A stretch of DNA of 64,000 nucleotides, taken from positions 2,113,001-2,177,000 of the forward strand of contig NZ_CP126080.1 in NCBI RefSeq assembly GCF_030122805.1. The letters run 5' to 3'. Numbering within the stretch: position 1 is the first letter of the stretch; each line of letters opens with the position of its first letter. Of the stretch, positions 1 to 64,000 are shown piece after piece. The translations under genes were made by a program, and so were the position numbers. The DNA comes from Mesobacillus sp. AQ2. GTDB taxonomy: Bacteria; Bacillota; Bacilli; Bacillales; Cytobacillaceae. The notes under the pieces were generated by a model. It saw nothing but the letters and a program-made list of their open reading frames with translations, ran no database searches and was not told the DNA's origin.

Positions 1-1
1 C

Positions 2-88
2 CAGGAACTCGAACTCGCGATGCTTCAAAAGGAGTTTGCCACAATCGTACCGACCGATGACTTACTAAAACAACTAAGCCAACAGTAA
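2..88 (+). CDS. 3' end of an unidentified gene (partial)
   Basis: Frame 2 is open from the window edge to a TAA at 86-88 and encodes 28 residues ending in LLKQLSQQ. The peptide is charged and probably helical. Too little is present to name a family. It converges on the YqcI/YcgG gene, whose stop is 24 bases away. It is read as a real C-terminus because no other frame here gives a sensible end, but it could be a chance open frame. Confidence 0.45.
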   Translation, partial: QELELAMLQKEFATIVPTDDLLKQLSQQ

Positions 89-111
89 AGCGCAGGAGCT
101 GTCCTGCGGTT

Positions 112-864
112 TCATTTATGTTTGCCAAGAAACTTCAGGACTTGATGATAAGGACATTTGGATAAAGAAGTATCATCATCCCTCAGGAAGTATTGCCGCC
201 ATTCGAAATTATCTTCTGCTCCGTAAGTGTTAAGGTCAGGGTGAATAGAAATGCTGTCATATTTCGCCAGCCGTTTTCTCACCTGGGCCTTGATCCTTTT
301 TGCATAGCTTTTTGATTTATTGAATTCCTGGAGTACCCATCTCGGGGTAATCGCGAGCATCAATACGTCAAAATGTCTGCTTTTCCGGTTTTTGTGTGCA
401 GGGGTAGCACAATACATAAAGTATTTTTCGCCATTGAAGCAAAATTCCCAGATTGGATTATGGGGATCTTGGGGTAGATCCTCTGGCCAGTCGAATTTAT
501 CCAACCCATTTAAACCAGAAAGATGCTCCCAGAATAGTTGTTCAAATTCTTCGACAGGAACTTCCTTCATTTCTTCTGGCGTTTCAAAGAAAATAATCAA
601 AGAAGTATAATCGCCAAATCCTCTCGATTGCTCTGTATAGCTAGATAACAAACTAGCAATTTCTTTTATTGTAGTGTCCCTCCTTGGACTGCCAACAAAT
701 CCGTATTTCAACTGATTCATTGAAAATCCAATCGTTGCCGGTATGCAGGGAAAAGGTTTTTCCTTATCCCCCATTTTAGCGAAGAATTTTTCCAGTGCTT
801 CTTTCTCCCATGCTAGCAACTGATCCTGGGAGGAGGAACCATGTGCATACAAGCCGTTCATCAT
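112..864 (-). CDS. YqcI/YcgG family protein
   Basis: This soluble protein of about 250 residues matches my memory of the YqcI/YcgG family (Bacillus proteins of about 250 aa, biochemical role unknown). Signature features are an early CIPATIGF segment, FVGSPRRD near residue 60, a central WEFCFNGEKYFM segment and a C-terminal ECR-like YFLRDDD stretch. The start is the ATG at 864, five bases behind a GGAGG; the open frame runs four codons further upstream to a TTG that has no ribosome site. No signal peptide or membrane segment. It stands alone, converging on the partial gene at the window edge. Confidence 0.8.
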   Translation of the reverse strand: MMNGLYAHGSSSQDQLLAWEKEALEKFFAKMGDKEKPFPCIPATIGFSMNQLKYGFVGSPRRDTTIKEIASLLSSYTEQSRGFGDYTSLIIFFETPEEMKEVPVEEFEQLFWEHLSGLNGLDKFDWPEDLPQDPHNPIWEFCFNGEKYFMYCATPAHKNRKSRHFDVLMLAITPRWVLQEFNKSKSYAKRIKAQVRKRLAKYDSISIHPDLNTYGAEDNFEWRQYFLRDDDTSLSKCPYHQVLKFLGKHK

Positions 865-974
865 AGTAACCTCCAATAGCTTCTACACTATATTCAAAGT
901 GTGGAGCATAGGGTAGATGTCCCGGGACAAATAGGCAGGTACCCAATTGTTATGAAAATGAGGAGAGGAATAAA

Positions 975-1003
975 TTGAAATATTCTGATTAATTTATTAT
1001 AAT
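975..1003 (+). promoter_or_regulatory. SigA-type promoter of the sqr gene
   Basis: TTGAAA (975-980), a 17-base spacer and a perfect TATAAT (998-1003). Transcription would begin near 1010, which argues against the in-frame ATG at 1011 and favours the start at 1065 or 1077. Confidence 0.75.
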
Positions 1004-1022
1004 TTTCATAGTGGTTATAGTA

Positions 1023-1038
1023 ATACCTATAGTGGTAT
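1023..1038 (+). promoter_or_regulatory. ATACC-N6-GGTAT dyad, possible CsoR/CstR-type operator
   Basis: ATACC (1023-1027) and GGTAT (1034-1038) form a perfect inverted repeat 20 bases past the -10, with a CTATAG palindrome in its centre. CsoR-family repressors, including the persulfide sensor CstR, bind G/C-flanked dyads of the TACC...GGTA type, and CstR controls sqr genes in staphylococci. Position and partner gene fit; the identity of the regulator is inferred. Confidence 0.45.
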
Positions 1039-1064
1039 ATGGTGATTTTCAAATCTTTGCAGGG

Positions 1065-2264
1065 ATGGTGGATGAGGTGAATTATAAGGTAGTAATTGTG
1101 GGTGGTGGATCAGCTGGTATTTCGGTCGCTGCCAGGCTCGCTAAAGGGGCACCGGATTTGAAGGGGAAAATTCTTATTGTTGACCCAGCCAAAAAGCATT
1201 ATTATCAACCATTGTGGACACTTGCTGGTGCTGGTGCGGTTAAAAAGGAAGTTACAGTGCGGGACCAGCAATCACTTATACCAGTTGGAGTGGAACTTCT
1301 TCAGGAAGCTGTTACTTCAATTGATGCTGATTCTAACAGTCTCACGACAGGAAACGGAACCGAAATTCACTACGACTTTCTGGTAATGGCTGCTGGCATC
1401 CAGATCGACTGGGATAAAATTAAAGGGTTAAAAGAAGCCATCGGCAAGGATGGTGTCTGCAGCAATTATTCGTACGATTATGTTGATTCAACCTGGGAAA
1501 GTATTCGTAATTTCAAAGGCGGCAATGCCATTTTCACACACCCTAACACCCCGATCAAATGTGGCGGTGCCCCTCAGAAAATTATGTACCTCGCTGACGA
1601 TGTATTCAGAAAAGCTGGTGTCAGAGATAAGAGCCAGATTATTTTCGCATCAGCATCTGACAGTATTTTTGCAGTGAAGAAATACGCAAATACACTTGAA
1701 CAGGTCATTGCCAGAAAAGGGATAACTACTAAATATAAAATGAACTTAATCGAAGTAGATTCAGCTAACAAACTTGCAGTTTTTGAAAATTCAGGGACAG
1801 GAGAAACGGAAAAAATTCCTTATAGTATGCTTCATGTTGTCCCGCCAATGTCAGCACCCGATTTTATTGCTCAAAGTAAATTGGCCGATGCCGGTGGATG
1901 GGTAGATGTTGATTCGAAAACACTGCAGTCAAAAAAATATCCAAATGTCTTTGGCGTAGGGGATTGCGCGAACCTTCCAACCTCAAAAACAGGGGCAGCA
2001 ATCAGGAAACAGGCTCCAGTTGCAGCAGGTAACTTGCTTAGCTACATGAAAAATCAACCGTTGAAACTCTCTTATGATGGGTACACTTCCTGTCCACTGA
2101 TTACTGGCTATAATAAATTGGTACTGGCTGAGTTCCTGTATGAGAATAAACCAGCCGAAACCTTCCCATTCGATCAATCTAAGGAGCGTTACAGCATGTA
2201 TATACTAAAGAAAAATATCCTTCCTGTCATGTATTGGAAAGGAATGTTGAAGGGAATCATGTGA
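1065..2264 (+). CDS. sqr: Sulfide:quinone oxidoreductase-like FAD protein
   Basis: Flavoprotein expected to oxidise sulfide to polysulfide or persulfide and pass electrons to membrane quinone. The N-terminal dinucleotide fold has VGGGSAG at about residues 12-18. Three cysteines sit where SQR-type enzymes carry them: C166 in IKCGGAPQK, C301 in the GDC segment of the second FAD motif, and C343 in TSCPL. A hydrophobic, aromatic and basic C-terminal tail fits membrane docking. About 400 residues, normal for type II SQR. The start is uncertain: ATG 1065 or GTG 1077, both with weak GAGG-like ribosome sites. The dyad ahead of it suggests sulfide or persulfide control. No rhodanese or persulfide dioxygenase gene is adjacent. 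Confidence 0.85.
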   Translation: MVDEVNYKVVIVGGGSAGISVAARLAKGAPDLKGKILIVDPAKKHYYQPLWTLAGAGAVKKEVTVRDQQSLIPVGVELLQEAVTSIDADSNSLTTGNGTEIHYDFLVMAAGIQIDWDKIKGLKEAIGKDGVCSNYSYDYVDSTWESIRNFKGGNAIFTHPNTPIKCGGAPQKIMYLADDVFRKAGVRDKSQIIFASASDSIFAVKKYANTLEQVIARKGITTKYKMNLIEVDSANKLAVFENSGTGETEKIPYSMLHVVPPMSAPDFIAQSKLADAGGWVDVDSKTLQSKKYPNVFGVGDCANLPTSKTGAAIRKQAPVAAGNLLSYMKNQPLKLSYDGYTSCPLITGYNKLVLAEFLYENKPAETFPFDQSKERYSMYILKKNILPVMYWKGMLKGIM

Positions 2265-2346
2265 AAAAAAAAGACCCTTTTCATCTGGTGTATATCCGCA
2301 AAATCAGTTCGGACAGATGTAAATGTATAGAATTCATAATTTAAAG

Positions 2347-2378
2347 AGCCTGCAGTCATGAGATGCTGCCGGCTTTTT
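2347..2378 (+). terminator. Rho-independent terminator after sqr
   Basis: AGCC-t-GCAG pairs with CTGC-c-GGCT around a ten-base loop and is followed by TTTTCT. Confidence 0.75.
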
Positions 2379-2455
2379 CTGTGCACTCATTAGTTTCATT
2401 TTGACATAATGGGATAAATGTTAATATAGTTAGGTGAAGTAAGGAGGGATATTCC

Positions 2456-2845
2456 ATGCATCCTGTTATTCTATTTGATGGGGTTTGCAATTTCTGTGAT
2501 GCCAGTGTCCAATTTATTCTGGAACGAGATGACAAAGAGATGTTCCGCTTTGCTTCGCTTCAGAGTGATGCAGGCCAGGAACTGTTGAGGGAATATAATG
2601 TTGCAGATGATGTGGACAGCATGATTTTGATTGAGGATGGAAATGTTTATTATAAGTCAGCCGCCGCTCTCAGAATCAGCCGCCATCTAAAAGGTCCCTG
2701 GAAGCTGCTCTATGTTTTGATCCTTGTACCTGCTCCAGTTAGGAATATTTTTTACGATCTCGTTGCTAAAAATCGGTTCAAATGGTTCGGCCAAAAGGAT
2801 AGCTGTATGCTGCCGCCGCCGAATGTGAGAAGAAGATTTCTATAA
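2456..2845 (+). CDS. DCC-family thiol-disulfide oxidoreductase (DUF393, YuxK-like)
   Basis: A 129-residue thioredoxin-like protein. The family name comes from the N-terminal aspartate-Cys-x-x-Cys motif, seen here as FDGVCNFC (Cys11 and Cys14), followed by the usual FASLQS and an aromatic YYKSAAAL segment. The central hydrophobic stretch near residues 80-95 is typical of the family. The start has AGGAGGG about ten bases upstream. It follows sqr after a terminator, so it is probably its own unit; a thiol redox role next to a sulfide oxidase may be meaningful. Substrates of this family are mostly unknown. Confidence 0.88.
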   Translation: MHPVILFDGVCNFCDASVQFILERDDKEMFRFASLQSDAGQELLREYNVADDVDSMILIEDGNVYYKSAAALRISRHLKGPWKLLYVLILVPAPVRNIFYDLVAKNRFKWFGQKDSCMLPPPNVRRRFL

Positions 2846-2852
2846 TAAAAAG

Positions 2853-2891
2853 GAACGGAAAAGCAGCCAAACAGCTTTTCCGTTCTTTTTT
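2853..2891. terminator. Bidirectional terminator
   Basis: A twelve-base perfect stem (GAACGGAAAAGC and its complement, loop of nine) ends in a T run on the plus strand, with an A run before it, so it can serve both convergent genes. Confidence 0.9.
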
Positions 2892-4209
2892 AGTTCCTGA
2901 AGGAGGAGTAGCGCCATTTGTGGTTTGCCATGGGGTCAGCCATCATTTCCAGGCCTTTGCTGTGAGCCTGATGGATGACCTGCCAATTGTCTGTGCCTGG
3001 TTCTTTAAGATAAATTTCATGTTCCGGTGCCTGATCATGGCTTCCGATCAAATCGAATTCATTGTCTCTATAAAAGACTCCGCAAACAACATAATCAATG
3101 GCAGGGGACACAACAAGCGGATTGCTGACCGAGTGCTTTAGAATAAACTTAATTCGGTCGTCATCTGCCAGGACCTTTTCTAATTGAATTCCATCATCAG
3201 TCGCTTGAGCGGATTCGACAGGTTCTTGATTTCCGCTGAACGCTTCTGTAATTCCAGTGCTTTTGCTAAGCAATGCGGATTGGCTGTCAGAATCGATAAA
3301 GACTTCACCTCTGGTCCGATATTGAGACGAGTCAGGTTCAAAGGAACGGTGGTCACCCTTAAAATATTGATCCCCGGAAGCGGCATTCGGGTTTTTCAAC
3401 CACTCCTCTTTTAAAAAGGTTGTGTATCTCAGCTGCCAGTTTCCGTTGCTAAGGTTGTGTGGACGATCTGGTTTCAGAAGCTCACGAATCGGGCCAATCC
3501 GTTTTGTGATGGAAAATTCTTCATCAGCTGCCATCCTCGTGGAACAATCCTTCTTGATTGCTCCCACTGCATTGGCAATCAACGATTTCAGCTCCCATTT
3601 TACTTGTTCGGAACGCTGCAAAGGTCGTCTTGCCTTAATTGTGTAAGTATAAAATTGATCCTCCTGGATCCCTCTGTCGGTAAAGGTACAGGAAGTCACT
3701 TTCTCTAGCTGCATACCGTTTCGATGGATGGTATACTCCGTTACACCCTCGATCGGCTCCCATTCAAAACTGATTTGACCCTCTGTGACGATCGTGGTAA
3801 TGAGGAGATCCTCGAGAACATTGTCTTTCTCTTTGTGATTCACGGAGGTAGTCGTTTGTATTCGCATTCTCTTTTGCACTTCGCCTTGTGCGAGAGATTC
3901 GATACTATAAGAATACAGTGTGCCAGGAGTCAGCTCATTGTCAGCAAAACTCGGTTCAAATCCTTCATAGATAAGCTCGCTGTCCCGGTATACACGGTAG
4001 GAATCAGCTTGAGCTTCCCATTCAAGAGTGATGACATTGGTTCCATGGTCAATCTTCTTAAGCACTTTCGCGTGGGAAGAACCCGCAGTCTTTCGCCGGC
4101 GGTTTACGCTCAAGGCGTAAAGCGTCCCGGCAGTACCTAGGATTGCAAAAGGCAGGTATTTGCCAGCCAATTTTTGTCTGGTTATCGGTAGTTGTCTATT
4201 AAGTTCCAT
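2890..4209 (-). CDS. Membrane-anchored protein with fibronectin III-like repeats
   Basis: A 439-residue protein. Residues 17-33 form one weak hydrophobic helix next to an RRRK cluster, which suggests an N-terminal anchor. Two beta-sandwich repeats of fibronectin type III character follow (about residues 55-120 and 135-200), each with the WEPIEGVTEYTIHRNG-type pattern. The C-terminal half (about 215-439) ends in a conserved-looking block with VVCGVFYRDNEFDLIG, which I tentatively relate to the Bacillus DUF3238 family. No catalytic motif seen. The ribosome site is weak (GTGG). Single gene between a shared terminator and a divergent transporter. Confidence 0.6.
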   Translation of the reverse strand: MELNRQLPITRQKLAGKYLPFAILGTAGTLYALSVNRRRKTAGSSHAKVLKKIDHGTNVITLEWEAQADSYRVYRDSELIYEGFEPSFADNELTPGTLYSYSIESLAQGEVQKRMRIQTTTSVNHKEKDNVLEDLLITTIVTEGQISFEWEPIEGVTEYTIHRNGMQLEKVTSCTFTDRGIQEDQFYTYTIKARRPLQRSEQVKWELKSLIANAVGAIKKDCSTRMAADEEFSITKRIGPIRELLKPDRPHNLSNGNWQLRYTTFLKEEWLKNPNAASGDQYFKGDHRSFEPDSSQYRTRGEVFIDSDSQSALLSKSTGITEAFSGNQEPVESAQATDDGIQLEKVLADDDRIKFILKHSVSNPLVVSPAIDYVVCGVFYRDNEFDLIGSHDQAPEHEIYLKEPGTDNWQVIHQAHSKGLEMMADPMANHKWRYSSFRN

Positions 4210-4493
4210 CTATTCACCACTTTTCGTTTTATTTTTCCGGCATGTCCATTATTTACCCCATGATCAGGTGTTTTAGTAGATTAGCGTTAGAAAACGGTCT
4301 GGTAAAATAAGGGTTGGCTAAATGCAGGAAGGACCTCTCGCCATGAACACTATCTTTTGTTATGTGGCAGCAATCGTTCTATTAACTTTTCCTCTAGTTT
4401 AAAAGACTTCTTCAATTTATATGGTAGTATAATAGTTAGTATGACATTTTGTAGCTTTATAATGGTTAGAATCTTTTGTTAATAGGAGCGTTC

Positions 4494-5426
4494 ATGATGT
4501 TGCGATTAAAAGGTATCCTTATGATTGTTATTGGTGCAATGCTTTGGGGAATGACAGGTTCGATCACGGAATGGGTGCTGGCTAATACGGAATTGTCGGT
4601 TCCTTTTATCCTGACAATCCGGATGATCATTGCCGGAAGCAGCATCCTGGCGTATCTTGCGATGAAAAAACAAGATATTTTCACGGTAGTAAAAACACCA
4701 TACTGGCGGAATCAGCTGATCTTATTCAGTATCCTGGGAATGGTCGGATTGCAGTTCACATTTACAATGGCGATTCAGACAAGCAATGCTGTCGTGGCAA
4801 CTTTGCTTCAATTTTCTGCTCCGATATTTGTGGTCCTTTATGTTTCTTTTCACCATAAAAAATGGCCGCCTCGCTATCAGATATTAGGCATCCTCGGAAC
4901 GTTGGCCGGTTTGTTCCTTTTATTGACGAATGGTTCCATGAGCAGTTTGCTGGTCAGCACAGAAGCCCTGCTCTGGGGAATTGCGGTAGGGCTGACATTT
5001 GCGTTCTACACACTTTATCCATCACGGCTCATGAAAGAATGGAGCGTCCTGGCCATCGTCGGTTGGAGCATGTTGTTCGGCGGCATGATGCTTGGCCTGA
5101 TTAATAGAGTCTGGCTTTCAGAGGAATGGTCGATTATTACTCAGCCTAAAATGATGTTCATTATGGCTATTTTGATTGTTTTCGGTACATTGGCATTCCT
5201 GCTATTCCTCGGAAGTATGAACTATATCAGCGCTGTCGAAACGAGCATTCTATCGAGTGTAGAGCCTTTGACTGTCATGGTCATCTCGGTTATCTGGTTC
5301 GATACCATGCTGCAGAATGTCCAGCTGATGGGCGCGATGATCATGCTTATATTTGTAACATGGCTGTCGATTGGCGATAAAAATGCATCAGTGGAAGCCA
5401 ACGTAGTAAAACAAAACAATACCTGA
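4494..5426 (+). CDS. EamA/DMT-superfamily transporter
   Basis: A ten-helix drug/metabolite exporter of about 310 residues with two EamA repeats. The first has the usual MLWGMTGS opening near residue 17, and the second begins at ALLWGIAVGLTFAFYTLYP. Both repeats end in a helix just before charged residues. The start is ATG 4494 or the adjacent ATG 4497, behind AGGAG; an in-frame TTG at 4476 lies upstream of that ribosome site. Substrate not predictable from sequence. Single transcription unit ending in a terminator. Confidence 0.9.
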   Translation: MMLRLKGILMIVIGAMLWGMTGSITEWVLANTELSVPFILTIRMIIAGSSILAYLAMKKQDIFTVVKTPYWRNQLILFSILGMVGLQFTFTMAIQTSNAVVATLLQFSAPIFVVLYVSFHHKKWPPRYQILGILGTLAGLFLLLTNGSMSSLLVSTEALLWGIAVGLTFAFYTLYPSRLMKEWSVLAIVGWSMLFGGMMLGLINRVWLSEEWSIITQPKMMFIMAILIVFGTLAFLLFLGSMNYISAVETSILSSVEPLTVMVISVIWFDTMLQNVQLMGAMIMLIFVTWLSIGDKNASVEANVVKQNNT

Positions 5427-5427
5427 T

Positions 5428-5458
5428 AAAGTCGCCGTTTCGGCGGCTTTATTTTTTT
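5428..5458 (+). terminator. Terminator after the EamA gene
   Basis: AAAG-t-CGCCG pairs with CGGCG-g-CTTT around TTT, followed by ATTTTTTT. Confidence 0.85.
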
Positions 5459-5536
5459 ATGTTACCTCAAAATTACTCCTTAGCAGGATTTAGAACTGTC
5501 TTCATGGAAATTATAGGGAAAAAGGGGAGTGGTAAC

Positions 5537-6304
5537 ATGATTTTTTTAAGAAAAACAGAAAGAATACAATCCGGTAAACTGGAGGACTTCAATCGAATCT
5601 TTCACACTCACGAGTACCGCGAATACGTTAAAAATGGTGCTAAATTAATAGGCAGATGGGTGAATGACAAGGAAGATGAGATTCTGACTATCTGGGAATT
5701 CAAGAACAAATCCCACTTTGAAAACCTAGAAATAGTCAGGGATGCTAGTGAGGAAATACAAGAGACAGAAGGACTGGCCTGCAAAAACAGTTATGAACTG
5801 TTATCTTCGGCAGAACCTTATCCATCTGCCTATCACCCACCTAAACACATAATGTCTGTCAGTGGATACATTACAAATAAAAAAGATGAAGTTTTACTAG
5901 TAAGAAATTTTCACCGTTCCGATACAATGGAAATGCCCGGTGGCCAGGTGGAAGAAGGGGAAACATTAGAAGAGGCCATTCACCGAGAGATTTTAGAAGA
6001 AACAGGAATCAAAGTTAGCTTGATTGGAATAACAGGAATCTATCAAAATGTCACAAGCGGTGTGACTTGCATCGTTTTTCGGGGTGAGCATCAGTCTGGA
6101 GAAGGAAGGACAGCAGAAAATGAAACATCGGAAGTGATTTTTACTGAGTTAACCCGGGATAATATTGATCACTATATTACTAGAAAACAATTTAAAAGCA
6201 GGGCACTTGATGCCATGGAAGCGAACTATTTACCGTATGAAGCATTTAGAGCAAGACCGTATGAATTGATGAGCAGATTTGACGTTAAGAAGGAATATTC
6301 TTAA
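5537..6304 (+). CDS. Nudix hydrolase fused to an N-terminal alpha/beta-barrel-like domain
   Basis: A 255-residue two-domain protein. Residues 1-80 look like a dimeric alpha/beta-barrel (NIPSNAP/ABM-like) monooxygenase fold: MIFLRKTERIQSGK, then a helix and ILTIWEFKNKSHFE. Residues 105-240 are a Nudix domain with an intact box: GG at about 134, the E-x7-RE-I-LEETG core, and the expected glutamates. Nudix enzymes split a nucleoside diphosphate linked to another group. The start ATG 5537 has GGGGAG upstream; the open frame to 5459 crosses the preceding terminator and is not used. The function of the fused N-terminus is unknown; it may direct dimerisation. Confidence 0.8.
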   Translation: MIFLRKTERIQSGKLEDFNRIFHTHEYREYVKNGAKLIGRWVNDKEDEILTIWEFKNKSHFENLEIVRDASEEIQETEGLACKNSYELLSSAEPYPSAYHPPKHIMSVSGYITNKKDEVLLVRNFHRSDTMEMPGGQVEEGETLEEAIHREILEETGIKVSLIGITGIYQNVTSGVTCIVFRGEHQSGEGRTAENETSEVIFTELTRDNIDHYITRKQFKSRALDAMEANYLPYEAFRARPYELMSRFDVKKEYS

Positions 6305-6326
6305 TTAAGTTGATTATAATTGTTGT

Positions 6327-6362
6327 GGGCATTTCTTTACATAGAGAAATGCCCATTTTTTT
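6327..6362 (+). terminator. Terminator after the Nudix gene
   Basis: Stem TGGGCATTTCT with its complement AGAAATGCCCA around a short loop, followed by seven T. Confidence 0.9.
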
Positions 6363-6463
6363 GCAAACACAATAAATATTTAATGATATACACAAATAAT
6401 ATATTGATTTACGATAAATAATTTGTTAAATTCAATATGACATTAAGTGAATGAGGTGCTTTT

Positions 6464-6943
6464 ATGAAACGTGAAACATTGTTCTTAAAGGTGGTTGTTT
6501 TCCTTCTGGCAGTCCCAGTACTGGCGGCGTGCTTTATTTTTCTGCCCTGGCTGATCAGAGATGCATCGCAAGGCAACTGGGTGCTTGCTAATTTTTTGTA
6601 TCCCATCATAGGGGTGATGTATGCTTCGGCGATTCCCTATTTTATCGCTCTGTATCAGGCTTTCCTGCTGTTAGGCTATATTGATGAGGACATAGCATTT
6701 TCGGATTGGTCTGTAAAAGCGTTGAAAAACATCAAGTTTTGTGCCGTTGCAATCAGTATTTTATATCTTGCAAGCATGCCATTATTCTATTTGATCGGTG
6801 AGAAGGACGATGCTCCCGGTGTCATCCTTATCGGAATGGTGTTTACTTTTGCTCCAATCGTGATCGCTGCTTTTGCCGCAGTCCTCGAAAAGCTTTTGAA
6901 GCATGCCATAGAAATAAAGTCGGAAAACGACTTAACAGTCTGA
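6464..6943 (+). CDS. DUF2975 family membrane protein
   Basis: A 159-residue integral membrane protein with four predicted helices (about residues 8-30, 42-66, 88-108, 118-142). The overall pattern, including the IDED segment between helices 2 and 3, fits DUF2975. These proteins are regularly encoded immediately before a small YozG-like Cro/C1 regulator, as here with a ten-base gap. The ribosome site is GAGGTG. The pair resembles a membrane sensor or target with its DNA-binding partner, but the biochemical role is not known. Confidence 0.8.
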   Translation: MKRETLFLKVVVFLLAVPVLAACFIFLPWLIRDASQGNWVLANFLYPIIGVMYASAIPYFIALYQAFLLLGYIDEDIAFSDWSVKALKNIKFCAVAISILYLASMPLFYLIGEKDDAPGVILIGMVFTFAPIVIAAFAAVLEKLLKHAIEIKSENDLTV

Positions 6944-6953
6944 GGTGATAACA

Positions 6954-7175
6954 ATGGCAATTGTAATTAATATTGATGTAATGCTGGCTAAGAGAAAGAT
7001 GAGCGTAACGGAGCTATCCGAAAAGGTTGGAATCACCATGGCGAACCTCTCTATTTTAAAAAATGGAAAGGCAAAAGCTATCAGGGTTTCTACTTTGGAC
7101 GCCATTTGCAGGGCTCTGGAGTGCCAGCCAGGGGATATATTGGAATATCAGAGTGGTGGAGATATTCAAGAATAA
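6954..7175 (+). CDS. Small Cro/C1-type HTH regulator (YozG-like)
   Basis: A 73-residue protein that is almost entirely one XRE helix-turn-helix: MLAKRKMSVTELSEKVG, then ITMANLSILKNGKAKAIRV as the recognition region and LDAICRALECQPGDIL as the closing helices, a pattern very typical of YozG relatives. The start ATG 6954 is served by TGAGGTGATAAC. It is translationally close to the DUF2975 gene upstream and the DUF817 gene downstream (17-base gap), so the three probably share a transcript. Likely autoregulates this unit. Confidence 0.88.
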   Translation: MAIVINIDVMLAKRKMSVTELSEKVGITMANLSILKNGKAKAIRVSTLDAICRALECQPGDILEYQSGGDIQE

Positions 7176-7192
7176 GAGTGGAGGCATTAACA

Positions 7193-7990
7193 ATGAGAAC
7201 AATCATTCAGCTTGTGCGTTTTGGCTGGGAACAGGCACTGTCATGCTTGTTTCCTGTAGTGATCTTTGCTTCATTGGCGATCACAAAAATCATAGAACTC
7301 CCACTCTTACCTCGTTATGACTGGCTGCTGCTAATATTCCTATTGATGCAATGGTGGATGGTACGTTCCCGTCTTGAAACCAGGGACGAACTCAAGGTAA
7401 TAACCTTATTCCATCTCATTGGGCTGGCACTTGAAATCTTCAAGGTAAATATGGGCTCATGGACATATCCAGAGGAGGGGTACTCGAAAGTATTTGGTGT
7501 ACCTTTATACAGCGGATTCATGTATGCCAGTGTGGCGAGTTATCTGTGCCAGGCATGGAGGAGGCTGAAGGTTGAACTCGTTGATTGGCCGCCGTTTCTG
7601 CTAGTTGTTCCATTAGGTGCTGCAATCTATTTGAACTTTTTCACCCATCATTTCTGGCTGGATATTCGCTGGTGGTTATCGGCTATGGTAATGATCGTCT
7701 TTTGGAAATCCTGGGTTACATATGAAGTTGGCGGAATCAAGTATCGTATGCCAATTGCTTTATCTTTTGTCCTAATCGGATTCTTCATCTGGGTAGCAGA
7801 AAATATCGCCACGTTTTTCGGTGCCTGGCAATACCTAAATCAAATGGAAGCATGGAGCCTTGTTCATCTTGGAAAAGTGAGTTCTTGGCTCTTGTTGGTC
7901 ATCGTAAGTTTTCTGATCGTAGCAACATTAAAGCAGGTAAAAGCAGAGCCAGCCTCAAATGTCGGCGGTTCTCAACTAATAAAGTCTTAA
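7193..7990 (+). CDS. DUF817 family membrane protein
   Basis: A 265-residue polytopic protein with seven to eight hydrophobic helices rich in tryptophan. The segments FKVNMGSWTYPE, VPLYSGFMYASVASY and LNFFTHHFWLDIRWWL are typical of the DUF817 family. The start ATG 7193 lies behind GTGGAGG; the longer open frame back to 7106 overlaps the HTH gene. The invariant-looking histidines and tryptophans within helices suggest a cofactor or substrate pocket, but no function is established. Third gene of the DUF2975-HTH unit. Confidence 0.82.
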   Translation: MRTIIQLVRFGWEQALSCLFPVVIFASLAITKIIELPLLPRYDWLLLIFLLMQWWMVRSRLETRDELKVITLFHLIGLALEIFKVNMGSWTYPEEGYSKVFGVPLYSGFMYASVASYLCQAWRRLKVELVDWPPFLLVVPLGAAIYLNFFTHHFWLDIRWWLSAMVMIVFWKSWVTYEVGGIKYRMPIALSFVLIGFFIWVAENIATFFGAWQYLNQMEAWSLVHLGKVSSWLLLVIVSFLIVATLKQVKAEPASNVGGSQLIKS

Positions 7991-8067
7991 TGATTCTTTT
8001 TAACCCTCCGAGAAGAGAAAAAGGGTTATAATTATAGGAGAATATATTTGGAATCAGAGGTGTAATC

Positions 8068-8262
8068 ATGACTCTTGGACTTGTTTTGGTTGTTATCATT
8101 GTTATAGGCGCTTTGCTTTTAACAATAATGCTGTTCGGCAAAGGGGATGCAGACTACAGGAATGCTGCAAAAAAGAATACAACGAACCTTTCCGTCATTT
8201 ACATAGTTGTCATTCTACTTTCTTTTATTGCGGTGGGAGTTTATATTAAATGGTTTGCATAA
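8068..8262 (+). CDS. Small two-helix membrane protein
   Basis: 64 residues with two hydrophobic helices (about 2-24 and 42-62) joined by a charged, basic loop GKGDADYRNAAKKNTTN. AGAGGTGTAATC precedes the ATG. Its shape matches short Bacillus membrane proteins that databases label as possible bacillithiol-related (BshB3-like); I hold that link loosely. Single gene with no clear terminator. Confidence 0.6.
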   Translation: MTLGLVLVVIIVIGALLLTIMLFGKGDADYRNAAKKNTTNLSVIYIVVILLSFIAVGVYIKWFA

Positions 8263-8381
8263 TGAGTTTTCGTAGAATAAGTTTGTTATAAATTTATTAT
8301 GTAAACTAAGTGCGAGTATTGAATTTCATTCACTAGTTTCACATAGTCACGTTAGAAAAGAAGCTAGTTAGAGGGTAGAAT

Positions 8382-8678
8382 ATGAAAAAAATCCTAATAA
8401 TAATGTTGTTTTTGTTCCTTATGATTTCTGTTATGGGACCTTATAACCTTTATTATGAGTTTAATGAAAAAAGAGCTTTGAAACACTTTATTTCAGAAGA
8501 CGGAACGTTCCAGGGACTTGAAGTAATAGAAGTTGATTATCGGGGTTCGGACACTTTTTTTATTCAGACAAAGGACGAGGAAGCAACAAGAAATTTTATC
8601 GTCATGAATTTTCACTCATCTGTCATGAATGGACATTGGAAGGTTTTTGAACAGACATCGAAAGGACATTACTATTGA
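8382..8678 (+). CDS. Hypothetical small exported or membrane-anchored protein
   Basis: 98 residues. A lysine-led hydrophobic N-terminus (residues 2-20) acts as signal or anchor, with no lipobox cysteine. The exterior part is a small mixed alpha/beta domain (LEVIEVDYRGSDTFFIQT, then KVFEQTSKG). The ribosome site is weak (AGAGGGTAGA). Family not recognised. A hairpin directly follows. Confidence 0.5.
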   Translation: MKKILIIMLFLFLMISVMGPYNLYYEFNEKRALKHFISEDGTFQGLEVIEVDYRGSDTFFIQTKDEEATRNFIVMNFHSSVMNGHWKVFEQTSKGHYY

Positions 8679-8680
8679 TA

Positions 8681-8708
8681 GAAGGACCGCCCATTGGTGG
8701 TCCTTCTC
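8681..8708 (+). terminator. Hairpin, probable terminator
   Basis: GAAGGACC pairs perfectly with GGTCCTTC around a ten-base loop; the following T tract is short (TCTCT). Confidence 0.6.
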
Positions 8709-8752
8709 TACTAGGTGCTATGCGTCCATTCCTGTTTGAACGGCGAAATCAT

Positions 8753-8777
8753 GTTAAACAACAAACTTTAAGGGTAT
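8753..8777 (+). promoter_or_regulatory. Candidate SigB promoter
   Basis: GTTAAA (8753-8758), a 13-base spacer and GGGTAT (8772-8777) resemble the general-stress consensus GTTTAA-N13-15-GGGTAT with one -35 mismatch. It lies 38 bases before the next gene. Confidence 0.4.
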
Positions 8778-8815
8778 TCTTTTACTAAGCCAATACCCCA
8801 AAAAGGAGTAGAAAC

Positions 8816-9046
8816 ATGAGACCATATTCGATTACAAATATGATTATTGATGATGAAACCTATGACCAGGAGCATATAACAGCTGAAATCACCTATGAAG
8901 AGAAACAGTATATGTTAACCTTTCAAAAGTCGGACCTTGAGTTAATGAACGCCTGGGTGTTTGAAAATGGGTCGTCTCTTCCTGCAGACTTATCAGAAAA
9001 ACTCATACAAGAAATAAAGGCTGATATAAATGATAAAATCCAGTGA
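8816..9046 (+). CDS. Hypothetical 76-residue soluble protein
   Basis: A small acidic protein with beta-rich first half (IDDETYDQEHITAEITYEEKQYMLTF) and a helical end (LSEKLIQEIKADIND). AAAAGGAG precedes the ATG at good spacing. Family not recognised. The SigB-like promoter upstream would make it a general-stress gene. Its stop lies inside the terminator shared with the convergent dioxygenase gene. Confidence 0.55.
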   Translation: MRPYSITNMIIDDETYDQEHITAEITYEEKQYMLTFQKSDLELMNAWVFENGSSLPADLSEKLIQEIKADINDKIQ

Positions 9047-9056
9047 TCATCACTGG
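9040..9056. terminator. Bidirectional terminator between convergent genes
   Basis: CCAGTG-atcat-CACTGG is a perfect stem that contains the stop of the plus-strand gene and abuts the stop of the minus-strand gene; T-rich flanks exist on both sides. Confidence 0.7.
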
Positions 9057-9874
9057 GTTTCTTCATTTGTAAAATACGCTGCGCAAATTAATCCAAAATA
9101 AGTTGGGTTTTCATATGACAGGAACTCTACATGACGTTCTTCAGGAGGGATGGCTCCAGCCAGGATTAGTGTCTGCCAGATGCCATCTGGTTTTGCAGCA
9201 TCAATAAAGCTTGAGTTGAATTCTGCCATTTTTTCTAATTCATTTGCCTTAATTAAGTGGACTGTCTGTTCATCTAATTCTTTCGCTGCAGGGTGAAAAC
9301 CATATGGTCCCTTTTCATCATGAGTATGGGACCAATCACAGCTGGCAATCAACCCGACCCGTCCATTATATTGTGCAACTGCGTTTCGAAGTGATTGACC
9401 GAATTTAAAATGATCATCGAAGCTTAACTCTCTTGGAGAAGTGATTACTACAATAGGGACATCGGGCATGAAACGGAGCGGCACGATTGCTCCCCAATCC
9501 AATTGCAGACAGGAAATCGGGCCACTCGAAGTCCCATAATTAATAGTGGAAGACAGGATATCATTTTTATTTGCCTCTTCATCAATTTTCCTCGCCAGGT
9601 CCCGTTCGACGAATTTTTCCATCTCATAATATACAGCATTCTCTTCCCAGCCGCCCATCATCTTTTCAGAATCAGAAATCGAGAATCTGCCATTGATTCT
9701 TGTTCCATGCGGGGTGAGGACAACAATACAATCAGGACGAGCCAAAGACATATAGTTACCCAGCTTTTCCATGCTTTCTCTGGTGACAGCCATACGGTCA
9801 GGATTTAATCCCTTCAGTTCAGGAATAATCTCGCCTCCGTGGGGAGCAATACAAGCAAATACAAATGGATTCAT
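9050..9874 (-). CDS. Class III extradiol dioxygenase family protein (LigB-like)
   Basis: A 274-residue protein of the LigB superfamily, which includes iron-dependent ring-cleaving dioxygenases and the related MEMO/AmmeMemoRadiSam B proteins. Candidate metal ligands are seen at IAPHGGE (His near residue 12), LTPHGTR (His near 55) and SCDWSHTHDEKGPYGFHP (His cluster near 185-200). The ribosome site GGAGGAAT precedes ATG 9874. No ferredoxin, hydratase or transporter of an aromatic pathway is adjacent, so the substrate is open. Confidence 0.8.
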   Translation of the reverse strand: MNPFVFACIAPHGGEIIPELKGLNPDRMAVTRESMEKLGNYMSLARPDCIVVLTPHGTRINGRFSISDSEKMMGGWEENAVYYEMEKFVERDLARKIDEEANKNDILSSTINYGTSSGPISCLQLDWGAIVPLRFMPDVPIVVITSPRELSFDDHFKFGQSLRNAVAQYNGRVGLIASCDWSHTHDEKGPYGFHPAAKELDEQTVHLIKANELEKMAEFNSSFIDAAKPDGIWQTLILAGAIPPEERHVEFLSYENPTYFGLICAAYFTNEETQ

Positions 9875-9960
9875 GGATCTATTCCTCCTTTTTAAGAAGT
9901 TAATTAGATGCGAACTCTTAGAATCCTCTATTTATTAGTATATTTTTCAGATAGAAATAC

Positions 9961-9990
9961 AAAAAAGAGATGGGAGCCAGCTCCAATCTC
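9961..9990 (-). terminator. Terminator after the DUF2202 gene
   Basis: Read on the minus strand, GAGAT-t-GGAG pairs with CTCC-c-ATCTC and ends in TTTTTT. Confidence 0.75.
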
Positions 9991-10030
9991 CTTTCAATCC
10001 TGTTTATTTTTACAAAGAGTATAAGCCTTC

Positions 10031-10543
10031 TTAATTCCGCTCTGCGCCTGCTTGAAACGCTCTCAAATGGTTTTTAGAAGCATTCCCTAACTGGGTGAAT
10101 ACCGTTTTAGCGTCTTCAGGGAGGCCAGGTATCGTTTTAAGCTTATCATACATTGCGATGTTGTCGATTTCACCTTGAACCCCTTGGTTGAACGCATCTT
10201 TTAATGTTTCAGGCACTGTTACAAATTGTTTCGCATTATTTTCTGGAATTTGTTTATTATACTTCTGGAATAAAGCCAAAAGGGCATTAATATGCTGCTG
10301 CTCAGCTGCTTTGATATTGGTGAATGGCCTGATGCTGCCAAATTTCCCGATGACGGCATCATAACGGGCCTGGGCGAGGTATTCATCCTGGATTGCGTAA
10401 ACAAGGGCTTCATCCAGTGTAATCGATGAATCCTGAAGTGCCCCCTTTGCTCCAAAGTCAGCTGGCAGCTGGGTTTGTGCCTGTGCAGTTCCGGCCATTC
10501 CCGCCATTAAAAATAAGCAAAAAAATATCGATCTCCATTTCAT
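10031..10543 (-). CDS. Secreted ferritin-like DUF2202 protein
   Basis: 170 residues with a signal peptide (MKWR, hydrophobic 5-16, cleavage likely after AQA at 22). The mature part is a four-helix bundle with paired carboxylate/His motifs of a di-metal site: DEYLAQARY (Glu near 54), AAEQQHI (ExxH near 81-84), GEIDNIAMY (Glu near 125) and NHLRAF (His near 159). This fits the DUF2202 ferritin-like family. Probably acts outside the membrane in metal or oxidant handling. Divergent from tatA; whether it uses Sec is indicated by the absence of a twin arginine. Confidence 0.85.
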
Positions 10544-10682
10544 TTATATCTCTCCTTTTGAAAAAAATATCAACGTTATTCTTTGCCAAACAACGGATTT
10601 CATTCGTAGAAAAGAGTTTGGGTTCAAAACGCAAACGTTTTTCGTTATAATAGAAGTAACCTTTTTTAATAGGAGAGATAGA

Positions 10683-10880
10683 ATGCTTTCAAATATAGGG
10701 TTTCCAGGGTTAATTCTCATCCTTGTGATTGCACTGATCATCTTTGGGCCAAACAAACTCCCTGAAATCGGACGAGCAGTCGGCAAGTCAATGAGGGAAT
10801 TTAAGAATGCGACAGATGGAATAACAGATGAGATCAAAAAGGAATTCAGGGAAGACGATAAAGACCAAAAGAAAGATTAA
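10683..10880 (+). CDS. tatA: Twin-arginine translocase TatA/E subunit
   Basis: 65 residues: one N-terminal membrane helix (about 3-20), the [11 protein letters not shown] hinge, an amphipathic helix and a charged acidic/basic tail, which is the exact TatA architecture. TatA oligomers form the protein-conducting part of the Tat pathway with TatC. No tatC is adjacent, so this is a stand-alone tatA. AGGAGAGATAGA precedes the ATG. Confidence 0.93.
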
Positions 10881-10881
10881 A

Positions 10882-10905
10882 AAGCTGCCATTGGCAGCTT
10901 TTTTT
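10882..10905 (+). terminator. Terminator after tatA
   Basis: AAGCTGCC and GGCAGCTT pair around ATT, followed by TTTTTTT. Confidence 0.9.
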
Positions 10906-10949
10906 GGTGTGTAAGAGTGTGAATATGGTTTGGTAATGATGCTTTCAAG

Positions 10950-11243
10950 TTACTTTCTGAAATAAAGATGAATCGAGGACAATAACACGACCAATCCATT
11001 CAATATATAAAGCCCGGTAAATATAACAGCCAGAGTCCCTGCACCCCAACCGGTGTCATCCCATGTAAAACCGAGATAGAGTGTGCTGAAAAAGATGATG
11101 GGTGTGCAAAGAAGAAAAAGTACACCGGCCAAAAGACGTTTTTTAATATTCCCTTGAGAAAGCTTCACCGCAATATAATTCCCCGTTCCGAATAGGGCAA
11201 TGTTCAGCAAAATGGTCAAAATGGTACCTACAGAATCAGACAT
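10950..11243 (-). CDS. Small four-helix membrane protein
   Basis: 97 residues with predicted helices at about 5-25, 37-56, 66-84 and an ending hydrophobic stretch; short basic loop SQGNIKKR. No family recognised. Its start ATG lies two bases after the stop of the beta-propeller gene, which makes the two a translationally coupled operon and suggests a shared complex. Confidence 0.6.
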   Translation of the reverse strand: MSDSVGTILTILLNIALFGTGNYIAVKLSQGNIKKRLLAGVLFLLCTPIIFFSTLYLGFTWDDTGWGAGTLAVIFTGLYILNGLVVLLSSIHLYFRK

Positions 11244-11245
11244 GA

Positions 11246-12541
11246 TTACTTCGCTCCTTTACGATACAACTTCAGAATCAAGGCAAAGATGAACAAAACC
11301 GCACTGCATACCAATAGTGAGGCAGCAAGCATTCCGACGCCAATTCCCGCCCATGGATCCATCATAAATGCGAATACAAAGCTTGCGGCAACCGTCAGCA
11401 TTCCGATTCCAAGACTAATTAATGCCGGTGTAAATACTTTTTTCGGCTTGATGTAGAGTGTGATCAACATGAATAGGACCGTATACAAGATACCTAGTGT
11501 CCAGCCGTTTACGGAATTATCAACTGCCTTCATCATCACAAAATTGTCCCTCTTAAGTTCAGGCAGTTTCAGCGCAATCTCTCTCAACTTCTTTGTTTCC
11601 AAGTCTACTGTCATCAATTTATATTCCTCTGGCTCCTTTGGCCAGTTGACATATTTCAGGAAGAGGATTTCTTTTTTATCGTTTAAAAAAACAGGTGAGA
11701 CAACAGATGAATTTAAGTCTGTTAATCTTTGAGTGTCACCGTTCTTCAAATTCTTAAGATATAAATCATATTCAAACAGTGAAGAGTCCTTCGATTCCTC
11801 AGAAACCGTCGTGTAAGCGACCAATCCATTATCAGGTGAAATTTCCATATTGAAGTAATCCTTTGGCAATTCACTGCTGAAATCAGCCATATACACTCGA
11901 CGATCTTCGAGATCAAAGGCGTTCGTATCATTGTAGTCCTTAAAAATCACTTGTTTGTCTTTTCCTGAGTAATAAAGACTCTCCATCGTATAAAAGTCCC
12001 TGTCAGTCAGCTGCTCCATTTCTGTGCCGTCAATTTTAACGGAGAAAAGGTCCAAACCATCCTGAGTTTCCCCTTCAGACTTGTTTACATTCTCAGCTGC
12101 TGTGCTGGCAAAGAAAACCGTCTGATTATCATCTGAAAAAATGGCCTCTGTTACATGCTGAGTGTTCCTGGAAAGCTTTTCAGGATTTGTGCCATCACTA
12201 TTGGCAATGTAGAGAGACTGAATTCGGTTACGATTCTGTGATAAATACAAAATCTTCTTGCCATCAGGCGAAAATGTTGGCTGACGATGATACGCCTTAA
12301 CCGGATTACTTACTCTATGGACATCCGATCCATCCATTTTGGCTGTATAAATTGCCTCACTGCCGTTGTTAAAAATAGAAAAGGCTATTTGCTGATCATC
12401 ATTCGAGATAGCAATTTTGCTTCCAAGCCCAGTATGATATGTATAAACATCACGATCAGCAAATAAAAGATAACCAATACAGGCCACAAGTAACAAGGCG
12501 ACAATTCCAATGCCACTCAAAAGCACTTCATTTTTATTCAT
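11246..12541 (-). CDS. TolB-like beta-propeller membrane protein
   Basis: 431 residues. A helix at 7-28 anchors the protein; residues 40-330 hold PD40/TolB-type propeller repeats with the FSPDGKKILYLS and FSDDNQTVFFAS signature; three helices close the protein (about 345-365, 372-392, 398-425). The propeller should face outside and the C-terminal helices embed in the membrane, probably beside the small protein that follows. Ligand unknown. Upstream AAAGGGGGA serves the ATG. Confidence 0.75.
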   Translation of the reverse strand: MNKNEVLLSGIGIVALLLVACIGYLLFADRDVYTYHTGLGSKIAISNDDQQIAFSIFNNGSEAIYTAKMDGSDVHRVSNPVKAYHRQPTFSPDGKKILYLSQNRNRIQSLYIANSDGTNPEKLSRNTQHVTEAIFSDDNQTVFFASTAAENVNKSEGETQDGLDLFSVKIDGTEMEQLTDRDFYTMESLYYSGKDKQVIFKDYNDTNAFDLEDRRVYMADFSSELPKDYFNMEISPDNGLVAYTTVSEESKDSSLFEYDLYLKNLKNGDTQRLTDLNSSVVSPVFLNDKKEILFLKYVNWPKEPEEYKLMTVDLETKKLREIALKLPELKRDNFVMMKAVDNSVNGWTLGILYTVLFMLITLYIKPKKVFTPALISLGIGMLTVAASFVFAFMMDPWAGIGVGMLAASLLVCSAVLFIFALILKLYRKGAK

Positions 12542-12779
12542 TCATATCCCCCTTTTTAGAAATGTTTACCTTACATACAATATAGTGTAAAATTACACTC
12601 ATGAAAAGGTTTTTTTAGGAAGATATTATTTTTTAATTTGAAACGGCAGGTAAGCTTTCATTTCTTATGGAAATACCGGATATTTAAGCAATCATTATTC
12701 ATTTAATATTTATTAATGGGACAACTATGGCCATGGTAAAATAATGGGTGAGGGGATAATAAGCAGGGGGTGTACTGAA

Positions 12780-13037
12780 ATGAATCCAAAGTTTCACCGA
12801 AGTGGTCATTCAAGTAAACGACGCCCAAGCAAGCGTGTTGTGACAGCTAAAAACGAAATACGAGCAGCCCGTTTGATAAATGAATTTGATGAAGATGATC
12901 ATGACTGGCAAAGAGAAAGAAAACTGAAAGTTGTTCATCATTTTCATCCAAAAACAACATTAGAGCGCAACAATAAAGTGAGCCAATTAAAGCAAAAAAG
13001 AAGGCAAATGAATAAGTCACACCAGGAGGATTTTTAA
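12780..13037 (+). CDS. Small very basic hypothetical protein
   Basis: 85 residues, rich in Arg, Lys and His (SGHSSKRRPSKRV, then KQKRRQMNKSH), with no hydrophobic core segment. Such composition suggests nucleic-acid or spore-component binding, but no family is recognised. ATG 12780 is preceded by AGGGGGT; the open frame extends upstream to 12744 without a ribosome site. The 53-bp repeat array lies downstream. Confidence 0.5.
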   Translation: MNPKFHRSGHSSKRRPSKRVVTAKNEIRAARLINEFDEDDHDWQRERKLKVVHHFHPKTTLERNNKVSQLKQKRRQMNKSHQEDF

Positions 13038-13184
13038 CTGTCTCACCTGAAATATAGCGAGGTGTTGCTGATTGCTAGCATTTGATAACACCTTGTTAGC
13101 GAAAGATGTCGGATATAGTCGATATATAGTAGGGGCTTGTAAAACCAGTCGATAAGACGGAGGGTTTGCTAATAGAGATATGAT

Positions 13185-13740
13185 GGATAACCTTAGATCC
13201 ATAGCCCATATAAAGGCACCTTCCATGCAAAAGATGCCCTTATGCAGGAGTTCTTTTAGCATGGAAGGTGCCATTGAAGCCAAAAGATGCCCTTATGCAC
13301 GGATTTTGATACACATAAGGGCACCATTCAAGCCAAGAGATACCCTTATGCAGGGGTTTACACACACATAAGGGTGCCTCCTAAGCCGAAAGATGCCCTT
13401 ATGCAGGGGTTCCCACACACATAAGGGCACCATTCAAGTCAAAAGATACCCTTATGAAAGGGTTCTCACACACATAAGGGTACCATTCAAGCCAAGAGAT
13501 ACCCTTATGCACGGATTCTGATCCACATAAGGGTACCATTCAAGCCAAGAGATACCCTTATGCACGGATTCTGATCCACATAAGGGTACCATTCAAGCCA
13601 AGAGATGCCCTTATGCAGGGGTTCCCACACACATAAGGGTACCTCCCAAGCCGAAAGATGCCCTTATGCAGGAGTTCTCACACATATAAGGGTACCATTC
13701 AAGTCAAAAGATACCTTTATGCAGGGGTTCTCTCACGCGC
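13185..13740. repeat. Tandem array of ten 53-bp units with internal dyads
   Basis: The octamer CCCTTATG recurs at 13237, 13290, 13343, 13396, 13449, 13502, 13555, 13608, 13661 and (degenerate) 13714, exactly 53 bases apart. From the third unit on each also carries CATAAGGG, so CATAAGGGTA and TACCCTTATG form a ten-base dyad with a 17-base loop. The two units beginning near 13471 and 13524 are identical; first and last are the most diverged. No coding function is evident. Confidence 0.9.
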
Positions 13741-13820
13741 AACTTTAATTTATACAACACATTCTGAAAAAAATGATATAATTGGGAAGTCTGATAAAAT
13801 TTTAAAAAGAGGTGTCATTT

Positions 13821-14069
13821 GTGGAGCTTGTTTTTTCCGCTATAACCTTTGTGTTCATCATCTCGACGGCGGGTTTTATCTGGAAAAACAGATCCAAAAG
13901 GCAGGGCAATGGGGCAATTGTGGGAATGATACTTTTATCCAGTTCATCGGTGCTCGTCGGTCTGGCATTAAAATCAAACTTTTCCTTTATATTTTACTGC
14001 TTGCAGCTCGTCCTTCTGGTGATGGCACTTGGTATGGCATTAAAGAAACAATCCAAGATACACAACTAA
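13821..14069 (+). CDS. Small three-helix membrane protein
   Basis: About 82 residues with three hydrophobic segments (about 3-17, 32-47, 50-72) and a short basic tail, KKQSKIHN. The preferred start is GTG 13821, six bases after AAAGAGGTG; the GTG at 13812 lies inside that ribosome site. Family not recognised. It follows the repeat array and precedes the terC leader. Confidence 0.5.
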   Translation: MELVFSAITFVFIISTAGFIWKNRSKRQGNGAIVGMILLSSSSVLVGLALKSNFSFIFYCLQLVLLVMALGMALKKQSKIHN

Positions 14070-14177
14070 AAAAAGTTTGTGCAATATTTTGGACGAGCTT
14101 CTTTTTTGCTGAAAAAAAGAGATAATTGTTGAATATTTTTTCGGAAAAATATAGAGTATTATAGTCGATAATGTAAG

Positions 14178-14284
14178 TTTATCTATACCTTCTAAAAGGT
14201 ATATTGAAATAGATAAATGTAGGTTACATAGAATGGGACTCTGTAAATTGTGCGGATTGCCCGAGGTTTTATGGGTCATTCTAT
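14178..14284 (+). other. Structured leader upstream of the TerC gene
   Basis: Two strong pairings occur in the 365-base gap before terC. TTTATCTAT (14178) pairs with ATAGATAAA (14209-14217), enclosing ATACCTT/AAGGTAT. ATAGAATG (14228-14235) pairs with CATTCTAT (14277-14284) around a G-rich internal region. The order suggests a leader RNA. The conserved cores of the yybP-ykoY manganese riboswitch, common before such genes, are not visible. Confidence 0.4.
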
Positions 14285-14434
14285 TGATAACGACAAAAGA
14301 GGTTTCTGGGTTAGTTTTTCGATAAATTCTTCTTATTGCTTTAAAATGCTCTAGGCCTTGCAGCCCCAAAATGCGTATGTAAAGTGGATGAATTACGGAA
14401 AAAGCCTGGGTCCAATGAGGAAGGAGAGAGGTTT

Positions 14435-15208
14435 ATGGAATCAATTTGGCTTGAATATGCCTGGGCATTATTAATTTTGATCGGTCTGGAAGGTTTGTTA
14501 TCGGCTGACAATGCTCTAGTATTGGCAATCATCGCTAAACATTTACCTGATGATCAAAAGAAAAAGGCGATCAGCTATGGAATACTCATGGCGTTTGTCT
14601 TCCGCTTCGGTGCACTATTTGCGATTTCTTATATTGCAAATGTCTGGCAGGTACAGGCAATTGGAGCAGCGTATCTATTATACCTTGGATTAAAGCATGT
14701 CATCCAAGCTAAATTTGGTGCGAAAAATGAGGACATACATAAAGAGGATGAGAAAGAAGCAAGAGGATTGGGATTCTGGCCGACTGTGGGCAAAATCGGA
14801 TTGGCAGACCTTGCCTTTGCAATTGACTCAATTCTTGCTGCAGTCGCGCTTGCACTAGGACTTCCGGACTCACCGCTAGGAAACTTTGGCGGTATGGATG
14901 GTGGTAAATTCCTCGTAGTACTTCTTGGGGGAGTCGCCGGCCTGATCCTGATCAAATATGCAGCAACCTGGTTTGTTAAGCTGCTGGATGAGCGCCCTGC
15001 ATTGGAAACAACTGCTTATGCAATCGTTGCTTGGGTCGGTGTGAAGTTGGCCGTTATTACCCTTGCTCATGAGAAGATTGGTATTTTGGATCATGATTTC
15101 CCTCACAGTACATTATGGACAACTATCTTCTACAGTGTATTGGTAGCAATCGCCCTGATCGGCTGGTTTGCCCCAGGACAAAAATCCAAGGGTGAAGGAC
15201 AAGCCTAA
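14435..15208 (+). CDS. TerC-family integral membrane protein
   Basis: 257 residues, eight to nine helices. The family-defining acidic helices are present: EGLLSADNALVLA (near residue 18-30) and GLADLAFAIDSILAAVA (near 125-140), whose aspartates and asparagine are thought to bind metal. Bacillus members (YkoY, YjbE, MeeF/MeeY) work in manganese export and metalation of secreted proteins. A histidine- and Asp-rich segment lies near HEKIGILDHDFPH. Start ATG 14435 is behind AAGGAGAG. Long structured leader upstream; terminator downstream. Confidence 0.92.
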   Translation: MESIWLEYAWALLILIGLEGLLSADNALVLAIIAKHLPDDQKKKAISYGILMAFVFRFGALFAISYIANVWQVQAIGAAYLLYLGLKHVIQAKFGAKNEDIHKEDEKEARGLGFWPTVGKIGLADLAFAIDSILAAVALALGLPDSPLGNFGGMDGGKFLVVLLGGVAGLILIKYAATWFVKLLDERPALETTAYAIVAWVGVKLAVITLAHEKIGILDHDFPHSTLWTTIFYSVLVAIALIGWFAPGQKSKGEGQA

Positions 15209-15221
15209 ATCTAAATAAAAC

Positions 15222-15263
15222 AAAAAAGTGCGTACATCCACCATGGGTGTACGCACTTTTTTT
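15222..15263 (+). terminator. Terminator after terC
   Basis: AAAAAGTGCGTACA and its complement TGTACGCACTTTTT form a long stem with a T-run end. Confidence 0.9.
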
Positions 15264-15349
15264 ATTCGGGAGGCGTAACGTTTAATCGGGAACCTGCGTG
15301 GAATAGACAATTAGAGGATCATGGTAAATTCCATTTAAGGAGTGTTGAT

Positions 15350-16981
15350 ATGAAAGCCGCAGAATTACTGATCAAGTGTTTGGAACGTGAAGGTGTAGAA
15401 TACATTTTCGGAGTTCCTGGAGAAGAAAATCTAGATATTATGGATGCGCTTCTTGATTCCAGTATTGAGTTCATCGTGACGAGGCATGAAACCAATGCCG
15501 CTTTCATGGCGGGGACATATGGAAGACTTACCGGTAAACCGGGAGTCTGCCTCGCGACGCTTGGACCAGGAGCAACGAACCTTTTGACAGGGGTGGCAAA
15601 TTCAAATATGGACCACAGTCCGATTGTTGCCATTACTGGCCAAGCAGGTTTGGACCGACAGCACAAAATATCACATCAATATTATGATTTGGTCTCAATC
15701 TATGAACCTGTGACGAAATGGAATACACAGGTGAAAAAAGCAGAAATCATTCCAGAGGTGGTCAGAAAGGCATTTGATGTTGCTACAGGTGAAAAGCCTG
15801 GTGCCACACATATTGACCTGCCTGAGGATATTGCCGCGATGGATGTGGAGGGCAGTCCTCTTCAGATCATGGAACCGACAATAATGGAAGCGGGGGAACG
15901 GGTCATTAAGGACGCAGCACGGCTTATCGAACAGGCTAAGCACCCTTTGATCCTGGCAGGAATGGGAGTGGAAAGAGGACAGGCTGAGGATAGTCTCAGA
16001 CGTCTAGCGGAAAAAGCAAATCTTCCCGTTGTTCATACGTTTATGGGTAAAGGAGCAATTTCCTGGAAAAACGACTTAAGCCTTTTGACAGCAGGTATCA
16101 GCGGCAAGGACTATATTACCTGTGGTTTTGAACAATCCGATTTAATCATTGCCGTTGGCTTTGACATGGCAGAATATCCGCCGAAAAACTGGAATCCAGA
16201 TGGAGAAAGCCCTATTTTACACATCGACACAACTGAAGCTGAAACAGACGCGAATTATCCAGTGAAACACAGTGTCATAGGGGATATTAACGAAAACCTT
16301 AAACAATTGGAGAAAGTCACCACAGCCGGGGACAGAGAAAACAAATGGGTATCCCGTGTAAGGGAAAAAACATTGAATGAATTCCAATCCTACTCAGATG
16401 ATTCAAGCTTCCCGGTAAAACCGCAAAAAATCATCAGTGACTTGAGATCAGTTATGAACGAAAAGGACATCGTCATCTCGGACGTTGGGGCACACAAAAT
16501 GTGGATGGCGAGAATGTATCATACCTTTGAACCGAATACATGCCTGATTTCCAATGGCCTTGCTTCGATGGGAATTGCTGTTCCAGCTGCCATATCGGCC
16601 AAAATGGTGCACACAGAAAGGAATGTTGTTGCTGTGGTCGGTGACGGTGCCTTCCAAATGTCGAGTGCTGAGCTTGAAACAGCTGTCCGTCTAAATTTGC
16701 CGATCATTATTTTGTTATGGCGAGATGGCGGATACGGGCTCATTGAATGGAAACAAATGAAAGAGTTTAACAGATCCTCCAACATTAAGTTTGGTAATCC
16801 CGATTTTATTCAGCTTGCAAAATCGTATGGTTTTGAAGCGATTGGAATCGAAGAAGGCGGACAATTAAAGGATGCCATCAAGAAAGCAGTCGAAATGAAT
16901 AAGCCGGTCTTGATCGATTGTCCAGTGGATTACAGTGAAAATATGAAGCTAACAGAGAAACTAGGTGAAATCTTATGCTAG
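15350..16981 (+). CDS. Thiamine-diphosphate enzyme, acetolactate synthase-like
   Basis: 543 residues with all three TPP-enzyme domains. N-terminal Pyr domain has the activating Glu in VTRHETNAAFMAGTYGR (near 48) and GPGATNLLTG; the C-terminal PP domain has the metal-binding VVGDGAFQMSSAEL (near 430) and the glycine-rich WRDGGYGLIEW. This is closest to catabolic acetolactate synthase (AlsS type), which joins two pyruvates. No regulatory small subunit gene and no alsD follow; instead an aldehyde dehydrogenase does, so another carboligation or decarboxylation substrate is possible. AAGGAGTG serves the ATG. Confidence 0.82.
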   Translation: MKAAELLIKCLEREGVEYIFGVPGEENLDIMDALLDSSIEFIVTRHETNAAFMAGTYGRLTGKPGVCLATLGPGATNLLTGVANSNMDHSPIVAITGQAGLDRQHKISHQYYDLVSIYEPVTKWNTQVKKAEIIPEVVRKAFDVATGEKPGATHIDLPEDIAAMDVEGSPLQIMEPTIMEAGERVIKDAARLIEQAKHPLILAGMGVERGQAEDSLRRLAEKANLPVVHTFMGKGAISWKNDLSLLTAGISGKDYITCGFEQSDLIIAVGFDMAEYPPKNWNPDGESPILHIDTTEAETDANYPVKHSVIGDINENLKQLEKVTTAGDRENKWVSRVREKTLNEFQSYSDDSSFPVKPQKIISDLRSVMNEKDIVISDVGAHKMWMARMYHTFEPNTCLISNGLASMGIAVPAAISAKMVHTERNVVAVVGDGAFQMSSAELETAVRLNLPIIILLWRDGGYGLIEWKQMKEFNRSSNIKFGNPDFIQLAKSYGFEAIGIEEGGQLKDAIKKAVEMNKPVLIDCPVDYSENMKLTEKLGEILC

Positions 16982-16998
16982 GAAAAGGCGGTGATGTC

Positions 16999-18426
16999 AT
17001 GAAAATTACTTCTATTATTAATGGAGTAGAACAGACAGAAAGCAACGGAGAGACGATGGCGGTTAGAAACCCCTTCACTGGTGAACTTGTAGCAGAAATG
17101 CAATTGGCAGATGAGGCACAAATGGAGGAAGCGATCGAAAACAGTGTCAAGGCTTTTAACAACACGATGAAAATGATGCCTGCCCATGAGAGGGCAGATA
17201 TCCTGCTTAGGGCTGCACAGCTATTGGAGGATAAAAAGGAAGACTTTGCCCGGGTCGTTGCAATAGAAGCAGGAAAGCCGATAAAGCATAGCAGAGCCGA
17301 AATTCAGCGATCCATTCAGGTAATCCGGTTTTCAAGTGAACTTTCAAAGCATATGACAGGAGAAGTGCTGCCAATGGATGCTGCACTTCGCGGCGACCAG
17401 CGTATGGGAATGGTGAAGCGGGTGCCGATGGGGGTAATTGGTGCAATTACCCCTTTCAATTTCCCGTTGAATTTATCGCTGCATAAAATTGCTCCGGCAA
17501 TTGCAGCCGGGAATACGGTGATTTTTAAACCGGCAGAAAAAACCCCAGTTTCAGCATATATGCTGACGAAGCTCTTCCATGAAGCGGGGTTGCCGGATGG
17601 AGTACTGAACCTGGTGCTCAGTACTGGAAAAGTGGCAGGTTCAACCCTTGTCCCTCATAAAAAGGTCCCGAAAATCACTTTTACCGGAAGTCTGACGGTC
17701 GGAAAAATTATCCGAGATACGGCTGGTTTCAAGAAGGTCACAATGGAGCTTGGTTCGAATTCGCCGAATATTGTTTTTGAGGACGCGGAAATTGATGATG
17801 CCGTTGAAAGATTGGTGAATGCTGCATTTGGCTACTCAGGGCAAGTTTGTGTTTCAGCACAGAGGATTTATGTACAGGAAGAAGTTTATGATGAGTTCCT
17901 TATGAAGTATAAAGAGGCAACGGAACAGCTGAAGATTGGTGATCCGCTGGATGAGGAAACGGACTTCGGCCCAATGATTGACGAGGATGCTGCTGAGAGA
18001 ATCCAAGAATGGGTAGAAGAAGCAAGAGAACAGGGAGCAACAATTGAAACTGGAGGTGAGCGAAAAGGAACAATCGTGTACCCAACGATTATCACGAATG
18101 TCAAAAAGGAGATGAAGGTCGTAACAGAAGAAGCGTTCGCTCCGATTGTCACCGTAATGCCGTTTAGGACCGAGGATGAAGCGATTGAAAATACAAATGA
18201 CTCCATTTACGGTCTGCAGGCCGGGGTTTTCACAAAGGACATAAGCCGTGCTTACCGGGTAGCTGATAAACTGGAAATGGGCGGTGTCTGGATCAATGAA
18301 GCCTCCGTCTATCGTCAGGACAATTATCCATATGGCGGTGTAAAACTCAGCGGGCTCGGCAGGGAAGGCGTAAAATATGCAATCGAGGAAATGACTGAAC
18401 TGAAATTCATAGGAGTCAGGCTTTAA
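16999..18426 (+). CDS. Aldehyde dehydrogenase family protein
   Basis: 475 residues, complete ALDH fold. NAD(P)-binding part with ITPFNFPLN and KPAEKTP; catalytic Glu in MELGSNSPN (near 250) and catalytic Cys in GYSGQVCVSAQR (near 284); C-terminal EEAFAPIV and PYGGVKLSGLGREG. Start ATG 16999 follows AAAGGCGGTGAT, nearly the perfect anti-16S complement; an ATG at 16975 overlapping the preceding gene lacks one. It forms a two-gene operon with the TPP enzyme 17 bases away, suggesting it oxidises that enzyme's aldehyde product or supplies its acid substrate. Looks like the GAPN/lactaldehyde-type subgroup. Confidence 0.88.
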   Translation: MKITSIINGVEQTESNGETMAVRNPFTGELVAEMQLADEAQMEEAIENSVKAFNNTMKMMPAHERADILLRAAQLLEDKKEDFARVVAIEAGKPIKHSRAEIQRSIQVIRFSSELSKHMTGEVLPMDAALRGDQRMGMVKRVPMGVIGAITPFNFPLNLSLHKIAPAIAAGNTVIFKPAEKTPVSAYMLTKLFHEAGLPDGVLNLVLSTGKVAGSTLVPHKKVPKITFTGSLTVGKIIRDTAGFKKVTMELGSNSPNIVFEDAEIDDAVERLVNAAFGYSGQVCVSAQRIYVQEEVYDEFLMKYKEATEQLKIGDPLDEETDFGPMIDEDAAERIQEWVEEAREQGATIETGGERKGTIVYPTIITNVKKEMKVVTEEAFAPIVTVMPFRTEDEAIENTNDSIYGLQAGVFTKDISRAYRVADKLEMGGVWINEASVYRQDNYPYGGVKLSGLGREGVKYAIEEMTELKFIGVRL

Positions 18427-18433
18427 GGTGAAG

Positions 18434-18469
18434 GACCACTCTCCAACGATGGAGAGTGGTCGTTTTTTT
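18434..18469 (+). terminator. Terminator after the TPP enzyme/ALDH operon
   Basis: GACCACTCTCC and GGAGAGTGGTC, eleven perfect pairs, then GTTTTTTT. Confidence 0.9.
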
Positions 18470-18540
18470 AGGTGCATAGATGTGGGGCGGGGACCACTGG
18501 AGCCTGCTGGCAAGCAATTTGAAGCCAGCAGGATCAATGG

Positions 18541-19299
18541 TCAACACACCACCATTAGCTTCCACAGCGGGTAGATTTTATCAGGATTGCCGACTTCATT
18601 AAGAATCCAGTCAGATTCTTTTTTCAATAGGTCACGGAGAAGTACACATGCAATCTGATGTTTTTGCGGAGTGAGGTTTTCCTGTATTTGACGGACGTTC
18701 TCAATAATGGCATCTGGGAGTGAGGACTCTAAAGCCTTCAGACCCAACTGTGCTCGTTCCGGTCGATACCTGTGAAGCAGCACTTTCGCAAGGTGAGTCA
18801 TCACATGATTGAGCATATTCACCGACCATAAATCATTGCCGCGGACAGATGACTTTTTGTACTGAAATAGAAACCAGGCTATATCATCGACCGCGACCTG
18901 AAATTCTTCTGGAGATAAACGAAGAGTTTGGGAAGCTTTAAATCTTTCCAGCCGATTATACGGGTCATAGATTACTTTGAAATAGTCCTTTTCAACAAAA
19001 ATCTCCTCGGTAACCGTAAATAAATCAACGTGCAGCATATTTTCATACACTGCTATAATCTGCGGGGCGATGATATAAATATCATCATAAAAAAGCAACT
19101 TTCCGTAGGTTTCTAGATGATCGATTCGGCTCAAAAGGAAATCTGAGAGGTCATCTTGGTCAACAAGGCAGTATAGATCAAGATCAGAATGTTCATCCTG
19201 CTCTCCTCGTCCTACAGAACCCTTCACAAAGATGGCTTGAATTCTTTTATCCTTAACAAGGCTGTTTGTCAAAATTTCCAGAGCTTCAGTAACCTTCAT
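18541..19299 (-). CDS. Nucleotidyltransferase-domain protein
   Basis: About 252 residues. The polymerase-beta-type nucleotidyltransferase motif is plain: VKGSVGRGEQ followed by HSDLDLYCLV (near residues 20-45), giving the G-S-x9-D-x-D metal site; a further acidic residue lies in LHVDLFTV near 90. The C-terminal half is all-helical. This resembles aminoglycoside adenylyltransferase-like and other AadA/KNTase-type proteins; the acceptor is unknown. ATG 19299 is preferred; a GTG at 19311 overlaps the patatin gene stop. Downstream partner of that gene. Confidence 0.78.
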   Translation of the reverse strand: MKVTEALEILTNSLVKDKRIQAIFVKGSVGRGEQDEHSDLDLYCLVDQDDLSDFLLSRIDHLETYGKLLFYDDIYIIAPQIIAVYENMLHVDLFTVTEEIFVEKDYFKVIYDPYNRLERFKASQTLRLSPEEFQVAVDDIAWFLFQYKKSSVRGNDLWSVNMLNHVMTHLAKVLLHRYRPERAQLGLKALESSLPDAIIENVRQIQENLTPQKHQIACVLLRDLLKKESDWILNEVGNPDKIYPLWKLMVVC

Positions 19300-19303
19300 C
19301 GAA

Positions 19304-20155
19304 TCACGCACCTAACCAGTCATTTACCTGGGCGAATTTTTCCTTCGCGTCTTCATAGCCCACTTCATACAACTGTGTCAGTTTATCTGGATTTCGTTCT
19401 ACACGGCCAACCTTGAGATTCATTGATGGCCTGATGACGATCACTTCATTTTTCGCTTCAAGAGCTTCGATGTAATCGAGCGTTTCATTGTACATTTTAT
19501 AGCGTGTTTCAAGCGCTTGGTGCAGGCCTTTGAAGTCTTTATACACATAACGCGGCAGCCAAGAAAAGGAGGACTTTTTCTTCCGGTATCCTTTTGGCTT
19601 CGTCAGTACGATCACGCTTTTTTGGACTCCATCTGTCATTGCTTTCCTGATAGGAATCGGATCGGATATTCCGCCATCCATAAGGGTTTTTCCCCTAAAC
19701 TCAATCGCAGGTGCCATGAATGGAAGCGTGCTGGAAGCTCTGATGATTTTAAGAATATCCTCTGGCACATCATTTTTATTAAAATAAACAGGTTCGCCAG
19801 TGAAGCAATCTGTCGTACCAATCAGAAAGGTTTCCGCGGCAGTGTTGAATGTCTCGAAATCAAAGGGTACCAGCTCGTTTGGAAGCTTATCAAATATAAA
19901 ATCCATCCCAAACAGTTCTTTTTTTAACAACAAATTTCTATAAGAAATATAATCTTGATGTGTCACATAATCAATCGTCACTTGCTTATTTCTCCCTGGC
20001 TGTCTGGCAATATATGAAGAGCCCTGGCACGCACCGGCAGAAACGCCGATGATATATGGGAAAAATAAATCATTTTCTAAAAAATATTCAAGTACCCCAG
20101 CCGTGTAGACACCTCTCATGCCTCCACCTTCAAGGATCAAACCACTGCTATACAC
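19304..20155 (-). CDS. Patatin-like phospholipase family protein
   Basis: 283 residues. Oxyanion-hole motif LEGGGMRGVYTAGVLE near the N-terminus, nucleophile GVSAGAC (Ser near 41), and catalytic Asp in MDGGISDPIP (near 160) make the full patatin Ser-Asp dyad. Such bacterial proteins (YjjU type) are lipid acyl hydrolases. Start GTG 20155 lies behind GGGGGG; the frame open to 20200 precedes that ribosome site. No signal peptide, so it is cytosolic or peripheral. It immediately precedes the nucleotidyltransferase gene (gap of 4 bases), an operon. Confidence 0.88.
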   Translation of the reverse strand: MYSSGLILEGGGMRGVYTAGVLEYFLENDLFFPYIIGVSAGACQGSSYIARQPGRNKQVTIDYVTHQDYISYRNLLLKKELFGMDFIFDKLPNELVPFDFETFNTAAETFLIGTTDCFTGEPVYFNKNDVPEDILKIIRASSTLPFMAPAIEFRGKTLMDGGISDPIPIRKAMTDGVQKSVIVLTKPKGYRKKKSSFSWLPRYVYKDFKGLHQALETRYKMYNETLDYIEALEAKNEVIVIRPSMNLKVGRVERNPDKLTQLYEVGYEDAKEKFAQVNDWLGA

Positions 20156-20228
20156 TCCAATTCCCCCCTGGAATTTTATTTCTTTTTTACATTTTAACAC
20201 AGGCTATTCAGGATTAATTCCAGGATGA

Positions 20229-20978
20229 TTACTCACTCAGAAGGTGATGGATCATCCTTGATTTGTCTTCGAAAAATTGCTTCATGATCCGGTAATGATT
20301 CGTCTCTTCCAAATCTCTTTTAAAAATACCTTCATCACTGAATTCATATATCGTGGCATCAGGATAAGCCATGATTATCGGGGAGTGAGTAGCAATAATC
20401 AACTGGGAGTTTTCCTTAACAAGATCATGTATTCGGGTCAGCATCGACATTTGCCTTAACGGGGAAAGAGCCGCTTCTGGCTCGTCCAATATGTATAGAC
20501 CATTTCCGCGAAAGCGGTGAAGGAAGGTTGAGAAAAAAGCCTCACCATGTGACTGCTCGTGGAGAGACTGCCCGCCAAACGAATGAATGACCTTTGGACC
20601 TCCCATAACTTCACGATCCATTTCTTCAATATTAGAAGCAACATTATAAAAACTCTCCGCACGGAGGAAAAATCCATCCTGTGGCCGTTCCACTCCTTTT
20701 ACGATCCGCAGGTAATTCCCCAGCTCTGAGTGGGAGTCATAGGTGGAAAAATTGAAATTATACGAACCACCCTCAGCATTAAAGCCAAGACCCACTGCAA
20801 TCGCTTCAAGCAAAGTCGATTTACCCATCCCATTTTCACCAATCAAAAATGTCACCTTTGGATGTAAATCTATCTCATCCAAATTTTTAAAGCTGGGGAG
20901 ATTAAATGGGTATGAATGAAATGAAGGTACTTCATCCACTTTCAAACTGACACTTCGAACATACTGCCAATTCAGCAT
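20229..20978 (-). CDS. SMC/RecF-like AAA ATPase
   Basis: 249 residues, a single compact ABC-type ATPase. Walker A IGENGMGKST near residues 46-55; a signature-like SHGEAFFSTF near 143; Walker B LYILDEPEAALSP near 160; H-loop IIATHSPII near 197. Resembles the stand-alone OLD/RecF-like ATPases often annotated as AAA family; roles range from DNA repair to phage defence. No nuclease domain is fused and no nuclease gene is adjacent. It lies 74 bases upstream of the patatin gene on the same strand and could be co-transcribed. Confidence 0.82.
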   Translation of the reverse strand: MLNWQYVRSVSLKVDEVPSFHSYPFNLPSFKNLDEIDLHPKVTFLIGENGMGKSTLLEAIAVGLGFNAEGGSYNFNFSTYDSHSELGNYLRIVKGVERPQDGFFLRAESFYNVASNIEEMDREVMGGPKVIHSFGGQSLHEQSHGEAFFSTFLHRFRGNGLYILDEPEAALSPLRQMSMLTRIHDLVKENSQLIIATHSPIIMAYPDATIYEFSDEGIFKRDLEETNHYRIMKQFFEDKSRMIHHLLSE

Positions 20979-21056
20979 AAGTACCCCGCCTTAACAGTTT
21001 TCCTTATTTTATCATGAATAGAATTGAAACTGGAAAAAACGCATGAAATTTCCAAT

Positions 21057-21187
21057 TTGCTATAAAAATGAAAAAGTTGCTATAAAAAGCCTAAACTCGC
21101 TATAAAAATGAAAAAGTCGCTATAAAAAAGAAAAACTCGCTATAAAAAAGAAAAACTCGCTATATAATCAATTTTTCCGCTATATAA
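21057..21187. repeat. Short tandem intergenic repeat, CGCTATAAAA type
   Basis: GCTATAAAA or GCTATATAA recurs seven times at about 20-22 base spacing, with A-rich fill (GAAAAACT or GAAAAAGT). The copies nearest 21120-21165 are almost identical and the outer ones decay. It fills the divergent gap between the ATPase and ynfA genes and has no coding potential. Confidence 0.8.
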
Positions 21188-21253
21188 CATTATGCAGCGA
21201 TGTCGTCGAAGCATATTTTTTAGTTATAATACAGTTACAAACACAATTAGGAA

Positions 21254-21589
21254 GTGATAATCATCTTTAGTGCCATTATATTGTTCATTTTAGCGGGAAT
21301 TGCTGAGATTGGCGGCGGATATTTGATCTGGCTGTGGCTGAGGGAAGGAAAACCACTTTATTGGGGAATCGGTGGCGGATTCGCGCTCGCTATATATGGA
21401 GTCATCGCCACATTCCAGGCCTTCCCGTCGTTCGGAAGAGTATACGCTGCATACGGAGGGGTATTCATTATTCTGTCCGTATTATGGGGATGGGGAATCG
21501 ATAAGAAAACTCCAGATTTATACGATTGGATTGGCGCGGCAATTTGCCTGGTAGGAGTATCTGTGATGCTGATGGCACCAAGACAATAA
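21254..21589 (+). CDS. YnfA/UPF0060 family small membrane protein
   Basis: About 111 residues with four helices, the small-multidrug-resistance-like YnfA family: [21 protein letters not shown], then [14 protein letters not shown] and [11 protein letters not shown]. The start is unclear. The only canonical codon is GTG 21254, which lies inside AGGAAGTGAT, itself a near-perfect ribosome site; family alignment from memory would start at the ATC at 21263. Function within the family is only loosely linked to efflux. No clear terminator follows. Confidence 0.85.
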
Positions 21590-21979
21590 CCATTCGATGC
21601 TTATACATAAGTAGTTTTTAAACTGGTAACATGCCAGCATAAACATAGCAATCAAGTCATTCTCATTATTTTGATGGATGGAAGATGAAAAAGAAACTCA
21701 CGATATTGGATAAGCTGCAAATCGTATTGGGAATTAGTGCTGCGGTGGTAATGATCCAGCATTGATAAACGAATCTTATCCCTGGCATTTTAAGATCAGG
21801 CCTATCTGATGGCTCTTAATATAATACAATTAGGGATGCAGGGGAAAATCAGGTTTTTCTCACAATATTATTGTTTTTGCCTCGCTCATCATCGTTCTTG
21901 CCGTGATGTAAACGATACCTCCCATCCTGTTTTTTTTCGTGGAAATAGGGAAAAACAATGGTATCCCGGTGCATCTTTT
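21590..21979. other. Intergenic region with possible decayed coding remnants
   Basis: This stretch of 390 bases holds a 27-codon frame from ATG 21685 (MKKKLTILDKLQ, hydrophobic end) and a hydrophobic peptide frame ending near 21911 (IIVFASLIIVLAVM). They are in different frames and could be pieces of one decayed small membrane protein. Nothing else was seen. Confidence 0.3.
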
Positions 21980-22008
21980 TTGCAAAAATTTAGCATAACT
22001 GGGATAAT
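21980..22008 (+). promoter_or_regulatory. SigA-type promoter of the glutaredoxin gene
   Basis: TTGCAA (21980-21985), 17-base spacer, GATAAT (22003-22008), 40 bases before the start codon. Confidence 0.65.
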
Positions 22009-22047
22009 ACATTATAGGGTATAACAAACTTTAAGGAGGCATTTAAA

Positions 22048-22281
22048 ATGAATGATATTACAGTTTACACAACAAACACTTGACCTTACTGCACAATGAT
22101 GAAACAATTCCTTGAGGGTCAAGGATTAAACTACAAAGAAGTTAATGTACAATACGATCAACAAGCTGCACAGAAGCTGGTTGAAGAAACTGGGCAGATG
22201 GGTGTGCCGCAAACGAAAGTGAATGGCAACTGGGTTCTTGGTTTTGACCCGGATACGCTCATGCAGTATGTGAATAAATAA
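22048..22281 (+). CDS. Glutaredoxin-family protein with in-frame TGA at active-site Cys (candidate selenoprotein)
   Basis: Reading from ATG 22048, behind a strong AAGGAGG, gives MNDITVYTTNT, then TGA (22081-22083), PYCTMM and an intact frame to TAA 22281. Bacillus relatives that I remember have NTCPYC here, so TGA replaces the first cysteine (residue 12) of CPYC; the second Cys is residue 15. The cis-proline GVPQT and the GFDP ending are intact, and promoter, ribosome site and terminator are all present. Seventy-seven residues if TGA is decoded as selenocysteine. Sec-containing glutaredoxins are known in some anaerobes. The alternative is a nonsense mutation, with or without translation from ATG 22096. 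No sel genes are in this window. Confidence 0.7.
22109..22125 (+). promoter_or_regulatory. SECIS-like hairpin downstream of the in-frame TGA
   Basis: TCCTTGA (22109-22115), loop GGG, TCAAGGA (22119-22125): seven perfect pairs with G at the first loop positions. The loop begins 32 bases after the TGA, inside the 16-37 base range remembered for bacterial SECIS elements. A competing stem, CTTGACC (22079-22085, spanning the TGA) with GGTCAAG, also exists. Confidence 0.45.
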
Positions 22282-22293
22282 GTTTTAAACAAC

Positions 22294-22320
22294 AAAAAGG
22301 GGCTTCGGCCTCTTTTTTTT
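22294..22320 (+). terminator. Terminator after the glutaredoxin gene
   Basis: AAAAAGGGGC-ttcg-GCCTCTTTTT stem with one G-T pair and a run of eight T. Confidence 0.88.
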
Positions 22321-22406
22321 GTAAAAATTGATATAATGGAAAGAAGGAATTCCATGCTAGTATGTGGAAGCTCTTAAAGATTAAAATTTAGAGAGGATGC
22401 AGTTCT

Positions 22407-22952
22407 ATGGTAAAACAGCGAAATGAACTTTGGGAATGGATAAAGGCTTTCCTGATTGCAATATTATTGGCATTTGTTATACGTGCCTTTCTCTTTACTC
22501 CAATTGAAGTAAAAGGTGCTTCCATGGAACCAACTCTGCATAACGAAGAGAGGATGTTCGTCACAAAGGTCGGTGAACCTAAACGGTTTGATATTGTCGT
22601 TTTCCATGCAACCGAGGAGAAGGATTACATTAAAAGGGTGATCGGGTTGCCAGGTGACCGTGTAGAATATAAAAACGACGTCCTTTATATAAATGGAAAG
22701 CCATATGATGAGCCGTATTTGGATGACATCAAAAAGCAATTGATTGATGGGCCGCTGACAGGATCGTTTACCTTGGAAGAGACCGCTGTTGGAGCTGAAG
22801 TTGTACCTGAAGGCCATGTTTTTGTAATGGGCGACAACAGAAGGAACAGTAAAGACAGCCGCCACATCGGAGCCGTCCCAATTGAAAATATCGTAGGAAC
22901 AACAAAGGTCGTTTTTTACCCGTTTAAAGAAATGAAGATTATTGGTGATTAA
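22407..22952 (+). CDS. Signal peptidase I (Sip/LepB type)
   Basis: 181 residues, the short Gram-positive form. One N-terminal membrane helix (about 11-30), then box B GASMEPTL with the nucleophile Ser39, box C around PKRFDIVVF, the general-base Lys76 in YIKRVIGLPGD, and box E GDNRRNSKDSR. It cleaves signal peptides on the outer membrane face and matches SipS/SipT. TAGAGAGGATG serves the ATG. Single gene with its own terminator. Confidence 0.95.
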   Translation: MVKQRNELWEWIKAFLIAILLAFVIRAFLFTPIEVKGASMEPTLHNEERMFVTKVGEPKRFDIVVFHATEEKDYIKRVIGLPGDRVEYKNDVLYINGKPYDEPYLDDIKKQLIDGPLTGSFTLEETAVGAEVVPEGHVFVMGDNRRNSKDSRHIGAVPIENIVGTTKVVFYPFKEMKIIGD

Positions 22953-22969
22953 TATATTTTAAAGCCCAG

Positions 22970-22999
22970 CGCATTGATCAATGGATCGATGCGTTTTTT
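22970..22999 (+). terminator. Terminator after signal peptidase
   Basis: CGCAT-t-GATC pairs with GATC-g-ATGCG around AATG, then TTTTTT. Confidence 0.85.
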
Positions 23000-23210
23000 C
23001 TTGGTTTAGGGTGTTGCTCAAAGGTCATTGGACGAGTGGTGATTTAACTAGAAGGTCTCGTGGTATAGAGTGGTTGGAAAGAGAAAAACATCCCCCTTGG
23101 TACATACTGATAAATGTTTTTCATAGTAACCGAAATGGGTTATTATTGACGGCTTTCTTACACTGCATAAATTTTCCCAAACTGCATGTAGTAAAAAGAT
23201 TCAGGATGCC

Positions 23211-23423
23211 ATGATCGAGCACTTCACTCAAGCTGATGAAGATTACGGCCGCCGTGTAAAAGAGGGGATTGAAAAAAGAACGAAAGAAGTGGAAGCTATG
23301 TCGAATGAAGATAATGTGCCTGGCCGTGAATCAGGCAAATCAAAATATGGCCATGGATCACTGTCAGCCAATGAAGCAGCAAAAGAAGCTGTTCAGAAAA
23401 GCCACGAATCTGATCCATATTAA
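23211..23423 (+). pseudogene. C-terminal remnant of a catalase
   Basis: The 70-residue frame MIEHFTQADEDYGRRVKEG plus a hydrophilic tail ending KSHESDPY resembles the catalase-related C-terminal domain and the tail found on Bacillus catalases. The matching frame may begin a few codons earlier (KKIQDA, from about 23193), but no heme-binding or catalytic part is present upstream in any frame. No ribosome site precedes the ATG. Most likely the 3' remnant of a deleted katA/katX-like gene; a short expressed protein is less likely. Confidence 0.6.
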
Positions 23424-23429
23424 TAGTTG

Positions 23430-23464
23430 AAGGCTGCATAGGGGAATCCTGTGCAGCCTTTTTA
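23430..23464 (+). terminator. Terminator after the catalase remnant
   Basis: AAGGCTGCA and TGCAGCCTT stem with a T run. Confidence 0.85.
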
Positions 23465-23643
23465 TCTTATTGAAAAAAGAGTTGTTGAGACCACTGACCC
23501 TTTTGTTCAAAAAAAAATTTGAGTATATTTGATTACAGAAAAAATTACAAATTTGCAGGAAATTAGGATGTTTAAGCCGAAATATAATTGATAATAAATC
23601 TCAATGTACATTTTACATAATCTATGACTAGTGAGGGATTTAA

Positions 23644-24660
23644 ATGGAGATGCAAAAGGATCTTATTGTCGGCGGCGTAGAACTTAAATGGGACTTAAAC
23701 TCAGGTCAAGTATTGTTCGAGGGTGGGGACGTTGTTTTTTTCTGGGTGTCTGCAATGAAAACGTTCTTTGACACAATCAATGAAATTACAGGTGAAGAAG
23801 CAACAAACCTTGTACTAGAGGCCACTGGTTTCCGACAGGGCATCATCGTTGGTGAAGGATTCAAGGAAATGAAGGAAATCAATACATCCAATGTTGTGGA
23901 ATGGCTGTCAAATACATATGTACCAGCAGGATGGGGATACGTAAGTGTTGAGGAAATGAATGTAAATACAAAAAACTTCACCTTATATATTCAAGATGAC
24001 TGGGAATACAAAATGAACAAATTGGGTTCCGAGGAAAAGCAGGGTATTTTCGTTCCTGCGCATTATGCTGGGGTTTTTACAGGATTATTCGGAAGTAACT
24101 TCTGGTATAAGATCATTAAATACCAAAATGAATCCAATCCATATACAGTTGTGGAATACTTCCCATCTGTCATGAGTATTCAACAAAACATACGTAGGTT
24201 GGCAAGTAGACAAGAAGATAAACATATCCAGGAATTAGAGAGCCTGGTAGCCGAAAAAACGAATATGCTCCAGGATCTGGTAAAGGAGTTATCCTCTCCG
24301 ATGATTCCAGTGCTTGAGGGTATAGTCGTCGTTCCATTGATTGGCAGATATGATGAGAACCGTGCAGAGGATTTGATTAACAACACATTGAATAATCTGC
24401 CAAAGTATCATACAAGATACGTTTTACTTGATCTCACAGGTTTGAACAAGGACATATCCCCATACACTGCAGAGTTGATAGATAAGCTTGGTTCAGCTGC
24501 CAGATTGTTAGGTGTGGAAGTCATTCTTGTAGGGATTTCCGCCGAACTGGCAATGGTGATCACCGAAACAATGACCAGACTGAAAAAATATGAATGCCTC
24601 CAGACCCTTCAGCACGGAATCTATTACGCTCTAGGTAAAAGCGGTAAAAGCATTGTATAG
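23644..24660 (+). CDS. RsbR-like stressosome protein with STAS domain
   Basis: 338 residues. Residues 1-190 form a sensory domain of the V4R or heme-type kind (LVLEATGFRQGIIVGEGF, then VPAHYAGVFTGLFG). A coiled-coil linker spans about 190-215 and a C-terminal STAS domain 222-335 (VVPLIGRYDENRAEDLI, VLLDLTGLNKDISPYTAELI, LLGVEVILVGISAELA). This order is typical of RsbR paralogs, which sit in stressosomes with RsbS and are phosphorylated by RsbT. Candidate phospho-sites are Thr in DLTG and the Ser/Thr in ISPYT. No rsbS/T genes are adjacent. AGTGAGGGATTTAA precedes ATG. Confidence 0.8.
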   Translation: MEMQKDLIVGGVELKWDLNSGQVLFEGGDVVFFWVSAMKTFFDTINEITGEEATNLVLEATGFRQGIIVGEGFKEMKEINTSNVVEWLSNTYVPAGWGYVSVEEMNVNTKNFTLYIQDDWEYKMNKLGSEEKQGIFVPAHYAGVFTGLFGSNFWYKIIKYQNESNPYTVVEYFPSVMSIQQNIRRLASRQEDKHIQELESLVAEKTNMLQDLVKELSSPMIPVLEGIVVVPLIGRYDENRAEDLINNTLNNLPKYHTRYVLLDLTGLNKDISPYTAELIDKLGSAARLLGVEVILVGISAELAMVITETMTRLKKYECLQTLQHGIYYALGKSGKSIV

Positions 24661-24665
24661 AGGCG

Positions 24666-24693
24666 AAGCACTTGAGTAATCAAGTGCTTTTTT
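24666..24693 (+). terminator. Terminator after the RsbR-like gene
   Basis: AAGCACTTGA-gtaa-TCAAGTGCTT, ten perfect pairs, then TTTT. Confidence 0.9.
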
Positions 24694-24758
24694 AAAATGG
24701 GGGGATTTATCCTCCTATTGTTCCATCGTTTAGGAAGGGAGCCGGTGAAGAGAAGAGG

Positions 24759-24803
24759 CTATCGGACAAACAAAAGGGAAAAGCGAGAGAAAGCGTCCGA
24801 TAG
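24759..24803. repeat. Inverted repeat CTATCGGAC...GTCCGATAG
   Basis: Nine-base perfect arms separated by 27 purine-rich bases in the 357-base gap between the RsbR-like gene and the convergent hypothetical gene. The rest of this gap shows no credible gene; the open frame covering it has no ribosome site and low-complexity composition. Confidence 0.6.
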
Positions 24804-25017
24804 AAGATCTTCGTTATATTGGACACTAAATGGGATAGATTTGTTAGGTCACGTGCTTGATACGAATACAGCAACACCTTTAATGTTTATAATAATTACT
24901 CAAAAACGCTTACTGAATAGCATCGTCTATAACTTTAAGAGGGAATAATGGAAGGTGCTATATGAAAAGAATAAGCTCAGGGACAAAAATCTCTGAGCTT
25001 TTTACCATTCTATCGTA

Positions 25018-25281
25018 TCATAATTTGAGCATCAGTTGCTTGTCTGATAGCTGGTTTTTCAAGGTTAATAGATTTGGGAATGGGTCTTCCTCGGAAACCC
25101 CAAGTTCGAATATAGAATCAGTGATTTCAGTTAGAAGAGAAGTGTCATTCACACCTTCCAGGAAAAGCTTGAACTCCTGGTAGATTGACTGTTTTTGAGG
25201 TTCTAAGAGGTTCGAATTAAAATAAAGCTCGTCCAGTTCCAGGTAAATAAAAGATCTTTGTGATTCAGCGATTTTACTCAT
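25018..25281 (-). CDS. Hypothetical 87-residue soluble protein
   Basis: An acidic, mostly helical protein (SIYQEFKLFLEGVNDTSLLTEITDSIFEL) with no cysteine or membrane segment. AGGGGTGG is well placed before ATG 25281. An AAGCTCAG/CTGAGCTT hairpin just downstream (24970-25000) can end transcription from either side. Family not recognised. Confidence 0.55.
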   Translation of the reverse strand: MSKIAESQRSFIYLELDELYFNSNLLEPQKQSIYQEFKLFLEGVNDTSLLTEITDSIFELGVSEEDPFPNLLTLKNQLSDKQLMLKL

Positions 25282-25410
25282 TTATTACCACCCCTGATCT
25301 TTTGATTATAGTGAATCTATTACTATTGTATGGAACAGTTGTTCTGTTTGTAAACTGATAATTTAAATTATTCTAAATCTATTTTAATGAATAATCTATT
25401 AGAATGTGGT

Positions 25411-25452
25411 TTCGGACAAAACCCATGCTCGCCAACAGGGATTTTGTCCGAA
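25411..25452. repeat. Inverted repeat TTCGGACAAAA...TTTTGTCCGAA
   Basis: Fourteen-base arms with one bulged A enclose 13 bases. Located 27 bases from the stop of the minus-strand AIM24 gene. No T run directly follows, so a recombination relic or a protein/RNA site is as likely as a terminator. It shares the CGGACA core with the repeat at 24759. Confidence 0.6.
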
Positions 25453-25479
25453 CTATAAAAACTTTCCGTGCTTTATTAA

Positions 25480-26271
25480 TCAATCGCCATCCAGCATACG
25501 GAAGACTCCGCCGAGTACACTGCCTTCACCTTTGTTTTGCCCTCCGCCTTGAGGTGCTGCGGCAAAGACTCTGCTTGCAAGTCGGCTGAAGGGAAGGGAT
25601 TGGATCCATACAGTGCCTGGTCCTCTCAGTGTAGCGAAGAATAACCCTTCTCCGCCAAATAGGGCCGTTTTGACTCCTTTTACCATTTCGATGTTATAAT
25701 CCACATTACTTGTCATCGCTACCAGACAGCCGGTGTCGACGCGGATGACATCTCCTGCCTGGAGTTCTTTCTTATGTATTGTTCCGCCAGCATGGACAAA
25801 TGCCATTCCGTCTCCTTCAAGCTTTTGCATGATGAAACCTTCCCCGCCGAAGAAACCGGCTCCAAGCTTCCTCTGGAACTCAACTCCGACAGATACTCCT
25901 TTTGCAGCAGCCAGGAAAGCGTCTTTTTGGCAAATGATTTTTCCGCCTAGCTCGCTCAAATCCATCGGAATGATTTTTCCTGGGTAAGGAGAAGCAAAGG
26001 AAACATGCTTTTTGTCGTGTCCAGTATTGGTGAAGGTTGTCATAAAAAGGCTCTCGCCAGTCAGCAGGCGTTTACCGGCGCCGAACAGCTTGCCAACTAG
26101 ACCGCCGCCATTTCCGGAGCCATCCCCAAAAATCGTTTCCATTTCAATTTGCTGATCCATCATCATCAGACTTCCAGCTTCGGCGACAACCGTTTCACTC
26201 GGATCTAGCTCAACCTCAACAAACTGCATGTCGTCCCCGTAAATTTTGTAATCAATTTCATGATCCCTCAT
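25480..26271 (-). CDS. AIM24/TIGR00266 family protein
   Basis: 264 residues with the repeated beta-strand pattern and glycine-rich turns of this family: VVAEAGSLMMMD near 30, GDGSGNGGGLVGKLFG, FASPYPGKIIPMDL, then GFFGGEGFIMQKLEGDG and LFGGEGLFFATLRGPG. These form a double-stranded beta-helix-like prism, proposed to bind membranes or ligands; function is not known. Start ATG 26271 follows GGAGGTAAACA; the open frame to 26316 does not. Single gene. Confidence 0.9.
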   Translation of the reverse strand: MRDHEIDYKIYGDDMQFVEVELDPSETVVAEAGSLMMMDQQIEMETIFGDGSGNGGGLVGKLFGAGKRLLTGESLFMTTFTNTGHDKKHVSFASPYPGKIIPMDLSELGGKIICQKDAFLAAAKGVSVGVEFQRKLGAGFFGGEGFIMQKLEGDGMAFVHAGGTIHKKELQAGDVIRVDTGCLVAMTSNVDYNIEMVKGVKTALFGGEGLFFATLRGPGTVWIQSLPFSRLASRVFAAAPQGGGQNKGEGSVLGGVFRMLDGD

Positions 26272-26597
26272 TTGTTTACCTCCAAAATGAATAAATTTTA
26301 TAGCTCTATTGTACATCTTTGCTACGTCGTTTGCAGAATATTTTGTAGTGAAAAACTCAACTACTACAGGTGTTTGCTTTGGTTTTGCGTACCTAACTTA
26401 TTGCCCACAACTTCCTCTTTTTCCCTTCACCACACAAAATAGGCTTTTGTATATGTGACAAAGGCCCTTTTGTCTACATAAATTGTTGAAGAGTATTAAT
26501 TATTGTTTGCATCTTATCTACAGGAATATTTCTTGTTATGCTTTTTGTTTTTTGTTGTGTAGAACGGCCCTTTATTATTTCGAGGAGGTAAAGAAAA
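26272..26597. other. Intergenic region ahead of the TOMM precursor
   Basis: AT-rich 326-base gap between divergent genes that must hold the precursor promoter. A near-dyad GACAAAGG-c-CCTTTTGTC sits at about 26457-26474. AGGAGGT at 26583-26589 is the precursor's ribosome site. No clear -35/-10 pair could be chosen. Confidence 0.4.
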
Positions 26598-26885
26598 ATG
26601 ATGAATGATTTTCATAATGAGCTGCAAATGTTGAATGTTGGTGATTTCCAGGCAACTCAACCTGTCAGCTGGGATCAGAACATGTATCATGCAGGGGATG
26701 AGCGTTTTCTAGGTTTGGGCTTAGGCGGCTTTGGCGGATGTTTCGGTTTCTCTTGCTTCTTCAGCTGCTTTGGCTGCGGAGGTTTCCGTTGTGGCGGCTG
26801 TTTCCGCTGTGGCGGATGTGGCGGTTGCTTCCGTTGCGGAGGCTGCGGTCGATGCGGCGGTTGTGGCCGGTGCCATCGGGGTTAA
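26598..26885 (+). CDS. Heterocycloanthracin/sonorensin-family TOMM precursor peptide
   Basis: 95 residues. Residues 1-45 are an acidic, Asn/Gln-rich leader (MMNDFHNELQMLNVGDFQ...). From about residue 40 the core is Gly-Cys-Phe-Arg repeats with 14 cysteines (patterns CGGCFR and CGRCGG) and little else, ideal for conversion of Cys to thiazoline/thiazole. This composition plus the next three genes identifies the heterocycloanthracin-type bacteriocin precursors of Bacillus. Ribosome site GAGGAGGTAAAGAAAA. A terminator separates it from the enzymes, allowing excess precursor mRNA. Activity of the product is not predictable. Confidence 0.92.
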   Translation: MMNDFHNELQMLNVGDFQATQPVSWDQNMYHAGDERFLGLGLGGFGGCFGFSCFFSCFGCGGFRCGGCFRCGGCGGCFRCGGCGRCGGCGRCHRG

Positions 26886-26903
26886 AATAATATAGCTGGT
26901 AAA

Positions 26904-26938
26904 AAAAGCTCCTGCAAAATGAATTGCAGGAGCTTTTG
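26904..26938 (+). terminator. Terminator between precursor and modification genes
   Basis: AAAAGCTCCTGC and GCAGGAGCTTTT, twelve perfect pairs with a ten-base loop; T-run is short, consistent with partial read-through. Confidence 0.8.
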
Positions 26939-27039
26939 TTATTCCCAGATGAGACATAAGGGACAAATTGAGATACATACGATGATAATGCGAGGTAATT
27001 AGGCAGAGCGGGGGCTGGAAAAGCCTAAGGAGGAGTGAA

Positions 27040-28941
27040 ATGGAAAAATTGGATCCTTGCATGCGTTTGAAGGTGAAGAGGGATACGTTTTATCTCTCTG
27101 AACCTAACAGGGGAGTGTATTTACGTAATAACTCTTGTTCCTTCCGTCTTGAGGGAATCGGGATTGAACAGTGGGTTGAGAAGCTTTTGCCGATGTTTAA
27201 TGGGAAGTATTCACTTGAAAAATTGACTGACGGGCTGCCCGGGCCTTATAGGGAGCGTGTCTTTCAAATTGCGGAGGTTCTTTTAGAGAATGGCTTTGTA
27301 CGGGATGCTGCAAAGGATGATTCCCATACGCTATCTGAGGAAGTTATCAAAAAATTCGCCTCGCAAATCGAGTTTGTTGACAATTTGGCCGGCTCCGGGG
27401 CTGCAAGGTTCCAGAAATTCCGCGATTCAAATGTCCTTGCGGTTGGCTCAGGGCCGATGTTAAATTCGCTGGTATCTTCTTTACTGGAATCTGGCCTGAA
27501 AGAACTGAATGTCATGATTACAAGTGAAGTTCATACAAACAGAAAAAGACTTGCGGAGCTGGTGGCACATGCCCATAAAACAGATTCCGAGGTGGCGTAC
27601 CAGGAACTGCAGGTAAAAGAAGAGAACTGGCGTGAGCTGCGGAGTTCGTTTGACCATATCCTTTATGTATCACAAGGAGGCAATCAGGAAGAATTAAAGA
27701 TGTGGCAAAACATTTGCAGGGATGAGAAAAAAACATTCCTTCCAGCTATAATTCTTAAAAATAAAGGCTTGGCTGGCCCAATATTTAATCCAGGTTCAGA
27801 GGTATGCTGGGAGTCAGCCTGGAGACGGTTACATTCCGCTGTTTTTGAACAAGAACAGGGAGTCCCTTCAGCTTCATTGACAACAGGAGCATTGCTGGCG
27901 AACGTGGTCACTTTTGAATTATTTAAAGATCTTGCTGGCGTCACAAAGGCTGAACAAAAAAACCGGATTTTTCTGCTGGATTTAGAGACACTTGAAGGAA
28001 GCTGGCATTCATTTTTTCCTCATCCATTGGAAACGAGAGTCTCCACCCTGGAAAAGATAGAAACCCTGGAGTTCCGGCTAGGAGAGAACCAAAGTACTGC
28101 AGAAACGGAAAGGCTTTTCCAATACTTTAGCTTATTGACTTCCAAGGGGACCGGGATCTTGCATGTCTGGGAGGAAGCGGACCTGAAGCAACTTCCACTG
28201 GCACAATGTCGTGTTCAAGCAGCCAATCCGCTGTCTGAAGGTCCGGCCGAATTGTTGGAATCGCGAGTATGCAGTGGTTTTACCCATGAAGAGGCACGAA
28301 TAGAAGCGGCTTTATCGGGAATTGAAGATTATGCAGCAAGAATGGCGGGTTTGCTTCATAATGAGGAGTTTATGGGTGTCGGCGCAGGAGAAACCTTTGC
28401 GGAAGCAGTTGGCCGCGGTTTGCAAAAATGTCTGTCCGAGAAGTTGAATAATCGAAGAGATGGCCAAAAAGAATTGATAAGTCTTGTGGACGTTGAGCAA
28501 CTTGAAGATAATCGTTGTCGTTTCTATATTACTGCTCTTTCGACAATGCAGGGTGCACCGAGAGTAGGAATAGGAAAGGACATTAACGGTTTTCCTGTTT
28601 TCTGGGTTGGAACGAGCAAAGGCTGGTATGGCAATATTGATTTGAATGGAACAATGGCATTTAGAAACGCTTTGCAGAATGCATTATACGATTTTCAAAA
28701 CGATGTTAACGGTGATTGCCTTCAAGATTCTGAAGTGCAGCTTGAAGAGTGGCAAAAACAAACCATCACGATTCATGATTGTCCAGAAAGAATCCAGACG
28801 GAGACCATGTATGCAGCTTTGGATGTCCTGAAAGAGAACGGAACGGGGCTGTCAGTCTTTGACTTGCGGATTGACCCGATATTTAATCAGCAACTCAATG
28901 GGCTGGTTGGTGTATTGCTGCGAGAGGAGGGAGTGAATTGA
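27040..28941 (+). CDS. Thiazole-containing bacteriocin maturation protein (ThiF/E1-like)
   Basis: 633 residues. An N-terminal winged-helix-like region (LRLKVKRDTFYLSE..., LEKLTDGL) resembles the RiPP leader-recognition element; residues 125-330 carry an E1/ThiF-like Rossmann part (FRDSNVLAVGSGPMLNSLVSSLL). The C-terminal half is specific to these Bacillus loci. It is expected to bind the precursor leader and present it to the YcaO enzyme. AAGGAGGAGTG precedes ATG. Its stop overlaps the next gene's TTG start by four bases (TTGA), so the two are coupled. Confidence 0.87.
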   Translation: MEKLDPCMRLKVKRDTFYLSEPNRGVYLRNNSCSFRLEGIGIEQWVEKLLPMFNGKYSLEKLTDGLPGPYRERVFQIAEVLLENGFVRDAAKDDSHTLSEEVIKKFASQIEFVDNLAGSGAARFQKFRDSNVLAVGSGPMLNSLVSSLLESGLKELNVMITSEVHTNRKRLAELVAHAHKTDSEVAYQELQVKEENWRELRSSFDHILYVSQGGNQEELKMWQNICRDEKKTFLPAIILKNKGLAGPIFNPGSEVCWESAWRRLHSAVFEQEQGVPSASLTTGALLANVVTFELFKDLAGVTKAEQKNRIFLLDLETLEGSWHSFFPHPLETRVSTLEKIETLEFRLGENQSTAETERLFQYFSLLTSKGTGILHVWEEADLKQLPLAQCRVQAANPLSEGPAELLESRVCSGFTHEEARIEAALSGIEDYAARMAGLLHNEEFMGVGAGETFAEAVGRGLQKCLSEKLNNRRDGQKELISLVDVEQLEDNRCRFYITALSTMQGAPRVGIGKDINGFPVFWVGTSKGWYGNIDLNGTMAFRNALQNALYDFQNDVNGDCLQDSEVQLEEWQKQTITIHDCPERIQTETMYAALDVLKENGTGLSVFDLRIDPIFNQQLNGLVGVLLREEGVN

Positions 28942-30887
28942 GTTCCTTCGTAGTAATAATTGGAGAAGGCAGGCTTGCTGAACGTGTGGGGGAAGAATTA
29001 TCAACCCGTTACCAGGTATTTAGACGGACTGATTTTGAAAATAGCCTTCCCGCAAATTCGGAGTTGATCCTTGTATTGCACGATGCATGGAATCCCACTG
29101 CCCATCAAGAGGCTGAAGAAACAATGAAAATGACAGGGAGCGCATGGCTCCGGGGTTTTGTTTCATTTGGAGAAGGAATTGCAGGCCCTCTCGTTCGCCC
29201 AGATACTCCAGGATGTTCACAATGTGCCGATCTGAGAAGGCTGCTTGGGGGCCAGGAACGAAGTGAAATGCAGGCAGTGAAGGAAAAGCTGGCTGCTGAA
29301 GAAGGGATGACAAGGGATCCATGGGCCTCACAAAACGGAGTCTTACAGCTCGCGCATGTAATCGTGCAGGAGACAGATAAGATCCTTGCAGGGAAAAAGT
29401 CTAAGCTCGAGGGAAGGATGTATTTTACCGACCTAAAGACATTAAATGGATCGTGGCATTCTTTCCTTGCTGATTCTCTGTGCCCGGTATGCAGCCCAAT
29501 TCCTGAGGATTCGGCTGAACTCGCAAAAATTTCGTTAAAAGCAAGTCCAAAAATCAGCCCCGGCAGCTACCGCACTACTCCGCTGGATGAATTAAAGGAA
29601 GTTCTCTATGCGGACTACTTTGACAACCGGACAGGACTGTTAAACAGCAAAATGTACGATCTTGTTACTCCATTCGCTGATTCGAGTGTCAATCTGCCGA
29701 TGATCTCAGGGGGCAACGAAGGCACAGCTGGAAGGACACAATGCTATGCAGATAGTGAACTGACTGCGATATTGGAGGGCCTTGAACGCCATTGCGGACT
29801 TGAACCTCGTGGGAAACGCCCAGTTATTCATGACAGTTACCGAAACTTAGAGGCACAGGCATTGAACCCTTTAGAAGTTGGCGTCCACGCGGATGAGCAA
29901 TATGAAAAGCCCGGGTTTCCATTTCAGAAGTTTGATCCTGATCGGCCGATGGATTGGGTTTGGGGTTATTCTTTGACAGAAGAGCGGCCAATCCTTGTGC
30001 CTGAACTGCTCTCCTATTATAGCCTGGGATGCGGGTCAGCGGGATTTGTCTATGAAACTTCCAATGGCTGTGCCCTTGGAGGGAGCATGGAAGAGGCAAT
30101 TTTTTTTGGCATCATGGAGGTTGTTGAGCGAGATTCCTTCCTTCTATCCTGGTATGCAAAGCTGAACTTGTCCCGCCTTGATCCTTTTTCAGCAGAAGAC
30201 GAAGAATTGCAATTAATGGCAGAGCGAATGCGTGCGGTAGCTGGTTATGATTTGCTTTTGTATAACGCTACGATGGAGCATGGCATACCAAGCGTCTGGG
30301 CAATGGCGAAGAACCTGAAGGGGAAGGGATTGAACATCATCTGTGCTGCAGGGGCCCATCTTGATCCAGTGAAGGCTGCCAAAAGTGCGATCCAGGAGCT
30401 TGCGGGGATGATGCTCAATCTTGATGGGAAACTCGAAGAGAACAAGGAAAAGTATTTACAAATGCTTGAGGATGATTATCTTGTGCGGCAAATGGATGAC
30501 CATGGAATGCTATACGGACTGCCACAGTCCGAAGAGCGTTTGGCCTTCCTGCTTGATGACAACTATTCGATGGAAAGTTTTCGTGATGCATTTACCTGGG
30601 AATCCCGTTCAGATGACCTGACCGAAGATTTAAAGGATGTTCTCGGGAAATTTCGTCAAATAGGACTCAAAGTCATCGTTGTCGACCAGACTCCGCCAGA
30701 ACTTAGGAAAAATGGGCTTTATTGTGTGAAAGTGATGATACCTGGAATGTTGCCAATGACTTTCGGGCACCATCTGACCCGACTCAAAGGGCTTGATCGG
30801 GTGCTCTATGTCCCTATGCAGCTTGGTTTTAAGAAAGAACCATTGACATATGAAGAACTAAACCACTTGCCGCATCCGTTCCCATAG
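28938..30887 (+). CDS. YcaO-domain TOMM cyclodehydratase (SagD/TOMM type)
   Basis: 649 residues. The N-terminal part has CSQC (near 93-96) and CPVC (near 182-185), a probable structural zinc tetrathiolate of the E1-like partner domain. From about 215 comes the YcaO domain, with the ATP-site segments LEGLERHCG and GGSMEEAIFFGIMEVVERDSF, and the proline-rich C-terminus LPHPFP that shapes the active site. It uses ATP to cyclise Cys residues of the precursor to thiazolines. TTG start behind GAGGAGGGAGTG. Translationally coupled to the gene upstream. Confidence 0.92.
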   Translation: MSSFVVIIGEGRLAERVGEELSTRYQVFRRTDFENSLPANSELILVLHDAWNPTAHQEAEETMKMTGSAWLRGFVSFGEGIAGPLVRPDTPGCSQCADLRRLLGGQERSEMQAVKEKLAAEEGMTRDPWASQNGVLQLAHVIVQETDKILAGKKSKLEGRMYFTDLKTLNGSWHSFLADSLCPVCSPIPEDSAELAKISLKASPKISPGSYRTTPLDELKEVLYADYFDNRTGLLNSKMYDLVTPFADSSVNLPMISGGNEGTAGRTQCYADSELTAILEGLERHCGLEPRGKRPVIHDSYRNLEAQALNPLEVGVHADEQYEKPGFPFQKFDPDRPMDWVWGYSLTEERPILVPELLSYYSLGCGSAGFVYETSNGCALGGSMEEAIFFGIMEVVERDSFLLSWYAKLNLSRLDPFSAEDEELQLMAERMRAVAGYDLLLYNATMEHGIPSVWAMAKNLKGKGLNIICAAGAHLDPVKAAKSAIQELAGMMLNLDGKLEENKEKYLQMLEDDYLVRQMDDHGMLYGLPQSEERLAFLLDDNYSMESFRDAFTWESRSDDLTEDLKDVLGKFRQIGLKVIVVDQTPPELRKNGLYCVKVMIPGMLPMTFGHHLTRLKGLDRVLYVPMQLGFKKEPLTYEELNHLPHPFP

Positions 30888-30898
30888 GAGGTGCGAAA

Positions 30899-32455
30899 AT
30901 GACAATTGATGAATTTCTGAAGGATTTACAATTTAATATCGATCGTGCCAACCAGGATAACTGGGAACCCAATTGGGAGGATTCGCCTTTAGCCTATAAG
31001 CTGTACAAAGGGCTCCCGGTGGTGCCTCTTTCTGCGGAGGTTCCGTTGTCACTCACGGAATACAGAATGCCAGCCAGTCCAGATATAGAAGGAATCGGCC
31101 ATTTTCTCTGGTATGCTTATGGAATCTCTCAAGTGAGCGAGTCCGTTTTTCCTGAGGAAGCAAACCCGATCCATTCCTATAGAAGGTTTGCTCCCTCTGG
31201 CGGAGCGCTCTATCCAAATGAACTGTATATATATTTGAAGATAAAAGGGCTTCCTGATGGAGTCTACCATTATGACCCGTCGCACCACCGACTTGTCCTG
31301 TTGCGGGCTGGAAATTTTGATTCCTACATTTCCGCTGCCTTAGGAGAACGTTGTGAGCTTTCGTCCTGCTTCGGCACAGTATTCGTCTCCACTATGTTCT
31401 GGAAAAACTTCTTTAAGTACAATAATTTCTCCTATCGGCTGCAAGGCCTGGATGCCGGCGTGCTGATGGGGCAGCTGTTGGAGAGTGCAAAACGTTTTGG
31501 TTTTGCTGCCGGGGTTTACTATCAATATCTGGATTCAGCAATCAATCACTTTCTTGGTTTATCAGAAAACGAGGAGAGCATCTATTCGGTGATCCCGCTG
31601 TCGGTGGAACCGACAAACTGGACTGGTAACGGCAACGGAACGTTTAATTTTCAAACAGCGGATAGGTTAAAAAGAGAATTAAGGCCAATTGTTTTTGAGC
31701 GGGTAGAAAGGTCGAAAAACGTTCTCGAATTTCCTATATTAATAACCATGAATGAAGCCGCAAAATTCGAATCAACCGACTCATTCACGCGGCTTCAGAA
31801 TCGCTCTTATGATGCTCGCAGTAACCAGGTGGTTAATCTTCCACAGACAGAATCACTAGCATATGATCTGGCAGAAGTAAGCAAAAAACGCTTTTCGCCT
31901 GAAATGGATTTTGTTTTAACGCGGATCAGTCACCAGCAGTTGGCGGTCCTGCTTAAGGAATCGGTGACTTCGTTCCGTTATCGCAATGATTTGGACGATA
32001 TTTTTTCCGGACAGGAACCCAGGGTTTCGATCTATAGTTCTCTTTATAATGTTGAAGGTATTACGAATGGTGCCTATTATTATGACAGTATGGAACATAG
32101 ATTACTTGAAATCCAACAAGGAGACCATCGTATGCTCTTGCAGTCAGGTTTGTCCTTTGATAACGTCAATCTGCAGCAGGTGCCTCTTTGTCTGCATGTT
32201 GCATGCAATAGGGATTTTTACCAGGAAGATCTAGGATACAGAGGCTACCGAATTTTACAAATGGAAGCAGGCATGCTCGTGCAAAGATTGCTTTTAACAT
32301 CCTCCGCCCTTGGACTGGGAGGGCATCCACTGCTTGGTTTCAATGCAAGCATGGCGGATGAGCTTTACAAAATGAGTGAACAAACGAGCCTGATCCAGAT
32401 TCCAATCGGTTCATATCGCCCGAAACCGTGGTTAAGAGGAAGTTTGCATAGTTAG
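30899..32455 (+). CDS. SagB-type FMN-dependent thiazoline dehydrogenase
   Basis: 518 residues with two nitroreductase-like domains. The first (about 50-250) has APSGGALYPNELYIY, the FMN-binding signature of SagB/McbC oxidases, and LDAGVLMGQLLESAKRFG; the second (about 320-510) repeats the pattern more weakly (YRILQMEAGMLVQRLLLTSSALGLGG). It should oxidise thiazolines to thiazoles. GGAGGTGC precedes ATG, 11 bases after the YcaO stop, completing a three-gene modification operon. No transporter or leader peptidase gene follows. Confidence 0.9.
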   Translation: MTIDEFLKDLQFNIDRANQDNWEPNWEDSPLAYKLYKGLPVVPLSAEVPLSLTEYRMPASPDIEGIGHFLWYAYGISQVSESVFPEEANPIHSYRRFAPSGGALYPNELYIYLKIKGLPDGVYHYDPSHHRLVLLRAGNFDSYISAALGERCELSSCFGTVFVSTMFWKNFFKYNNFSYRLQGLDAGVLMGQLLESAKRFGFAAGVYYQYLDSAINHFLGLSENEESIYSVIPLSVEPTNWTGNGNGTFNFQTADRLKRELRPIVFERVERSKNVLEFPILITMNEAAKFESTDSFTRLQNRSYDARSNQVVNLPQTESLAYDLAEVSKKRFSPEMDFVLTRISHQQLAVLLKESVTSFRYRNDLDDIFSGQEPRVSIYSSLYNVEGITNGAYYYDSMEHRLLEIQQGDHRMLLQSGLSFDNVNLQQVPLCLHVACNRDFYQEDLGYRGYRILQMEAGMLVQRLLLTSSALGLGGHPLLGFNASMADELYKMSEQTSLIQIPIGSYRPKPWLRGSLHS

Positions 32456-32487
32456 GAGAAGCCCTTTTTTAAAAATAAATAATAATT

Positions 32488-33288
32488 ATGGATTATTTTA
32501 TGGTAAAATTTTCTGCAAAAAATGAAATGAGTGTACTGTTTATGATAGAAAGTTTTGAAGTTTCATTGTTTGGCAAGGAAAGAAGAATCCGGATATATGT
32601 CCCCTCTGGAGACGCGGGTAAACGGTATCCAGTGGTGTATATGCATGATGGCCAGAATGTATTTGGCAATGAAGAGTCAATTGGCGGTGTTGGTCTTGAG
32701 CTGGATAAGTTCCTGGAAAAGAATAAGATTGACCTGATGGTGGTGGCAATTGACCAGAATTCTGCAGATCGGGTCAATGAGTATTGTCCCTGGAAAAATG
32801 GTGAGTATACAACAAAGCTGCTTGGCAAACCGAGTACCCAAGGCGGGAAAGGGAAGGAGTATATGGAGTTTATTGTAAATGAATTAAAGCCTTTAATTGA
32901 TTCTGAGTATCCTGCCAGCCCAAATCAAACCTATATGGCAGGCATTTCATTGGGGAGTTTGATTTCAGTCTACGCTGCATGCACATATCCTCATATTTTT
33001 AAGAGAGTTGCTGGACTTTCTTCCGGCTTTTATCGGAATCAGGAAGAAATCGAGCAGCTGCTTAAGGATACAGATTTAACTTCACTTGAAAAAATATATT
33101 TAGATTGCGGTACCAATGAAGGCGGCAAAAAACTCGCAGCACCGTTTCTTGATACAAACAAATCGGTTTTTTCAATAATTGAACAGAAAGAAGTACAGGC
33201 AGAATTGAAAGTGATTGAAGGGGCCGAGCATCATTACACAGCTTTTAAACAGCGAATTTCAGATGTCATTTCTTATCTGGTGTCATAA
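32488..33288 (+). CDS. Esterase-family alpha/beta hydrolase
   Basis: About 250-266 residues, esterase D-like (YbbA/IroE-like). MHDGQNVFG near 55 gives the oxyanion region, GISLGSL near 153 the nucleophile Ser, LDCGTNEG near 210 the acid and EHHYTAF near 248 the His. The start is unsettled: ATG 32488, 32527 and 32542 all lack a good ribosome site, and homology seems to begin around MIESFEVS (32542). It follows the TOMM operon by 33 bases with no terminator, so it may be co-expressed and act on the product or in its resistance; that is inference. Confidence 0.78.
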   Translation: MDYFMVKFSAKNEMSVLFMIESFEVSLFGKERRIRIYVPSGDAGKRYPVVYMHDGQNVFGNEESIGGVGLELDKFLEKNKIDLMVVAIDQNSADRVNEYCPWKNGEYTTKLLGKPSTQGGKGKEYMEFIVNELKPLIDSEYPASPNQTYMAGISLGSLISVYAACTYPHIFKRVAGLSSGFYRNQEEIEQLLKDTDLTSLEKIYLDCGTNEGGKKLAAPFLDTNKSVFSIIEQKEVQAELKVIEGAEHHYTAFKQRISDVISYLVS

Positions 33289-33383
33289 TCCAATTTTCTC
33301 TATGATGTCTTAGGTTCAATCCTGACGAACATCCATACCCTTGTCTTCTCCAATGAATAACATGGTAACATGGAGGTGAGAAG

Positions 33384-33638
33384 ATGAGGAGGAAAAATCA
33401 TTTAGGGGATATTTCTGATTTGTTTTGTGATCGCAATGTGAGCAGGGTACCTTTTCCTAGATTAGAAATCATTCCAGTGAGAGAAGTACCTGACGATTGT
33501 GTTTTGGTATGTATGGGACCTATTTGTTATTTAGCCTGCTACGGAACAGGCGAAGATCCGTTTGAAGACTGCGAGATTGTTTGTACGGAGAGCGGGTATT
33601 GCTATATAGTCTGCCCAATCGTACCAGAAGACGAATAA
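33384..33638 (+). CDS. Small Cys-rich protein, paralog A
   Basis: 84 residues with nine cysteines. After an N-terminal part (FPRLEIIPVREVPDD) come CVLVCMGPIC, PFEDCEIVC and GYCYIVC. The same skeleton is found in the protein at 39184. GGAGGTGAGAAG precedes ATG. No signal peptide or membrane helix. It could be a metal-binding or disulfide-rich protein, or a modified-peptide precursor, since a charged leader-like half is followed by a Cys-rich half near a TOMM operon. Family not recognised. Confidence 0.6.
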   Translation: MRRKNHLGDISDLFCDRNVSRVPFPRLEIIPVREVPDDCVLVCMGPICYLACYGTGEDPFEDCEIVCTESGYCYIVCPIVPEDE

Positions 33639-33809
33639 GTGATTCAGCTAACCTTGTTCTTGGGGTGGGTCCTGAACCCTGAAATCAGTAAAATAACAGT
33701 TGAATATGCAAATACCAAAAGGGATGCAGAAATTATGCTTTCATTTGATAAGAAGGCTGTTAAGGAAGAGTGGGGAACTTTTTCTGCCTATCTTCTGACT
33801 GACAACTGA
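33639..33809 (+). pseudogene. C-terminal fragment of an unidentified protein
   Basis: The frame continues in register past the stop of paralog A and encodes 56 residues: GWVLNPEISKITVEYA, KRDAEIMLSF and EEWGTFSAYLL, ending at TGA 33807-33809. It has the look of a real beta-rich protein end but lacks a ribosome site (a GTG at 33639 directly follows the stop). Probably the 3' remnant of a deleted gene. Confidence 0.4.
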
Positions 33810-33830
33810 TGTATAAAAATAATTAATCAT

Positions 33831-33859
33831 TTAAACCCTTCGATTGTCGAAGGGTTTAA
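33831..33859 (+). terminator. Long hairpin, possible terminator
   Basis: TTAAACCCTTCGA-ttg-TCGAAGGGTTTAA, thirteen perfect pairs; followed by GGTGTTATTG rather than a T run. Confidence 0.6.
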
Positions 33860-33921
33860 GGTGTTATTGTTAGAATATTATGACATAATATATGTATATT
33901 TTATCTGAGGGAGTGATGAGG

Positions 33922-35175
33922 TTGGCTGATAAGTTTCCGATTGAGCAGGTGAGGGAACGGTTTCCGTCTTTAAGCCGTAGAGATGATGGCCGGCAAGTCA
34001 TTTATTTTGACGGGCCAGGCGGGACGCAGATGGTTGATTTTGCGCTCGAATCGATGTATCGGTACATAAGGAATGGGATGGCGAATCTCCACGGAACCTT
34101 CAATACCAGTGCCGACACAGATGCGATGCTGGAAAAAGGCAGGGAAGCAGTAGCGGATTTGCTTGGATGCAAGGCGAATGAAGTGGCATTTGGCGCAAAC
34201 ATGACCACTCATGCCTTTGCGATTGCACGTAGTCTGGCTGGTTTCATCAATGAAGGCGACGAAATAGTTGTCACTGAGCTAGACCATCGTGCAAATGTAG
34301 ATCCATGGATCACCTTGGCAAGGGACCAAGGTGCAGAAATAAAGTTCCTGAAGCTTGACTCTGATAAGTACAGTCTTAAGCTTGATGAGTTAGACCAGAT
34401 TGTTACGCCAAAAACAAAACTGGTCGCGGTTGGAATGTCATCGAATGTTACCGGGACCGTGACTAATCTGAATCCCGTAATAAAACGGGCGAAGGAGGTC
34501 GGGGCACTGACGGTTGTCGATGCAGTCCATGGTGTGCCACATTTACCGATCAATGTTCAGGAGTTGGACTGTGACATCCTTCTGTGCTCGGCGTACAAGT
34601 TTTTTGGTCCGCATGTTGGGATTGCTGTTGTCAGGGAGAGTCTTTTTGAAAAACTTCCGGTTTATAAGCTGAAGCCTGCTCCTGCAGAGATTCCTTATAA
34701 ACTAGAGACAGGAACTCAAAATCATGAAGGCATTGCTGGGGTGATGGGTGCCATCCAATTCATTGAAGAACTGGGCTATGGCGAGACGAGAAGAGAAAGA
34801 TTGCTGTCTGGTATGCATGCGATTGATGAATATGAGCAGGAGCTTGCTGCCGAAGTGGAGAACTTTCTGAGAACCCTGCCAGAAGTGACTCTGTATAGAG
34901 CAGCATCAGGCCGCAAAACGCCGACATTTGCTTTTACCATAGAAGGACATCATTCACGTGAAGTCACTGCATGGCTCGCCAAAAATTACAATATTTGTGT
35001 TGCAGATGGAGACTTCTATGCTTCCACAATGGCTGAGGTGTTGGATGTCTATCCATCAGGCGGTTGGGTTCGAATCGGGCTTGCTCCATATAATACAAAG
35101 GAAGAAATCCAGCAGTTCAAAACTGGCCTGAAAGCTTATATTGAACAGCATCAAAAAAATGCCGTCAGGTTTTAA
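33922..35175 (+). CDS. Cysteine desulfurase-like PLP enzyme (TIGR01976 type)
   Basis: About 418 residues, fold-type I aminotransferase class V. The early GPGGTQMVDFALESMYRY segment, MTTHAFAIARSLAG, the PLP-contacting VVDAVHGVPHL (near 215) and the PLP lysine in SAYKFFGPHVGI (near 230) are all present. The family is called cysteine desulfurase-like; the loop that bears the catalytic Cys in NifS/SufS is not visible, so desulfurase activity is doubtful. Start: TTG 33922 fits GAGGGAGTGATGAGG spacing best; GTG 33913, ATG 33892 and others are possible. Single gene. Confidence 0.82.
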   Translation: MADKFPIEQVRERFPSLSRRDDGRQVIYFDGPGGTQMVDFALESMYRYIRNGMANLHGTFNTSADTDAMLEKGREAVADLLGCKANEVAFGANMTTHAFAIARSLAGFINEGDEIVVTELDHRANVDPWITLARDQGAEIKFLKLDSDKYSLKLDELDQIVTPKTKLVAVGMSSNVTGTVTNLNPVIKRAKEVGALTVVDAVHGVPHLPINVQELDCDILLCSAYKFFGPHVGIAVVRESLFEKLPVYKLKPAPAEIPYKLETGTQNHEGIAGVMGAIQFIEELGYGETRRERLLSGMHAIDEYEQELAAEVENFLRTLPEVTLYRAASGRKTPTFAFTIEGHHSREVTAWLAKNYNICVADGDFYASTMAEVLDVYPSGGWVRIGLAPYNTKEEIQQFKTGLKAYIEQHQKNAVRF

Positions 35176-35237
35176 TGAATTAATCATTTCAAAGTGTTAT
35201 TAATGACTGCCATACGAAGGCTGCAACCTAAAATAGA

Positions 35238-35268
35238 AGAGCCTGGACATTGTGCCAGGCTCTATTTA
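35238..35268 (+). terminator. Terminator after the PLP enzyme
   Basis: AGAGCCTGG and CCAGGCTCT pair around eight bases, then ATTTATG. Confidence 0.7.
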
Positions 35269-35308
35269 TGCTAGAAAAAGGATGTGAAAGTTAAAAGGGA
35301 GGACATCA

Positions 35309-35695
35309 ATGAGTAACGCTATGGAACAATTCAAAGTTCGGATGAAAAAAATCAAAGAAGACATCTTTGTTATTGCAGAAGCTTACAAACACCCGGATAC
35401 ACCATTTTATATTAAGCTGTTCGCATTGATTGTAGTTGCCTATGCTTTCAGCCCTATCGATTTAATTCCAGATTTTATACCGATCCTCGGTTACCTGGAT
35501 GACCTCATCCTCGTACCGCTGGGAATTGCGCTTCTGTTAAAACTGCTACCTGATCATGTCATTCAGGAATCACGTGAGAAAGTGGCAGCAACCGGAAGGG
35601 TGAAAAAGAAGAATTGGCTGGCAGGAGCAATGATTTTATTGTTGTGGGCAGCCGTTATCTATTGGCTGATTGGTCTATTTGTTCAATCCCATTAG
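35309..35695 (+). CDS. ykvA: YkvA-like DUF1232 membrane protein
   Basis: 128 residues. The DUF1232 signature is clear: FYIKLFALIVVAYAFSPIDLIPDFIPILGYLDDLILVP (residues 33-70) forms two helices around SPIDLIPDFIP. A third helix ends the protein (105-123). GGGAGGACATCA precedes ATG. Function of this widespread small membrane family is unknown. A VOC gene follows after 39 bases on the same strand. Confidence 0.9.
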   Translation: MSNAMEQFKVRMKKIKEDIFVIAEAYKHPDTPFYIKLFALIVVAYAFSPIDLIPDFIPILGYLDDLILVPLGIALLLKLLPDHVIQESREKVAATGRVKKKNWLAGAMILLLWAAVIYWLIGLFVQSH

Positions 35696-35734
35696 GTAAT
35701 CTTGGTGACAAAATCCATAAAAAGAGGTGGTACT

Positions 35735-36340
35735 TTGCTTTTTCATTATCATTTTTGGACTCCAAATGTCGAAGAGACAGAAAAATTTTATGAAGATCAC
35801 GGCTTCCGTATCGTTCAGCGAATCGGAAAATATCAGGGAGAATTTCAGAACTTTAATCCACCGCTAAAATGGGAAGATTTCCGTGAAAAAAAAGTGATGT
35901 TCCGGATTATAGAAGCCAGGAAGGGCAGCATCAATATCACTTTTGGGTATGGAAAAAAGCCCATGTTTGACCATATTGGCTTTCTCGTATCAGAAAAGGA
36001 ACAAGAGGCTATTTGCAAAAATGCAGAAAAAATGAACTGGAAAGTGGATCATGGCGAACGAAGGACCTTTTTATCCACGCCATATGAGTTTCGGATAGAG
36101 CTGCAGACACACAATGATTTAATAGATTCAATGGAAGATAGAATTGAAGGCTTAACAGTGGAAACAAAAAAAGAAGGATTGGAAGACGATATTCTTAATT
36201 TGTTGGGAAACCCTGTAAAGGATATACATACGATAATCGGCAATACCGTAACCATCCGGGATGCTGTTATGGAGAATTTCCCGGTTAAACAGGCAGTGGA
36301 TCCGAATGGAGTAAGAATCCTCAGCGGTGGTGCTCAATGA
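35735..36340 (+). CDS. VOC-superfamily (glyoxalase-like) protein
   Basis: About 202 residues. The first half has the VOC beta-alpha-beta-beta-beta pattern: FHYHFWTPNVEETEKFYEDHGFRIVQRIG, and later FDHIGFLVSEKEQEAI with STPYEFRIELQTH. Candidate metal ligands are His near 4, His near 93 and Glu near 130. The C-terminal 60 residues are unusual for the superfamily. Start TTG 35735 follows AAGAGGTGG; the frame open to 35702 precedes that site. Substrate unknown. Confidence 0.7.
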   Translation: MLFHYHFWTPNVEETEKFYEDHGFRIVQRIGKYQGEFQNFNPPLKWEDFREKKVMFRIIEARKGSINITFGYGKKPMFDHIGFLVSEKEQEAICKNAEKMNWKVDHGERRTFLSTPYEFRIELQTHNDLIDSMEDRIEGLTVETKKEGLEDDILNLLGNPVKDIHTIIGNTVTIRDAVMENFPVKQAVDPNGVRILSGGAQ

Positions 36341-36406
36341 GAGAGTAACTCCTCGGTAAATTATTCTCTCCAATGAAAATAGGCAAAGAAGAGCCTTTGC
36401 CCAGAA

Positions 36407-36724
36407 TTAGTAGCTCCTATATCTTATATACTCATAGTTTGATGTTGGGATTTGTTTTATGATGTTTCCAGCCTGGTCACGGTGAATTTCATATTCTCTG
36501 TAGGTCTCAACAATATATCCGTCTACTTCCTTGTCTAGCGCTTCTTCGTGCAGGTATTCAAACTCAGGTATGATGGTTTCTAGTATGTTATTACTCGTTT
36601 CCGGGTCTTCCTGGACAGTAGCGTTTGTCTCAACATCAGAATTTTTTTGTGCAATTTGCGGATATGCATAAACCAGAAAAATACAAAATAGCATGAGAGA
36701 GGATAACCCTAATATACGTATCAA
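36407..36724 (-). CDS. Hypothetical small exported protein
   Basis: 105 residues. Signal-like N-terminus (MIRILGLSSLMLFCIFLVYAYP, hydrophobic 5-20) and an acidic, Tyr-rich exterior (EEALDKEVDGYIVETYREYEIH). AAAGGAGCTATTGAATTG precedes ATG. No lipobox. Family not recognised. Confidence 0.5.
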   Translation of the reverse strand: MIRILGLSSLMLFCIFLVYAYPQIAQKNSDVETNATVQEDPETSNNILETIIPEFEYLHEEALDKEVDGYIVETYREYEIHRDQAGNIIKQIPTSNYEYIRYRSY

Positions 36725-36826
36725 TTCAATAGCTCCTTTTGGTCAAAGTACAGTAATTAATATGCCTGTCCAGGAATGAATATAACCAGGAGATCTGGAT
36801 TAGCAGCAGGGAAGAAAGGGGGGGGA

Positions 36827-37084
36827 ATGGTGGAAAAAGAATTCAAGGTATTCAAAGTACCGGTGACGTTTTTCTTCCTGGGTGTTTTGTTTATAATCAT
36901 CGGAGCAAACGGGCCCGATCTGGCAGGGACTTTTTCTCGTCCGCCTAATGCGTCATCGTGGTCAACCTCAGAAAGTTTAATCAATGCATTTACCTATGTT
37001 CCAATGATGATTGGAATCAACTTCTTACTTGTATTTGCTACGACGTTTTCAATTGCCTTTTATCTCTGGCAAAAAAATCGATAA
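36827..37084 (+). CDS. Small two-helix membrane protein
   Basis: About 85 residues with helices at 9-27 and 56-78 and a Ser/Pro-rich loop. ATG 36827 follows AAAGGGGGGGG. Shares its terminator with the convergent gene. Family not recognised. Confidence 0.55.
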   Translation: MVEKEFKVFKVPVTFFFLGVLFIIIGANGPDLAGTFSRPPNASSWSTSESLINAFTYVPMMIGINFLLVFATTFSIAFYLWQKNR

Positions 37085-37121
37085 AAAAATCTTGGAGCCA
37101 CAACAGCCTCCAAGATTTTTT
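37085..37121. terminator. Bidirectional terminator
   Basis: AAAAATCTTGGAG and CTCCAAGATTTTT with A and T runs on the two sides, between convergent genes. Confidence 0.9.
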
Positions 37122-37122
37122 G

Positions 37123-37767
37123 TTATTTCTTGAACTTCTCAGGGAACTGTTTTACAACAGCTGATGAAATGGCATCTGCCATCATAACGATATGAGACAT
37201 TCCATCATCAATCGAAACAATTCTAGCTCCCCAGTCTTTTTTCAAGCTTGCTGACAGGTCATCAGCCACCAACCCAAGATGCTTATAGAGCAATTCTTTT
37301 AACTGATCATTTTTTAAACTAGGATTGGCTTTGCTCAGGAACGCAGCGATATCGTCAGCATTCTTATACCATGCTTTATTCAATTGATCGAGCTTTACAT
37401 TATTCCCGTCTTTTGCAGCTTGAACAATATCCCCGGCTATGACAATATGCTCCTTAAGCAGATCTGTAAGTTTATTTCCGGCTTCCTCTCCATATACAGG
37501 CTTAATCGCGTTTCCGATATCCTCCTGGTTTTTCAGGAGCCTCTCAAGCACCTCTTTTTGATCCTCGGCACCAGCAGTTGTGGCACTTGTTATGTAATTG
37601 CTTGTCCACAAAACATGGTCAACCCACAGTTTCCTGAATTGATTTTCAAACTTGACCTCTGACTGGCTGAGACATTCGTGCTGAGGCTTTGCGAATGCAG
37701 GAGATACTCCAACCGCCATTTCCAGTGACAAGAATAATGTTAAACCAATAACTAATAATTTTTTCAT
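37123..37767 (-). CDS. Secreted all-helical hypothetical protein
   Basis: 214 residues with a signal peptide (MKKLLVIGLTLFLSL, cleavage likely after AFA near 26). The mature part is helical with repeated Trp/His features at helix starts: KLWVDHVLWTSNYI, LLKEHIVIAGDIV, KAWYKNADDIAAFL, LLYKHLGLVADDL. The pattern of similar helices suggests duplication and possible metal binding, but no family is recognised. AAAAGGAGC precedes ATG. Confidence 0.6.
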   Translation of the reverse strand: MKKLLVIGLTLFLSLEMAVGVSPAFAKPQHECLSQSEVKFENQFRKLWVDHVLWTSNYITSATTAGAEDQKEVLERLLKNQEDIGNAIKPVYGEEAGNKLTDLLKEHIVIAGDIVQAAKDGNNVKLDQLNKAWYKNADDIAAFLSKANPSLKNDQLKELLYKHLGLVADDLSASLKKDWGARIVSIDDGMSHIVMMADAISSAVVKQFPEKFKK

Positions 37768-37850
37768 TGTCCATGCTCCTTTTAGAGTAGATAGTATCCT
37801 GCTTATTATTTATATTTGGTATTTTTTTATTCAATTTTGAATAATAGGCA

Positions 37851-37874
37851 AAAAAACCGCCATATGGCGGTTTT
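37851..37874 (-). terminator. Terminator after the LysM/SPOR gene
   Basis: AAAACCGCCATATGGCGGTT is a perfect palindrome with extra pairs; the T run is on the minus strand. Confidence 0.88.
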
Positions 37875-38745
37875 AAGGCATTTTCCTTAAGTCAAAATAT
37901 TGAACGGTCTTGCCATCCCGGTCGAACTGGATGATCAGTTCATTTTTATTAAATTGGTAAATATATTGTCCGCAAGTGGCACTTTCGTAGCAAGAGGTTT
38001 TTTGTACTTTATTCGGATATCCATACTCATTGATAACTTGCTTTTTCTGAGTTGGAAGGGTTTTGAGCTCCAAATATTCTGGATAGGCTTGCAAGCCGAA
38101 TACTGAACCATCTTTCATGTTGAAGTTCACTCTTACTCCTGCACCTTCACCACGGTAGTAAAGGGACCGGACATTCAACTGGTCCTCGGTTTTTATAGGC
38201 TTTCCAAATTGCAGGAGGACCTTGCTGTAAGTGGAGCCCAGATGGACTTCATTAATTTGGAGATTCTTGTACGCTGCAATGTAGGCATCTTTGAAGCCGT
38301 TTTTTTGCACCATCTTTTTTTGTTTTTCAGCATTTGCCTTTTTGGTAAAAACACCAGCCTGGATGCGGTAATAGGTTTTATCATTTATGACCTTCGTGGT
38401 GACTGTTGCATCGATTCCTTCTTTTTTCAGTCTATCGACTTGCTTTATTGCATTGTCTTTCTTGGTAAAAGAACCTCCAATCACCGAATACATTGGTTCT
38501 GGTTCGTTCAAAACAGGCAGCACCAATTTTTGACCAATATAAATGGTATTGTTCTTAAGTCCATTGAACTCCTTTAACTCCTTAACAGTCAGGTTGTATT
38601 TTTTTGAAATGCTGTACAAAGTATCTCCTTTTTTTACTGTGACAGAAGCATCGTCAGCATACCCTGACCCATTGGCAAAAAAGAGTAATGACCCCATCAA
38701 TAAAATACTCAGCCCAAGCTGCATGAATCGCTTTATCTTCCTCAT
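37873..38745 (-). CDS. Secreted LysM and SPOR-domain cell-wall protein
   Basis: About 290 residues. Signal peptide (RKIKRFMQLGLSILLMG), one LysM domain at about 33-77 (VKKGDTLYSISKKYNLTVKE...), a SPOR-like repeat at about 85-155 (MYSVIGGSFTKKDNAIKQVDRL and YYRIQAGVFTKKANAEKQ), and a C-terminal beta domain with a Cys pair (SCYESATC). LysM and SPOR both bind peptidoglycan glycan, so the protein should sit in the wall, likely around division or sporulation. Start ATG 38745 follows GAGGTGAGGAAA; the frame to 38835 does not. Confidence 0.88.
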   Translation of the reverse strand: MRKIKRFMQLGLSILLMGSLLFFANGSGYADDASVTVKKGDTLYSISKKYNLTVKELKEFNGLKNNTIYIGQKLVLPVLNEPEPMYSVIGGSFTKKDNAIKQVDRLKKEGIDATVTTKVINDKTYYRIQAGVFTKKANAEKQKKMVQKNGFKDAYIAAYKNLQINEVHLGSTYSKVLLQFGKPIKTEDQLNVRSLYYRGEGAGVRVNFNMKDGSVFGLQAYPEYLELKTLPTQKKQVINEYGYPNKVQKTSCYESATCGQYIYQFNKNELIIQFDRDGKTVQYFDLRKMP

Positions 38746-38960
38746 TTTCCTCACCTCATATAGTTTGACGTGAAGTTTCTGGCCGAGTTTCGAAGGGAAA
38801 AGCCCATTTTGAAATTTGGGTGGAGAAAATGGCATGTGAAATAGGTGTAGTGCCTTATAAAAATATTATGTCTACTTAAGTTTGTGGGTGAAATAGGTAA
38901 AAAAATATAAAACTAGTTGGAGGATGGCCATTCGGCATATTTCACTTCTTTCACTCGTTA

Positions 38961-39096
38961 TTGTCCGAGATAAACCCGATGATGGACACTTTTGTCTTCT
39001 ATCGCCTCATTTTTGTTCGTCATACCCCAAATGACGGACACTTTTGTCATCTTCGGCTTGTTATTGTCCGTCATAGTCATGATGATGGACACAGTA
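38961..39096. repeat. Short intergenic repeat, TTGTCCGTCAT...ATGACGGACA type
   Basis: Three units of 51-52 bp begin at 38961, 39013 and 39064. Each holds an inverted pair, TTGTCCG(T/A)(C/G)AT with ATGA(C/T)GGACA, and the first two continue with CTTTTGTC. The 438-base gap between the LysM/SPOR gene and paralog B is otherwise AT-rich with no gene. Confidence 0.75.
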
Positions 39097-39183
39097 AGCT
39101 TTAATTTATTATGGTTTATGGATTCATATCCATACAGAATCCTCCTTCAATGAATATTTTGTTATGAAGGGGGTGAGATGAAT

Positions 39184-39432
39184 ATGTCGTTCGACAATAA
39201 CGATCACAAGCAAAATGGGGATAATCCATTGTGCAATCCTGGTAATAGAAATTTCCCGCTATCAAAGCTGAAAATTATTCCGGTAAGCCAGATACCCGAT
39301 GATTCCTTTTTAGTATGTATCGGGCGGATTTGTACACTGGTATCTTTAGGGGAAGAAGATCAACCATTCGCCGGCTGCTATATTGGTTGTGACGAGTTTG
39401 GAAACTGCTTTTTCACCTGTTCGACAGAATAA
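39184..39432 (+). CDS. Small Cys-rich protein, paralog B
   Basis: About 82 residues with seven cysteines. FPLSKLKIIPVSQIPDD, then FLVCIGRIC, PFAGCYIGC, GNCFFTC align residue by residue with paralog A at 33384 (LEIIPV, VPDD, LVCMGPIC, PF, then C-x3-C and GYC-x3-C). ATG 39184 fits the AAGGGGGTGAG spacing; ATG 39178 is also in frame. No signal peptide. As for A, a metal-binding, disulfide or RiPP-precursor role is possible and unproven. Confidence 0.6.
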   Translation: MSFDNNDHKQNGDNPLCNPGNRNFPLSKLKIIPVSQIPDDSFLVCIGRICTLVSLGEEDQPFAGCYIGCDEFGNCFFTCSTE

Positions 39433-39479
39433 GTGCTAAACATCATGATTGTTAGGCCCTATTTGAAACAAGTAAAAAT

Positions 39480-39517
39480 CTGCTAAGCTCTGGGGGAGTG
39501 ATTACAGAGCTTGGTAG
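39480..39517 (+). other. Strong intergenic hairpin
   Basis: CTGCTAAGCTCTG and CAGAGCTTGGTAG pair over 13 positions (two G-T) with a 12-base loop, followed by CAACCTTATTTTT. May end transcription of paralog B or be part of a small RNA. Confidence 0.5.
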
Positions 39518-39598
39518 CAACCTTATTTTTAAAACGATTTACAAATGAAGTGACAAAACCTCTGCCTGTTTAAGATGATTTTTTTTACCAAGATAGTG

Positions 39599-39633
39599 TT
39601 GACTTTTTGAACTGTAAAGATTAATATTACAGT
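39599..39633 (+). promoter_or_regulatory. spx promoter overlapped by Rrf2-type operator O1
   Basis: Promoter: TTGACT (39599-39604), 17-base spacer, TAATAT (39622-39627). Operator ACTGTAA-N9-TTACAGT at 39611-39633 covers the spacer and the -10, so a bound repressor would block RNA polymerase. Confidence 0.7.
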
Positions 39634-39671
39634 ATATTAAATACCTTTAAATCAAAGTATTTTTTTGCTAA

Positions 39672-39694
39672 ACTGTAATTTTTATTTTTACAGT
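39672..39694 (+). promoter_or_regulatory. Operator O2 upstream of spx
   Basis: ACTGTAA-N9-TTACAGT, same dyad as O1, 61 bases further on and 22 bases before the start codon. Confidence 0.65.
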
Positions 39695-39715
39695 AAAAAG
39701 AAGGAGTTGTCGTTC

Positions 39716-40111
39716 ATGGTAACTTTATATATAACATCCAGCTGTGCTTCGTGCCGTAAAGCAAAAGCCTGGTTTCAGGAGCATCAAATCGATTTTATCG
39801 AAAGAAATATCGTTTCCCAACCGCTGACTGTGGATGAAATCAAATCGATTCTGCGATTGACGGAAGACGGAACGGAAGATATTCTTTCTAAGAACTCAAA
39901 AGCGTATCAAAAGCTGGACATGGATATTGATTCTCTTCCGCTGAATCAGCTATATGACCTGATCATTAAAAATCCCCAAATGCTGCGCCGGCCGATTATC
40001 CTGGACCACAAAAGATTGCAGGTTGGCTACAATGAAGAAGAAATCCGCAGCTTCTTGCCGCGAAAACTTCGCACATTTACCAGCTACGAAATGGAAAACA
40101 TGGCTAATTAA
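39716..40111 (+). CDS. spx: Spx-family transcriptional regulator
   Basis: 131 residues, ArsC-like fold. The redox switch CASC (Cys10 and Cys13) in [18 protein letters not shown], and the RPI motif near 93 (LRRPIILD) are intact, and [12 protein letters not shown] ends the core. Spx binds the alpha subunit of RNA polymerase and reprograms transcription during disulfide stress. Start ATG 39716 follows AAGGAG; the longer frame crosses operator O2. Followed by an Rrf2 regulator gene, the arrangement I recall for spxA2-saiR in Bacillus anthracis, so this is probably the SpxA2-like copy. Confidence 0.9.
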
Positions 40112-40141
40112 AAGCTGATTAATTGTCATTTGGCTATTTTA

Positions 40142-40163
40142 ACTGTAATATATAGTATTACAG
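40142..40163 (+). promoter_or_regulatory. Operator O3 upstream of the Rrf2 gene
   Basis: ACTGTAA-N9-TTACAGA; its inner bases extend the dyad to CTGTAATA-N5-TATTACAG, the most symmetric of the four copies. 22 bases before the start codon. Confidence 0.7.
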
Positions 40164-40184
40164 ATTGTTGATAGGAGGCAGGCT

Positions 40185-40610
40185 ATGAACAGTGATTTTA
40201 CCCTTGCCATTCACAGTTTAACATTGCTTGCACTGCAGCCTGACAGAATGTCGACGAGCGATGCAATCGCAGAAAGTGCCGGAGTACATCCGGTCCGAAT
40301 TCGCAAAGTACTTGGTATGTTAAAAAAACATGGCTTTATCAAATCAAAAGAAGGTACCGGCGGCGGTTTTATTTTTGCCAATGATTTAAATGAAGTCAAT
40401 CTCTGGGATATCTATAAACTTACATCAGAGGGCGCACTGCAGCCAAAATGCCCTGATTCCAATGAAAAATGTATGGTCGGTGCAAATATGCACAAGGTCC
40501 TTTTTGCCATTTTTCTGGGGGCTGAGGAACACTTGGGGGAATTCCTGAAGCATTATTCCATAAAAGAAGTGGTCGATCTGATCAGGCAAGAGAAAGAATG
40601 CTGTGAATAG
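40185..40610 (+). CDS. Rrf2-family repressor (SaiR/YwnA-like)
   Basis: 141 residues. Winged helix-turn-helix typical of Rrf2: DFTLAIHSLTLLAL, then SAGVHPVRIRKVLGMLKKHGFI and GTGGGFIFA wing. Cysteines at KCPDSNEKC (near 90-97) and ECC at the end could sense redox state or bind a metal cluster. It lies directly behind spx with operators before itself, spx and the following gene, which suits an autoregulated local repressor. AGGAGGCAGGCT precedes ATG. Confidence 0.88.
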   Translation: MNSDFTLAIHSLTLLALQPDRMSTSDAIAESAGVHPVRIRKVLGMLKKHGFIKSKEGTGGGFIFANDLNEVNLWDIYKLTSEGALQPKCPDSNEKCMVGANMHKVLFAIFLGAEEHLGEFLKHYSIKEVVDLIRQEKECCE

Positions 40611-40640
40611 GGAGGTTTGACTCCCATTCGTTTAAGGGAA

Positions 40641-40661
40641 ATGTAATAAAAAATATTACAG
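40641..40661 (+). promoter_or_regulatory. Operator O4 upstream of the IDEAL-domain gene
   Basis: ATGTAA-N9-TTACAG, with TGTAATA-AAAAA-TATTACA as the inner dyad, 19 bases before the start codon. Confidence 0.65.
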
Positions 40662-40680
40662 AACAAATGAGGTGACATAT

Positions 40681-41007
40681 ATGAATAACTCATTCTTAAA
40701 AGTAGGGGATTGGATTAAAGGGAAATCCCGAGATGGAGAATTGATCATCGGATATGTAGAATCACTTGATGTTTTGGATGAAAAGATCAATGCGACAATC
40801 ACTTCCAGTGATGATGAAGCACTCGTTGGCAAAACCATACCAATGCCAACGAACGGAGTGAAAAAACTGCCGGAACCCCAGGTGAAAAATAAAGAACAGA
40901 TTCAATACCTCATCGATCTGGCATTAGCTACCGGAGACCAGGAATGGTTCATGGAGCTTTCTGAACAGCTTAAAGTGATGAGGGAACTGGTGAAGGGTGT
41001 AAAATAA
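40681..41007 (+). CDS. IDEAL-domain protein
   Basis: 108 residues. N-terminal part is a small beta domain (KVGDWIKGKSRDGELIIGYVESLD). The C-terminus has the IDEAL signature, IQYLIDLALATGDQEWFMELSEQL (read in two pieces: residues about 76-90 and 88-99), a short Bacillales domain involved in protein contact. ATG 40681 follows GAGGTGAC. It is the third gene under the TGTAA-N9-TTACA operator set, so it may act on Spx or the same stress response; that is inference. Confidence 0.78.
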   Translation: MNNSFLKVGDWIKGKSRDGELIIGYVESLDVLDEKINATITSSDDEALVGKTIPMPTNGVKKLPEPQVKNKEQIQYLIDLALATGDQEWFMELSEQLKVMRELVKGVK

Positions 41008-41160
41008 AGCTATAGGTTCTTCCTTGTTAAAAGGGAGGGCCTTTTTTGTGTTTAATGCATAGAAGGAGGGAATCATGCCAGCAATTCTTGGAATGGAAGG
41101 AATGAAACAAGTGCAGACCCGTGTTATAATTTTCTAAAAGTAAAATATTAAGGAGAGTGT

Positions 41161-41787
41161 ATGTTAGAAATTTATATTACTCGTCACGGAGCAACTGAAT
41201 GGAACATGGAAAATCGTCTGCAAGGATCGCTGAACTCAGAATTGACAGAAAGTGGTATCTGTAATGCTGTTCTTTTAGGTAAGCGGTTATCAGATATCAA
41301 ATTTAATGTTATATACTCTAGTCCAAGCAAGAGAGCATTGGAGACAGCAGGTCTTATTAAAGCAGACAAGGCAATTCAGCTTAAGATTGTCGATGACCTA
41401 AACGAAATATCTTTTGGAGACTGGGAAGGAAAAACCCAAGAAGAAATTGAGGAAGACTTCCAAGCCGAATATGCTAACTTTTGGAACAAGCCACATCAAT
41501 ATAATCATCTTGGACATAATGCCGAGGATTTAAAGACATTTAAACAACGAGTAGATCAAGCAATGAATCAAATAATAGAAGAAAATAAAAATGGCAGGAT
41601 ATTAATTGTTACCCATGGCGTAGTAATCAGAGCAATAATGTCTTTGTTTTGGGATATACCGACAGAGAAAATGTGGGATCCGCCAATGATTCTAGGTACA
41701 AGTTTAACGATCGTCAATTATGACGGGAAACAATTTAAGAAGGTAATGCTAGGGGATACATCGCATATGGAATCGTTAGGTGATTAA
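41161..41787 (+). CDS. Histidine phosphatase (phosphoglycerate mutase-like)
   Basis: 208 residues. Catalytic YITRHGATEWN (His9), partner Arg in YSSPSKRALETA (near 60), acid in DLNEISFGDWEG (near 85) and second His in ILIVTHGVVIRA (near 152), the full branch-1 set. Resembles CobC/PhoE-type phosphatases; substrate unknown. AGGAGAGTGT precedes ATG. Confidence 0.9.
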   Translation: MLEIYITRHGATEWNMENRLQGSLNSELTESGICNAVLLGKRLSDIKFNVIYSSPSKRALETAGLIKADKAIQLKIVDDLNEISFGDWEGKTQEEIEEDFQAEYANFWNKPHQYNHLGHNAEDLKTFKQRVDQAMNQIIEENKNGRILIVTHGVVIRAIMSLFWDIPTEKMWDPPMILGTSLTIVNYDGKQFKKVMLGDTSHMESLGD

Positions 41788-41815
41788 TAGGTAGGGATGC
41801 TGCTAAATCAAAGTG

Positions 41816-41850
41816 AAAATCGCTTAACAGCTGATGCGTTAAGCGATTTT
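41816..41850 (+). terminator. Terminator after the histidine phosphatase
   Basis: AAAATCGCTTAAC and GTTAAGCGATTTT, thirteen perfect pairs. The same arms recur at 63255. Confidence 0.85.
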
Positions 41851-41938
41851 GATTACTGTTATTTTTTTAAAAATGCCGGTTTACTAGCATCCTTTTAATT
41901 CGACACCCAAACGTTTGCTGGTGTTCTTAAATTCTGCC

Positions 41939-42688
41939 TCATCTCATCCCCAAAGCCTTCTTTGTGGCTGGTCCGACGATTCCGTCTGCCTTAAGCTTCT
42001 TCGATTTTTGGAATTTCTTTACGGCTGCTTCTGTTGCTGGGCCGAAAACACCATCGATTCCATTTGTACTATATCCCTTTTTCGTCAGGGTTTGCTGTAG
42101 GCTTTTCACTTCTGCACCCCTCATGCCTTTTTTCAGGACAGTGCTTGATGGTACTGCGGTTACAGGAACAGATGCCTGCCCGGTGACTTTATAACCGTTT
42201 GCAGCAGCAATCGCGTTAAAGGAATTCTTCGAAGTCGTGATGACAACTGGAGTATTGACTTTTACCTGGTCATAAAGCCATTCCACTTCCTGGTCATACA
42301 TCCGAATGCAGCCGGCACTCACATATCCGCCGATCGATTTAGGGTTGTTGTTACCATGGATCGCATAAGTCGTGCCCCAGGTTCCTCTGGCATTGATCCC
42401 CAGCCACCTGTTGCCAAGCGGGTTCCTCGGATCCCCTCCAGGAATTTTCCCGCTGTAATAAGGACGATTCTTGATTTTGTTGACGATTTTGAACTTGCCT
42501 TCAGGAGTATATGATGCCTTACGACCAGTACCCACCTTAAAGGTTTTTATCAGTTTATTATCTTTATAATAAGCGAGTTGATTATTTGACTTGTTAATAA
42601 TAATCATTTCCCCGCCCGCTGCCAGCGCAGGTGCCTCGAAAAACACCATAGAAACCAACAGCATCATGCAAACAAATACCTTTTTCAT
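41939..42688 (-). CDS. L,D-transpeptidase (YkuD) with peptidoglycan-binding domain
   Basis: 249 residues. Signal peptide (KKVFVCMMLLVSMVFF, cleavage after ALA near 23), YkuD catalytic domain at about 25-155 with IHGNNNP and the nucleophile in SAGCIRM, then a linker and a PG_binding_1 domain at about 185-249 (GMRGAEVKSLQQTLTKKGY, GVFGPATEAAVKKFQ). It cross-links or anchors cell wall through meso-diaminopimelate. Start ATG 42688 follows GGAAGGG. Confidence 0.94.
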   Translation of the reverse strand: MKKVFVCMMLLVSMVFFEAPALAAGGEMIIINKSNNQLAYYKDNKLIKTFKVGTGRKASYTPEGKFKIVNKIKNRPYYSGKIPGGDPRNPLGNRWLGINARGTWGTTYAIHGNNNPKSIGGYVSAGCIRMYDQEVEWLYDQVKVNTPVVITTSKNSFNAIAAANGYKVTGQASVPVTAVPSSTVLKKGMRGAEVKSLQQTLTKKGYSTNGIDGVFGPATEAAVKKFQKSKKLKADGIVGPATKKALGMR

Positions 42689-42917
42689 TTCCCTTCCCCC
42701 CTTGAAAAATAAGTACACAACCTCTCATATTTATAAAAGTGTTTACAACCTTATAAACGATTTTTATTTCATAAAAGTTACATATTTTACCTTTATGTGG
42801 AAGGAAAATCTTTCTCGTTGTTTTGACAAGGATGTCGAAAGGTGTAGATAAAGATAATTTTTAATTATATGGTTCAATTTCTGTGCTTTTTCCCATAATG
42901 GGGAGGAAGGAGTGGGA

Positions 42918-43613
42918 ATGGTGAATCATTATCTATCTATTGCACTCGAGCTGACGAGTGGATTTGTCTTTTTATTTATCATGACGAAAATGCAGGGAAA
43001 GACGCAGTTCTCTCAAATAACACCATTTGACTTTATTTCAGCCATCATTCTCGGTGAGTTGGTGGGGAATGCCATCTATGATCATGAAGTGAAGGTAGGT
43101 GAAATCGCCTTTGCAGTTGCTTTGTGGGGAATTCTTGTCTATGTGACAGAGACGATCACCCAGAAGTACCTCGGTTCGCGAAAATTGCTCGAGGGCGAGC
43201 CAAATATCGTTGTCCGCAGAGGGAAGATTAAATACGACGCGTTGAAAAAAGCGAAGCTGGACATCAATCAACTTCAAAGTTTGATCAGGCAGCAGGGGTA
43301 TTTTTCATTGAGGGAAGTCGAATACGCAATCATTGAAACAAACGGAATGATCAGCGTCCTTCCAAAAGCGGATTTCGATACACCCAAGAATAGCGACATG
43401 AAAATCAAAGCAGACGACCCAAGCCTGCCTATCAATATGATTATTGATGGGGAAGTGGTTCAGGCAAATTTGAAGGAAGCCGGGTTGGACGAGCAGTGGC
43501 TGAAACGAGAACTGGAAAAGCAAAAAATCCATCATTTCGAAGACGTACTTTTCGCTGAATGGAAGGAAAATGAACCGCTGTTTGTGCTGGAGTATGACAA
43601 GAAGGCGAATTGA
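42918..43613 (+). CDS. DUF421 membrane protein (YetF-like)
   Basis: 231 residues. Three N-terminal helices with the family's FLFIMTKMQGKTQFSQITPFDFISAIILGELVGNAIYD block, and a soluble C-terminal part with KLLEGEPNIVVRRGKI and REVEYAIIETNGMISVLPK. Typical of YetF/YdfS/YrbG proteins of spore-formers, with roles in spore proteins or membrane that remain poorly defined. AAGGAGTGGGA precedes ATG 42918. Confidence 0.92.
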   Translation: MVNHYLSIALELTSGFVFLFIMTKMQGKTQFSQITPFDFISAIILGELVGNAIYDHEVKVGEIAFAVALWGILVYVTETITQKYLGSRKLLEGEPNIVVRRGKIKYDALKKAKLDINQLQSLIRQQGYFSLREVEYAIIETNGMISVLPKADFDTPKNSDMKIKADDPSLPINMIIDGEVVQANLKEAGLDEQWLKRELEKQKIHHFEDVLFAEWKENEPLFVLEYDKKAN

Positions 43614-43617
43614 CAGA

Positions 43618-43650
43618 AAGGGCTGAACCGGGTATAGGTTCAGCCTTTTT
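43618..43650 (+). terminator. Terminator after the DUF421 gene
   Basis: AAGGGCTGAACC and GGTTCAGCC(TT) pair around seven bases, then TTTTT. Confidence 0.9.
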
Positions 43651-43670
43651 AGGTTAGCAATTGTAGAAAT

Positions 43671-43994
43671 TTATCCTATCAGATATGTACACAAGAAGCC
43701 GGTAATGGCTAAGATGGCCATTAGCAGGAGGTAAGAAATATTCGAAAAAATAGATATTGTGGCAAGGAAAACAACAACGATAATGAGTGTGACAAAGAAA
43801 GAATAAAGGAAACCTTTCCAGACTGGGACTATATTGATATAGGAAGATACATAAGCAATTAAAAAAATAATCACTATAAGGGCGATGTCACCGAAAATAT
43901 GATTTTCAGGCAAGGTGAAGATCAGGGCGAACAACATGAAGAGGATAAGGTTTTGCAAATTCTTGCGCATTCTGATTTCCTTTATTAAATTCAT
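43671..43994 (-). CDS. Small multi-helix membrane protein
   Basis: About 107 residues with three or four hydrophobic helices filling residues 14-105. Start ATG 43994 follows AAGGAAAAC; the open frame to 44087 looks non-coding. Family not recognised. Same strand as the lipoprotein gene upstream, 113 bases apart. Confidence 0.5.
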   Translation of the reverse strand: MNLIKEIRMRKNLQNLILFMLFALIFTLPENHIFGDIALIVIIFLIAYVSSYINIVPVWKGFLYSFFVTLIIVVVFLATISIFSNISYLLLMAILAITGFLCTYLIG

Positions 43995-44107
43995 CAAGTT
44001 TTCCTTCTTCCAGTAAAAATGTTCATAAACATATTCTAAAATCTGGCTATGGGAAATGGGAAGCCATTTTGAAGAAAAAATGCCCACATTTCTGTGAGCA
44101 TTTACAA

Positions 44108-44878
44108 TTATTCTACATCTACGGATTTTTCTGTATGATTATGAATATTCCCTTTTTCCACATGAATTTTCACATTGAAGTGCCCGTGTGAAGGGAATGT
44201 ATATTCAGTGTTGTATGTGCCGGGAGAGATTTCTTTGGCCTCCACGAACTGATGAGCTGTTTCGTTCTCTTGCCAGATTTCAAAACGAACCCTTGCTTCC
44301 GAAATAATCTCATCTTCCTGAGTAATTTTAGTACTTAACTCAGTTGGCTGGTTACTATTAATCGTGGAAGGCTCAAGGAACTCGAATGCAACTTCACTAT
44401 TATGATGATCGGTATGTTCGTGTTCAGCGTGACTTTCATGATTTTCCTTTTCCCCGTCAGCTGAAGAAGATGGCTCTTTCTCACTGCCGGCCACAATTAT
44501 TTCTTTCTTAGGCATGCTATGCATCCGGTTTGCCGTCGTATGGGCTACGATGAAATAATTCCCGCCTTCGTTAAAAGTTTTCTTGATGGCATATATGCCA
44601 TTTTTTTTATTTTGAGCCGGTAACATCTCATGCTCATCCTGGCGGGACTGCCAAATTTCAAACTTCACCTCATCTGCGTCAGTCACTTTCTTCCCGCCCT
44701 GAGTCACTTTTGCTTCAATCGTAACCTCCTGATTGATTTCGATTTTTTCAGGTATGCTAATCGACACCTCCAAAAGTTCTGGTGGATCTTCAAGCGAATC
44801 TTCTTTGTTATCCTGACTAGCGGAACAGGCAGTCAATAGTAACATAATAGCGATAAAAATGGACAATATCTTTTTCAT
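44108..44878 (-). CDS. Lipoprotein with two YtkA-like domains
   Basis: 256 residues. Lipobox LLLTACSAS (Cys near 18) after a hydrophobic signal. Two immunoglobulin-like YtkA/FixH-type domains (about 35-125 and 158-255) each contain VRFEIWQ or VKFEIWQ and end with YNTEYTFPSHGHFNVKIH-type strands. A histidine-rich linker (HESHAEHEHTDHH) between them could bind copper or zinc. Such domains occur in copper handling and cytochrome oxidase assembly. Start ATG 44878 follows GGAGT. Confidence 0.82.
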   Translation of the reverse strand: MKKILSIFIAIMLLLTACSASQDNKEDSLEDPPELLEVSISIPEKIEINQEVTIEAKVTQGGKKVTDADEVKFEIWQSRQDEHEMLPAQNKKNGIYAIKKTFNEGGNYFIVAHTTANRMHSMPKKEIIVAGSEKEPSSSADGEKENHESHAEHEHTDHHNSEVAFEFLEPSTINSNQPTELSTKITQEDEIISEARVRFEIWQENETAHQFVEAKEISPGTYNTEYTFPSHGHFNVKIHVEKGNIHNHTEKSVDVE

Positions 44879-45030
44879 AATACGACTCCAATCCTCAATT
44901 CGATTTCTCAATAATAATAAGGTGTAAATGTGATGAATGTATGAAAAATTTGAAGGTATTAAAGTTCAGATAAGGATGGTTATTATTAAACCGGGAAAAA
45001 TAGCTTAAATTAGGATAGGGATGATGCGAA

Positions 45031-45555
45031 TTGCGTATGAAGATATGCAAGTTGTTTTGTTTCATTATTTTAATGGGCGGTGTTAATAATGCACCAGTGA
45101 TTGCTGCTAAAAACCAGCCACGGCCTTTAGAAGAAATTTATTTCAAGATTGGATATACGACAGTCGAGGAGGCAGTTTCGGAGTTTGAGCAGCATTTTAA
45201 GAAGGATGTAAAACTTCCTGTCAGGGTTCCGCCTATAACTTTCACACATCACTTTGGAAGATTCAATAACTTGGAAGGCGATGTGAACGACTCTTTGGAG
45301 GTGGTGTTTTTAAATGAGGATTTCCCTGGCCTTCATTTTAAAATAGACATTCGGCCTGTTAGTCACAAGATTCCATGGAGTGTTAATGACACTCACAAAC
45401 TACAGAATGGGAGTAATGCGCAATATATCAATGTGGCAAACTTTAACCTTCTTGTTTTTGAAAGGGAGGGCTGGCAGTATATTTTAAGCGTTGATAAAAA
45501 AGCTTCAGGTCAAGTGACTGCAGAAGTCTTAGTTGAGATTGCAAATTCGGTGTGA
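45031..45555 (+). CDS. Hypothetical secreted protein
   Basis: About 174 residues, signal peptide at 4-26 (CKLFCFIILMGGVNNAPVIAA). The mature domain is alpha/beta with YTTVEEAVSEFEQHFKKDVKLP and a PPITFTHHFGRF segment. Possible starts are TTG 45031 or ATG 45037, both with poor ribosome sites (AGGATAGGGATG). Family not recognised. Confidence 0.55.
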   Translation: MRMKICKLFCFIILMGGVNNAPVIAAKNQPRPLEEIYFKIGYTTVEEAVSEFEQHFKKDVKLPVRVPPITFTHHFGRFNNLEGDVNDSLEVVFLNEDFPGLHFKIDIRPVSHKIPWSVNDTHKLQNGSNAQYINVANFNLLVFEREGWQYILSVDKKASGQVTAEVLVEIANSV

Positions 45556-45602
45556 ATTAGGCAAGATGCATCCGTAAAAAATGAGTGCAGCATTTAAAAT
45601 GG

Positions 45603-45815
45603 GGCCCACCGTAAATAAAATGGATCTAACCGTAAATAAATTGGTTGCAACCGTAAATAAATATGTCCAACCGTTAATAAATCATCTTCAACCGTTGATA
45701 AAATGGCTGTAACCGTTGTTAAAAATGCTGTAACCGTCGATAAATCGAGTACAACAATCGATAAAGTTCATTTCAACGGTAGATATCCAATTTTGACCGG
45801 AGATAAATTACCCCA
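45603..45815. repeat. Short tandem intergenic repeat, AACCGTnnATAAAT type
   Basis: ACCGT or a variant recurs about ten times at 20-22 base spacing (45608, 45629, 45650, 45670, 45691, 45712, 45733, then decayed copies), each followed by (A/T)(A/G)ATAAA. It fills the convergent gap of 319 bases between the secreted protein and the HxlR gene. No coding role. Confidence 0.82.
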
Positions 45816-45874
45816 ACCAGCAATTGCCTGAAAAAAGTATATGAAAAAAAGCAGAAGGTATTATCCCTCTGCTT

Positions 45875-46186
45875 CTACAGCCATGTTTGCGACCATGTTT
45901 CGATTTCTTTCATCAGCGGCTCTAATGCCTGGCCTTTTTCGGTTAAGGAATATTCTATTCGTACGGGTGTTTCCGGATATACTTCCCGCTTGACGATTCC
46001 TTCGCTTTCCAGGTCTTTCAGTCTTTCTGACAGGACTCTGCCACTTACTCCTACGGCTGATTCTATTGTGCAAAACCGCTGGGGGCCAGATAAGAGCTGA
46101 TACATAATCAACCCTGTCCATCTTTGGCCTAAGATCCCCATGGCTTTTTCAAATCTAGGGCATATTGACTTATCCAATGAAACCAA
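45875..46186 (-). CDS. HxlR-family transcriptional regulator
   Basis: 103 residues. The family's CPRFEKAMGILGQRWTGLIMYQLLSGPQRF opening (with the conserved Cys near residue 9 that senses quinones or electrophiles in YodB/CatR), winged-helix RVLSERLKDLESEGIV and YSLTEKGQAL are present. Divergent from a CatE-like dioxygenase, the classical target arrangement. GGAG(T)TGG precedes ATG 46186. Confidence 0.93.
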   Translation of the reverse strand: MVSLDKSICPRFEKAMGILGQRWTGLIMYQLLSGPQRFCTIESAVGVSGRVLSERLKDLESEGIVKREVYPETPVRIEYSLTEKGQALEPLMKEIETWSQTWL

Positions 46187-46232
46187 CTCCTTAATCCTAT
46201 TATATACCTTTTGTTAATCAATGAAATAAAAA

Positions 46233-46285
46233 AGTTACTTGCTTAAAGTTATTTTAAATTTTATACTAACTTACATAAAGTAACT
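46233..46285. promoter_or_regulatory. catE-like promoter flanked by a regulator dyad
   Basis: Promoter TTGCTT (46239-46244), 17 bases, TATACT (46262-46267). AGTTACTT (46233-46240) and AAGTAACT (46278-46285) form perfect inverted arms bracketing it, resembling the TTACTT-type sites of HxlR regulators. Confidence 0.6.
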
Positions 46286-46306
46286 AACTTAAACGGAGGT
46301 CCAAAT

Positions 46307-47155
46307 ATGATTTTTCATCAAAAGCCTATTACATTTGTGGGGCAAGTACACTTGAAGGTGAAGGAGTTACAGCGTTCGATCGCTTTCTATGAAAAAGTCA
46401 TGGGGTTTCAAGTATTGGAACAGACGGATTCTTCCGCAAGCTTTACTGCGGATGGAAAAACTGTATTATTAACGATTGAACAGCCGGAAAATGTTATTCC
46501 TAAGCAAGGCAGAACAACTGGCTTATACCACTTTGCTATTCTATTACCGGAACGATCGGATTTAGCGAAGATTGTGCAGCATTTTTTGAAAATTGGATTG
46601 CATTTCGGTTCTTCGGATCATCTTGTGAGTGAAGCACTCTATCTTTCTGATCCAGATGGCAACGGAATCGAAGTCTATAGGGACCGCCAGCCTTCTGAAT
46701 GGGAATGGAAAAACGGCGAGGTAAAAATGACGGTGGACCCGTTGAATCTCGAGGACCTGCTCTCAGGATTGGAGCAGGAAACATGGAATGGCCTTCCTGC
46801 TGGTACGGTAATGGGACATATTCATTTGCATGTCGCCGATTTGAAAAAGGCGGAAGATTTCTATCTAAATGGCCTTGGGTTTGAAGTAGTATGCCGGTAT
46901 GGACATCAGGCTACCTTTATTTCAGATGGGAAATACCATCACCATATAGCTTTGAATACCTGGAATGGAGTGGGTGCACCAACACCGCCAGAAAATAGTG
47001 TGGGGTTAGATTCCTATACACTGATTCTGTCAGACAAAGAAAAGGTAGATAAAATAGTCACTCAGCTGGAAAAGTTGGGTGCATCAGTTACAAAAGAACA
47101 TGATTCTTATGTGACAACCGATCCTTCAGGCAATAAAATAATCCTGAAAGTGTAA
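46307..47155 (+). CDS. CatE-like extradiol dioxygenase (VOC fold)
   Basis: 282 residues with two VOC modules: GQVHLKVKELQRSIAFYEKVMGF and GHIHLHVADLKKAEDFYLNGLGF. Candidate iron ligands are His in the second module start (near 168), His near 214-216 (KYHHHIA) and Glu/Asp near the end (the DPSGNKI segment). Matches Bacillus catechol-2,3-dioxygenase YfiE/CatE, which clears catechols and is controlled by HxlR regulators. AACGGAGGTCC precedes ATG. Confidence 0.88.
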   Translation: MIFHQKPITFVGQVHLKVKELQRSIAFYEKVMGFQVLEQTDSSASFTADGKTVLLTIEQPENVIPKQGRTTGLYHFAILLPERSDLAKIVQHFLKIGLHFGSSDHLVSEALYLSDPDGNGIEVYRDRQPSEWEWKNGEVKMTVDPLNLEDLLSGLEQETWNGLPAGTVMGHIHLHVADLKKAEDFYLNGLGFEVVCRYGHQATFISDGKYHHHIALNTWNGVGAPTPPENSVGLDSYTLILSDKEKVDKIVTQLEKLGASVTKEHDSYVTTDPSGNKIILKV

Positions 47156-47225
47156 CAACCTGATTTTTTACCAATTAGAATCCTCATTTCAGAACAGGAC
47201 ACTCTATTAACAGGAGGGATGTTCA

Positions 47226-48431
47226 TTGAGACTGAGGATTCTATTTTTTATTTGTTTTAGTTATCTTTTCTCTATAAAAGTAAGCGCAGAAGTTACGTTC
47301 ACTGCTGCTTTTGTACGTGACCATCAGTTATGGATCAAAACAGGGGAGCAAGAGGTTCAGGTGACGAAGGGGAGATATGTGCAATCGCCTAAGTGGTCCT
47401 ATGATGGGAGGTTTATCGCTTATATTGACGGCGATGAGCAAGGGAATAAATCAGAACTGTTTATTTATGACACGAAGGAAAAAGACAGCTTTCAGCCATA
47501 TCAAATTGAAACTTCAGATTTTAAATGGTCGCCCACCAGTAATCAGCTAGCCTATAATTCACAGGGGATATTGAATGTTACCAAGATGAAGAACGGCAGG
47601 CCCAGGGGATTTGAGAATGTGGCACTGGGTGTCAGCGGTTTTGAATGGTTCCCGAATGGAAAGGAATTCATAGTGTCCTCACAATCCAGTTTGCGGCCAA
47701 CAGGGTGGGGCCCGATTCCGATGTATAGAATACCAGTGACCGCGAATCTGGATAAAAATAAGATGAAATCCTTTTATACCATTAAGACGGATGAAACCGA
47801 ACTGTTTGGGATTGATGCCGATTATTTCAAGTGGAGTCACGATGGAAAATGGCTTGCCTTCATTGTTATTCCAACAGCCTCATGGTCAATGGATAGCAAT
47901 TCATTATGCGTTCTATCCAATGAAGGAGATCGGTTTCAGGAGGTAGGAAAGATGCTGGGATTCAAAGACTGGATGAAGTGGGCGCCATCAGCGAATCAAC
48001 TTGCCTATATTTCTGGAGAAGGAAGGTTTTTTGTGGAAAATAAAAAAGCCACCATCGCGGAAATGCCTGCAGTACTTCAGCAAAAGCAGTACACACCTGA
48101 AGGATTTGTTGACCTTGACCTGGAGTGGTACTCTCAGGATAAAGTGATTGTTGCCCGGGCGAAAGAGAACAAAGACTGGAATGAAGGTCCTGTTCCAACA
48201 ATGTTTACGACCCTGTATGCCATTGATATAAAAACGGATAGACAGCAACAAATTTCCCATCCAAATACGAATGAACTCGACTATCAGCCACAAGTGGCAG
48301 AAAACTATATTACCTGGTTGCGTAAAAAAGGCAATAGGAATGATTTATGGGTGAAAAAGGGGTTGGACGGCCAAGAGTCTATATGGATTGAAAACATTGA
48401 GTCAGCCCCGGCCATTTTAAAGCCTTTATAG
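47226..48431 (+). CDS. Secreted TolB-like beta-propeller protein
   Basis: 401 residues. Signal peptide at 1-21 (ILFFICFSYLFSI). The mature protein is a six-bladed propeller: PKWSYDGRFIAYIDG, FKWSPTSNQLAYNS, FEWFPNGKEFIV, FKWSHDGKWLAFIV, MKWAPSANQLAYIS are the successive PD40-like blades. TTG 47226 start follows AGGAGGG at eight bases. Ligand unknown; close to spore-associated secreted propellers in Bacillus. No neighbour suggests partner. Confidence 0.82.
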   Translation: MRLRILFFICFSYLFSIKVSAEVTFTAAFVRDHQLWIKTGEQEVQVTKGRYVQSPKWSYDGRFIAYIDGDEQGNKSELFIYDTKEKDSFQPYQIETSDFKWSPTSNQLAYNSQGILNVTKMKNGRPRGFENVALGVSGFEWFPNGKEFIVSSQSSLRPTGWGPIPMYRIPVTANLDKNKMKSFYTIKTDETELFGIDADYFKWSHDGKWLAFIVIPTASWSMDSNSLCVLSNEGDRFQEVGKMLGFKDWMKWAPSANQLAYISGEGRFFVENKKATIAEMPAVLQQKQYTPEGFVDLDLEWYSQDKVIVARAKENKDWNEGPVPTMFTTLYAIDIKTDRQQQISHPNTNELDYQPQVAENYITWLRKKGNRNDLWVKKGLDGQESIWIENIESAPAILKPL

Positions 48432-48463
48432 AACAAAATACCAGACACTTGCGTTAGTCCTTG

Positions 48464-48492
48464 AAGGATTAACGCTATATTTATGAATTAAC
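48464..48492. repeat. Dispersed intergenic motif, copy 1
   Basis: AAGGATTAACGCTATATTTA then TGAATTA. Similar to copies at 51026 and 54886 (core GGATTAAC...TATTT...GAATT). Confidence 0.5.
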
Positions 48493-48573
48493 AATCATTT
48501 TCAAACGTCTTATATTGATTTTATTATATTTTTACTAACTTTATTAAGAAAGTCTAGAAATTAAATACCATTC

Positions 48574-48614
48574 AAAAAGTGCAATGCATTGTAATAGCAA
48601 GAAATGCACTTTTT
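48574..48614. terminator. Bidirectional terminator
   Basis: AAAAAGTGCA and TGCACTTTTT around a 21-base loop, serving the propeller gene and the convergent MFS gene. Confidence 0.75.
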
Positions 48615-48615
48615 G

Positions 48616-49854
48616 TTAAACAATATTTCTAATGTGTTTAGCAGATGAGTCCCTATTAATGATTGTTTTTATTAAAAAGTATAAACCAGGAAGTACAATG
48701 AATGTTCCAATTAACAAATACGTTAATCGGGTGTTAATTCCCAGGAATGAAACAGATGCAAATAAAATCCCCAATGGCATAGTAAGTCTTAAAAATAGCA
48801 AACGAATTGAACTTAACTGGGAAAGTCGTTCTCTAGGTGCTTCTCTCTGAAAGTATGCAGCACTCTGTGCATTAAACAATGGAAATAATATGCCTCCTAT
48901 TAGCTCACAAGCCCAAGCCAATGGGAGAGTTGGAACGAAATAAAGCAAAACAAAGGAAAGTCCACCACCTATTAAACCCGAGTACATAAGGAGATTGTTT
49001 TTAGGTAACTTTGTGAGCAGTAACATTCCTATAGCATATCCAACGGGAAAAGTGACAGAGAATACAGCATACTCCCAAGCTTGTCCATTGAGTTCCCCAC
49101 GAATAAAAGGAACATTTATTACCATGGTTGCTCCTACGGCAAACTGCACAATTGAAGATAAGATCGTTAGTTTTAATAAATGCGGGTATTGAAAAAATGT
49201 GAAGTAACCTGCTTTTAGTTCTTCCCACCAGAACTTTTTGGACCACGTTGCAATTTTTTCAACACTATTCTGTGGTATTTGTAATAAGGATATATAGCTT
49301 AGTAAAAACATTAGACTAGAAATTATGTATATAACATAAATAGGACTGAATATAAGAAGTAATGATGTAATACCAGGCGCAATAAAACTCATTAGTCTAA
49401 GGGTTCCGTCTAATAAACTATTTGCTTGTACTAGCTCTTTTTCAGTACATAAATCAGGCAATAGTGAGAAAGAAAGACTTGCATATATTGGCTGAACTAG
49501 ACCTAATAAACATTGTAAAATAATCAAACCTATTATTGTTATGTAATCCTCTCCACTCAAATAGCCTAAGAGAGGCAGAAGGTATGCTCCTGAACGAATT
49601 AGTTGTATATTTTTTAGCATTTTTTCTTTAATAACATGGTTAAGAAAAGGTGAGCTTATTCCCTGAAGTGCTAAGGAAGGAAGAAAGTAAATCAACCAGA
49701 GAGCTCCCATCCATTCCTTCGACCCCGTAATTTCATACAATAAAAGCCCATTTACAATCCCGCCAGCAGCTCCCCCGAACTCAGAAACAATTTCTCCAAT
49801 CCAAAGAGATATGAACGATCTTGAATACCCCTTTTTATTCATAAATTTCTCCAA
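48616..49854 (-). CDS. MFS transporter
   Basis: 412 residues with twelve predicted helices. SLWIGEIVSEFGGAAGGIVNGLLLYEITGS opens the protein and the repeat-linking loop carries basic residues, matching the DHA/enterobactin-exporter-like MFS. Starts are ATG 49854 or 49842, both overlapping the regulator gene by 8-20 bases, so translation is coupled. Likely an efflux pump controlled by the upstream regulator. Confidence 0.88.
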   Translation of the reverse strand: MEKFMNKKGYSRSFISLWIGEIVSEFGGAAGGIVNGLLLYEITGSKEWMGALWLIYFLPSLALQGISSPFLNHVIKEKMLKNIQLIRSGAYLLPLLGYLSGEDYITIIGLIILQCLLGLVQPIYASLSFSLLPDLCTEKELVQANSLLDGTLRLMSFIAPGITSLLLIFSPIYVIYIISSLMFLLSYISLLQIPQNSVEKIATWSKKFWWEELKAGYFTFFQYPHLLKLTILSSIVQFAVGATMVINVPFIRGELNGQAWEYAVFSVTFPVGYAIGMLLLTKLPKNNLLMYSGLIGGGLSFVLLYFVPTLPLAWACELIGGILFPLFNAQSAAYFQREAPRERLSQLSSIRLLFLRLTMPLGILFASVSFLGINTRLTYLLIGTFIVLPGLYFLIKTIINRDSSAKHIRNIV

Positions 49855-50881
49855 GATATTGATTAAGACGTTTGGAAAAAGATTGGATTTTCAAAGCGTT
49901 TGCTGAGTAAATCCCTTTATCAACCTTAATGAACTTAGCTGCTTTTAACAGGGAAAGTTGATGATGAAGGGTTGTTTTTGAAACATTAAAATGAATGCTC
50001 AAATCTTGTAGAGAAATGGGTCCTTTTGTGATTTGAAACAACAACTTTAAGCGAAGTTCATCTCCCAATGATTTATGACCTTGTACGAGTTCTTGAGGGG
50101 GAACACCAGGTTCTAAAAGTGCCTCTTCGTTTAATGGATAAAAGAACAGCTTTGTGTCAGGAGAGCGTAGTTCCAAAATCCATGGACGATAGGATACATG
50201 CGGTACGAGCTTTACCTGCCATACAGATGGTTCTGGCAGATACTTCGCTCCTCCTGAAATACGTTCGATTTCCTCCAATGGTCTCGAATTATCAATTGTC
50301 CTGTTTTTTTGATTTTCGAAAGACAGGGCTTGCAACCACTTCGCCCAATCCTTTTGTTCACTGATCCACTGAGACCATACAAGAATTGTTTCAGTTAACA
50401 ACCCAATTATGTCCTTATATTCTTTTTGCTGAAAGGAAAGGACATAATCATTAAGATATTCATGATCCTTAAAATAAGAAGCATATTGAAAAAAGGACTC
50501 TCCATTCATATATTTCATTGCTGTGTTTTTCCTTATAGCCTCATATGTACGGTCCTTATAGGGTAAGACTGTTTCATAAAACGATTCTGGTTCCAACTCA
50601 TTTAATGAATTCAAAAAGTCTTGAACATTGGAAGAGCAAAGTTTATTTTGCAACATAAGTAACGCATACCATAAATTCGAATCCTCGATTTCTTTTAGGT
50701 TACTCACTAATGTTGATGGCATAGAGGATTGGTGTTGCAACCAATTTTCATTTTGCTCAAAGGTATGACGCAACTTACTATGAGTAAAGGCTGCAATACC
50801 CAGGGCAATCTCCCATACAGGTGAGGCCTCAACGGATATTAAAAACCTTTCTTGTGGTAGTGGCGAATAAATCTGTTTCAT
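49835..50881 (-). CDS. ArsR-type winged-helix regulator with large N-terminal domain
   Basis: 348 residues. The DNA-binding domain is at the C-terminus (about 265-330: LLFQITKGPISLQDLSIHFNVSKTTLHHQLSLLKAAKFI), typical ArsR-like winged helix. The preceding 260 helical residues form a domain found in Bacillus ArsR-family regulators next to MFS pumps. It overlaps the transporter gene and has a long dyad in front of it, so autoregulation is probable. AGGAGGAATATT precedes ATG. Confidence 0.85.
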   Translation of the reverse strand: MKQIYSPLPQERFLISVEASPVWEIALGIAAFTHSKLRHTFEQNENWLQHQSSMPSTLVSNLKEIEDSNLWYALLMLQNKLCSSNVQDFLNSLNELEPESFYETVLPYKDRTYEAIRKNTAMKYMNGESFFQYASYFKDHEYLNDYVLSFQQKEYKDIIGLLTETILVWSQWISEQKDWAKWLQALSFENQKNRTIDNSRPLEEIERISGGAKYLPEPSVWQVKLVPHVSYRPWILELRSPDTKLFFYPLNEEALLEPGVPPQELVQGHKSLGDELRLKLLFQITKGPISLQDLSIHFNVSKTTLHHQLSLLKAAKFIKVDKGIYSANALKIQSFSKRLNQYLGEIYE

Positions 50882-50906
50882 AATATTCCTCCTTTGTTTA
50901 TATTCT

Positions 50907-50949
50907 AAATATATTGAATTTTGAATTCAATAAAATTCGAAATATATTT
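50907..50949. promoter_or_regulatory. Long imperfect dyad ahead of the regulator/MFS operon
   Basis: AAATATATTGAATTTT pairs with AAAATTC(GA)AATATATTT (two-base bulge) around GAATTCAAT. It lies 25-70 bases upstream of the regulator start, a natural operator position. The remaining 300 bases to the next gene hold the copy-2 motif and nothing else seen. Confidence 0.55.
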
Positions 50950-51025
50950 TATTATAAGAGACAGCGTCAAAACAATCCAAAGGTTGTGACTTAAAGTCCT
51001 TAAAAAACGGGTGCGTAAATCTAAG

Positions 51026-51054
51026 GAGGATTAACAGATTATTTGTTGAATTAC
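51026..51054. repeat. Dispersed intergenic motif, copy 2
   Basis: GAGGATTAACAGATTATTTG then TTGAATTAC. Confidence 0.5.
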
Positions 51055-51259
51055 TTTTTATTACACTACCTGGACAGTTATGTTGAATAAAGATTAGTTT
51101 ATCTTGAATATAAAACGAACAAATATAAGCCTCAAATAATAAATCCCACTCTCATTTAATTAGATTCTAAAAGGGATTATTGCCTGTTTTATAGAAATTA
51201 AGCTTTAATGGAGAAAATTTATAAGAATCTTAACTTTATAAAAAGGGTGAGTTTGTATT

Positions 51260-51808
51260 ATGTCTGCTGATTTTATTACTTACTATACTAAGAATAAAAA
51301 AACAGTCATAGTTCGAGAAGTAACCATAATGGATGCAGAAAAGATGCTATTTGCCGGATCAAAAGCATTAAAGGATGCTCCGTATATGCTAAGTACAGTT
51401 GAGGACATGAAGAAGCTTACTGTTGAAGATATGGAGAAGTTGTTAAAGAATTATGTTCAAAATCCGAATTATGTCCAGTTTGTTGCCGAAGTTGACGGTG
51501 AACTGGTAGGTGCTATTGAATTTAAAAGTGGTGATAAAGAGAAAATTAGCCATCAAGGTTCTTTTGCAATGACAGTGATCCCTGAGTATCGTAATTACGG
51601 TATTGGAAGAACATTATTGGCTACTTTAATCAATTGGGCCAAAAATAATAGTAGAGTTGAAAAAGTTTGTCTAGAAGTTATGGAGGGTAATATTGGGGCT
51701 ATAAATTTATATAAAACGATTGGATTTGTTGAGGAGGGAAGAAAAATAAAAGGTGTAAAGTTGGAAGACTGTTATCAGGATTTAATTTTAATGGCTATAT
51801 TTGTTTAA
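51260..51808 (+). CDS. GNAT-family acetyltransferase
   Basis: 182 residues. Acetyl-CoA motif A is clear: AMTVIPEYRNYGIGRTLLATLINWA (about residues 110-134, R/Q-x-x-G-x-G as RNYGIG), with VCLEVMEGNIGAINLYKTIGF as motif B. Similar to RimI/ribosomal-type GNATs. AAAAGGGTGAG precedes ATG. Confidence 0.9.
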   Translation: MSADFITYYTKNKKTVIVREVTIMDAEKMLFAGSKALKDAPYMLSTVEDMKKLTVEDMEKLLKNYVQNPNYVQFVAEVDGELVGAIEFKSGDKEKISHQGSFAMTVIPEYRNYGIGRTLLATLINWAKNNSRVEKVCLEVMEGNIGAINLYKTIGFVEEGRKIKGVKLEDCYQDLILMAIFV

Positions 51809-51969
51809 ACTATAAATTGTTGAAATTCCAGTCTTATGGAAGAGAAAGGATAACTAACCAGGAAGCTTTGTAATTGAGCGATGAAGGATAGTAGAAGAAG
51901 GATTCTCTGTTCGGAGGTCGAATATCAGAAAGGTATTTACTTTTCGGATCGATATTAAGGGAGATCTTT

Positions 51970-52743
51970 ATGGGTTACAAAATTGTTTTTTTCGATGTTG
52001 ATGGTACTATTACAAATCACAAAGATGGCAGTATTCCTATATCTACAATTGAAGCTATAAAAACTTTGAAATGTAGAGGACTAAAAGTTGTTGCTGCAAC
52101 AGGAAGGCCTCTTTCAATGTGTAATGAGCTGCAAGAATTAGGTATAGAAACATTTATCACAGCAAATGGTGGATACGTTAAGCACATTCAGGAAGTTATA
52201 CATAAAGTACCAATGGATAAAAGAATTATAGAAGAAGTTATAGAATTTGCAAAAATAGAGAATAACGGTTTGTCATTCTACACGGAAGGATTCAGTATGA
52301 ATGGAGTAACAGAAGAGGAAATCTTAATAGCTTTAAAGGAAACTTTGTCTCTAGAGGAGTATCCTGAGACTAATCCCCTAATTCATAATGAGGATATATT
52401 TTTATTGTGTTTGTTTGCAAGTGATGCATCAGTTGAGAAGTATAAACGAAAGTTTCCGCATCTAACGTTCAAAAGATGGCATCCGTACGTGTTAAATGTT
52501 TTGCACGAGGATGTTTCAAAGTCTTTAGCTATAATGAAAACACTAGATTTCTTTTGTCTCGATAAATCGGAGGCTATTGCATTTGGTGACGGCGAAAATG
52601 ATATTGATATGTTGGAGTTAGTAGGGCTAGGTATAGCAATGGGGAATGGCAACGAAAAATTGAAAACTGTTGCAGATTTTGTTACTAAACCATCAAGTGA
52701 AGATGGAATTGATTACGCATTAAAAAAGTATGGAATCATTTAA
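51970..52743 (+). CDS. HAD-superfamily hydrolase, Cof-type
   Basis: 257 residues. Motif I FFDVDGTIT (Asp9 and Asp11), motif II ATGRP near 43, motif III Lys in the SKSLAI stretch (near 184), motif IV GDGENDIDML near 205, and a C2B cap in the middle. Cof-type phosphatases act on sugar phosphates or cofactors. AAGGGAGATC precedes ATG. Alone between GNAT and the WYL regulator. Confidence 0.92.
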   Translation: MGYKIVFFDVDGTITNHKDGSIPISTIEAIKTLKCRGLKVVAATGRPLSMCNELQELGIETFITANGGYVKHIQEVIHKVPMDKRIIEEVIEFAKIENNGLSFYTEGFSMNGVTEEEILIALKETLSLEEYPETNPLIHNEDIFLLCLFASDASVEKYKRKFPHLTFKRWHPYVLNVLHEDVSKSLAIMKTLDFFCLDKSEAIAFGDGENDIDMLELVGLGIAMGNGNEKLKTVADFVTKPSSEDGIDYALKKYGII

Positions 52744-52944
52744 ATATTAATACCTGGTTCAGACATCGATCTTTCAATTAAGATTATCGCTGTATTCTTA
52801 TTGAACAAAACGAGGGGAGGTTAGTTGAACAAAAATAATACTTTAAAAGGAGAAAAATGCGGACTAAAAAGGTGCGGGGTATAAAAAGAAAAATGAAAAA
52901 AATGCTGGAAAGAATAAAATACAGCACCATTGAGGTGGAATTAT

Positions 52945-53907
52945 ATGCCTAAGATTGACAATATGTTAGCAATTCTATGGATGCTTCGTTCAGGTGAAAA
53001 AATTACTGCAAAACAAATTTCAGAAAAGTTAGAGATGAATATAAGGACTGTGTATCGTTATATTGATACAATTTCAACAAGTGGTGTACCTATCATTTCA
53101 GAACCAGGACATAACGGTGGATACACTTTAATGAACAATTTTATTGAGGCTCCTCTTTTTTTTGATTTTGAGGAGCAAACTTCACTATTTCACGCTGCTG
53201 TTTTTGCAGAAGAAGCCGGATATTATGGAGGTGAAGCATTAAATAGGGCCATTTCAAAACTAAGTAAATACTCAAATCAAGAGCAGGAAACAAAGATAAA
53301 CCAACATTTAACTAGTCTTGAAGTAATAAGTCGATTAAGTTCACTCTCTATGGAACCTTTTTTGAAGGAGTTGGAGCAGGCCGTTGCTGACGGGTACTCA
53401 GTAAAAATTCTCTACCATAAAAGTGGCGAAAAGCAATTAAATTATAGATTGGTCGATCCGTACAGAATTATCTATTGGAATAATAAGTGGTATGTGATTG
53501 GATTTTGTCATCTTAGGAATGATATCCGAAGTTTTAGAGTAGATCGGATTGAAAGTCTAATGCTAACCGAAAATAAGTTTATCCGGCCAGAAAATTTTTC
53601 AGCACGTGACTTTTTTATAAAAAGTCTTCTTCCAACTATGGAAGATAAGGAAGGGATTATTTCTTTGGTTATTAATGGGGATAAAAGTGTATTGGCTGAT
53701 ATTTGCCAACATTGGTTTTTAGGACATTATTTACAAGAACGGACTTCAAATCAAGCAGTTTTTCTTCTTGAAAAAGATATGATACATACATATGTACCTT
53801 ATTTACTTTTACCGTACAATAAATCTATTAAAGTTATTGAGCCAATAAGTCTTAAGAAAAGACTTATTGAAGTTCTGTCGGATTTAATAAAATTTCATCA
53901 AGTATAA
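52945..53907 (+). CDS. YafY-type HTH/WYL-domain regulator
   Basis: 320 residues. N-terminal HTH_11 (MLAILWMLRSGEKITAKQISEKLEMNIRTVYRYIDTI) and a WYL domain at about 140-225 (YRLVDPYRIIYWNNKWYVIGFCHLRNDIRSFRVDRI; the signature here is KWYVIGFC). WYL domains bind nucleotides or ligands. GAGGTGGAATTAT precedes ATG 52945. It may regulate the DJ-1-like gene downstream, although a terminator lies between them. Confidence 0.9.
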   Translation: MPKIDNMLAILWMLRSGEKITAKQISEKLEMNIRTVYRYIDTISTSGVPIISEPGHNGGYTLMNNFIEAPLFFDFEEQTSLFHAAVFAEEAGYYGGEALNRAISKLSKYSNQEQETKINQHLTSLEVISRLSSLSMEPFLKELEQAVADGYSVKILYHKSGEKQLNYRLVDPYRIIYWNNKWYVIGFCHLRNDIRSFRVDRIESLMLTENKFIRPENFSARDFFIKSLLPTMEDKEGIISLVINGDKSVLADICQHWFLGHYLQERTSNQAVFLLEKDMIHTYVPYLLLPYNKSIKVIEPISLKKRLIEVLSDLIKFHQV

Positions 53908-53908
53908 T

Positions 53909-53945
53909 AACTTCCCTGACGTTAACTGTCAGGGAAGTTTTATTA
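53909..53945 (+). terminator. Terminator after the WYL regulator
   Basis: AACTTCCCTGAC and GTCAGGGAAGTT, twelve perfect pairs, then TTATTAT. Confidence 0.85.
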
Positions 53946-53981
53946 TACTAGCTATATCAATTGTGATTGGAGTGTTCTTGG

Positions 53982-54614
53982 ATGCAAACAAAAAAAGCTT
54001 TTCTATACGTATTTAATACAATGTCGGACTGGGAATATGGATATTTAATTGCTGAATTAAACTCAGGAAGATATTTCAAAAGAGATTTAGGACCTTTAAA
54101 AGTAATTACAGTAGGAGCTAATAAGGAAATGGTTACTACTATGGGAGGACTGAGCATAAAACCAGATATTTCCCTTGATGAATGTACTCTTGAGAGTAAA
54201 GATCTTTTAATCTTACCAGGAGGGACTTCTTGGAGTGAAGAAATTCATCAACCTATCTTGGAAAGAATAGGCCAAGCTTTAAAGATTGGCACTGTTGTTG
54301 CTGCAATTTGTGGTGCAACTGAGGCCCTTGCGAATAAGGGATACTTAGATACTAGAAAGCATACAAGTAATAATTTAGAATACACTAAAATGGTATGTCC
54401 TAACTATAAAGGAGAAAAGTTCTATGAGGTGGGATCTGCGGTATCTGATGCGAATTTAGTTACTGCATCAGGAATAGCTCCTCTGGAATTTGCGATGGAA
54501 GTACTGAAAAAATTAGATGTATTTGCCCCAGATACATTACATTCCTGGTATAACCTGAATAAGACTCATAAATCTGAATACTACTTCCAGTTAATGAATT
54601 CAATATATAGCTGA
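53982..54614 (+). CDS. DJ-1/PfpI-family glutamine amidotransferase-like protein
   Basis: About 210 residues. LLILPGGTSW near 72 and the nucleophile elbow AAICGATEAL (Cys near 107) define the family; the following HTSNNLEY and TASGIAPLEFA segments are typical. Similar to YdeA/YoaZ-type stress or protease-like proteins. Start ATG 53982 lies behind GGAGTG; the TTG at 53967 is ahead of it. Confidence 0.87.
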   Translation: MQTKKAFLYVFNTMSDWEYGYLIAELNSGRYFKRDLGPLKVITVGANKEMVTTMGGLSIKPDISLDECTLESKDLLILPGGTSWSEEIHQPILERIGQALKIGTVVAAICGATEALANKGYLDTRKHTSNNLEYTKMVCPNYKGEKFYEVGSAVSDANLVTASGIAPLEFAMEVLKKLDVFAPDTLHSWYNLNKTHKSEYYFQLMNSIYS

Positions 54615-54673
54615 ACTAAAAAATCTACTTAGCAGTTTTATATTAGTTCAAATAAAAATAATGAAGTAACTGA

Positions 54674-54719
54674 AAAGCTCACTTTCTCTATTTTGTTTTG
54701 CAGAGAAGTTGGGCTTTTT
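54674..54719 (+). terminator. Terminator after the DJ-1-like gene
   Basis: AAAGCTCACTTTCTCT pairs over about 15 of 16 positions (two G-T) with AGAGAAGTTGGGCTTT, then TT. Confidence 0.7.
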
Positions 54720-54885
54720 AATTTGTAATTTCCTTATTGATGTAAATCCGCATTTTCCTGACGCTACCCCTAATTGAAGATACGTGCAACATTCCTGTAT
54801 TAGATGAAAAATGTATAAGCTTCTGAATTAATGTACCTAAACATAAGGGAGCTTATGTGGAATAAGATGATAAATTCTAATTAAG

Positions 54886-54914
54886 AAGGATTAACACTAT
54901 ATTTGTGGAATTCC
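54886..54914. repeat. Dispersed intergenic motif, copy 3
   Basis: AAGGATTAACACTATATTTG then TGGAATTCC, in the 382-base gap before the VOC gene. The rest of that gap holds a terminator and no credible gene. Confidence 0.5.
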
Positions 54915-54996
54915 TTATTGAGCTAGGGTTTCGGGTCCTTCTATTTATTTCAAAGGAATAGCTTGATCCATAAAAAACTGAATGGAGGAAAACCAA

Positions 54997-55428
54997 TTGA
55001 TAATGCAACGAGTTAGCTTGATTACGATTGGAGCATTCAACCTGCCTTCTCTTCGTGCTTTTTATAAAAAACTTGGGTGGGAGGAAACAGTCATCAGCTC
55101 TGATCAATATGCAGCTTTTAAAACAGCTGGTGTGATGCTTTCGCTTTTTCCAATTGAAGAACTGGAAAAGGATGCAGGTGTCAAATTCTATCATAATGAA
55201 AAAAGTTATCGTGGTGTTACCTTTGCTATAAATGTCAATAATCCTCAAGAGGTAGATGAGACCATCGAAGAAATAAGAAAAGCAGGCGGAACGATACTAA
55301 GAGAGCCAAGTGATGCTTTTTGGGGAGGAAGAACAGCGTATTTTTCCGACCCTGAAAACAACCTTTGGGAAGTTGCCTGGAATCCAACAGCAGTTTTTGA
55401 TGAAAAAGGAGCAATGATTTCCTTTTGA
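54997..55428 (+). CDS. VOC-family protein
   Basis: About 143 residues, one VOC module repeated as two beta-alpha-beta-beta-beta halves: VSLITIGAFNLPSLRAFYKKLGWEE, GVTFAINVNNPQEVDETIEEI, FWGGRTAYFSDPENNLWEVAWNP. The last segment carries the Glu ligand. TTG 54997 follows GGAGG by eight bases; ATG 54982 overlaps that ribosome site. Substrate unknown; fosfomycin-like or glyoxalase-like roles are possible. Confidence 0.85.
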   Translation: MIMQRVSLITIGAFNLPSLRAFYKKLGWEETVISSDQYAAFKTAGVMLSLFPIEELEKDAGVKFYHNEKSYRGVTFAINVNNPQEVDETIEEIRKAGGTILREPSDAFWGGRTAYFSDPENNLWEVAWNPTAVFDEKGAMISF

Positions 55429-55527
55429 CCATTAAAGAATGAAAGATTTTAAAATAAGGGGTTTAGTAAATAGATGCACAGTATCATATTAATAGAATAT
55501 TAACATTATAAAAGGGAGGATGAATCA

Positions 55528-56043
55528 TTGAATAGAGAATCTTTGCAGGTATCTTCATTAAGAGGATATGAACCCGAAATCGGCAGGTGGTTATGGTGCT
55601 TGGAGGATGTGCGCCATACAATTACAACAAAATTAACAGGAATAGACCAAAAGTTATTAGACAGAAAAATGCACGGAAGGCATTCAATTGGCTCACTCTT
55701 GTATCACATTGCACTGGTAGAGGCTGACTGGTTATATGTCGAGGTACTCGGAACCGACTGGGATCCCGAAGTTAGCTCGTTATTCCCATTAGAAAGCCGC
55801 ACTGCCAGTAACCTGACCCACATTGAGGGAGAAAGCTTAGAGCAACATCTTTATCGCCTGAAAAAAGTCCGTGAAGTGTTCCTATCCTACTTTCGTTCTA
55901 TAGACTTGAACGATTGGCGAAAACCGCGTGTACTTGAACAATATGAAGTCACCCCTGAATGGGTTGTTTACCATTTAATTGAACATGAATCCCACCATAG
56001 GGGACAAATTTTTCAATTACTAAGGGAATTACAGGAACAGTAA
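55528..56043 (+). CDS. DinB-family four-helix protein
   Basis: 171 residues. The DinB metal triad is seen as LLYHIALVEADW (His near 61) and LIEHESHHRGQIFQLLREL (two His near 153-157), with the typical helical bundle. DinB proteins are putative metal-dependent, thiol-linked enzymes. TTG 55528 follows GGGAGGATGAATCA. Stand-alone gene of the island. Confidence 0.9.
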   Translation: MNRESLQVSSLRGYEPEIGRWLWCLEDVRHTITTKLTGIDQKLLDRKMHGRHSIGSLLYHIALVEADWLYVEVLGTDWDPEVSSLFPLESRTASNLTHIEGESLEQHLYRLKKVREVFLSYFRSIDLNDWRKPRVLEQYEVTPEWVVYHLIEHESHHRGQIFQLLRELQEQ

Positions 56044-56196
56044 GTAATAGATTGAAAAATTTCAGTTAAAGTGCCTCTTGTCGGTACTGAATTGCACCAT
56101 CGTTTATGGACATGCAGCTACCAGCTCTTAAGTATTTTTTTCTATAGTAAGAAAAGGAATGGTGCCCCTCTTTTCTTGATCTAAGGAGGAATGATA

Positions 56197-56646
56197 TTGA
56201 CTATAAAATATTTGATATATAATTCGCTGCCGAATGAAGAGGTCTTAACTGAATTGATTTCACTACACAGTAGAGTATTCAATACATCGGAGGATTTAGC
56301 CGCGAAAATGGCAATTAAACCACAACTGCTAATAATCACCGCGATCACTGGCACAAAAGTGGTAGGATATAAGATTGGATATGAACTAAAAAAAGATAAA
56401 TTTTATAGTTGGCTGGGCGGGGTGGATCCAGACTTTAGAGCACATGGAATTGCATCGGAGTTAATGCAAAGGCAGCATAAACATCTAATGGAAAAAGGAT
56501 ACCGAATAATCCAAACAAAAACGATGAACAAGTGGCGAGGGATGCTAATCTTAAATATTAAGAGTGGTTTTGATATCATCGATACCTATATTGACGAAAA
56601 AGGCTTGCATAAAATAATCCTTGAAAAGCAATTAATCACCATATAG
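56197..56646 (+). CDS. GNAT-family acetyltransferase
   Basis: About 149 residues. Motif A WLGGVDPDFRAHGIASELMQRQHKHL (R-A-H-G-I-A) near 80-103. TTG 56197 follows AGGAGG at seven bases; ATG 56191 is too close. Substrate unknown. Confidence 0.86.
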   Translation: MTIKYLIYNSLPNEEVLTELISLHSRVFNTSEDLAAKMAIKPQLLIITAITGTKVVGYKIGYELKKDKFYSWLGGVDPDFRAHGIASELMQRQHKHLMEKGYRIIQTKTMNKWRGMLILNIKSGFDIIDTYIDEKGLHKIILEKQLITI

Positions 56647-56685
56647 GTTCATGTGAAGAGTGGATCCTACTTCGTAAAAAAATGG

Positions 56686-56713
56686 AAAGGCCTGCCTAAA
56701 CGGCAAGCCTTTA
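56686..56713. terminator. Bidirectional terminator
   Basis: AAAGG-cc-TGCC/GGCA-ag-CCTTT around TAAAC between convergent genes. Confidence 0.75.
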
Positions 56714-56719
56714 TATCGG

Positions 56720-57568
56720 TTATTTTTCTCCATCTACATATTTACCGTAGTCAGGAATGGCGATATCATCAAATTCATCAACGAGCTTTCGTAAGTTTTC
56801 TCTTAGTGTCTCTGCTGCCATTGGGATTCCGTGTCCAGTAATGGCATAGGCAGGCTGCAGTGCCTCGAGTTTTTGAACGGAGGAGCGGGCTGCTTCCCAG
56901 TCGGTTGTCAGGTAGCGGGGAGGGCCGCTTATCTCCTGTTCTTGAGTCAGCACACTATACAGGGATTCTTGTTTGACCGTGACAAACGCGTCACCGGCAA
57001 TGAGGACACGATCAGATTCCCTAAACAATGAAACATGGCCAGGAGTATGTCCTGGAGTATGAAGCCACTTCCAGCCATCCATATGCGGCACTGTGCCATC
57101 TTCGTTTAAGGCTTGTATATTTCCTCCAAGATCAATCCCCTCATGCGGGAAGGCAGGGGATATCTTTGCGACCAGACCGCCTTCCACACTAGCATCCGGT
57201 TTCGGATAATCTTGTTTGCCTGTCAAAAAAGGAAGCTCGAGCTGGTGAGCATAAACAGGAACCTGCCAGTGCTCAATCAAGTCGATGATCGCGCCAACAT
57301 GGTCGAAATGTCCATGCGTCAGAATGATTGCTTTTGGTCTTGCGCCTTCACCAAAAAGCTCCTCTGCGGCGTCGATGATTTTATCAGCGGACTTAGGCAT
57401 TCCTGCATCAATCAGCACCCAGTCCCCCGGAGTTTCTGAAATGCGCACAAAACAAACATTTACGATCTGGACAGTAAGGCTGTAAACACCATTTTCACCA
57501 TTCTGAATCATCCCGCTCATTGATGAAGTCATAGGCATATAACGTTCCGTTGAAGAACTTTCTTTCAC
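56720..57568 (-). CDS. Metallo-beta-lactamase fold hydrolase
   Basis: 282 residues. The zinc motif THGHFDHVGA (near 86-95), GWKWLHTPGHTPGHVSLF (near 165-180), GDAFVT (near 195) and the final His in ITGHGIPM are all present, the full MBL set. Glyoxalase-II or lactonase-like group. GTG 57568 follows GGGAGGTTTTACTA. Alone, opposite in direction to most neighbours. Confidence 0.93.
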   Translation of the reverse strand: MKESSSTERYMPMTSSMSGMIQNGENGVYSLTVQIVNVCFVRISETPGDWVLIDAGMPKSADKIIDAAEELFGEGARPKAIILTHGHFDHVGAIIDLIEHWQVPVYAHQLELPFLTGKQDYPKPDASVEGGLVAKISPAFPHEGIDLGGNIQALNEDGTVPHMDGWKWLHTPGHTPGHVSLFRESDRVLIAGDAFVTVKQESLYSVLTQEQEISGPPRYLTTDWEAARSSVQKLEALQPAYAITGHGIPMAAETLRENLRKLVDEFDDIAIPDYGKYVDGEK

Positions 57569-57673
57569 TAGTAAAACCTCCCATATATGAGCATCTGTTT
57601 GAGTATACCCCTGGGAGCGGTTTAGTATGCCGAATGTGATCGGGAAACGGAGGATTTAGTCACGAAAAAGAAA

Positions 57674-58078
57674 TTGAGCGGAAGGGAGGGAGCAATCATA
57701 AAAAAATATTTAATTTGGCTTTTAATTTTCATTGTTTTACTTACTGGCTGCAATGCAGACGGCGGAAGGGTGACTGCCAGAGATGTTCTAAAACAGAATG
57801 AAAATGCTGATATTCTTAAATATGATGGATTTATTTATAGTAATGTTACGGAACATGAATGGTTTGAGGAAAATAAAGATAGGCACCAAAAAGGAAAAAA
57901 GATTGGGGAAATAAAAAAAGTCACGACCTCCAGTTTGTTCTTTACCAATCTTTCAGCTACAAAATTACCTAAGGGAACTGTTTTATTCGATACAAATGAT
58001 AGTGATGAGACCGGGATCATTTTTGTAGAAACAGATAATGGGGATGGATTGTATTATATGCAATTACTTGAAGGATAG
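57674..58078 (+). CDS. Small lipoprotein with unusual start
   Basis: About 127-134 residues. Signal and lipobox are clear: KKYLIWLLIFIVLLTGCNAD, with the modified Cys in LLTGC. The exterior domain is about 105 residues, with KYDGFIYSNVTEHEWFEENK and a YYMQLLEG end. The best ribosome site (GGGAGGG) is spaced for ATA 57698 (ATA AAA AAA TAT), exactly where lipoprotein genes carry ATG; the only canonical codon is TTG 57674 without a ribosome site. Family not recognised. Confidence 0.65.
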   Translation: MSGREGAIIKKYLIWLLIFIVLLTGCNADGGRVTARDVLKQNENADILKYDGFIYSNVTEHEWFEENKDRHQKGKKIGEIKKVTTSSLFFTNLSATKLPKGTVLFDTNDSDETGIIFVETDNGDGLYYMQLLEG

Positions 58079-58149
58079 AATTTGAGAAAAGAAAAGGCCG
58101 AGACCTGCATTTTACAGTATAACAATACTTTTTATGGAGCGAGAAAATA

Positions 58150-58788
58150 ATGACTAATAATCGTAGAAGTATCCCATTTAGATTGATTGAACATAAAGAT
58201 GAGACAAATAATTTAGTTATTGTCTTACCTGGGGCTGGTTACACGACTCAAGCTCCTTTGTTATATTACACAACGGCTTTATTTTTCAATAAAGGCTTCG
58301 ATGTATTACACATTAACTATTCACTTAACAGGGATGAGATAACTGTCCTCAATGAAAGGAACTTCGCAAGAGATGTACAACTTGCGATAGACACAGCAAT
58401 CAATGGGAAAACATACAGCCAATACTGTATCGTGGCTAAATCAATCGGAACAAAAGCTTTAGGCTATATGCTTGGTGATAAGAGGTTAAATGGTGCAAAA
58501 CTAATCTGGCTGACTCCATTACTGCAAAATGATGCTGTATTTAATGCAATGGTTAATAGTGATCAAAAAGGACTATGTATTATTGGAGATCATGATCATT
58601 ATTGTTTTATTGAAGAGCGGTTTGAAAAATTGAGAAAGAATCAAAATCTTACATTAAAATTGATTGGTGGGGGAAACCACAGTTTAGAGCTTGAAAATGA
58701 TCCGATTAATTCTATTGAAATATTAAAAACCGTTATTTCTAATATTAATGAGTTCTCTGACAATCAAATCGGACGAAACAGGTTTTAA
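58150..58788 (+). CDS. Alpha/beta hydrolase
   Basis: 212 residues. VIVLPGAGYTTQAP near 24 forms the oxyanion region, CIVAKSIGTKA near 97 the nucleophile Ser, GDHDHYCF near 157 the acid, GGGNHSLEL near 179 the His. ATGGAGCGAGAAA precedes ATG. Its last 66 bases overlap the convergent DinB gene. Substrate unknown. Confidence 0.83.
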   Translation: MTNNRRSIPFRLIEHKDETNNLVIVLPGAGYTTQAPLLYYTTALFFNKGFDVLHINYSLNRDEITVLNERNFARDVQLAIDTAINGKTYSQYCIVAKSIGTKALGYMLGDKRLNGAKLIWLTPLLQNDAVFNAMVNSDQKGLCIIGDHDHYCFIEERFEKLRKNQNLTLKLIGGGNHSLELENDPINSIEILKTVISNINEFSDNQIGRNRF

Positions 58789-59214
58789 ATCTAACTCCCG
58801 CGACCAAATTGAGAGCTGGCCGATATGATGAATTTCATGTGTAATGATATGCCGGATGATTTTGCCATATGTAAATGAAAAAGCTTTACCTCTATTATTT
58901 TTTATAGTAATGACTTTATTCTCGTAATCATCTGGTAAGTGATAAATGAAATCTTCTGCAATCTTTTTTGTGAAATCTGAGTACTTAATTACTTCATCCA
59001 AACTGGAGATAGAATCTTTTTCTGGATAATGCTGAGGTTCCGGAAGCATATAATTTATCCATAATAATTCACAATCAATCACATGTACTAGGTTTTTCAG
59101 AATGCTTCCCATCCCGCCAATTCGTTCAGTTATTAACTCCCCTTGCGGTATAGATTTACACAAGTTAAACCACTCATCTCTAACTTGCCAATTATATAAA
59201 AATAAATCTAACAA
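58723..59214 (-). CDS. DinB-family protein (second copy)
   Basis: 163 residues. HVIDCELLWINYM (His near 44) and RHIITHEIHHIGQLSIWSRE (His near 129-134) give the DinB triad. TTG 59214 follows GGAGGG by six bases. Same family as the gene at 55528 but clearly diverged. Overlaps the 3' end of the hydrolase gene on the other strand. Confidence 0.85.
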   Translation of the reverse strand: MLDLFLYNWQVRDEWFNLCKSIPQGELITERIGGMGSILKNLVHVIDCELLWINYMLPEPQHYPEKDSISSLDEVIKYSDFTKKIAEDFIYHLPDDYENKVITIKNNRGKAFSFTYGKIIRHIITHEIHHIGQLSIWSRELDLKPVSSDLIVRELINIRNNGF

Positions 59215-59317
59215 AACGGACCCTCCAGAATATATTTATAAATTATTTTACCAATAAAATCCTTCAAGTTGGTATAATATGTTAAGAACTTCTGAACAAA
59301 ATGAAAGTGAGTTGCCT

Positions 59318-59791
59318 ATGTCAACTAAAAGTATGTTTTTTCGAATGCTAATCAGTGAATTTTACTTCCTGGTAATCTGTATTGTTCTATTTATAGCAAA
59401 CTTGGCATTTTGGTTAGATGAAAGGGGAATTGCTGAAAACATATTCAACATCCAATTAACTCCTTCATTGATTCCTCTGTACATAATGGTGATGATCTTC
59501 TTTCTGGCTTTTATAATTTTTGCACTGCATCTGTATAAGAAAATAAAAACCTTACGTGAGTCGCACTACAAACATTCACGAGGATTGGTTCTTCTAATGG
59601 CAGTGGGAAATTTACTGGCCATCAGCGGCTTATCAGTTTTTGTGTTTACGCAAGATGCGAACGTTATGAAAACAGTGATTCCAAGTTTATTCAGTCTCTT
59701 TTTTGCAATCATGTTTATCATTTACATGATTTTATTTTTCGCACTTTTTGTGAGAAGCGTAAAATTAACAACTAAAAAGTTGAGACATTAA
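59318..59791 (+). CDS. Four-helix membrane protein
   Basis: About 157 residues with helices at 12-32, 49-71, 91-110 and 120-145 and a basic tail (KLTTKKLRH). Start ATG 59318 (MSTKSMFF) is chosen as signal-like; ATG 59279 lies further up. Its length and layout recall DUF2975-type proteins, but the family is not assigned. Followed by two small genes on the same strand. Confidence 0.5.
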   Translation: MSTKSMFFRMLISEFYFLVICIVLFIANLAFWLDERGIAENIFNIQLTPSLIPLYIMVMIFFLAFIIFALHLYKKIKTLRESHYKHSRGLVLLMAVGNLLAISGLSVFVFTQDANVMKTVIPSLFSLFFAIMFIIYMILFFALFVRSVKLTTKKLRH

Positions 59792-59834
59792 GTAATGGGT
59801 AACTCATAAATCCTAGATGGGTGGTTGTTTGAAT

Positions 59835-59999
59835 ATGAAGAATTGGCAATATACGCTGTATTTATTCATTCTTGGTGTTATTTCCTTCATCACAAAGGAA
59901 ATCGTAACCTTTGCTATGTTAGGAATAATTTTGGTTTCCCTCAATAATATTCATTTCACCCTGTTAGAAATAAGAGATAATCAAAAGAAAGCTGACTAA
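59835..59999 (+). CDS. Very small membrane protein
   Basis: 54 residues: two short helices (about 6-20, 22-38) and a charged end EIRDNQKKAD. GGGTGGTTG precedes ATG 59835; start uncertain. Sits between a membrane protein and a PspC gene, 42 bases from the latter, suggesting a small envelope operon. Confidence 0.45.
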   Translation: MKNWQYTLYLFILGVISFITKEIVTFAMLGIILVSLNNIHFTLLEIRDNQKKAD

Positions 60000-60040
60000 A
60001 AAGCAGTATTCATTTTAGTTTCGATAAGAGGATGATTTAA

Positions 60041-60229
60041 ATGAATAAAAAGTTAAGAAAGTCTTCAAAAGATAAGTCGATAAGTGGCGTCTGTGGGGGC
60101 ATTGCTGAGTATTTTGGAGTTTCTTCTTTTTCAGTAAGACTAATTTTCATTTTATTGCCTGGCGCTAATGTACTGCTTTATTTAATTCTGGCTAATACGA
60201 TGGCTGATAGTCCGCCTTCATTATATTAA
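60041..60229 (+). CDS. PspC-domain protein
   Basis: 62 residues. KLRKSSKDKSISGVCGGIAEYFGVSSFSVRLIFILL is the complete PspC domain: amphipathic start, GVCGGIAEYFG turn, and one membrane helix. PspC proteins take part in envelope stress control. AAGAGGATGATTTAA precedes ATG. Confidence 0.93.
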   Translation: MNKKLRKSSKDKSISGVCGGIAEYFGVSSFSVRLIFILLPGANVLLYLILANTMADSPPSLY

Positions 60230-60310
60230 TCAAGGTGTGTGATGGAGGCATCTTTTATAGAATTAAAGGTGAGTACTTCTATGAATTTTCTGGGTGGAGG
60301 TCGTATATGA

Positions 60311-60856
60311 ATGGCTAAAATTCAACCAATGGAAACAAACAGGCTTATCCTGAGGGAACTTAGTGAAGAGGATTATGAAGATATTCATGAATTTAAGTCA
60401 GATAAAAAAGTGGTTAAATATTTAACTTGGAGTCCTAATAGCAGAGAACAAACATTACATAGCCTTAAAAAGCAGATTGCTTTTCAAAACGAAGAAAACC
60501 GACAAATCTATGTTTTAGCGGTTGTAATAAAAAATACTAAAAAAGTCATCGGTAATGCTTTGTTTATGGTAAGAGATCAAGACTTTATAACAGCGGAAAT
60601 CGGATATTTTATTAACTCAAACTACTGGAAACAAGGATACGGAATTGAAATTGTTAACGGATTATTATATTTAGGGTTTAATACTATGGATATCCATAGG
60701 ATATATGCAGTATGTGATGCAGAAAATGCTGGTTCAGTCAATCTTTTAAGGAGAATAGGTTTCCGGCAGGAAGGTCATTTTATTAAAAACTTGAAGGTAA
60801 AAGGACAATGGAGAGATCATTTTCTATTTGCTATGTTAAAAGAGGAGTTTAAATAA
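60311..60856 (+). CDS. GNAT-family acetyltransferase, RimJ/RimL type
   Basis: 181 residues. METNRLILRELSEEDYEDIHEF opens, ITAEIGYFINSNYWKQGYGIEIVNGLL (Q-G-Y-G) is motif A and YAVCDAENAGSVNLLRRIGFRQEG motif B, the RimJ/L pattern for N-terminal or small-molecule acetylation. TGGAGGT at 60296-60302 serves ATG 60311; the ATG at 60307 is out of frame. Last gene of the island. Confidence 0.92.
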   Translation: MAKIQPMETNRLILRELSEEDYEDIHEFKSDKKVVKYLTWSPNSREQTLHSLKKQIAFQNEENRQIYVLAVVIKNTKKVIGNALFMVRDQDFITAEIGYFINSNYWKQGYGIEIVNGLLYLGFNTMDIHRIYAVCDAENAGSVNLLRRIGFRQEGHFIKNLKVKGQWRDHFLFAMLKEEFK

Positions 60857-61017
60857 GTTTCCTCGTTGGGATTTTTTTTAGGTTAAGGTAAGCCTCCAGT
60901 GTCTCACAAGACTCCGTAAGGTAGACTTTGTTCAAAGCAGTAAACGTAAACTATGACCAAGAAATGTTTGACAAAGGAAAAAGAAAGGCGTAGCTTATTA
61001 TATTATTCCCATATAGA

Positions 61018-61165
61018 CCTTTTTGCCGAATCTTTGAGCGGGGGAACCAATTTCTGATAAACATTGTTTATCTTGGGGTGAATCTTAGCATATTAAAGCT
61101 AGGAAGGGATACTCTCAGTCCCTAATCCGACAGCTAACTCCGCAGGTGCTATAGAGAGAAGGGTT
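61018..61165 (+). promoter_or_regulatory. c-di-AMP riboswitch (ydaO/yuaA family)
   Basis: The conserved cores occur in order: GCCGAATCTT, GGGGGAACCAATTT, TTGGGGTGAATCTT, AGGAAGGGATACTCT, AGTCCCTAATCCGACAGCTAACTCCGCAGG (read in pieces at about 61110-61145) and the closing GAGAGAAGG. This is the ydaO/yuaA class that senses c-di-AMP and turns off potassium uptake genes. It is followed by a terminator and ktrA, the classical target. A TTGACA at 60968 may belong to its promoter. Confidence 0.93.
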
Positions 61166-61178
61166 GATGAACGCCATT

Positions 61179-61209
61179 GGCCATTCTTTAGTATAGAATG
61201 GTCTTTTTT
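61179..61209 (+). terminator. Riboswitch expression-platform terminator
   Basis: GGCCATTCT and AGAATGGTC pair around seven bases, then TTTTTT; located between the aptamer and ktrA. Confidence 0.85.
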
Positions 61210-61239
61210 ATTTTTAAATAGAAGGGATGTGTAGGAGCA

Positions 61240-61896
61240 GTGAAAAAGCAATATGCTGTTTTGGGCTTGGGCCGTTTTGGAGGAAGCCTTGTAAAAGAGT
61301 TCTATGAATTAGGTGCAGAGGTTTTAGCAATTGACATTGATCAGGATAAAGTCGATCAGTATTCTCAATATGTTACCCATGCCGTACAATTCAACGGTAT
61401 TGATGAAGAAGGGCTTAAACAAGTCGGGATAAAAAATATTGATCATGTTTTTGTTTCTTTTGGAGGGAATATTGAATCAAGTGTTTTGACATGCCTGATT
61501 TTAAAGGAAATGGGTGTACCCAAGGTCTGGGCCAAAGCACATAATGATAATCATGCAAAAGTTCTTGAAAAAGTCGGTGCAGACCGGGTGATCCATCCGG
61601 AGCGTGATATGGCTAAAAGGATTGCGAACCATATATTCTCTGATAAGATCATTGATTACATTGAGTTGTCGGAAAAGTATAGTATGGTTGAGATTGTTGC
61701 TACGAAAAAAATACATAATAAGTCATTAACGGACCTGGATATAAGGGCGAGATATGGATGCAATATTGTAGGCATTCTAAGAGGGCAAGAAATCATTGTT
61801 TCCCCTCCTGCAGAAGAGGTCATTTCTATGGGAGATGTACTGATTGTGATGGGCCGCAACTCTGATATTAACCGTTTCGAGAAAGAGGGGGTATAG
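61240..61896 (+). CDS. ktrA: KtrA, RCK subunit of potassium uptake
   Basis: 218 residues. N-terminal RCK Rossmann domain LGLGRFGGSLVKEFYELG near 8, acidic EVLAIDIDQDKVDQY, and a RCK_C domain from about 140. It gates the KtrB channel by ATP/ADP and c-di-AMP binding. GTG 61240 follows GTAGGAG. Next gene starts on the base after its stop, so the two are coupled. Confidence 0.95.
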   Translation: MKKQYAVLGLGRFGGSLVKEFYELGAEVLAIDIDQDKVDQYSQYVTHAVQFNGIDEEGLKQVGIKNIDHVFVSFGGNIESSVLTCLILKEMGVPKVWAKAHNDNHAKVLEKVGADRVIHPERDMAKRIANHIFSDKIIDYIELSEKYSMVEIVATKKIHNKSLTDLDIRARYGCNIVGILRGQEIIVSPPAEEVISMGDVLIVMGRNSDINRFEKEGV

Positions 61897-63219
61897 GTGA
61901 AACACCGCGTCATTAACCTGAATCCTTCTCAGCTACTTGTTTTGGTCTTTGCTGTGTTTATCTTCATAGGCACGATTTTGTTGAAATTGCCTTTTGCAAC
62001 GGAGGACTCAATTACCTGGCTGAATGCTTTGTTCACAGCTACATCAGCTATGACAGTTACAGGTCTGGCTGTCGTTGATACAGAATCAGCCTTTACTCTA
62101 TTTGGTGAAATAGTGATTGTCTCCCTGATTCAATTGGGAGGACTGGGAATCATGTCTTTTGCAATCCTTATCTATATGGTGTTAGGGAAGAAAATTGGAA
62201 TCAAACAGCGGATCGTCGTGCAGCAGGCATTAAATCAAACATCTATCGGCGGGGTTATCTTGTTAGTCAGGAATTTGTTCATCTTTTCCTTAACGATTGA
62301 AGCAATTGCCATGCTCCTGCTGGCTATCCGCTGGGTGCCCCAATTTGGTTGGGGTAAAGGGCTTTATTATAGTTTTTTTCATTCCATTTCAGCGTTTAAC
62401 AATGCCGGTTTTGCATTATGGTCCGACAGTTTGATGGGATTCGTGGGGGATCCAATCATCAATATTGTGATTACATTGCTATTTATCATTGGGGGAATCG
62501 GATTTACGGTTTTAGCTGACATGTGGAGGAAAAAGCGCTTCCGTAAATTGAGCCTCCACTCCAAGATGATGATCATCGGTACATTCATTATTAACCTCGT
62601 GGCAATGTTCATTATTTTTATCCTGGAATACCATAACCCCAATACACTCGGAGGATTGAATTCACTAGGTGATAAATTGTGGGCTTCTTATTTCCAGGCA
62701 GTAACACCGCGAACTGCGGGATTTAACTCCCTGGATATATCGGCCTTACAGGAAGATACGATCTTCTTATTTTTAATCCTTATGTTCATAGGTGCAGGAA
62801 GTGCATCTACTGGGGGAGGCATAAAACTAACAACGTTTTTGGTCATATTATTTTCGGTCATTACGTTCCTTAAAGGAAAAGAAGAAACCGTGCTCGGAAA
62901 AAGGGCAATCAGCCTTACGATTGTTTTGCGTTCATTGGCGATCTCGACAATTGCACTTTTTTTAATTTGTTTGGGGATTTTTATTATGAATATTACGGAA
63001 GAAGCTCCATTCATTCAAGTTGTTTTTGAAGTTATATCGGCATTTGGTACTGTAGGATTATCAATGGGAATAACAGGGTCACTTACCGCAATTGGGAAAG
63101 CAGTGATTATATTTGTTATGTTTGCAGGGAAGCTAGGCCCATTGACAATGGCTTTTTCTCTTGCAAATGCAACTGAATCACGAATTAAGTATCCAAGGGA
63201 AGATGTACTCACAGGGTGA
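61897..63219 (+). CDS. ktrB: KtrB, membrane subunit of potassium uptake
   Basis: 440 residues, four M1-P-M2 repeats of a TrkH/KtrB channel. Selectivity-filter-like loops are TSAMTVTGLAV (first), HSISAFNNAGFAL (second), AVTPRTAGFNSL (third) and ISAFGTVGLSMG (fourth); the third repeat is followed by the glycine-rich intramembrane gate loop GAGSASTGGGIKLTT. It carries K+ into the cell with sodium. GTG 61897 follows AGAGGGGGTATAG. Confidence 0.96.
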   Translation: MKHRVINLNPSQLLVLVFAVFIFIGTILLKLPFATEDSITWLNALFTATSAMTVTGLAVVDTESAFTLFGEIVIVSLIQLGGLGIMSFAILIYMVLGKKIGIKQRIVVQQALNQTSIGGVILLVRNLFIFSLTIEAIAMLLLAIRWVPQFGWGKGLYYSFFHSISAFNNAGFALWSDSLMGFVGDPIINIVITLLFIIGGIGFTVLADMWRKKRFRKLSLHSKMMIIGTFIINLVAMFIIFILEYHNPNTLGGLNSLGDKLWASYFQAVTPRTAGFNSLDISALQEDTIFLFLILMFIGAGSASTGGGIKLTTFLVILFSVITFLKGKEETVLGKRAISLTIVLRSLAISTIALFLICLGIFIMNITEEAPFIQVVFEVISAFGTVGLSMGITGSLTAIGKAVIIFVMFAGKLGPLTMAFSLANATESRIKYPREDVLTG

Positions 63220-63254
63220 GGCATTTCCGCTATTACCTTTAATGAAAATAAATG

Positions 63255-63288
63255 AAAATCGCTTAACAATGACGTTAAGCGATTTTTT
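63255..63288 (+). terminator. Terminator after ktrAB
   Basis: AAAATCGCTTAAC-aatgac-GTTAAGCGATTTTTT, thirteen perfect pairs with T run; arms are the same as at 41816. Confidence 0.9.
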
Positions 63289-63340
63289 AATTTCTATTAT
63301 CATCAGTGGTTTTTAGTCATAGCTACTGGTCTTCCAAGAC

Positions 63341-64000
63341 TTAAGGATTGGTTGACCATAATCCAGCTGTTTTCACAAGAACTCTTGGATGCAGTTTCAA
63401 TCCTGCAACAAGAAGGTCTGCTAAATCCTCTGGCTGCATGACATTTTCAGGGTTCCCGCTGATCAGATTGCTTTCGACAGCGAGGTCGGTTGCCACAGTA
63501 CTTGGTGTCAAAGCCGTTACGCGCACATTATTTTTCCTGACTTCAAGCATCAGTGATTCTGTCAGTCCGAGGACTGCGAATTTAGAAGCAGAGTAAGCAC
63601 TAGTGACTGGCGCTCCTTTTTGGCCAGCAGTGGAGGAGATATTCACAATGTCTCCGGATTTTCTTTCGATCATTTCTGGCAGAACCGCTCTTGTAACGTT
63701 ATAAACTCCCATCAGGTTTACGCGGACAATCTTTTCCCATTCTTCAGGGGATAAATCCATAAAGCCGCCAAACTTTGCGATTCCTGCATTGTTGACTAGA
63801 ATATCAATCGCACCCAGGTCTGATTTGATATGCTCCACGGCATGCTGTACCGCTTCAAGATCAGATACATCTGCTGAGGCAGCGGAAATATTAACATCAT
63901 ACTGCTCGAGTTCTTCAGTCAGTTTTTCAAGATTGGACATCGTTAAGCCAATCAATCCTAGATTAACTCCTTCTTTAGCCAAAGCAATCGCAACTGCTCG
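63341..64000 (-). CDS. Short-chain dehydrogenase (FabG-like), 5' end beyond window
   Basis: At least 219 residues; the coding frame runs off the window edge ([18 protein letters not shown]). The glycine-rich cofactor motif is just outside. Visible are the SADVSD adenine contact, [12 protein letters not shown], the Ser of [10 protein letters not shown], and the catalytic YSASK (Tyr-x-x-x-Lys). C-terminal [22 protein letters not shown] is typical of Bacillus 3-ketoacyl-ACP reductase-like SDRs. The TTG at 63982 is an internal codon, not the start. Substrate unknown. Confidence 0.9.

Follow-up and report, generated by a model that had tools for sequence, protein, structure and literature searches.

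A glutaredoxin gene with an in-frame UGA codon

The analysed window, i.e. the whole stretch of 64,000 nt, represents positions C1:2113001-2177000 of the 4.80 Mb single-contig genome of Mesobacillus sp. AQ2. The following features were assigned to the locus under study and its flanks.

21980..22008, + strand, weak promoter-like pair TTGCAA-17-GATAAT (9 of 12 consensus letters)
22033..22039, + strand, putative ribosome binding site AAGGAGG of the full-length start, 8 bases 5′ of the ATG
22048..22281, + strand, predicted glutaredoxin selenoprotein gene (frame of 78 codons, 77 residues, Sec at position 12, stop TAA)
22081..22083, + strand, UGA codon predicted to be read as selenocysteine 12 (UPYC motif; TNT-TGA-PYC)
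22090..22092, + strand, TGC codon of the putative resolving Cys15, which is invariant in an alignment of 41 proteins (A2)
22109..22125, + strand, putative SECIS apical hairpin UCCUUGA-GGG-UCAAGGA (stem of 7 bp, G-first loop of 3 bases, 28-44 bases from the T of the TGA)
22294..22320, + strand, putative rho-independent terminator AAAAAGGGGC-TTCG-GCCTCTTTTT (arm also given as GCCTCTTTTTTTT), identified by eye

Translation of 22048-22281 yields MNDITVYTTNT*PYCTMMKQFLEGQG...VNK*, in which the TGA at 22081-22083 is the only internal one, just as the sequence-only reading had described, i.e. an otherwise intact glutaredoxin frame with one TGA at codon 12. With C in place of U, the protein belongs to the glutaredoxins, matching PF00462 with 66.8 bits (gathering score 22.9). 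If the TGA encodes Sec, the motif is UPYC, with Sec at the first position of UxxC in a PF00462 protein, which is how a table of PMC13188914 defines a Sec-glutaredoxin. The values for more narrowly defined families were lower. P0001, again with C for U, reached 86.3 bits for the YruB-family glutaredoxins (TIGR02196), just below the cut-off of 88.55. The UXX-star families are also glutaredoxin-like (seleno)proteins, but P0001 stayed below their cut-offs (NF041212, 48.2 versus 66 bits; NF041114, 23.1 versus 72; NF041211, 31.7 versus 100).

The flanking signals differ in quality. A strong ribosome site had been proposed and is present; the 34 TGA genes that were inspected also have GGAGG or AGGAG in front of their start. 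The proposed promoter exists as a pair of hexamers, yet four such sites in 901 bases are no more than the 2.6 ± 1.8 found in shuffled sequences, and the pair is thus not significant. The terminator is visible by eye and GCCTCTTTT was read by eye 3′ of 18 of the 34 TGA genes, but the scanner did not list a terminator at 22294-22320. Elsewhere in the window, a c-di-AMP riboswitch (ydaO/yuaA leader) is located at 61014-61163 (86.9 bits).

Among the database records without U are 61-residue versions that begin at Met17 (P0036, P0050, P0059, and P0072), and the gene is therefore at least partly misannotated. These versions would be correct if translation started at Met17 (ATG at 22096), yielding a protein of 61 residues without the active site. 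Several observations argue against this start. Relatives have the ribosome site in front of Met1, while none was seen by eye in front of 22096, and a pN/pS of 0.07 indicates purifying selection on codons 2-11. In addition, the redox center would be missing from a product that has no UPYC. The short start was thus rejected as extremely improbable, and translation from Met1 is assumed below.

Codon 12 in related genomes

The sequence-only reading had suggested an alignment of homologs, to see whether Cys and TGA alternate at this codon. Both were indeed found. In 71 named loci, which were gathered by peptide patterns and tblastn, codon 12 is TGA in 32 and TGT or TGC in 39, and no other codon occurs; the gene thus has an in-frame UGA where homologs have Cys, as is expected of a bacterial selenoprotein gene. 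Mesobacillus, Neobacillus, Cytobacillus, and Bacillus are among the names in the record titles of the TGA loci. Close TGA copies were found in at least 31 of 151 related genomes, together with one divergent copy (G122), and each was confirmed at codon 12. Within the genus, TGA is the rule, with a copy in 19 of the 20 genomes; the remaining genome is 66% complete. A stop-free copy with an identity of 69-77% is also among the matches listed for each of these 20 genomes. The stop-free paralog of the AQ2 genome (C1:1958505-1958729) is 71% identical, begins at the same start, and has CPYC instead of UPYC.

A TGA at this position might also be due to a nonsense mutation in a Cys glutaredoxin gene or to an error of sequencing. 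The Cys paralog means that a loss might be tolerated, and stop-bearing copies do exist, i.e. L129 and L130 (G027 and G063), which have TAA elsewhere in the frame and, with Cys at codon 12, were rejected as Sec forms. However, the recurrence of TGA at exactly codon 12 in 32 of the 71 named loci shows that its position at the redox Cys is not due to chance, as the earlier reading had supposed for random nonsense mutations. The 40 distinct TGA genes have a pN/pS ratio of 0.07 before and 0.13 after the block of TGA and hairpin, and the hairpin is frozen at synonymous sites (see below). Scattered disabling changes had been named as an argument against the Sec reading; instead, purifying selection acts on the frame 3′ of the TGA, and one of the TGA copies lacks its 5′ end. 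In this copy (L170:1290-1330, in G462; the same gene is present in L101 and L153), the start and the first codons are gone and the hairpin is intact. Conservation over many separate assemblies has in effect already refuted a nonsense mutation or a sequencing error, which we rejected as having virtually no chance of being correct.

Several side observations concern the loci compared. Three of them (L054, L096, and L088) are of the Bacillaceae type, yet have the titles Chryseobacterium sp. ISL-80 and Pseudomonas sp. ISL-84, which are probably wrong. Genes that we take to be RsbR-like are located near the Sec and the Cys glutaredoxin genes (window 23644-24660 and L124:3935-4957), and their mutual identity of about 55% hints at a segmental duplication. 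The gene neighborhood gave no clue to the function, as AAA/YnfA/lepB neighbors were found only beside near-identical glutaredoxins in the loci compared.

A conserved hairpin downstream of the UGA

A SECIS element is described in PMC9312934 as a stem-loop immediately 3′ of the UGA. The hairpin at 22109-22125, which the sequence-only reading had missed, is the strongest evidence for a reading of the UGA as Sec. Its 7-bp stem, its loop with G at the first position, and its distance (+28 to +44) are as expected of the SECIS element of a bacterial selenoprotein gene.

The 40 distinct TGA genes contain no synonymous change in codons 17-26, while pS is 0.62 for codons 2-11 and 0.68 for codons 27-74; this count is without the copy with the broken 5′ end (L101/L153/L170), which has GGG for GGA at codon 26. 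For 43 Cys genes, the pS value over codons 17-26 is 0.88. All seven pairs and the loop G (UCCUUGA-GNN-UCAAGGA) are retained in 69 of 69 TGA records (32 distinct sequences of 66 bases), compared with three of 71 Cys records, all from one species (G083, Niallia endozanthoxylica).

Double changes were also found. All 210 cells of the hairpin are paired, and two pairs show changes on both sides, which come from two sequences of one distant lineage, L131 and L166. These two (52% and 49% identical) have UCCUUUC-GGA-GGAAGGA and UCCUUUC-GGA-GAAAGGA, respectively, at the same place. When the partner was slid by -2 columns, the number of double changes was equal (2 pairs, 4 cells), but only 29% of the cells were paired, versus 100%. 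The covariation score was reached in none of 500 shuffles, a control that ignores relatedness. L131 (G122) and L166 (G304), both from other families of the order, represent a second, distant lineage of Sec-glutaredoxins, which has UPHC and a hairpin of its own at the same distance.

The geometry is unique in the window, as only one of the 2624 TGAs on both strands has it; a hairpin of this kind anywhere 16-37 bases downstream accompanies 18 of the 2624. Synonymous recoding produced a stem with all seven pairs in 412 of 20000 cases. The folding energy, which was equaled by 464 of 3000 recodings, is unremarkable and was dropped as evidence for a SECIS element. When a longer stretch was folded, a different helix, one that contains the UGA, was preferred (z -1.74). 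Based on its conservation, and not on its stability, we conclude that the hairpin 28-44 bases past the TGA is very probably a SECIS element.

The selenocysteine machinery and other TGA genes

Searching the same genome for sel genes had been proposed as a check, and the machinery for Sec is complete. The values for selA (567.6 bits, cut-off 267.9), selB (361.7 bits, cut-off 242.25), and selD (397.3 bits, cut-off 125) are all above the curated cut-offs, as is that for tRNA-Sec at C1:2066060-2066152 (56.1 bits, cut-off 47), for which ARAGORN gave the anticodon tca.

Additional genes of the genome contain an in-frame TGA. In selD it is located in GUGCK. The FdhA gene L141 (C1:2864274-2866295, - strand) scored 779.6 bits, i.e. 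above the FdhA cut-off, and the FdhA-like gene L145 (C1:4683046-4683798, - strand) 195.3 bits, i.e. below it; three further genes above this cut-off have no in-frame TGA. A fourth TGA gene, of the Rdx/SelW type, is located between selA and selD (L125:5039-5275, - strand). It encodes 78 residues (PF10262, 80.4 bits) and has its TGA in CMMU (CxxU), followed by the hairpin CCGCGA-GTC-TCGCGG; it is thus predicted to be a further selenoprotein gene. The predicted folds 3′ of the TGAs of selD, Rdx, and L145 include hairpins with G-led loops. For L141, the expected hairpin was seen by eye only, and the predicted fold prefers other helices. GGTCT follows the TGAs of both L141 and L145, as in E. coli fdhF. 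With the glutaredoxin, SelD, FdhA, the FdhA-like protein, and the Rdx/SelW protein, at least five selenoproteins are predicted for this genome.

Co-occurrence of TGA copies and selB

Among the 151 related genomes, selA was above the cut-off in 112 and selB in 110. For these relatives, the latter value contradicts the earlier statement that Bacillaceae rarely have selenoproteins.

We compared the distribution of TGA copies with that of selB in two surveys that share genomes; incomplete genomes may miss selB, and all p values ignore relatedness. Among the matches listed, TGA copies occurred in 32 of 110 genomes with selB and in 0 of 41 without (p = 1.1e-5). In the second survey, which covered 397 genomes of the order, the values were 15 of 179 with selB, including the copy of G462 with the broken 5′ end, and 0 of 218 without (p = 4.6e-6). 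The TGA of G154 terminates its gene, and it was therefore rejected as a Sec codon and left out of the count. Outside of the genus, the values were 13 of 91 versus 0 of 40 in the first survey (among the matches listed; p = 0.0095) and 5 of 169 versus 0 of 218 in the second (p = 0.015), and the co-occurrence is weaker there.

The UGA could be read by another route, e.g. by a suppressor tRNA that inserts Trp or Cys, with the hairpin merely stimulating readthrough. Three observations disagree with this explanation, which we regard as very improbable. TGA copies are confined to genomes with selB in both surveys (among the matches listed), the genome G156, without a selB match at E <= 1e-60, has TGT and has lost the loop G, and the further TGA genes of the AQ2 genome fit known selenoprotein families.

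Two genomes deviate in their sel genes. In G064 (C1:351054-352274; also L134), the match to selB does not extend beyond position 387 of 581, and the open frame comprises 481 aa. With a Cys codon and only four of seven hairpin pairs in the glutaredoxin gene of this genome, these features possibly indicate an ongoing loss of Sec use. G015 has selA in two overlapping pieces (C1:1845480-1846866) despite a TGA glutaredoxin, which we attribute to a frameshift or an assembly error.

Structure and relation to known glutaredoxins

An AlphaFold model of the protein had a pLDDT of 95.8 and a pTM of 0.84, and its best matches in the PDB are glutaredoxins, predicting a glutaredoxin fold. By sequence, the best PDB match is 7c10 (profile E 3.7e-20), i.e. 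cGrx1 of Clostridium (Alkaliphilus) oremlandii (7c10, 7c12). The two proteins share the fold, the U(or C)PxC motif, and a similar length, with 36-37% identity and a TM to the query of 0.83-0.84. In contrast, the solved chain of 7c10 has CPHC instead of UPYC, and the host of our protein belongs to the Bacillaceae. In PMC7642778, cGrx1 is described as having a native catalytic Sec in U(or C)PXC, with the first residue as the attacking and the second as the resolving one, and it is proposed to be the reductant of the selenoprotein MsrA.

The YruB-type Cys glutaredoxins of Bacillaceae (TIGR02196) include the 71% identical paralog of the AQ2 genome, but have a Cys codon and have not kept the hairpin sequence. 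The thioredoxin-like protein BC3987 (3zij, 3zit) and NrdH redoxins (1h75, 4fiw) are similar in size and fold (TM 0.81-0.90), yet they are only 28-33% identical, are named thioredoxin-like or NrdH, and no Sec is named for them.

The sequence-only reading had stated that Sec-glutaredoxins are known in certain anaerobes. PMC1794560 lists three Sec-glutaredoxins in all, with Geobacter and clostridia as hosts in the part consulted, and three selenoproteins of Bacillales. By titles and the beginnings of abstracts, no paper on a Sec-glutaredoxin in Bacillaceae was found; supplements, e.g. the species tables of PMC5029168, may hold cases. A literature search for Mesobacillus with selenocysteine found none.

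Sec and Cys forms in the protein tree

The protein tree is based on 74 columns and poorly resolved. Its main TGA cluster (support 81/83) contains 28 TGA rows and three Cys rows (G083, G047, and G156), while seven TGA rows lie outside of it at an unresolved fork. Six changes between the U and C states were counted (4-7 over the bootstraps), and the Sec state may have a single origin. The three Cys rows differ in their hairpins. G083 has an intact hairpin and selB, G047 has selB, five of seven pairs, and no loop G, and G156 has kept the stem. This is the appearance expected of hairpin decay after a change from Sec to Cys, a direction that we infer.

Discussion

The analysis was begun with a candidate, i.e. 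a selenocysteine glutaredoxin with TGA at the first Cys of CPYC, and none of the genomic tests has refuted it. We conclude, with a probability of roughly 0.93, that the gene encodes a selenoprotein glutaredoxin, a dithiol-type redoxin with Sec at codon 12 directed by SelB and the hairpin. The frame, the conserved UGA, the complete Sec machinery, the selection on the hairpin, and the predicted fold were established by computation; that selenium is actually incorporated is deduced from the sequences.

The hairpin of the mRNA, 28-44 bases downstream of the UGA, would hold SelB and Sec-tRNA(Sec), which would insert Sec at codon 12. In analogy to cGrx1, the catalytic cycle would probably involve an attack of the Sec12 selenolate on a disulfide or selenenyl-sulfide of the target and a subsequent resolution of the intermediate by Cys15. 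The GG-C-D letters of the glutathione-bound cGrx2 (4tr0) are absent and replaced by GFDPD, and for this reason our guess is that thioredoxin reductase or another low-molecular-weight thiol, and not glutathione, supplies the electrons. To our knowledge, Bacillaceae are generally without glutathione and use bacillithiol.

A more far-reaching idea is that the Sec/Cys pair found across the genus could be a selenium-dependent redox switch of a glutathione-free cell. In the presence of selenium, the Sec form would replace the Cys paralog and be driven by thioredoxin reductase or bacillithiol, and G083, G047, and G156 would be reversals from Sec to Cys, caught with the SECIS element intact, partly decayed, and without the loop G. 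This scenario is speculative, and we consider it rather unlikely in its entirety.

The protein belongs to a known family, the Sec-glutaredoxins, and represents a new conserved branch, with the gene and its RNA signal shared by about thirty related genomes. It extends the short list of Sec-glutaredoxins, for which the consulted part of PMC1794560 names Geobacter and clostridia as hosts. Ordinary gene calling loses the gene, leaving fragments without the active site in the databases. Closely related TGA and Cys copies with intact, partly decayed, or lost hairpins form a natural series for the decay of a SECIS element after a change from Sec to Cys, and the same series bears on the features that SelB has to recognize in this group.
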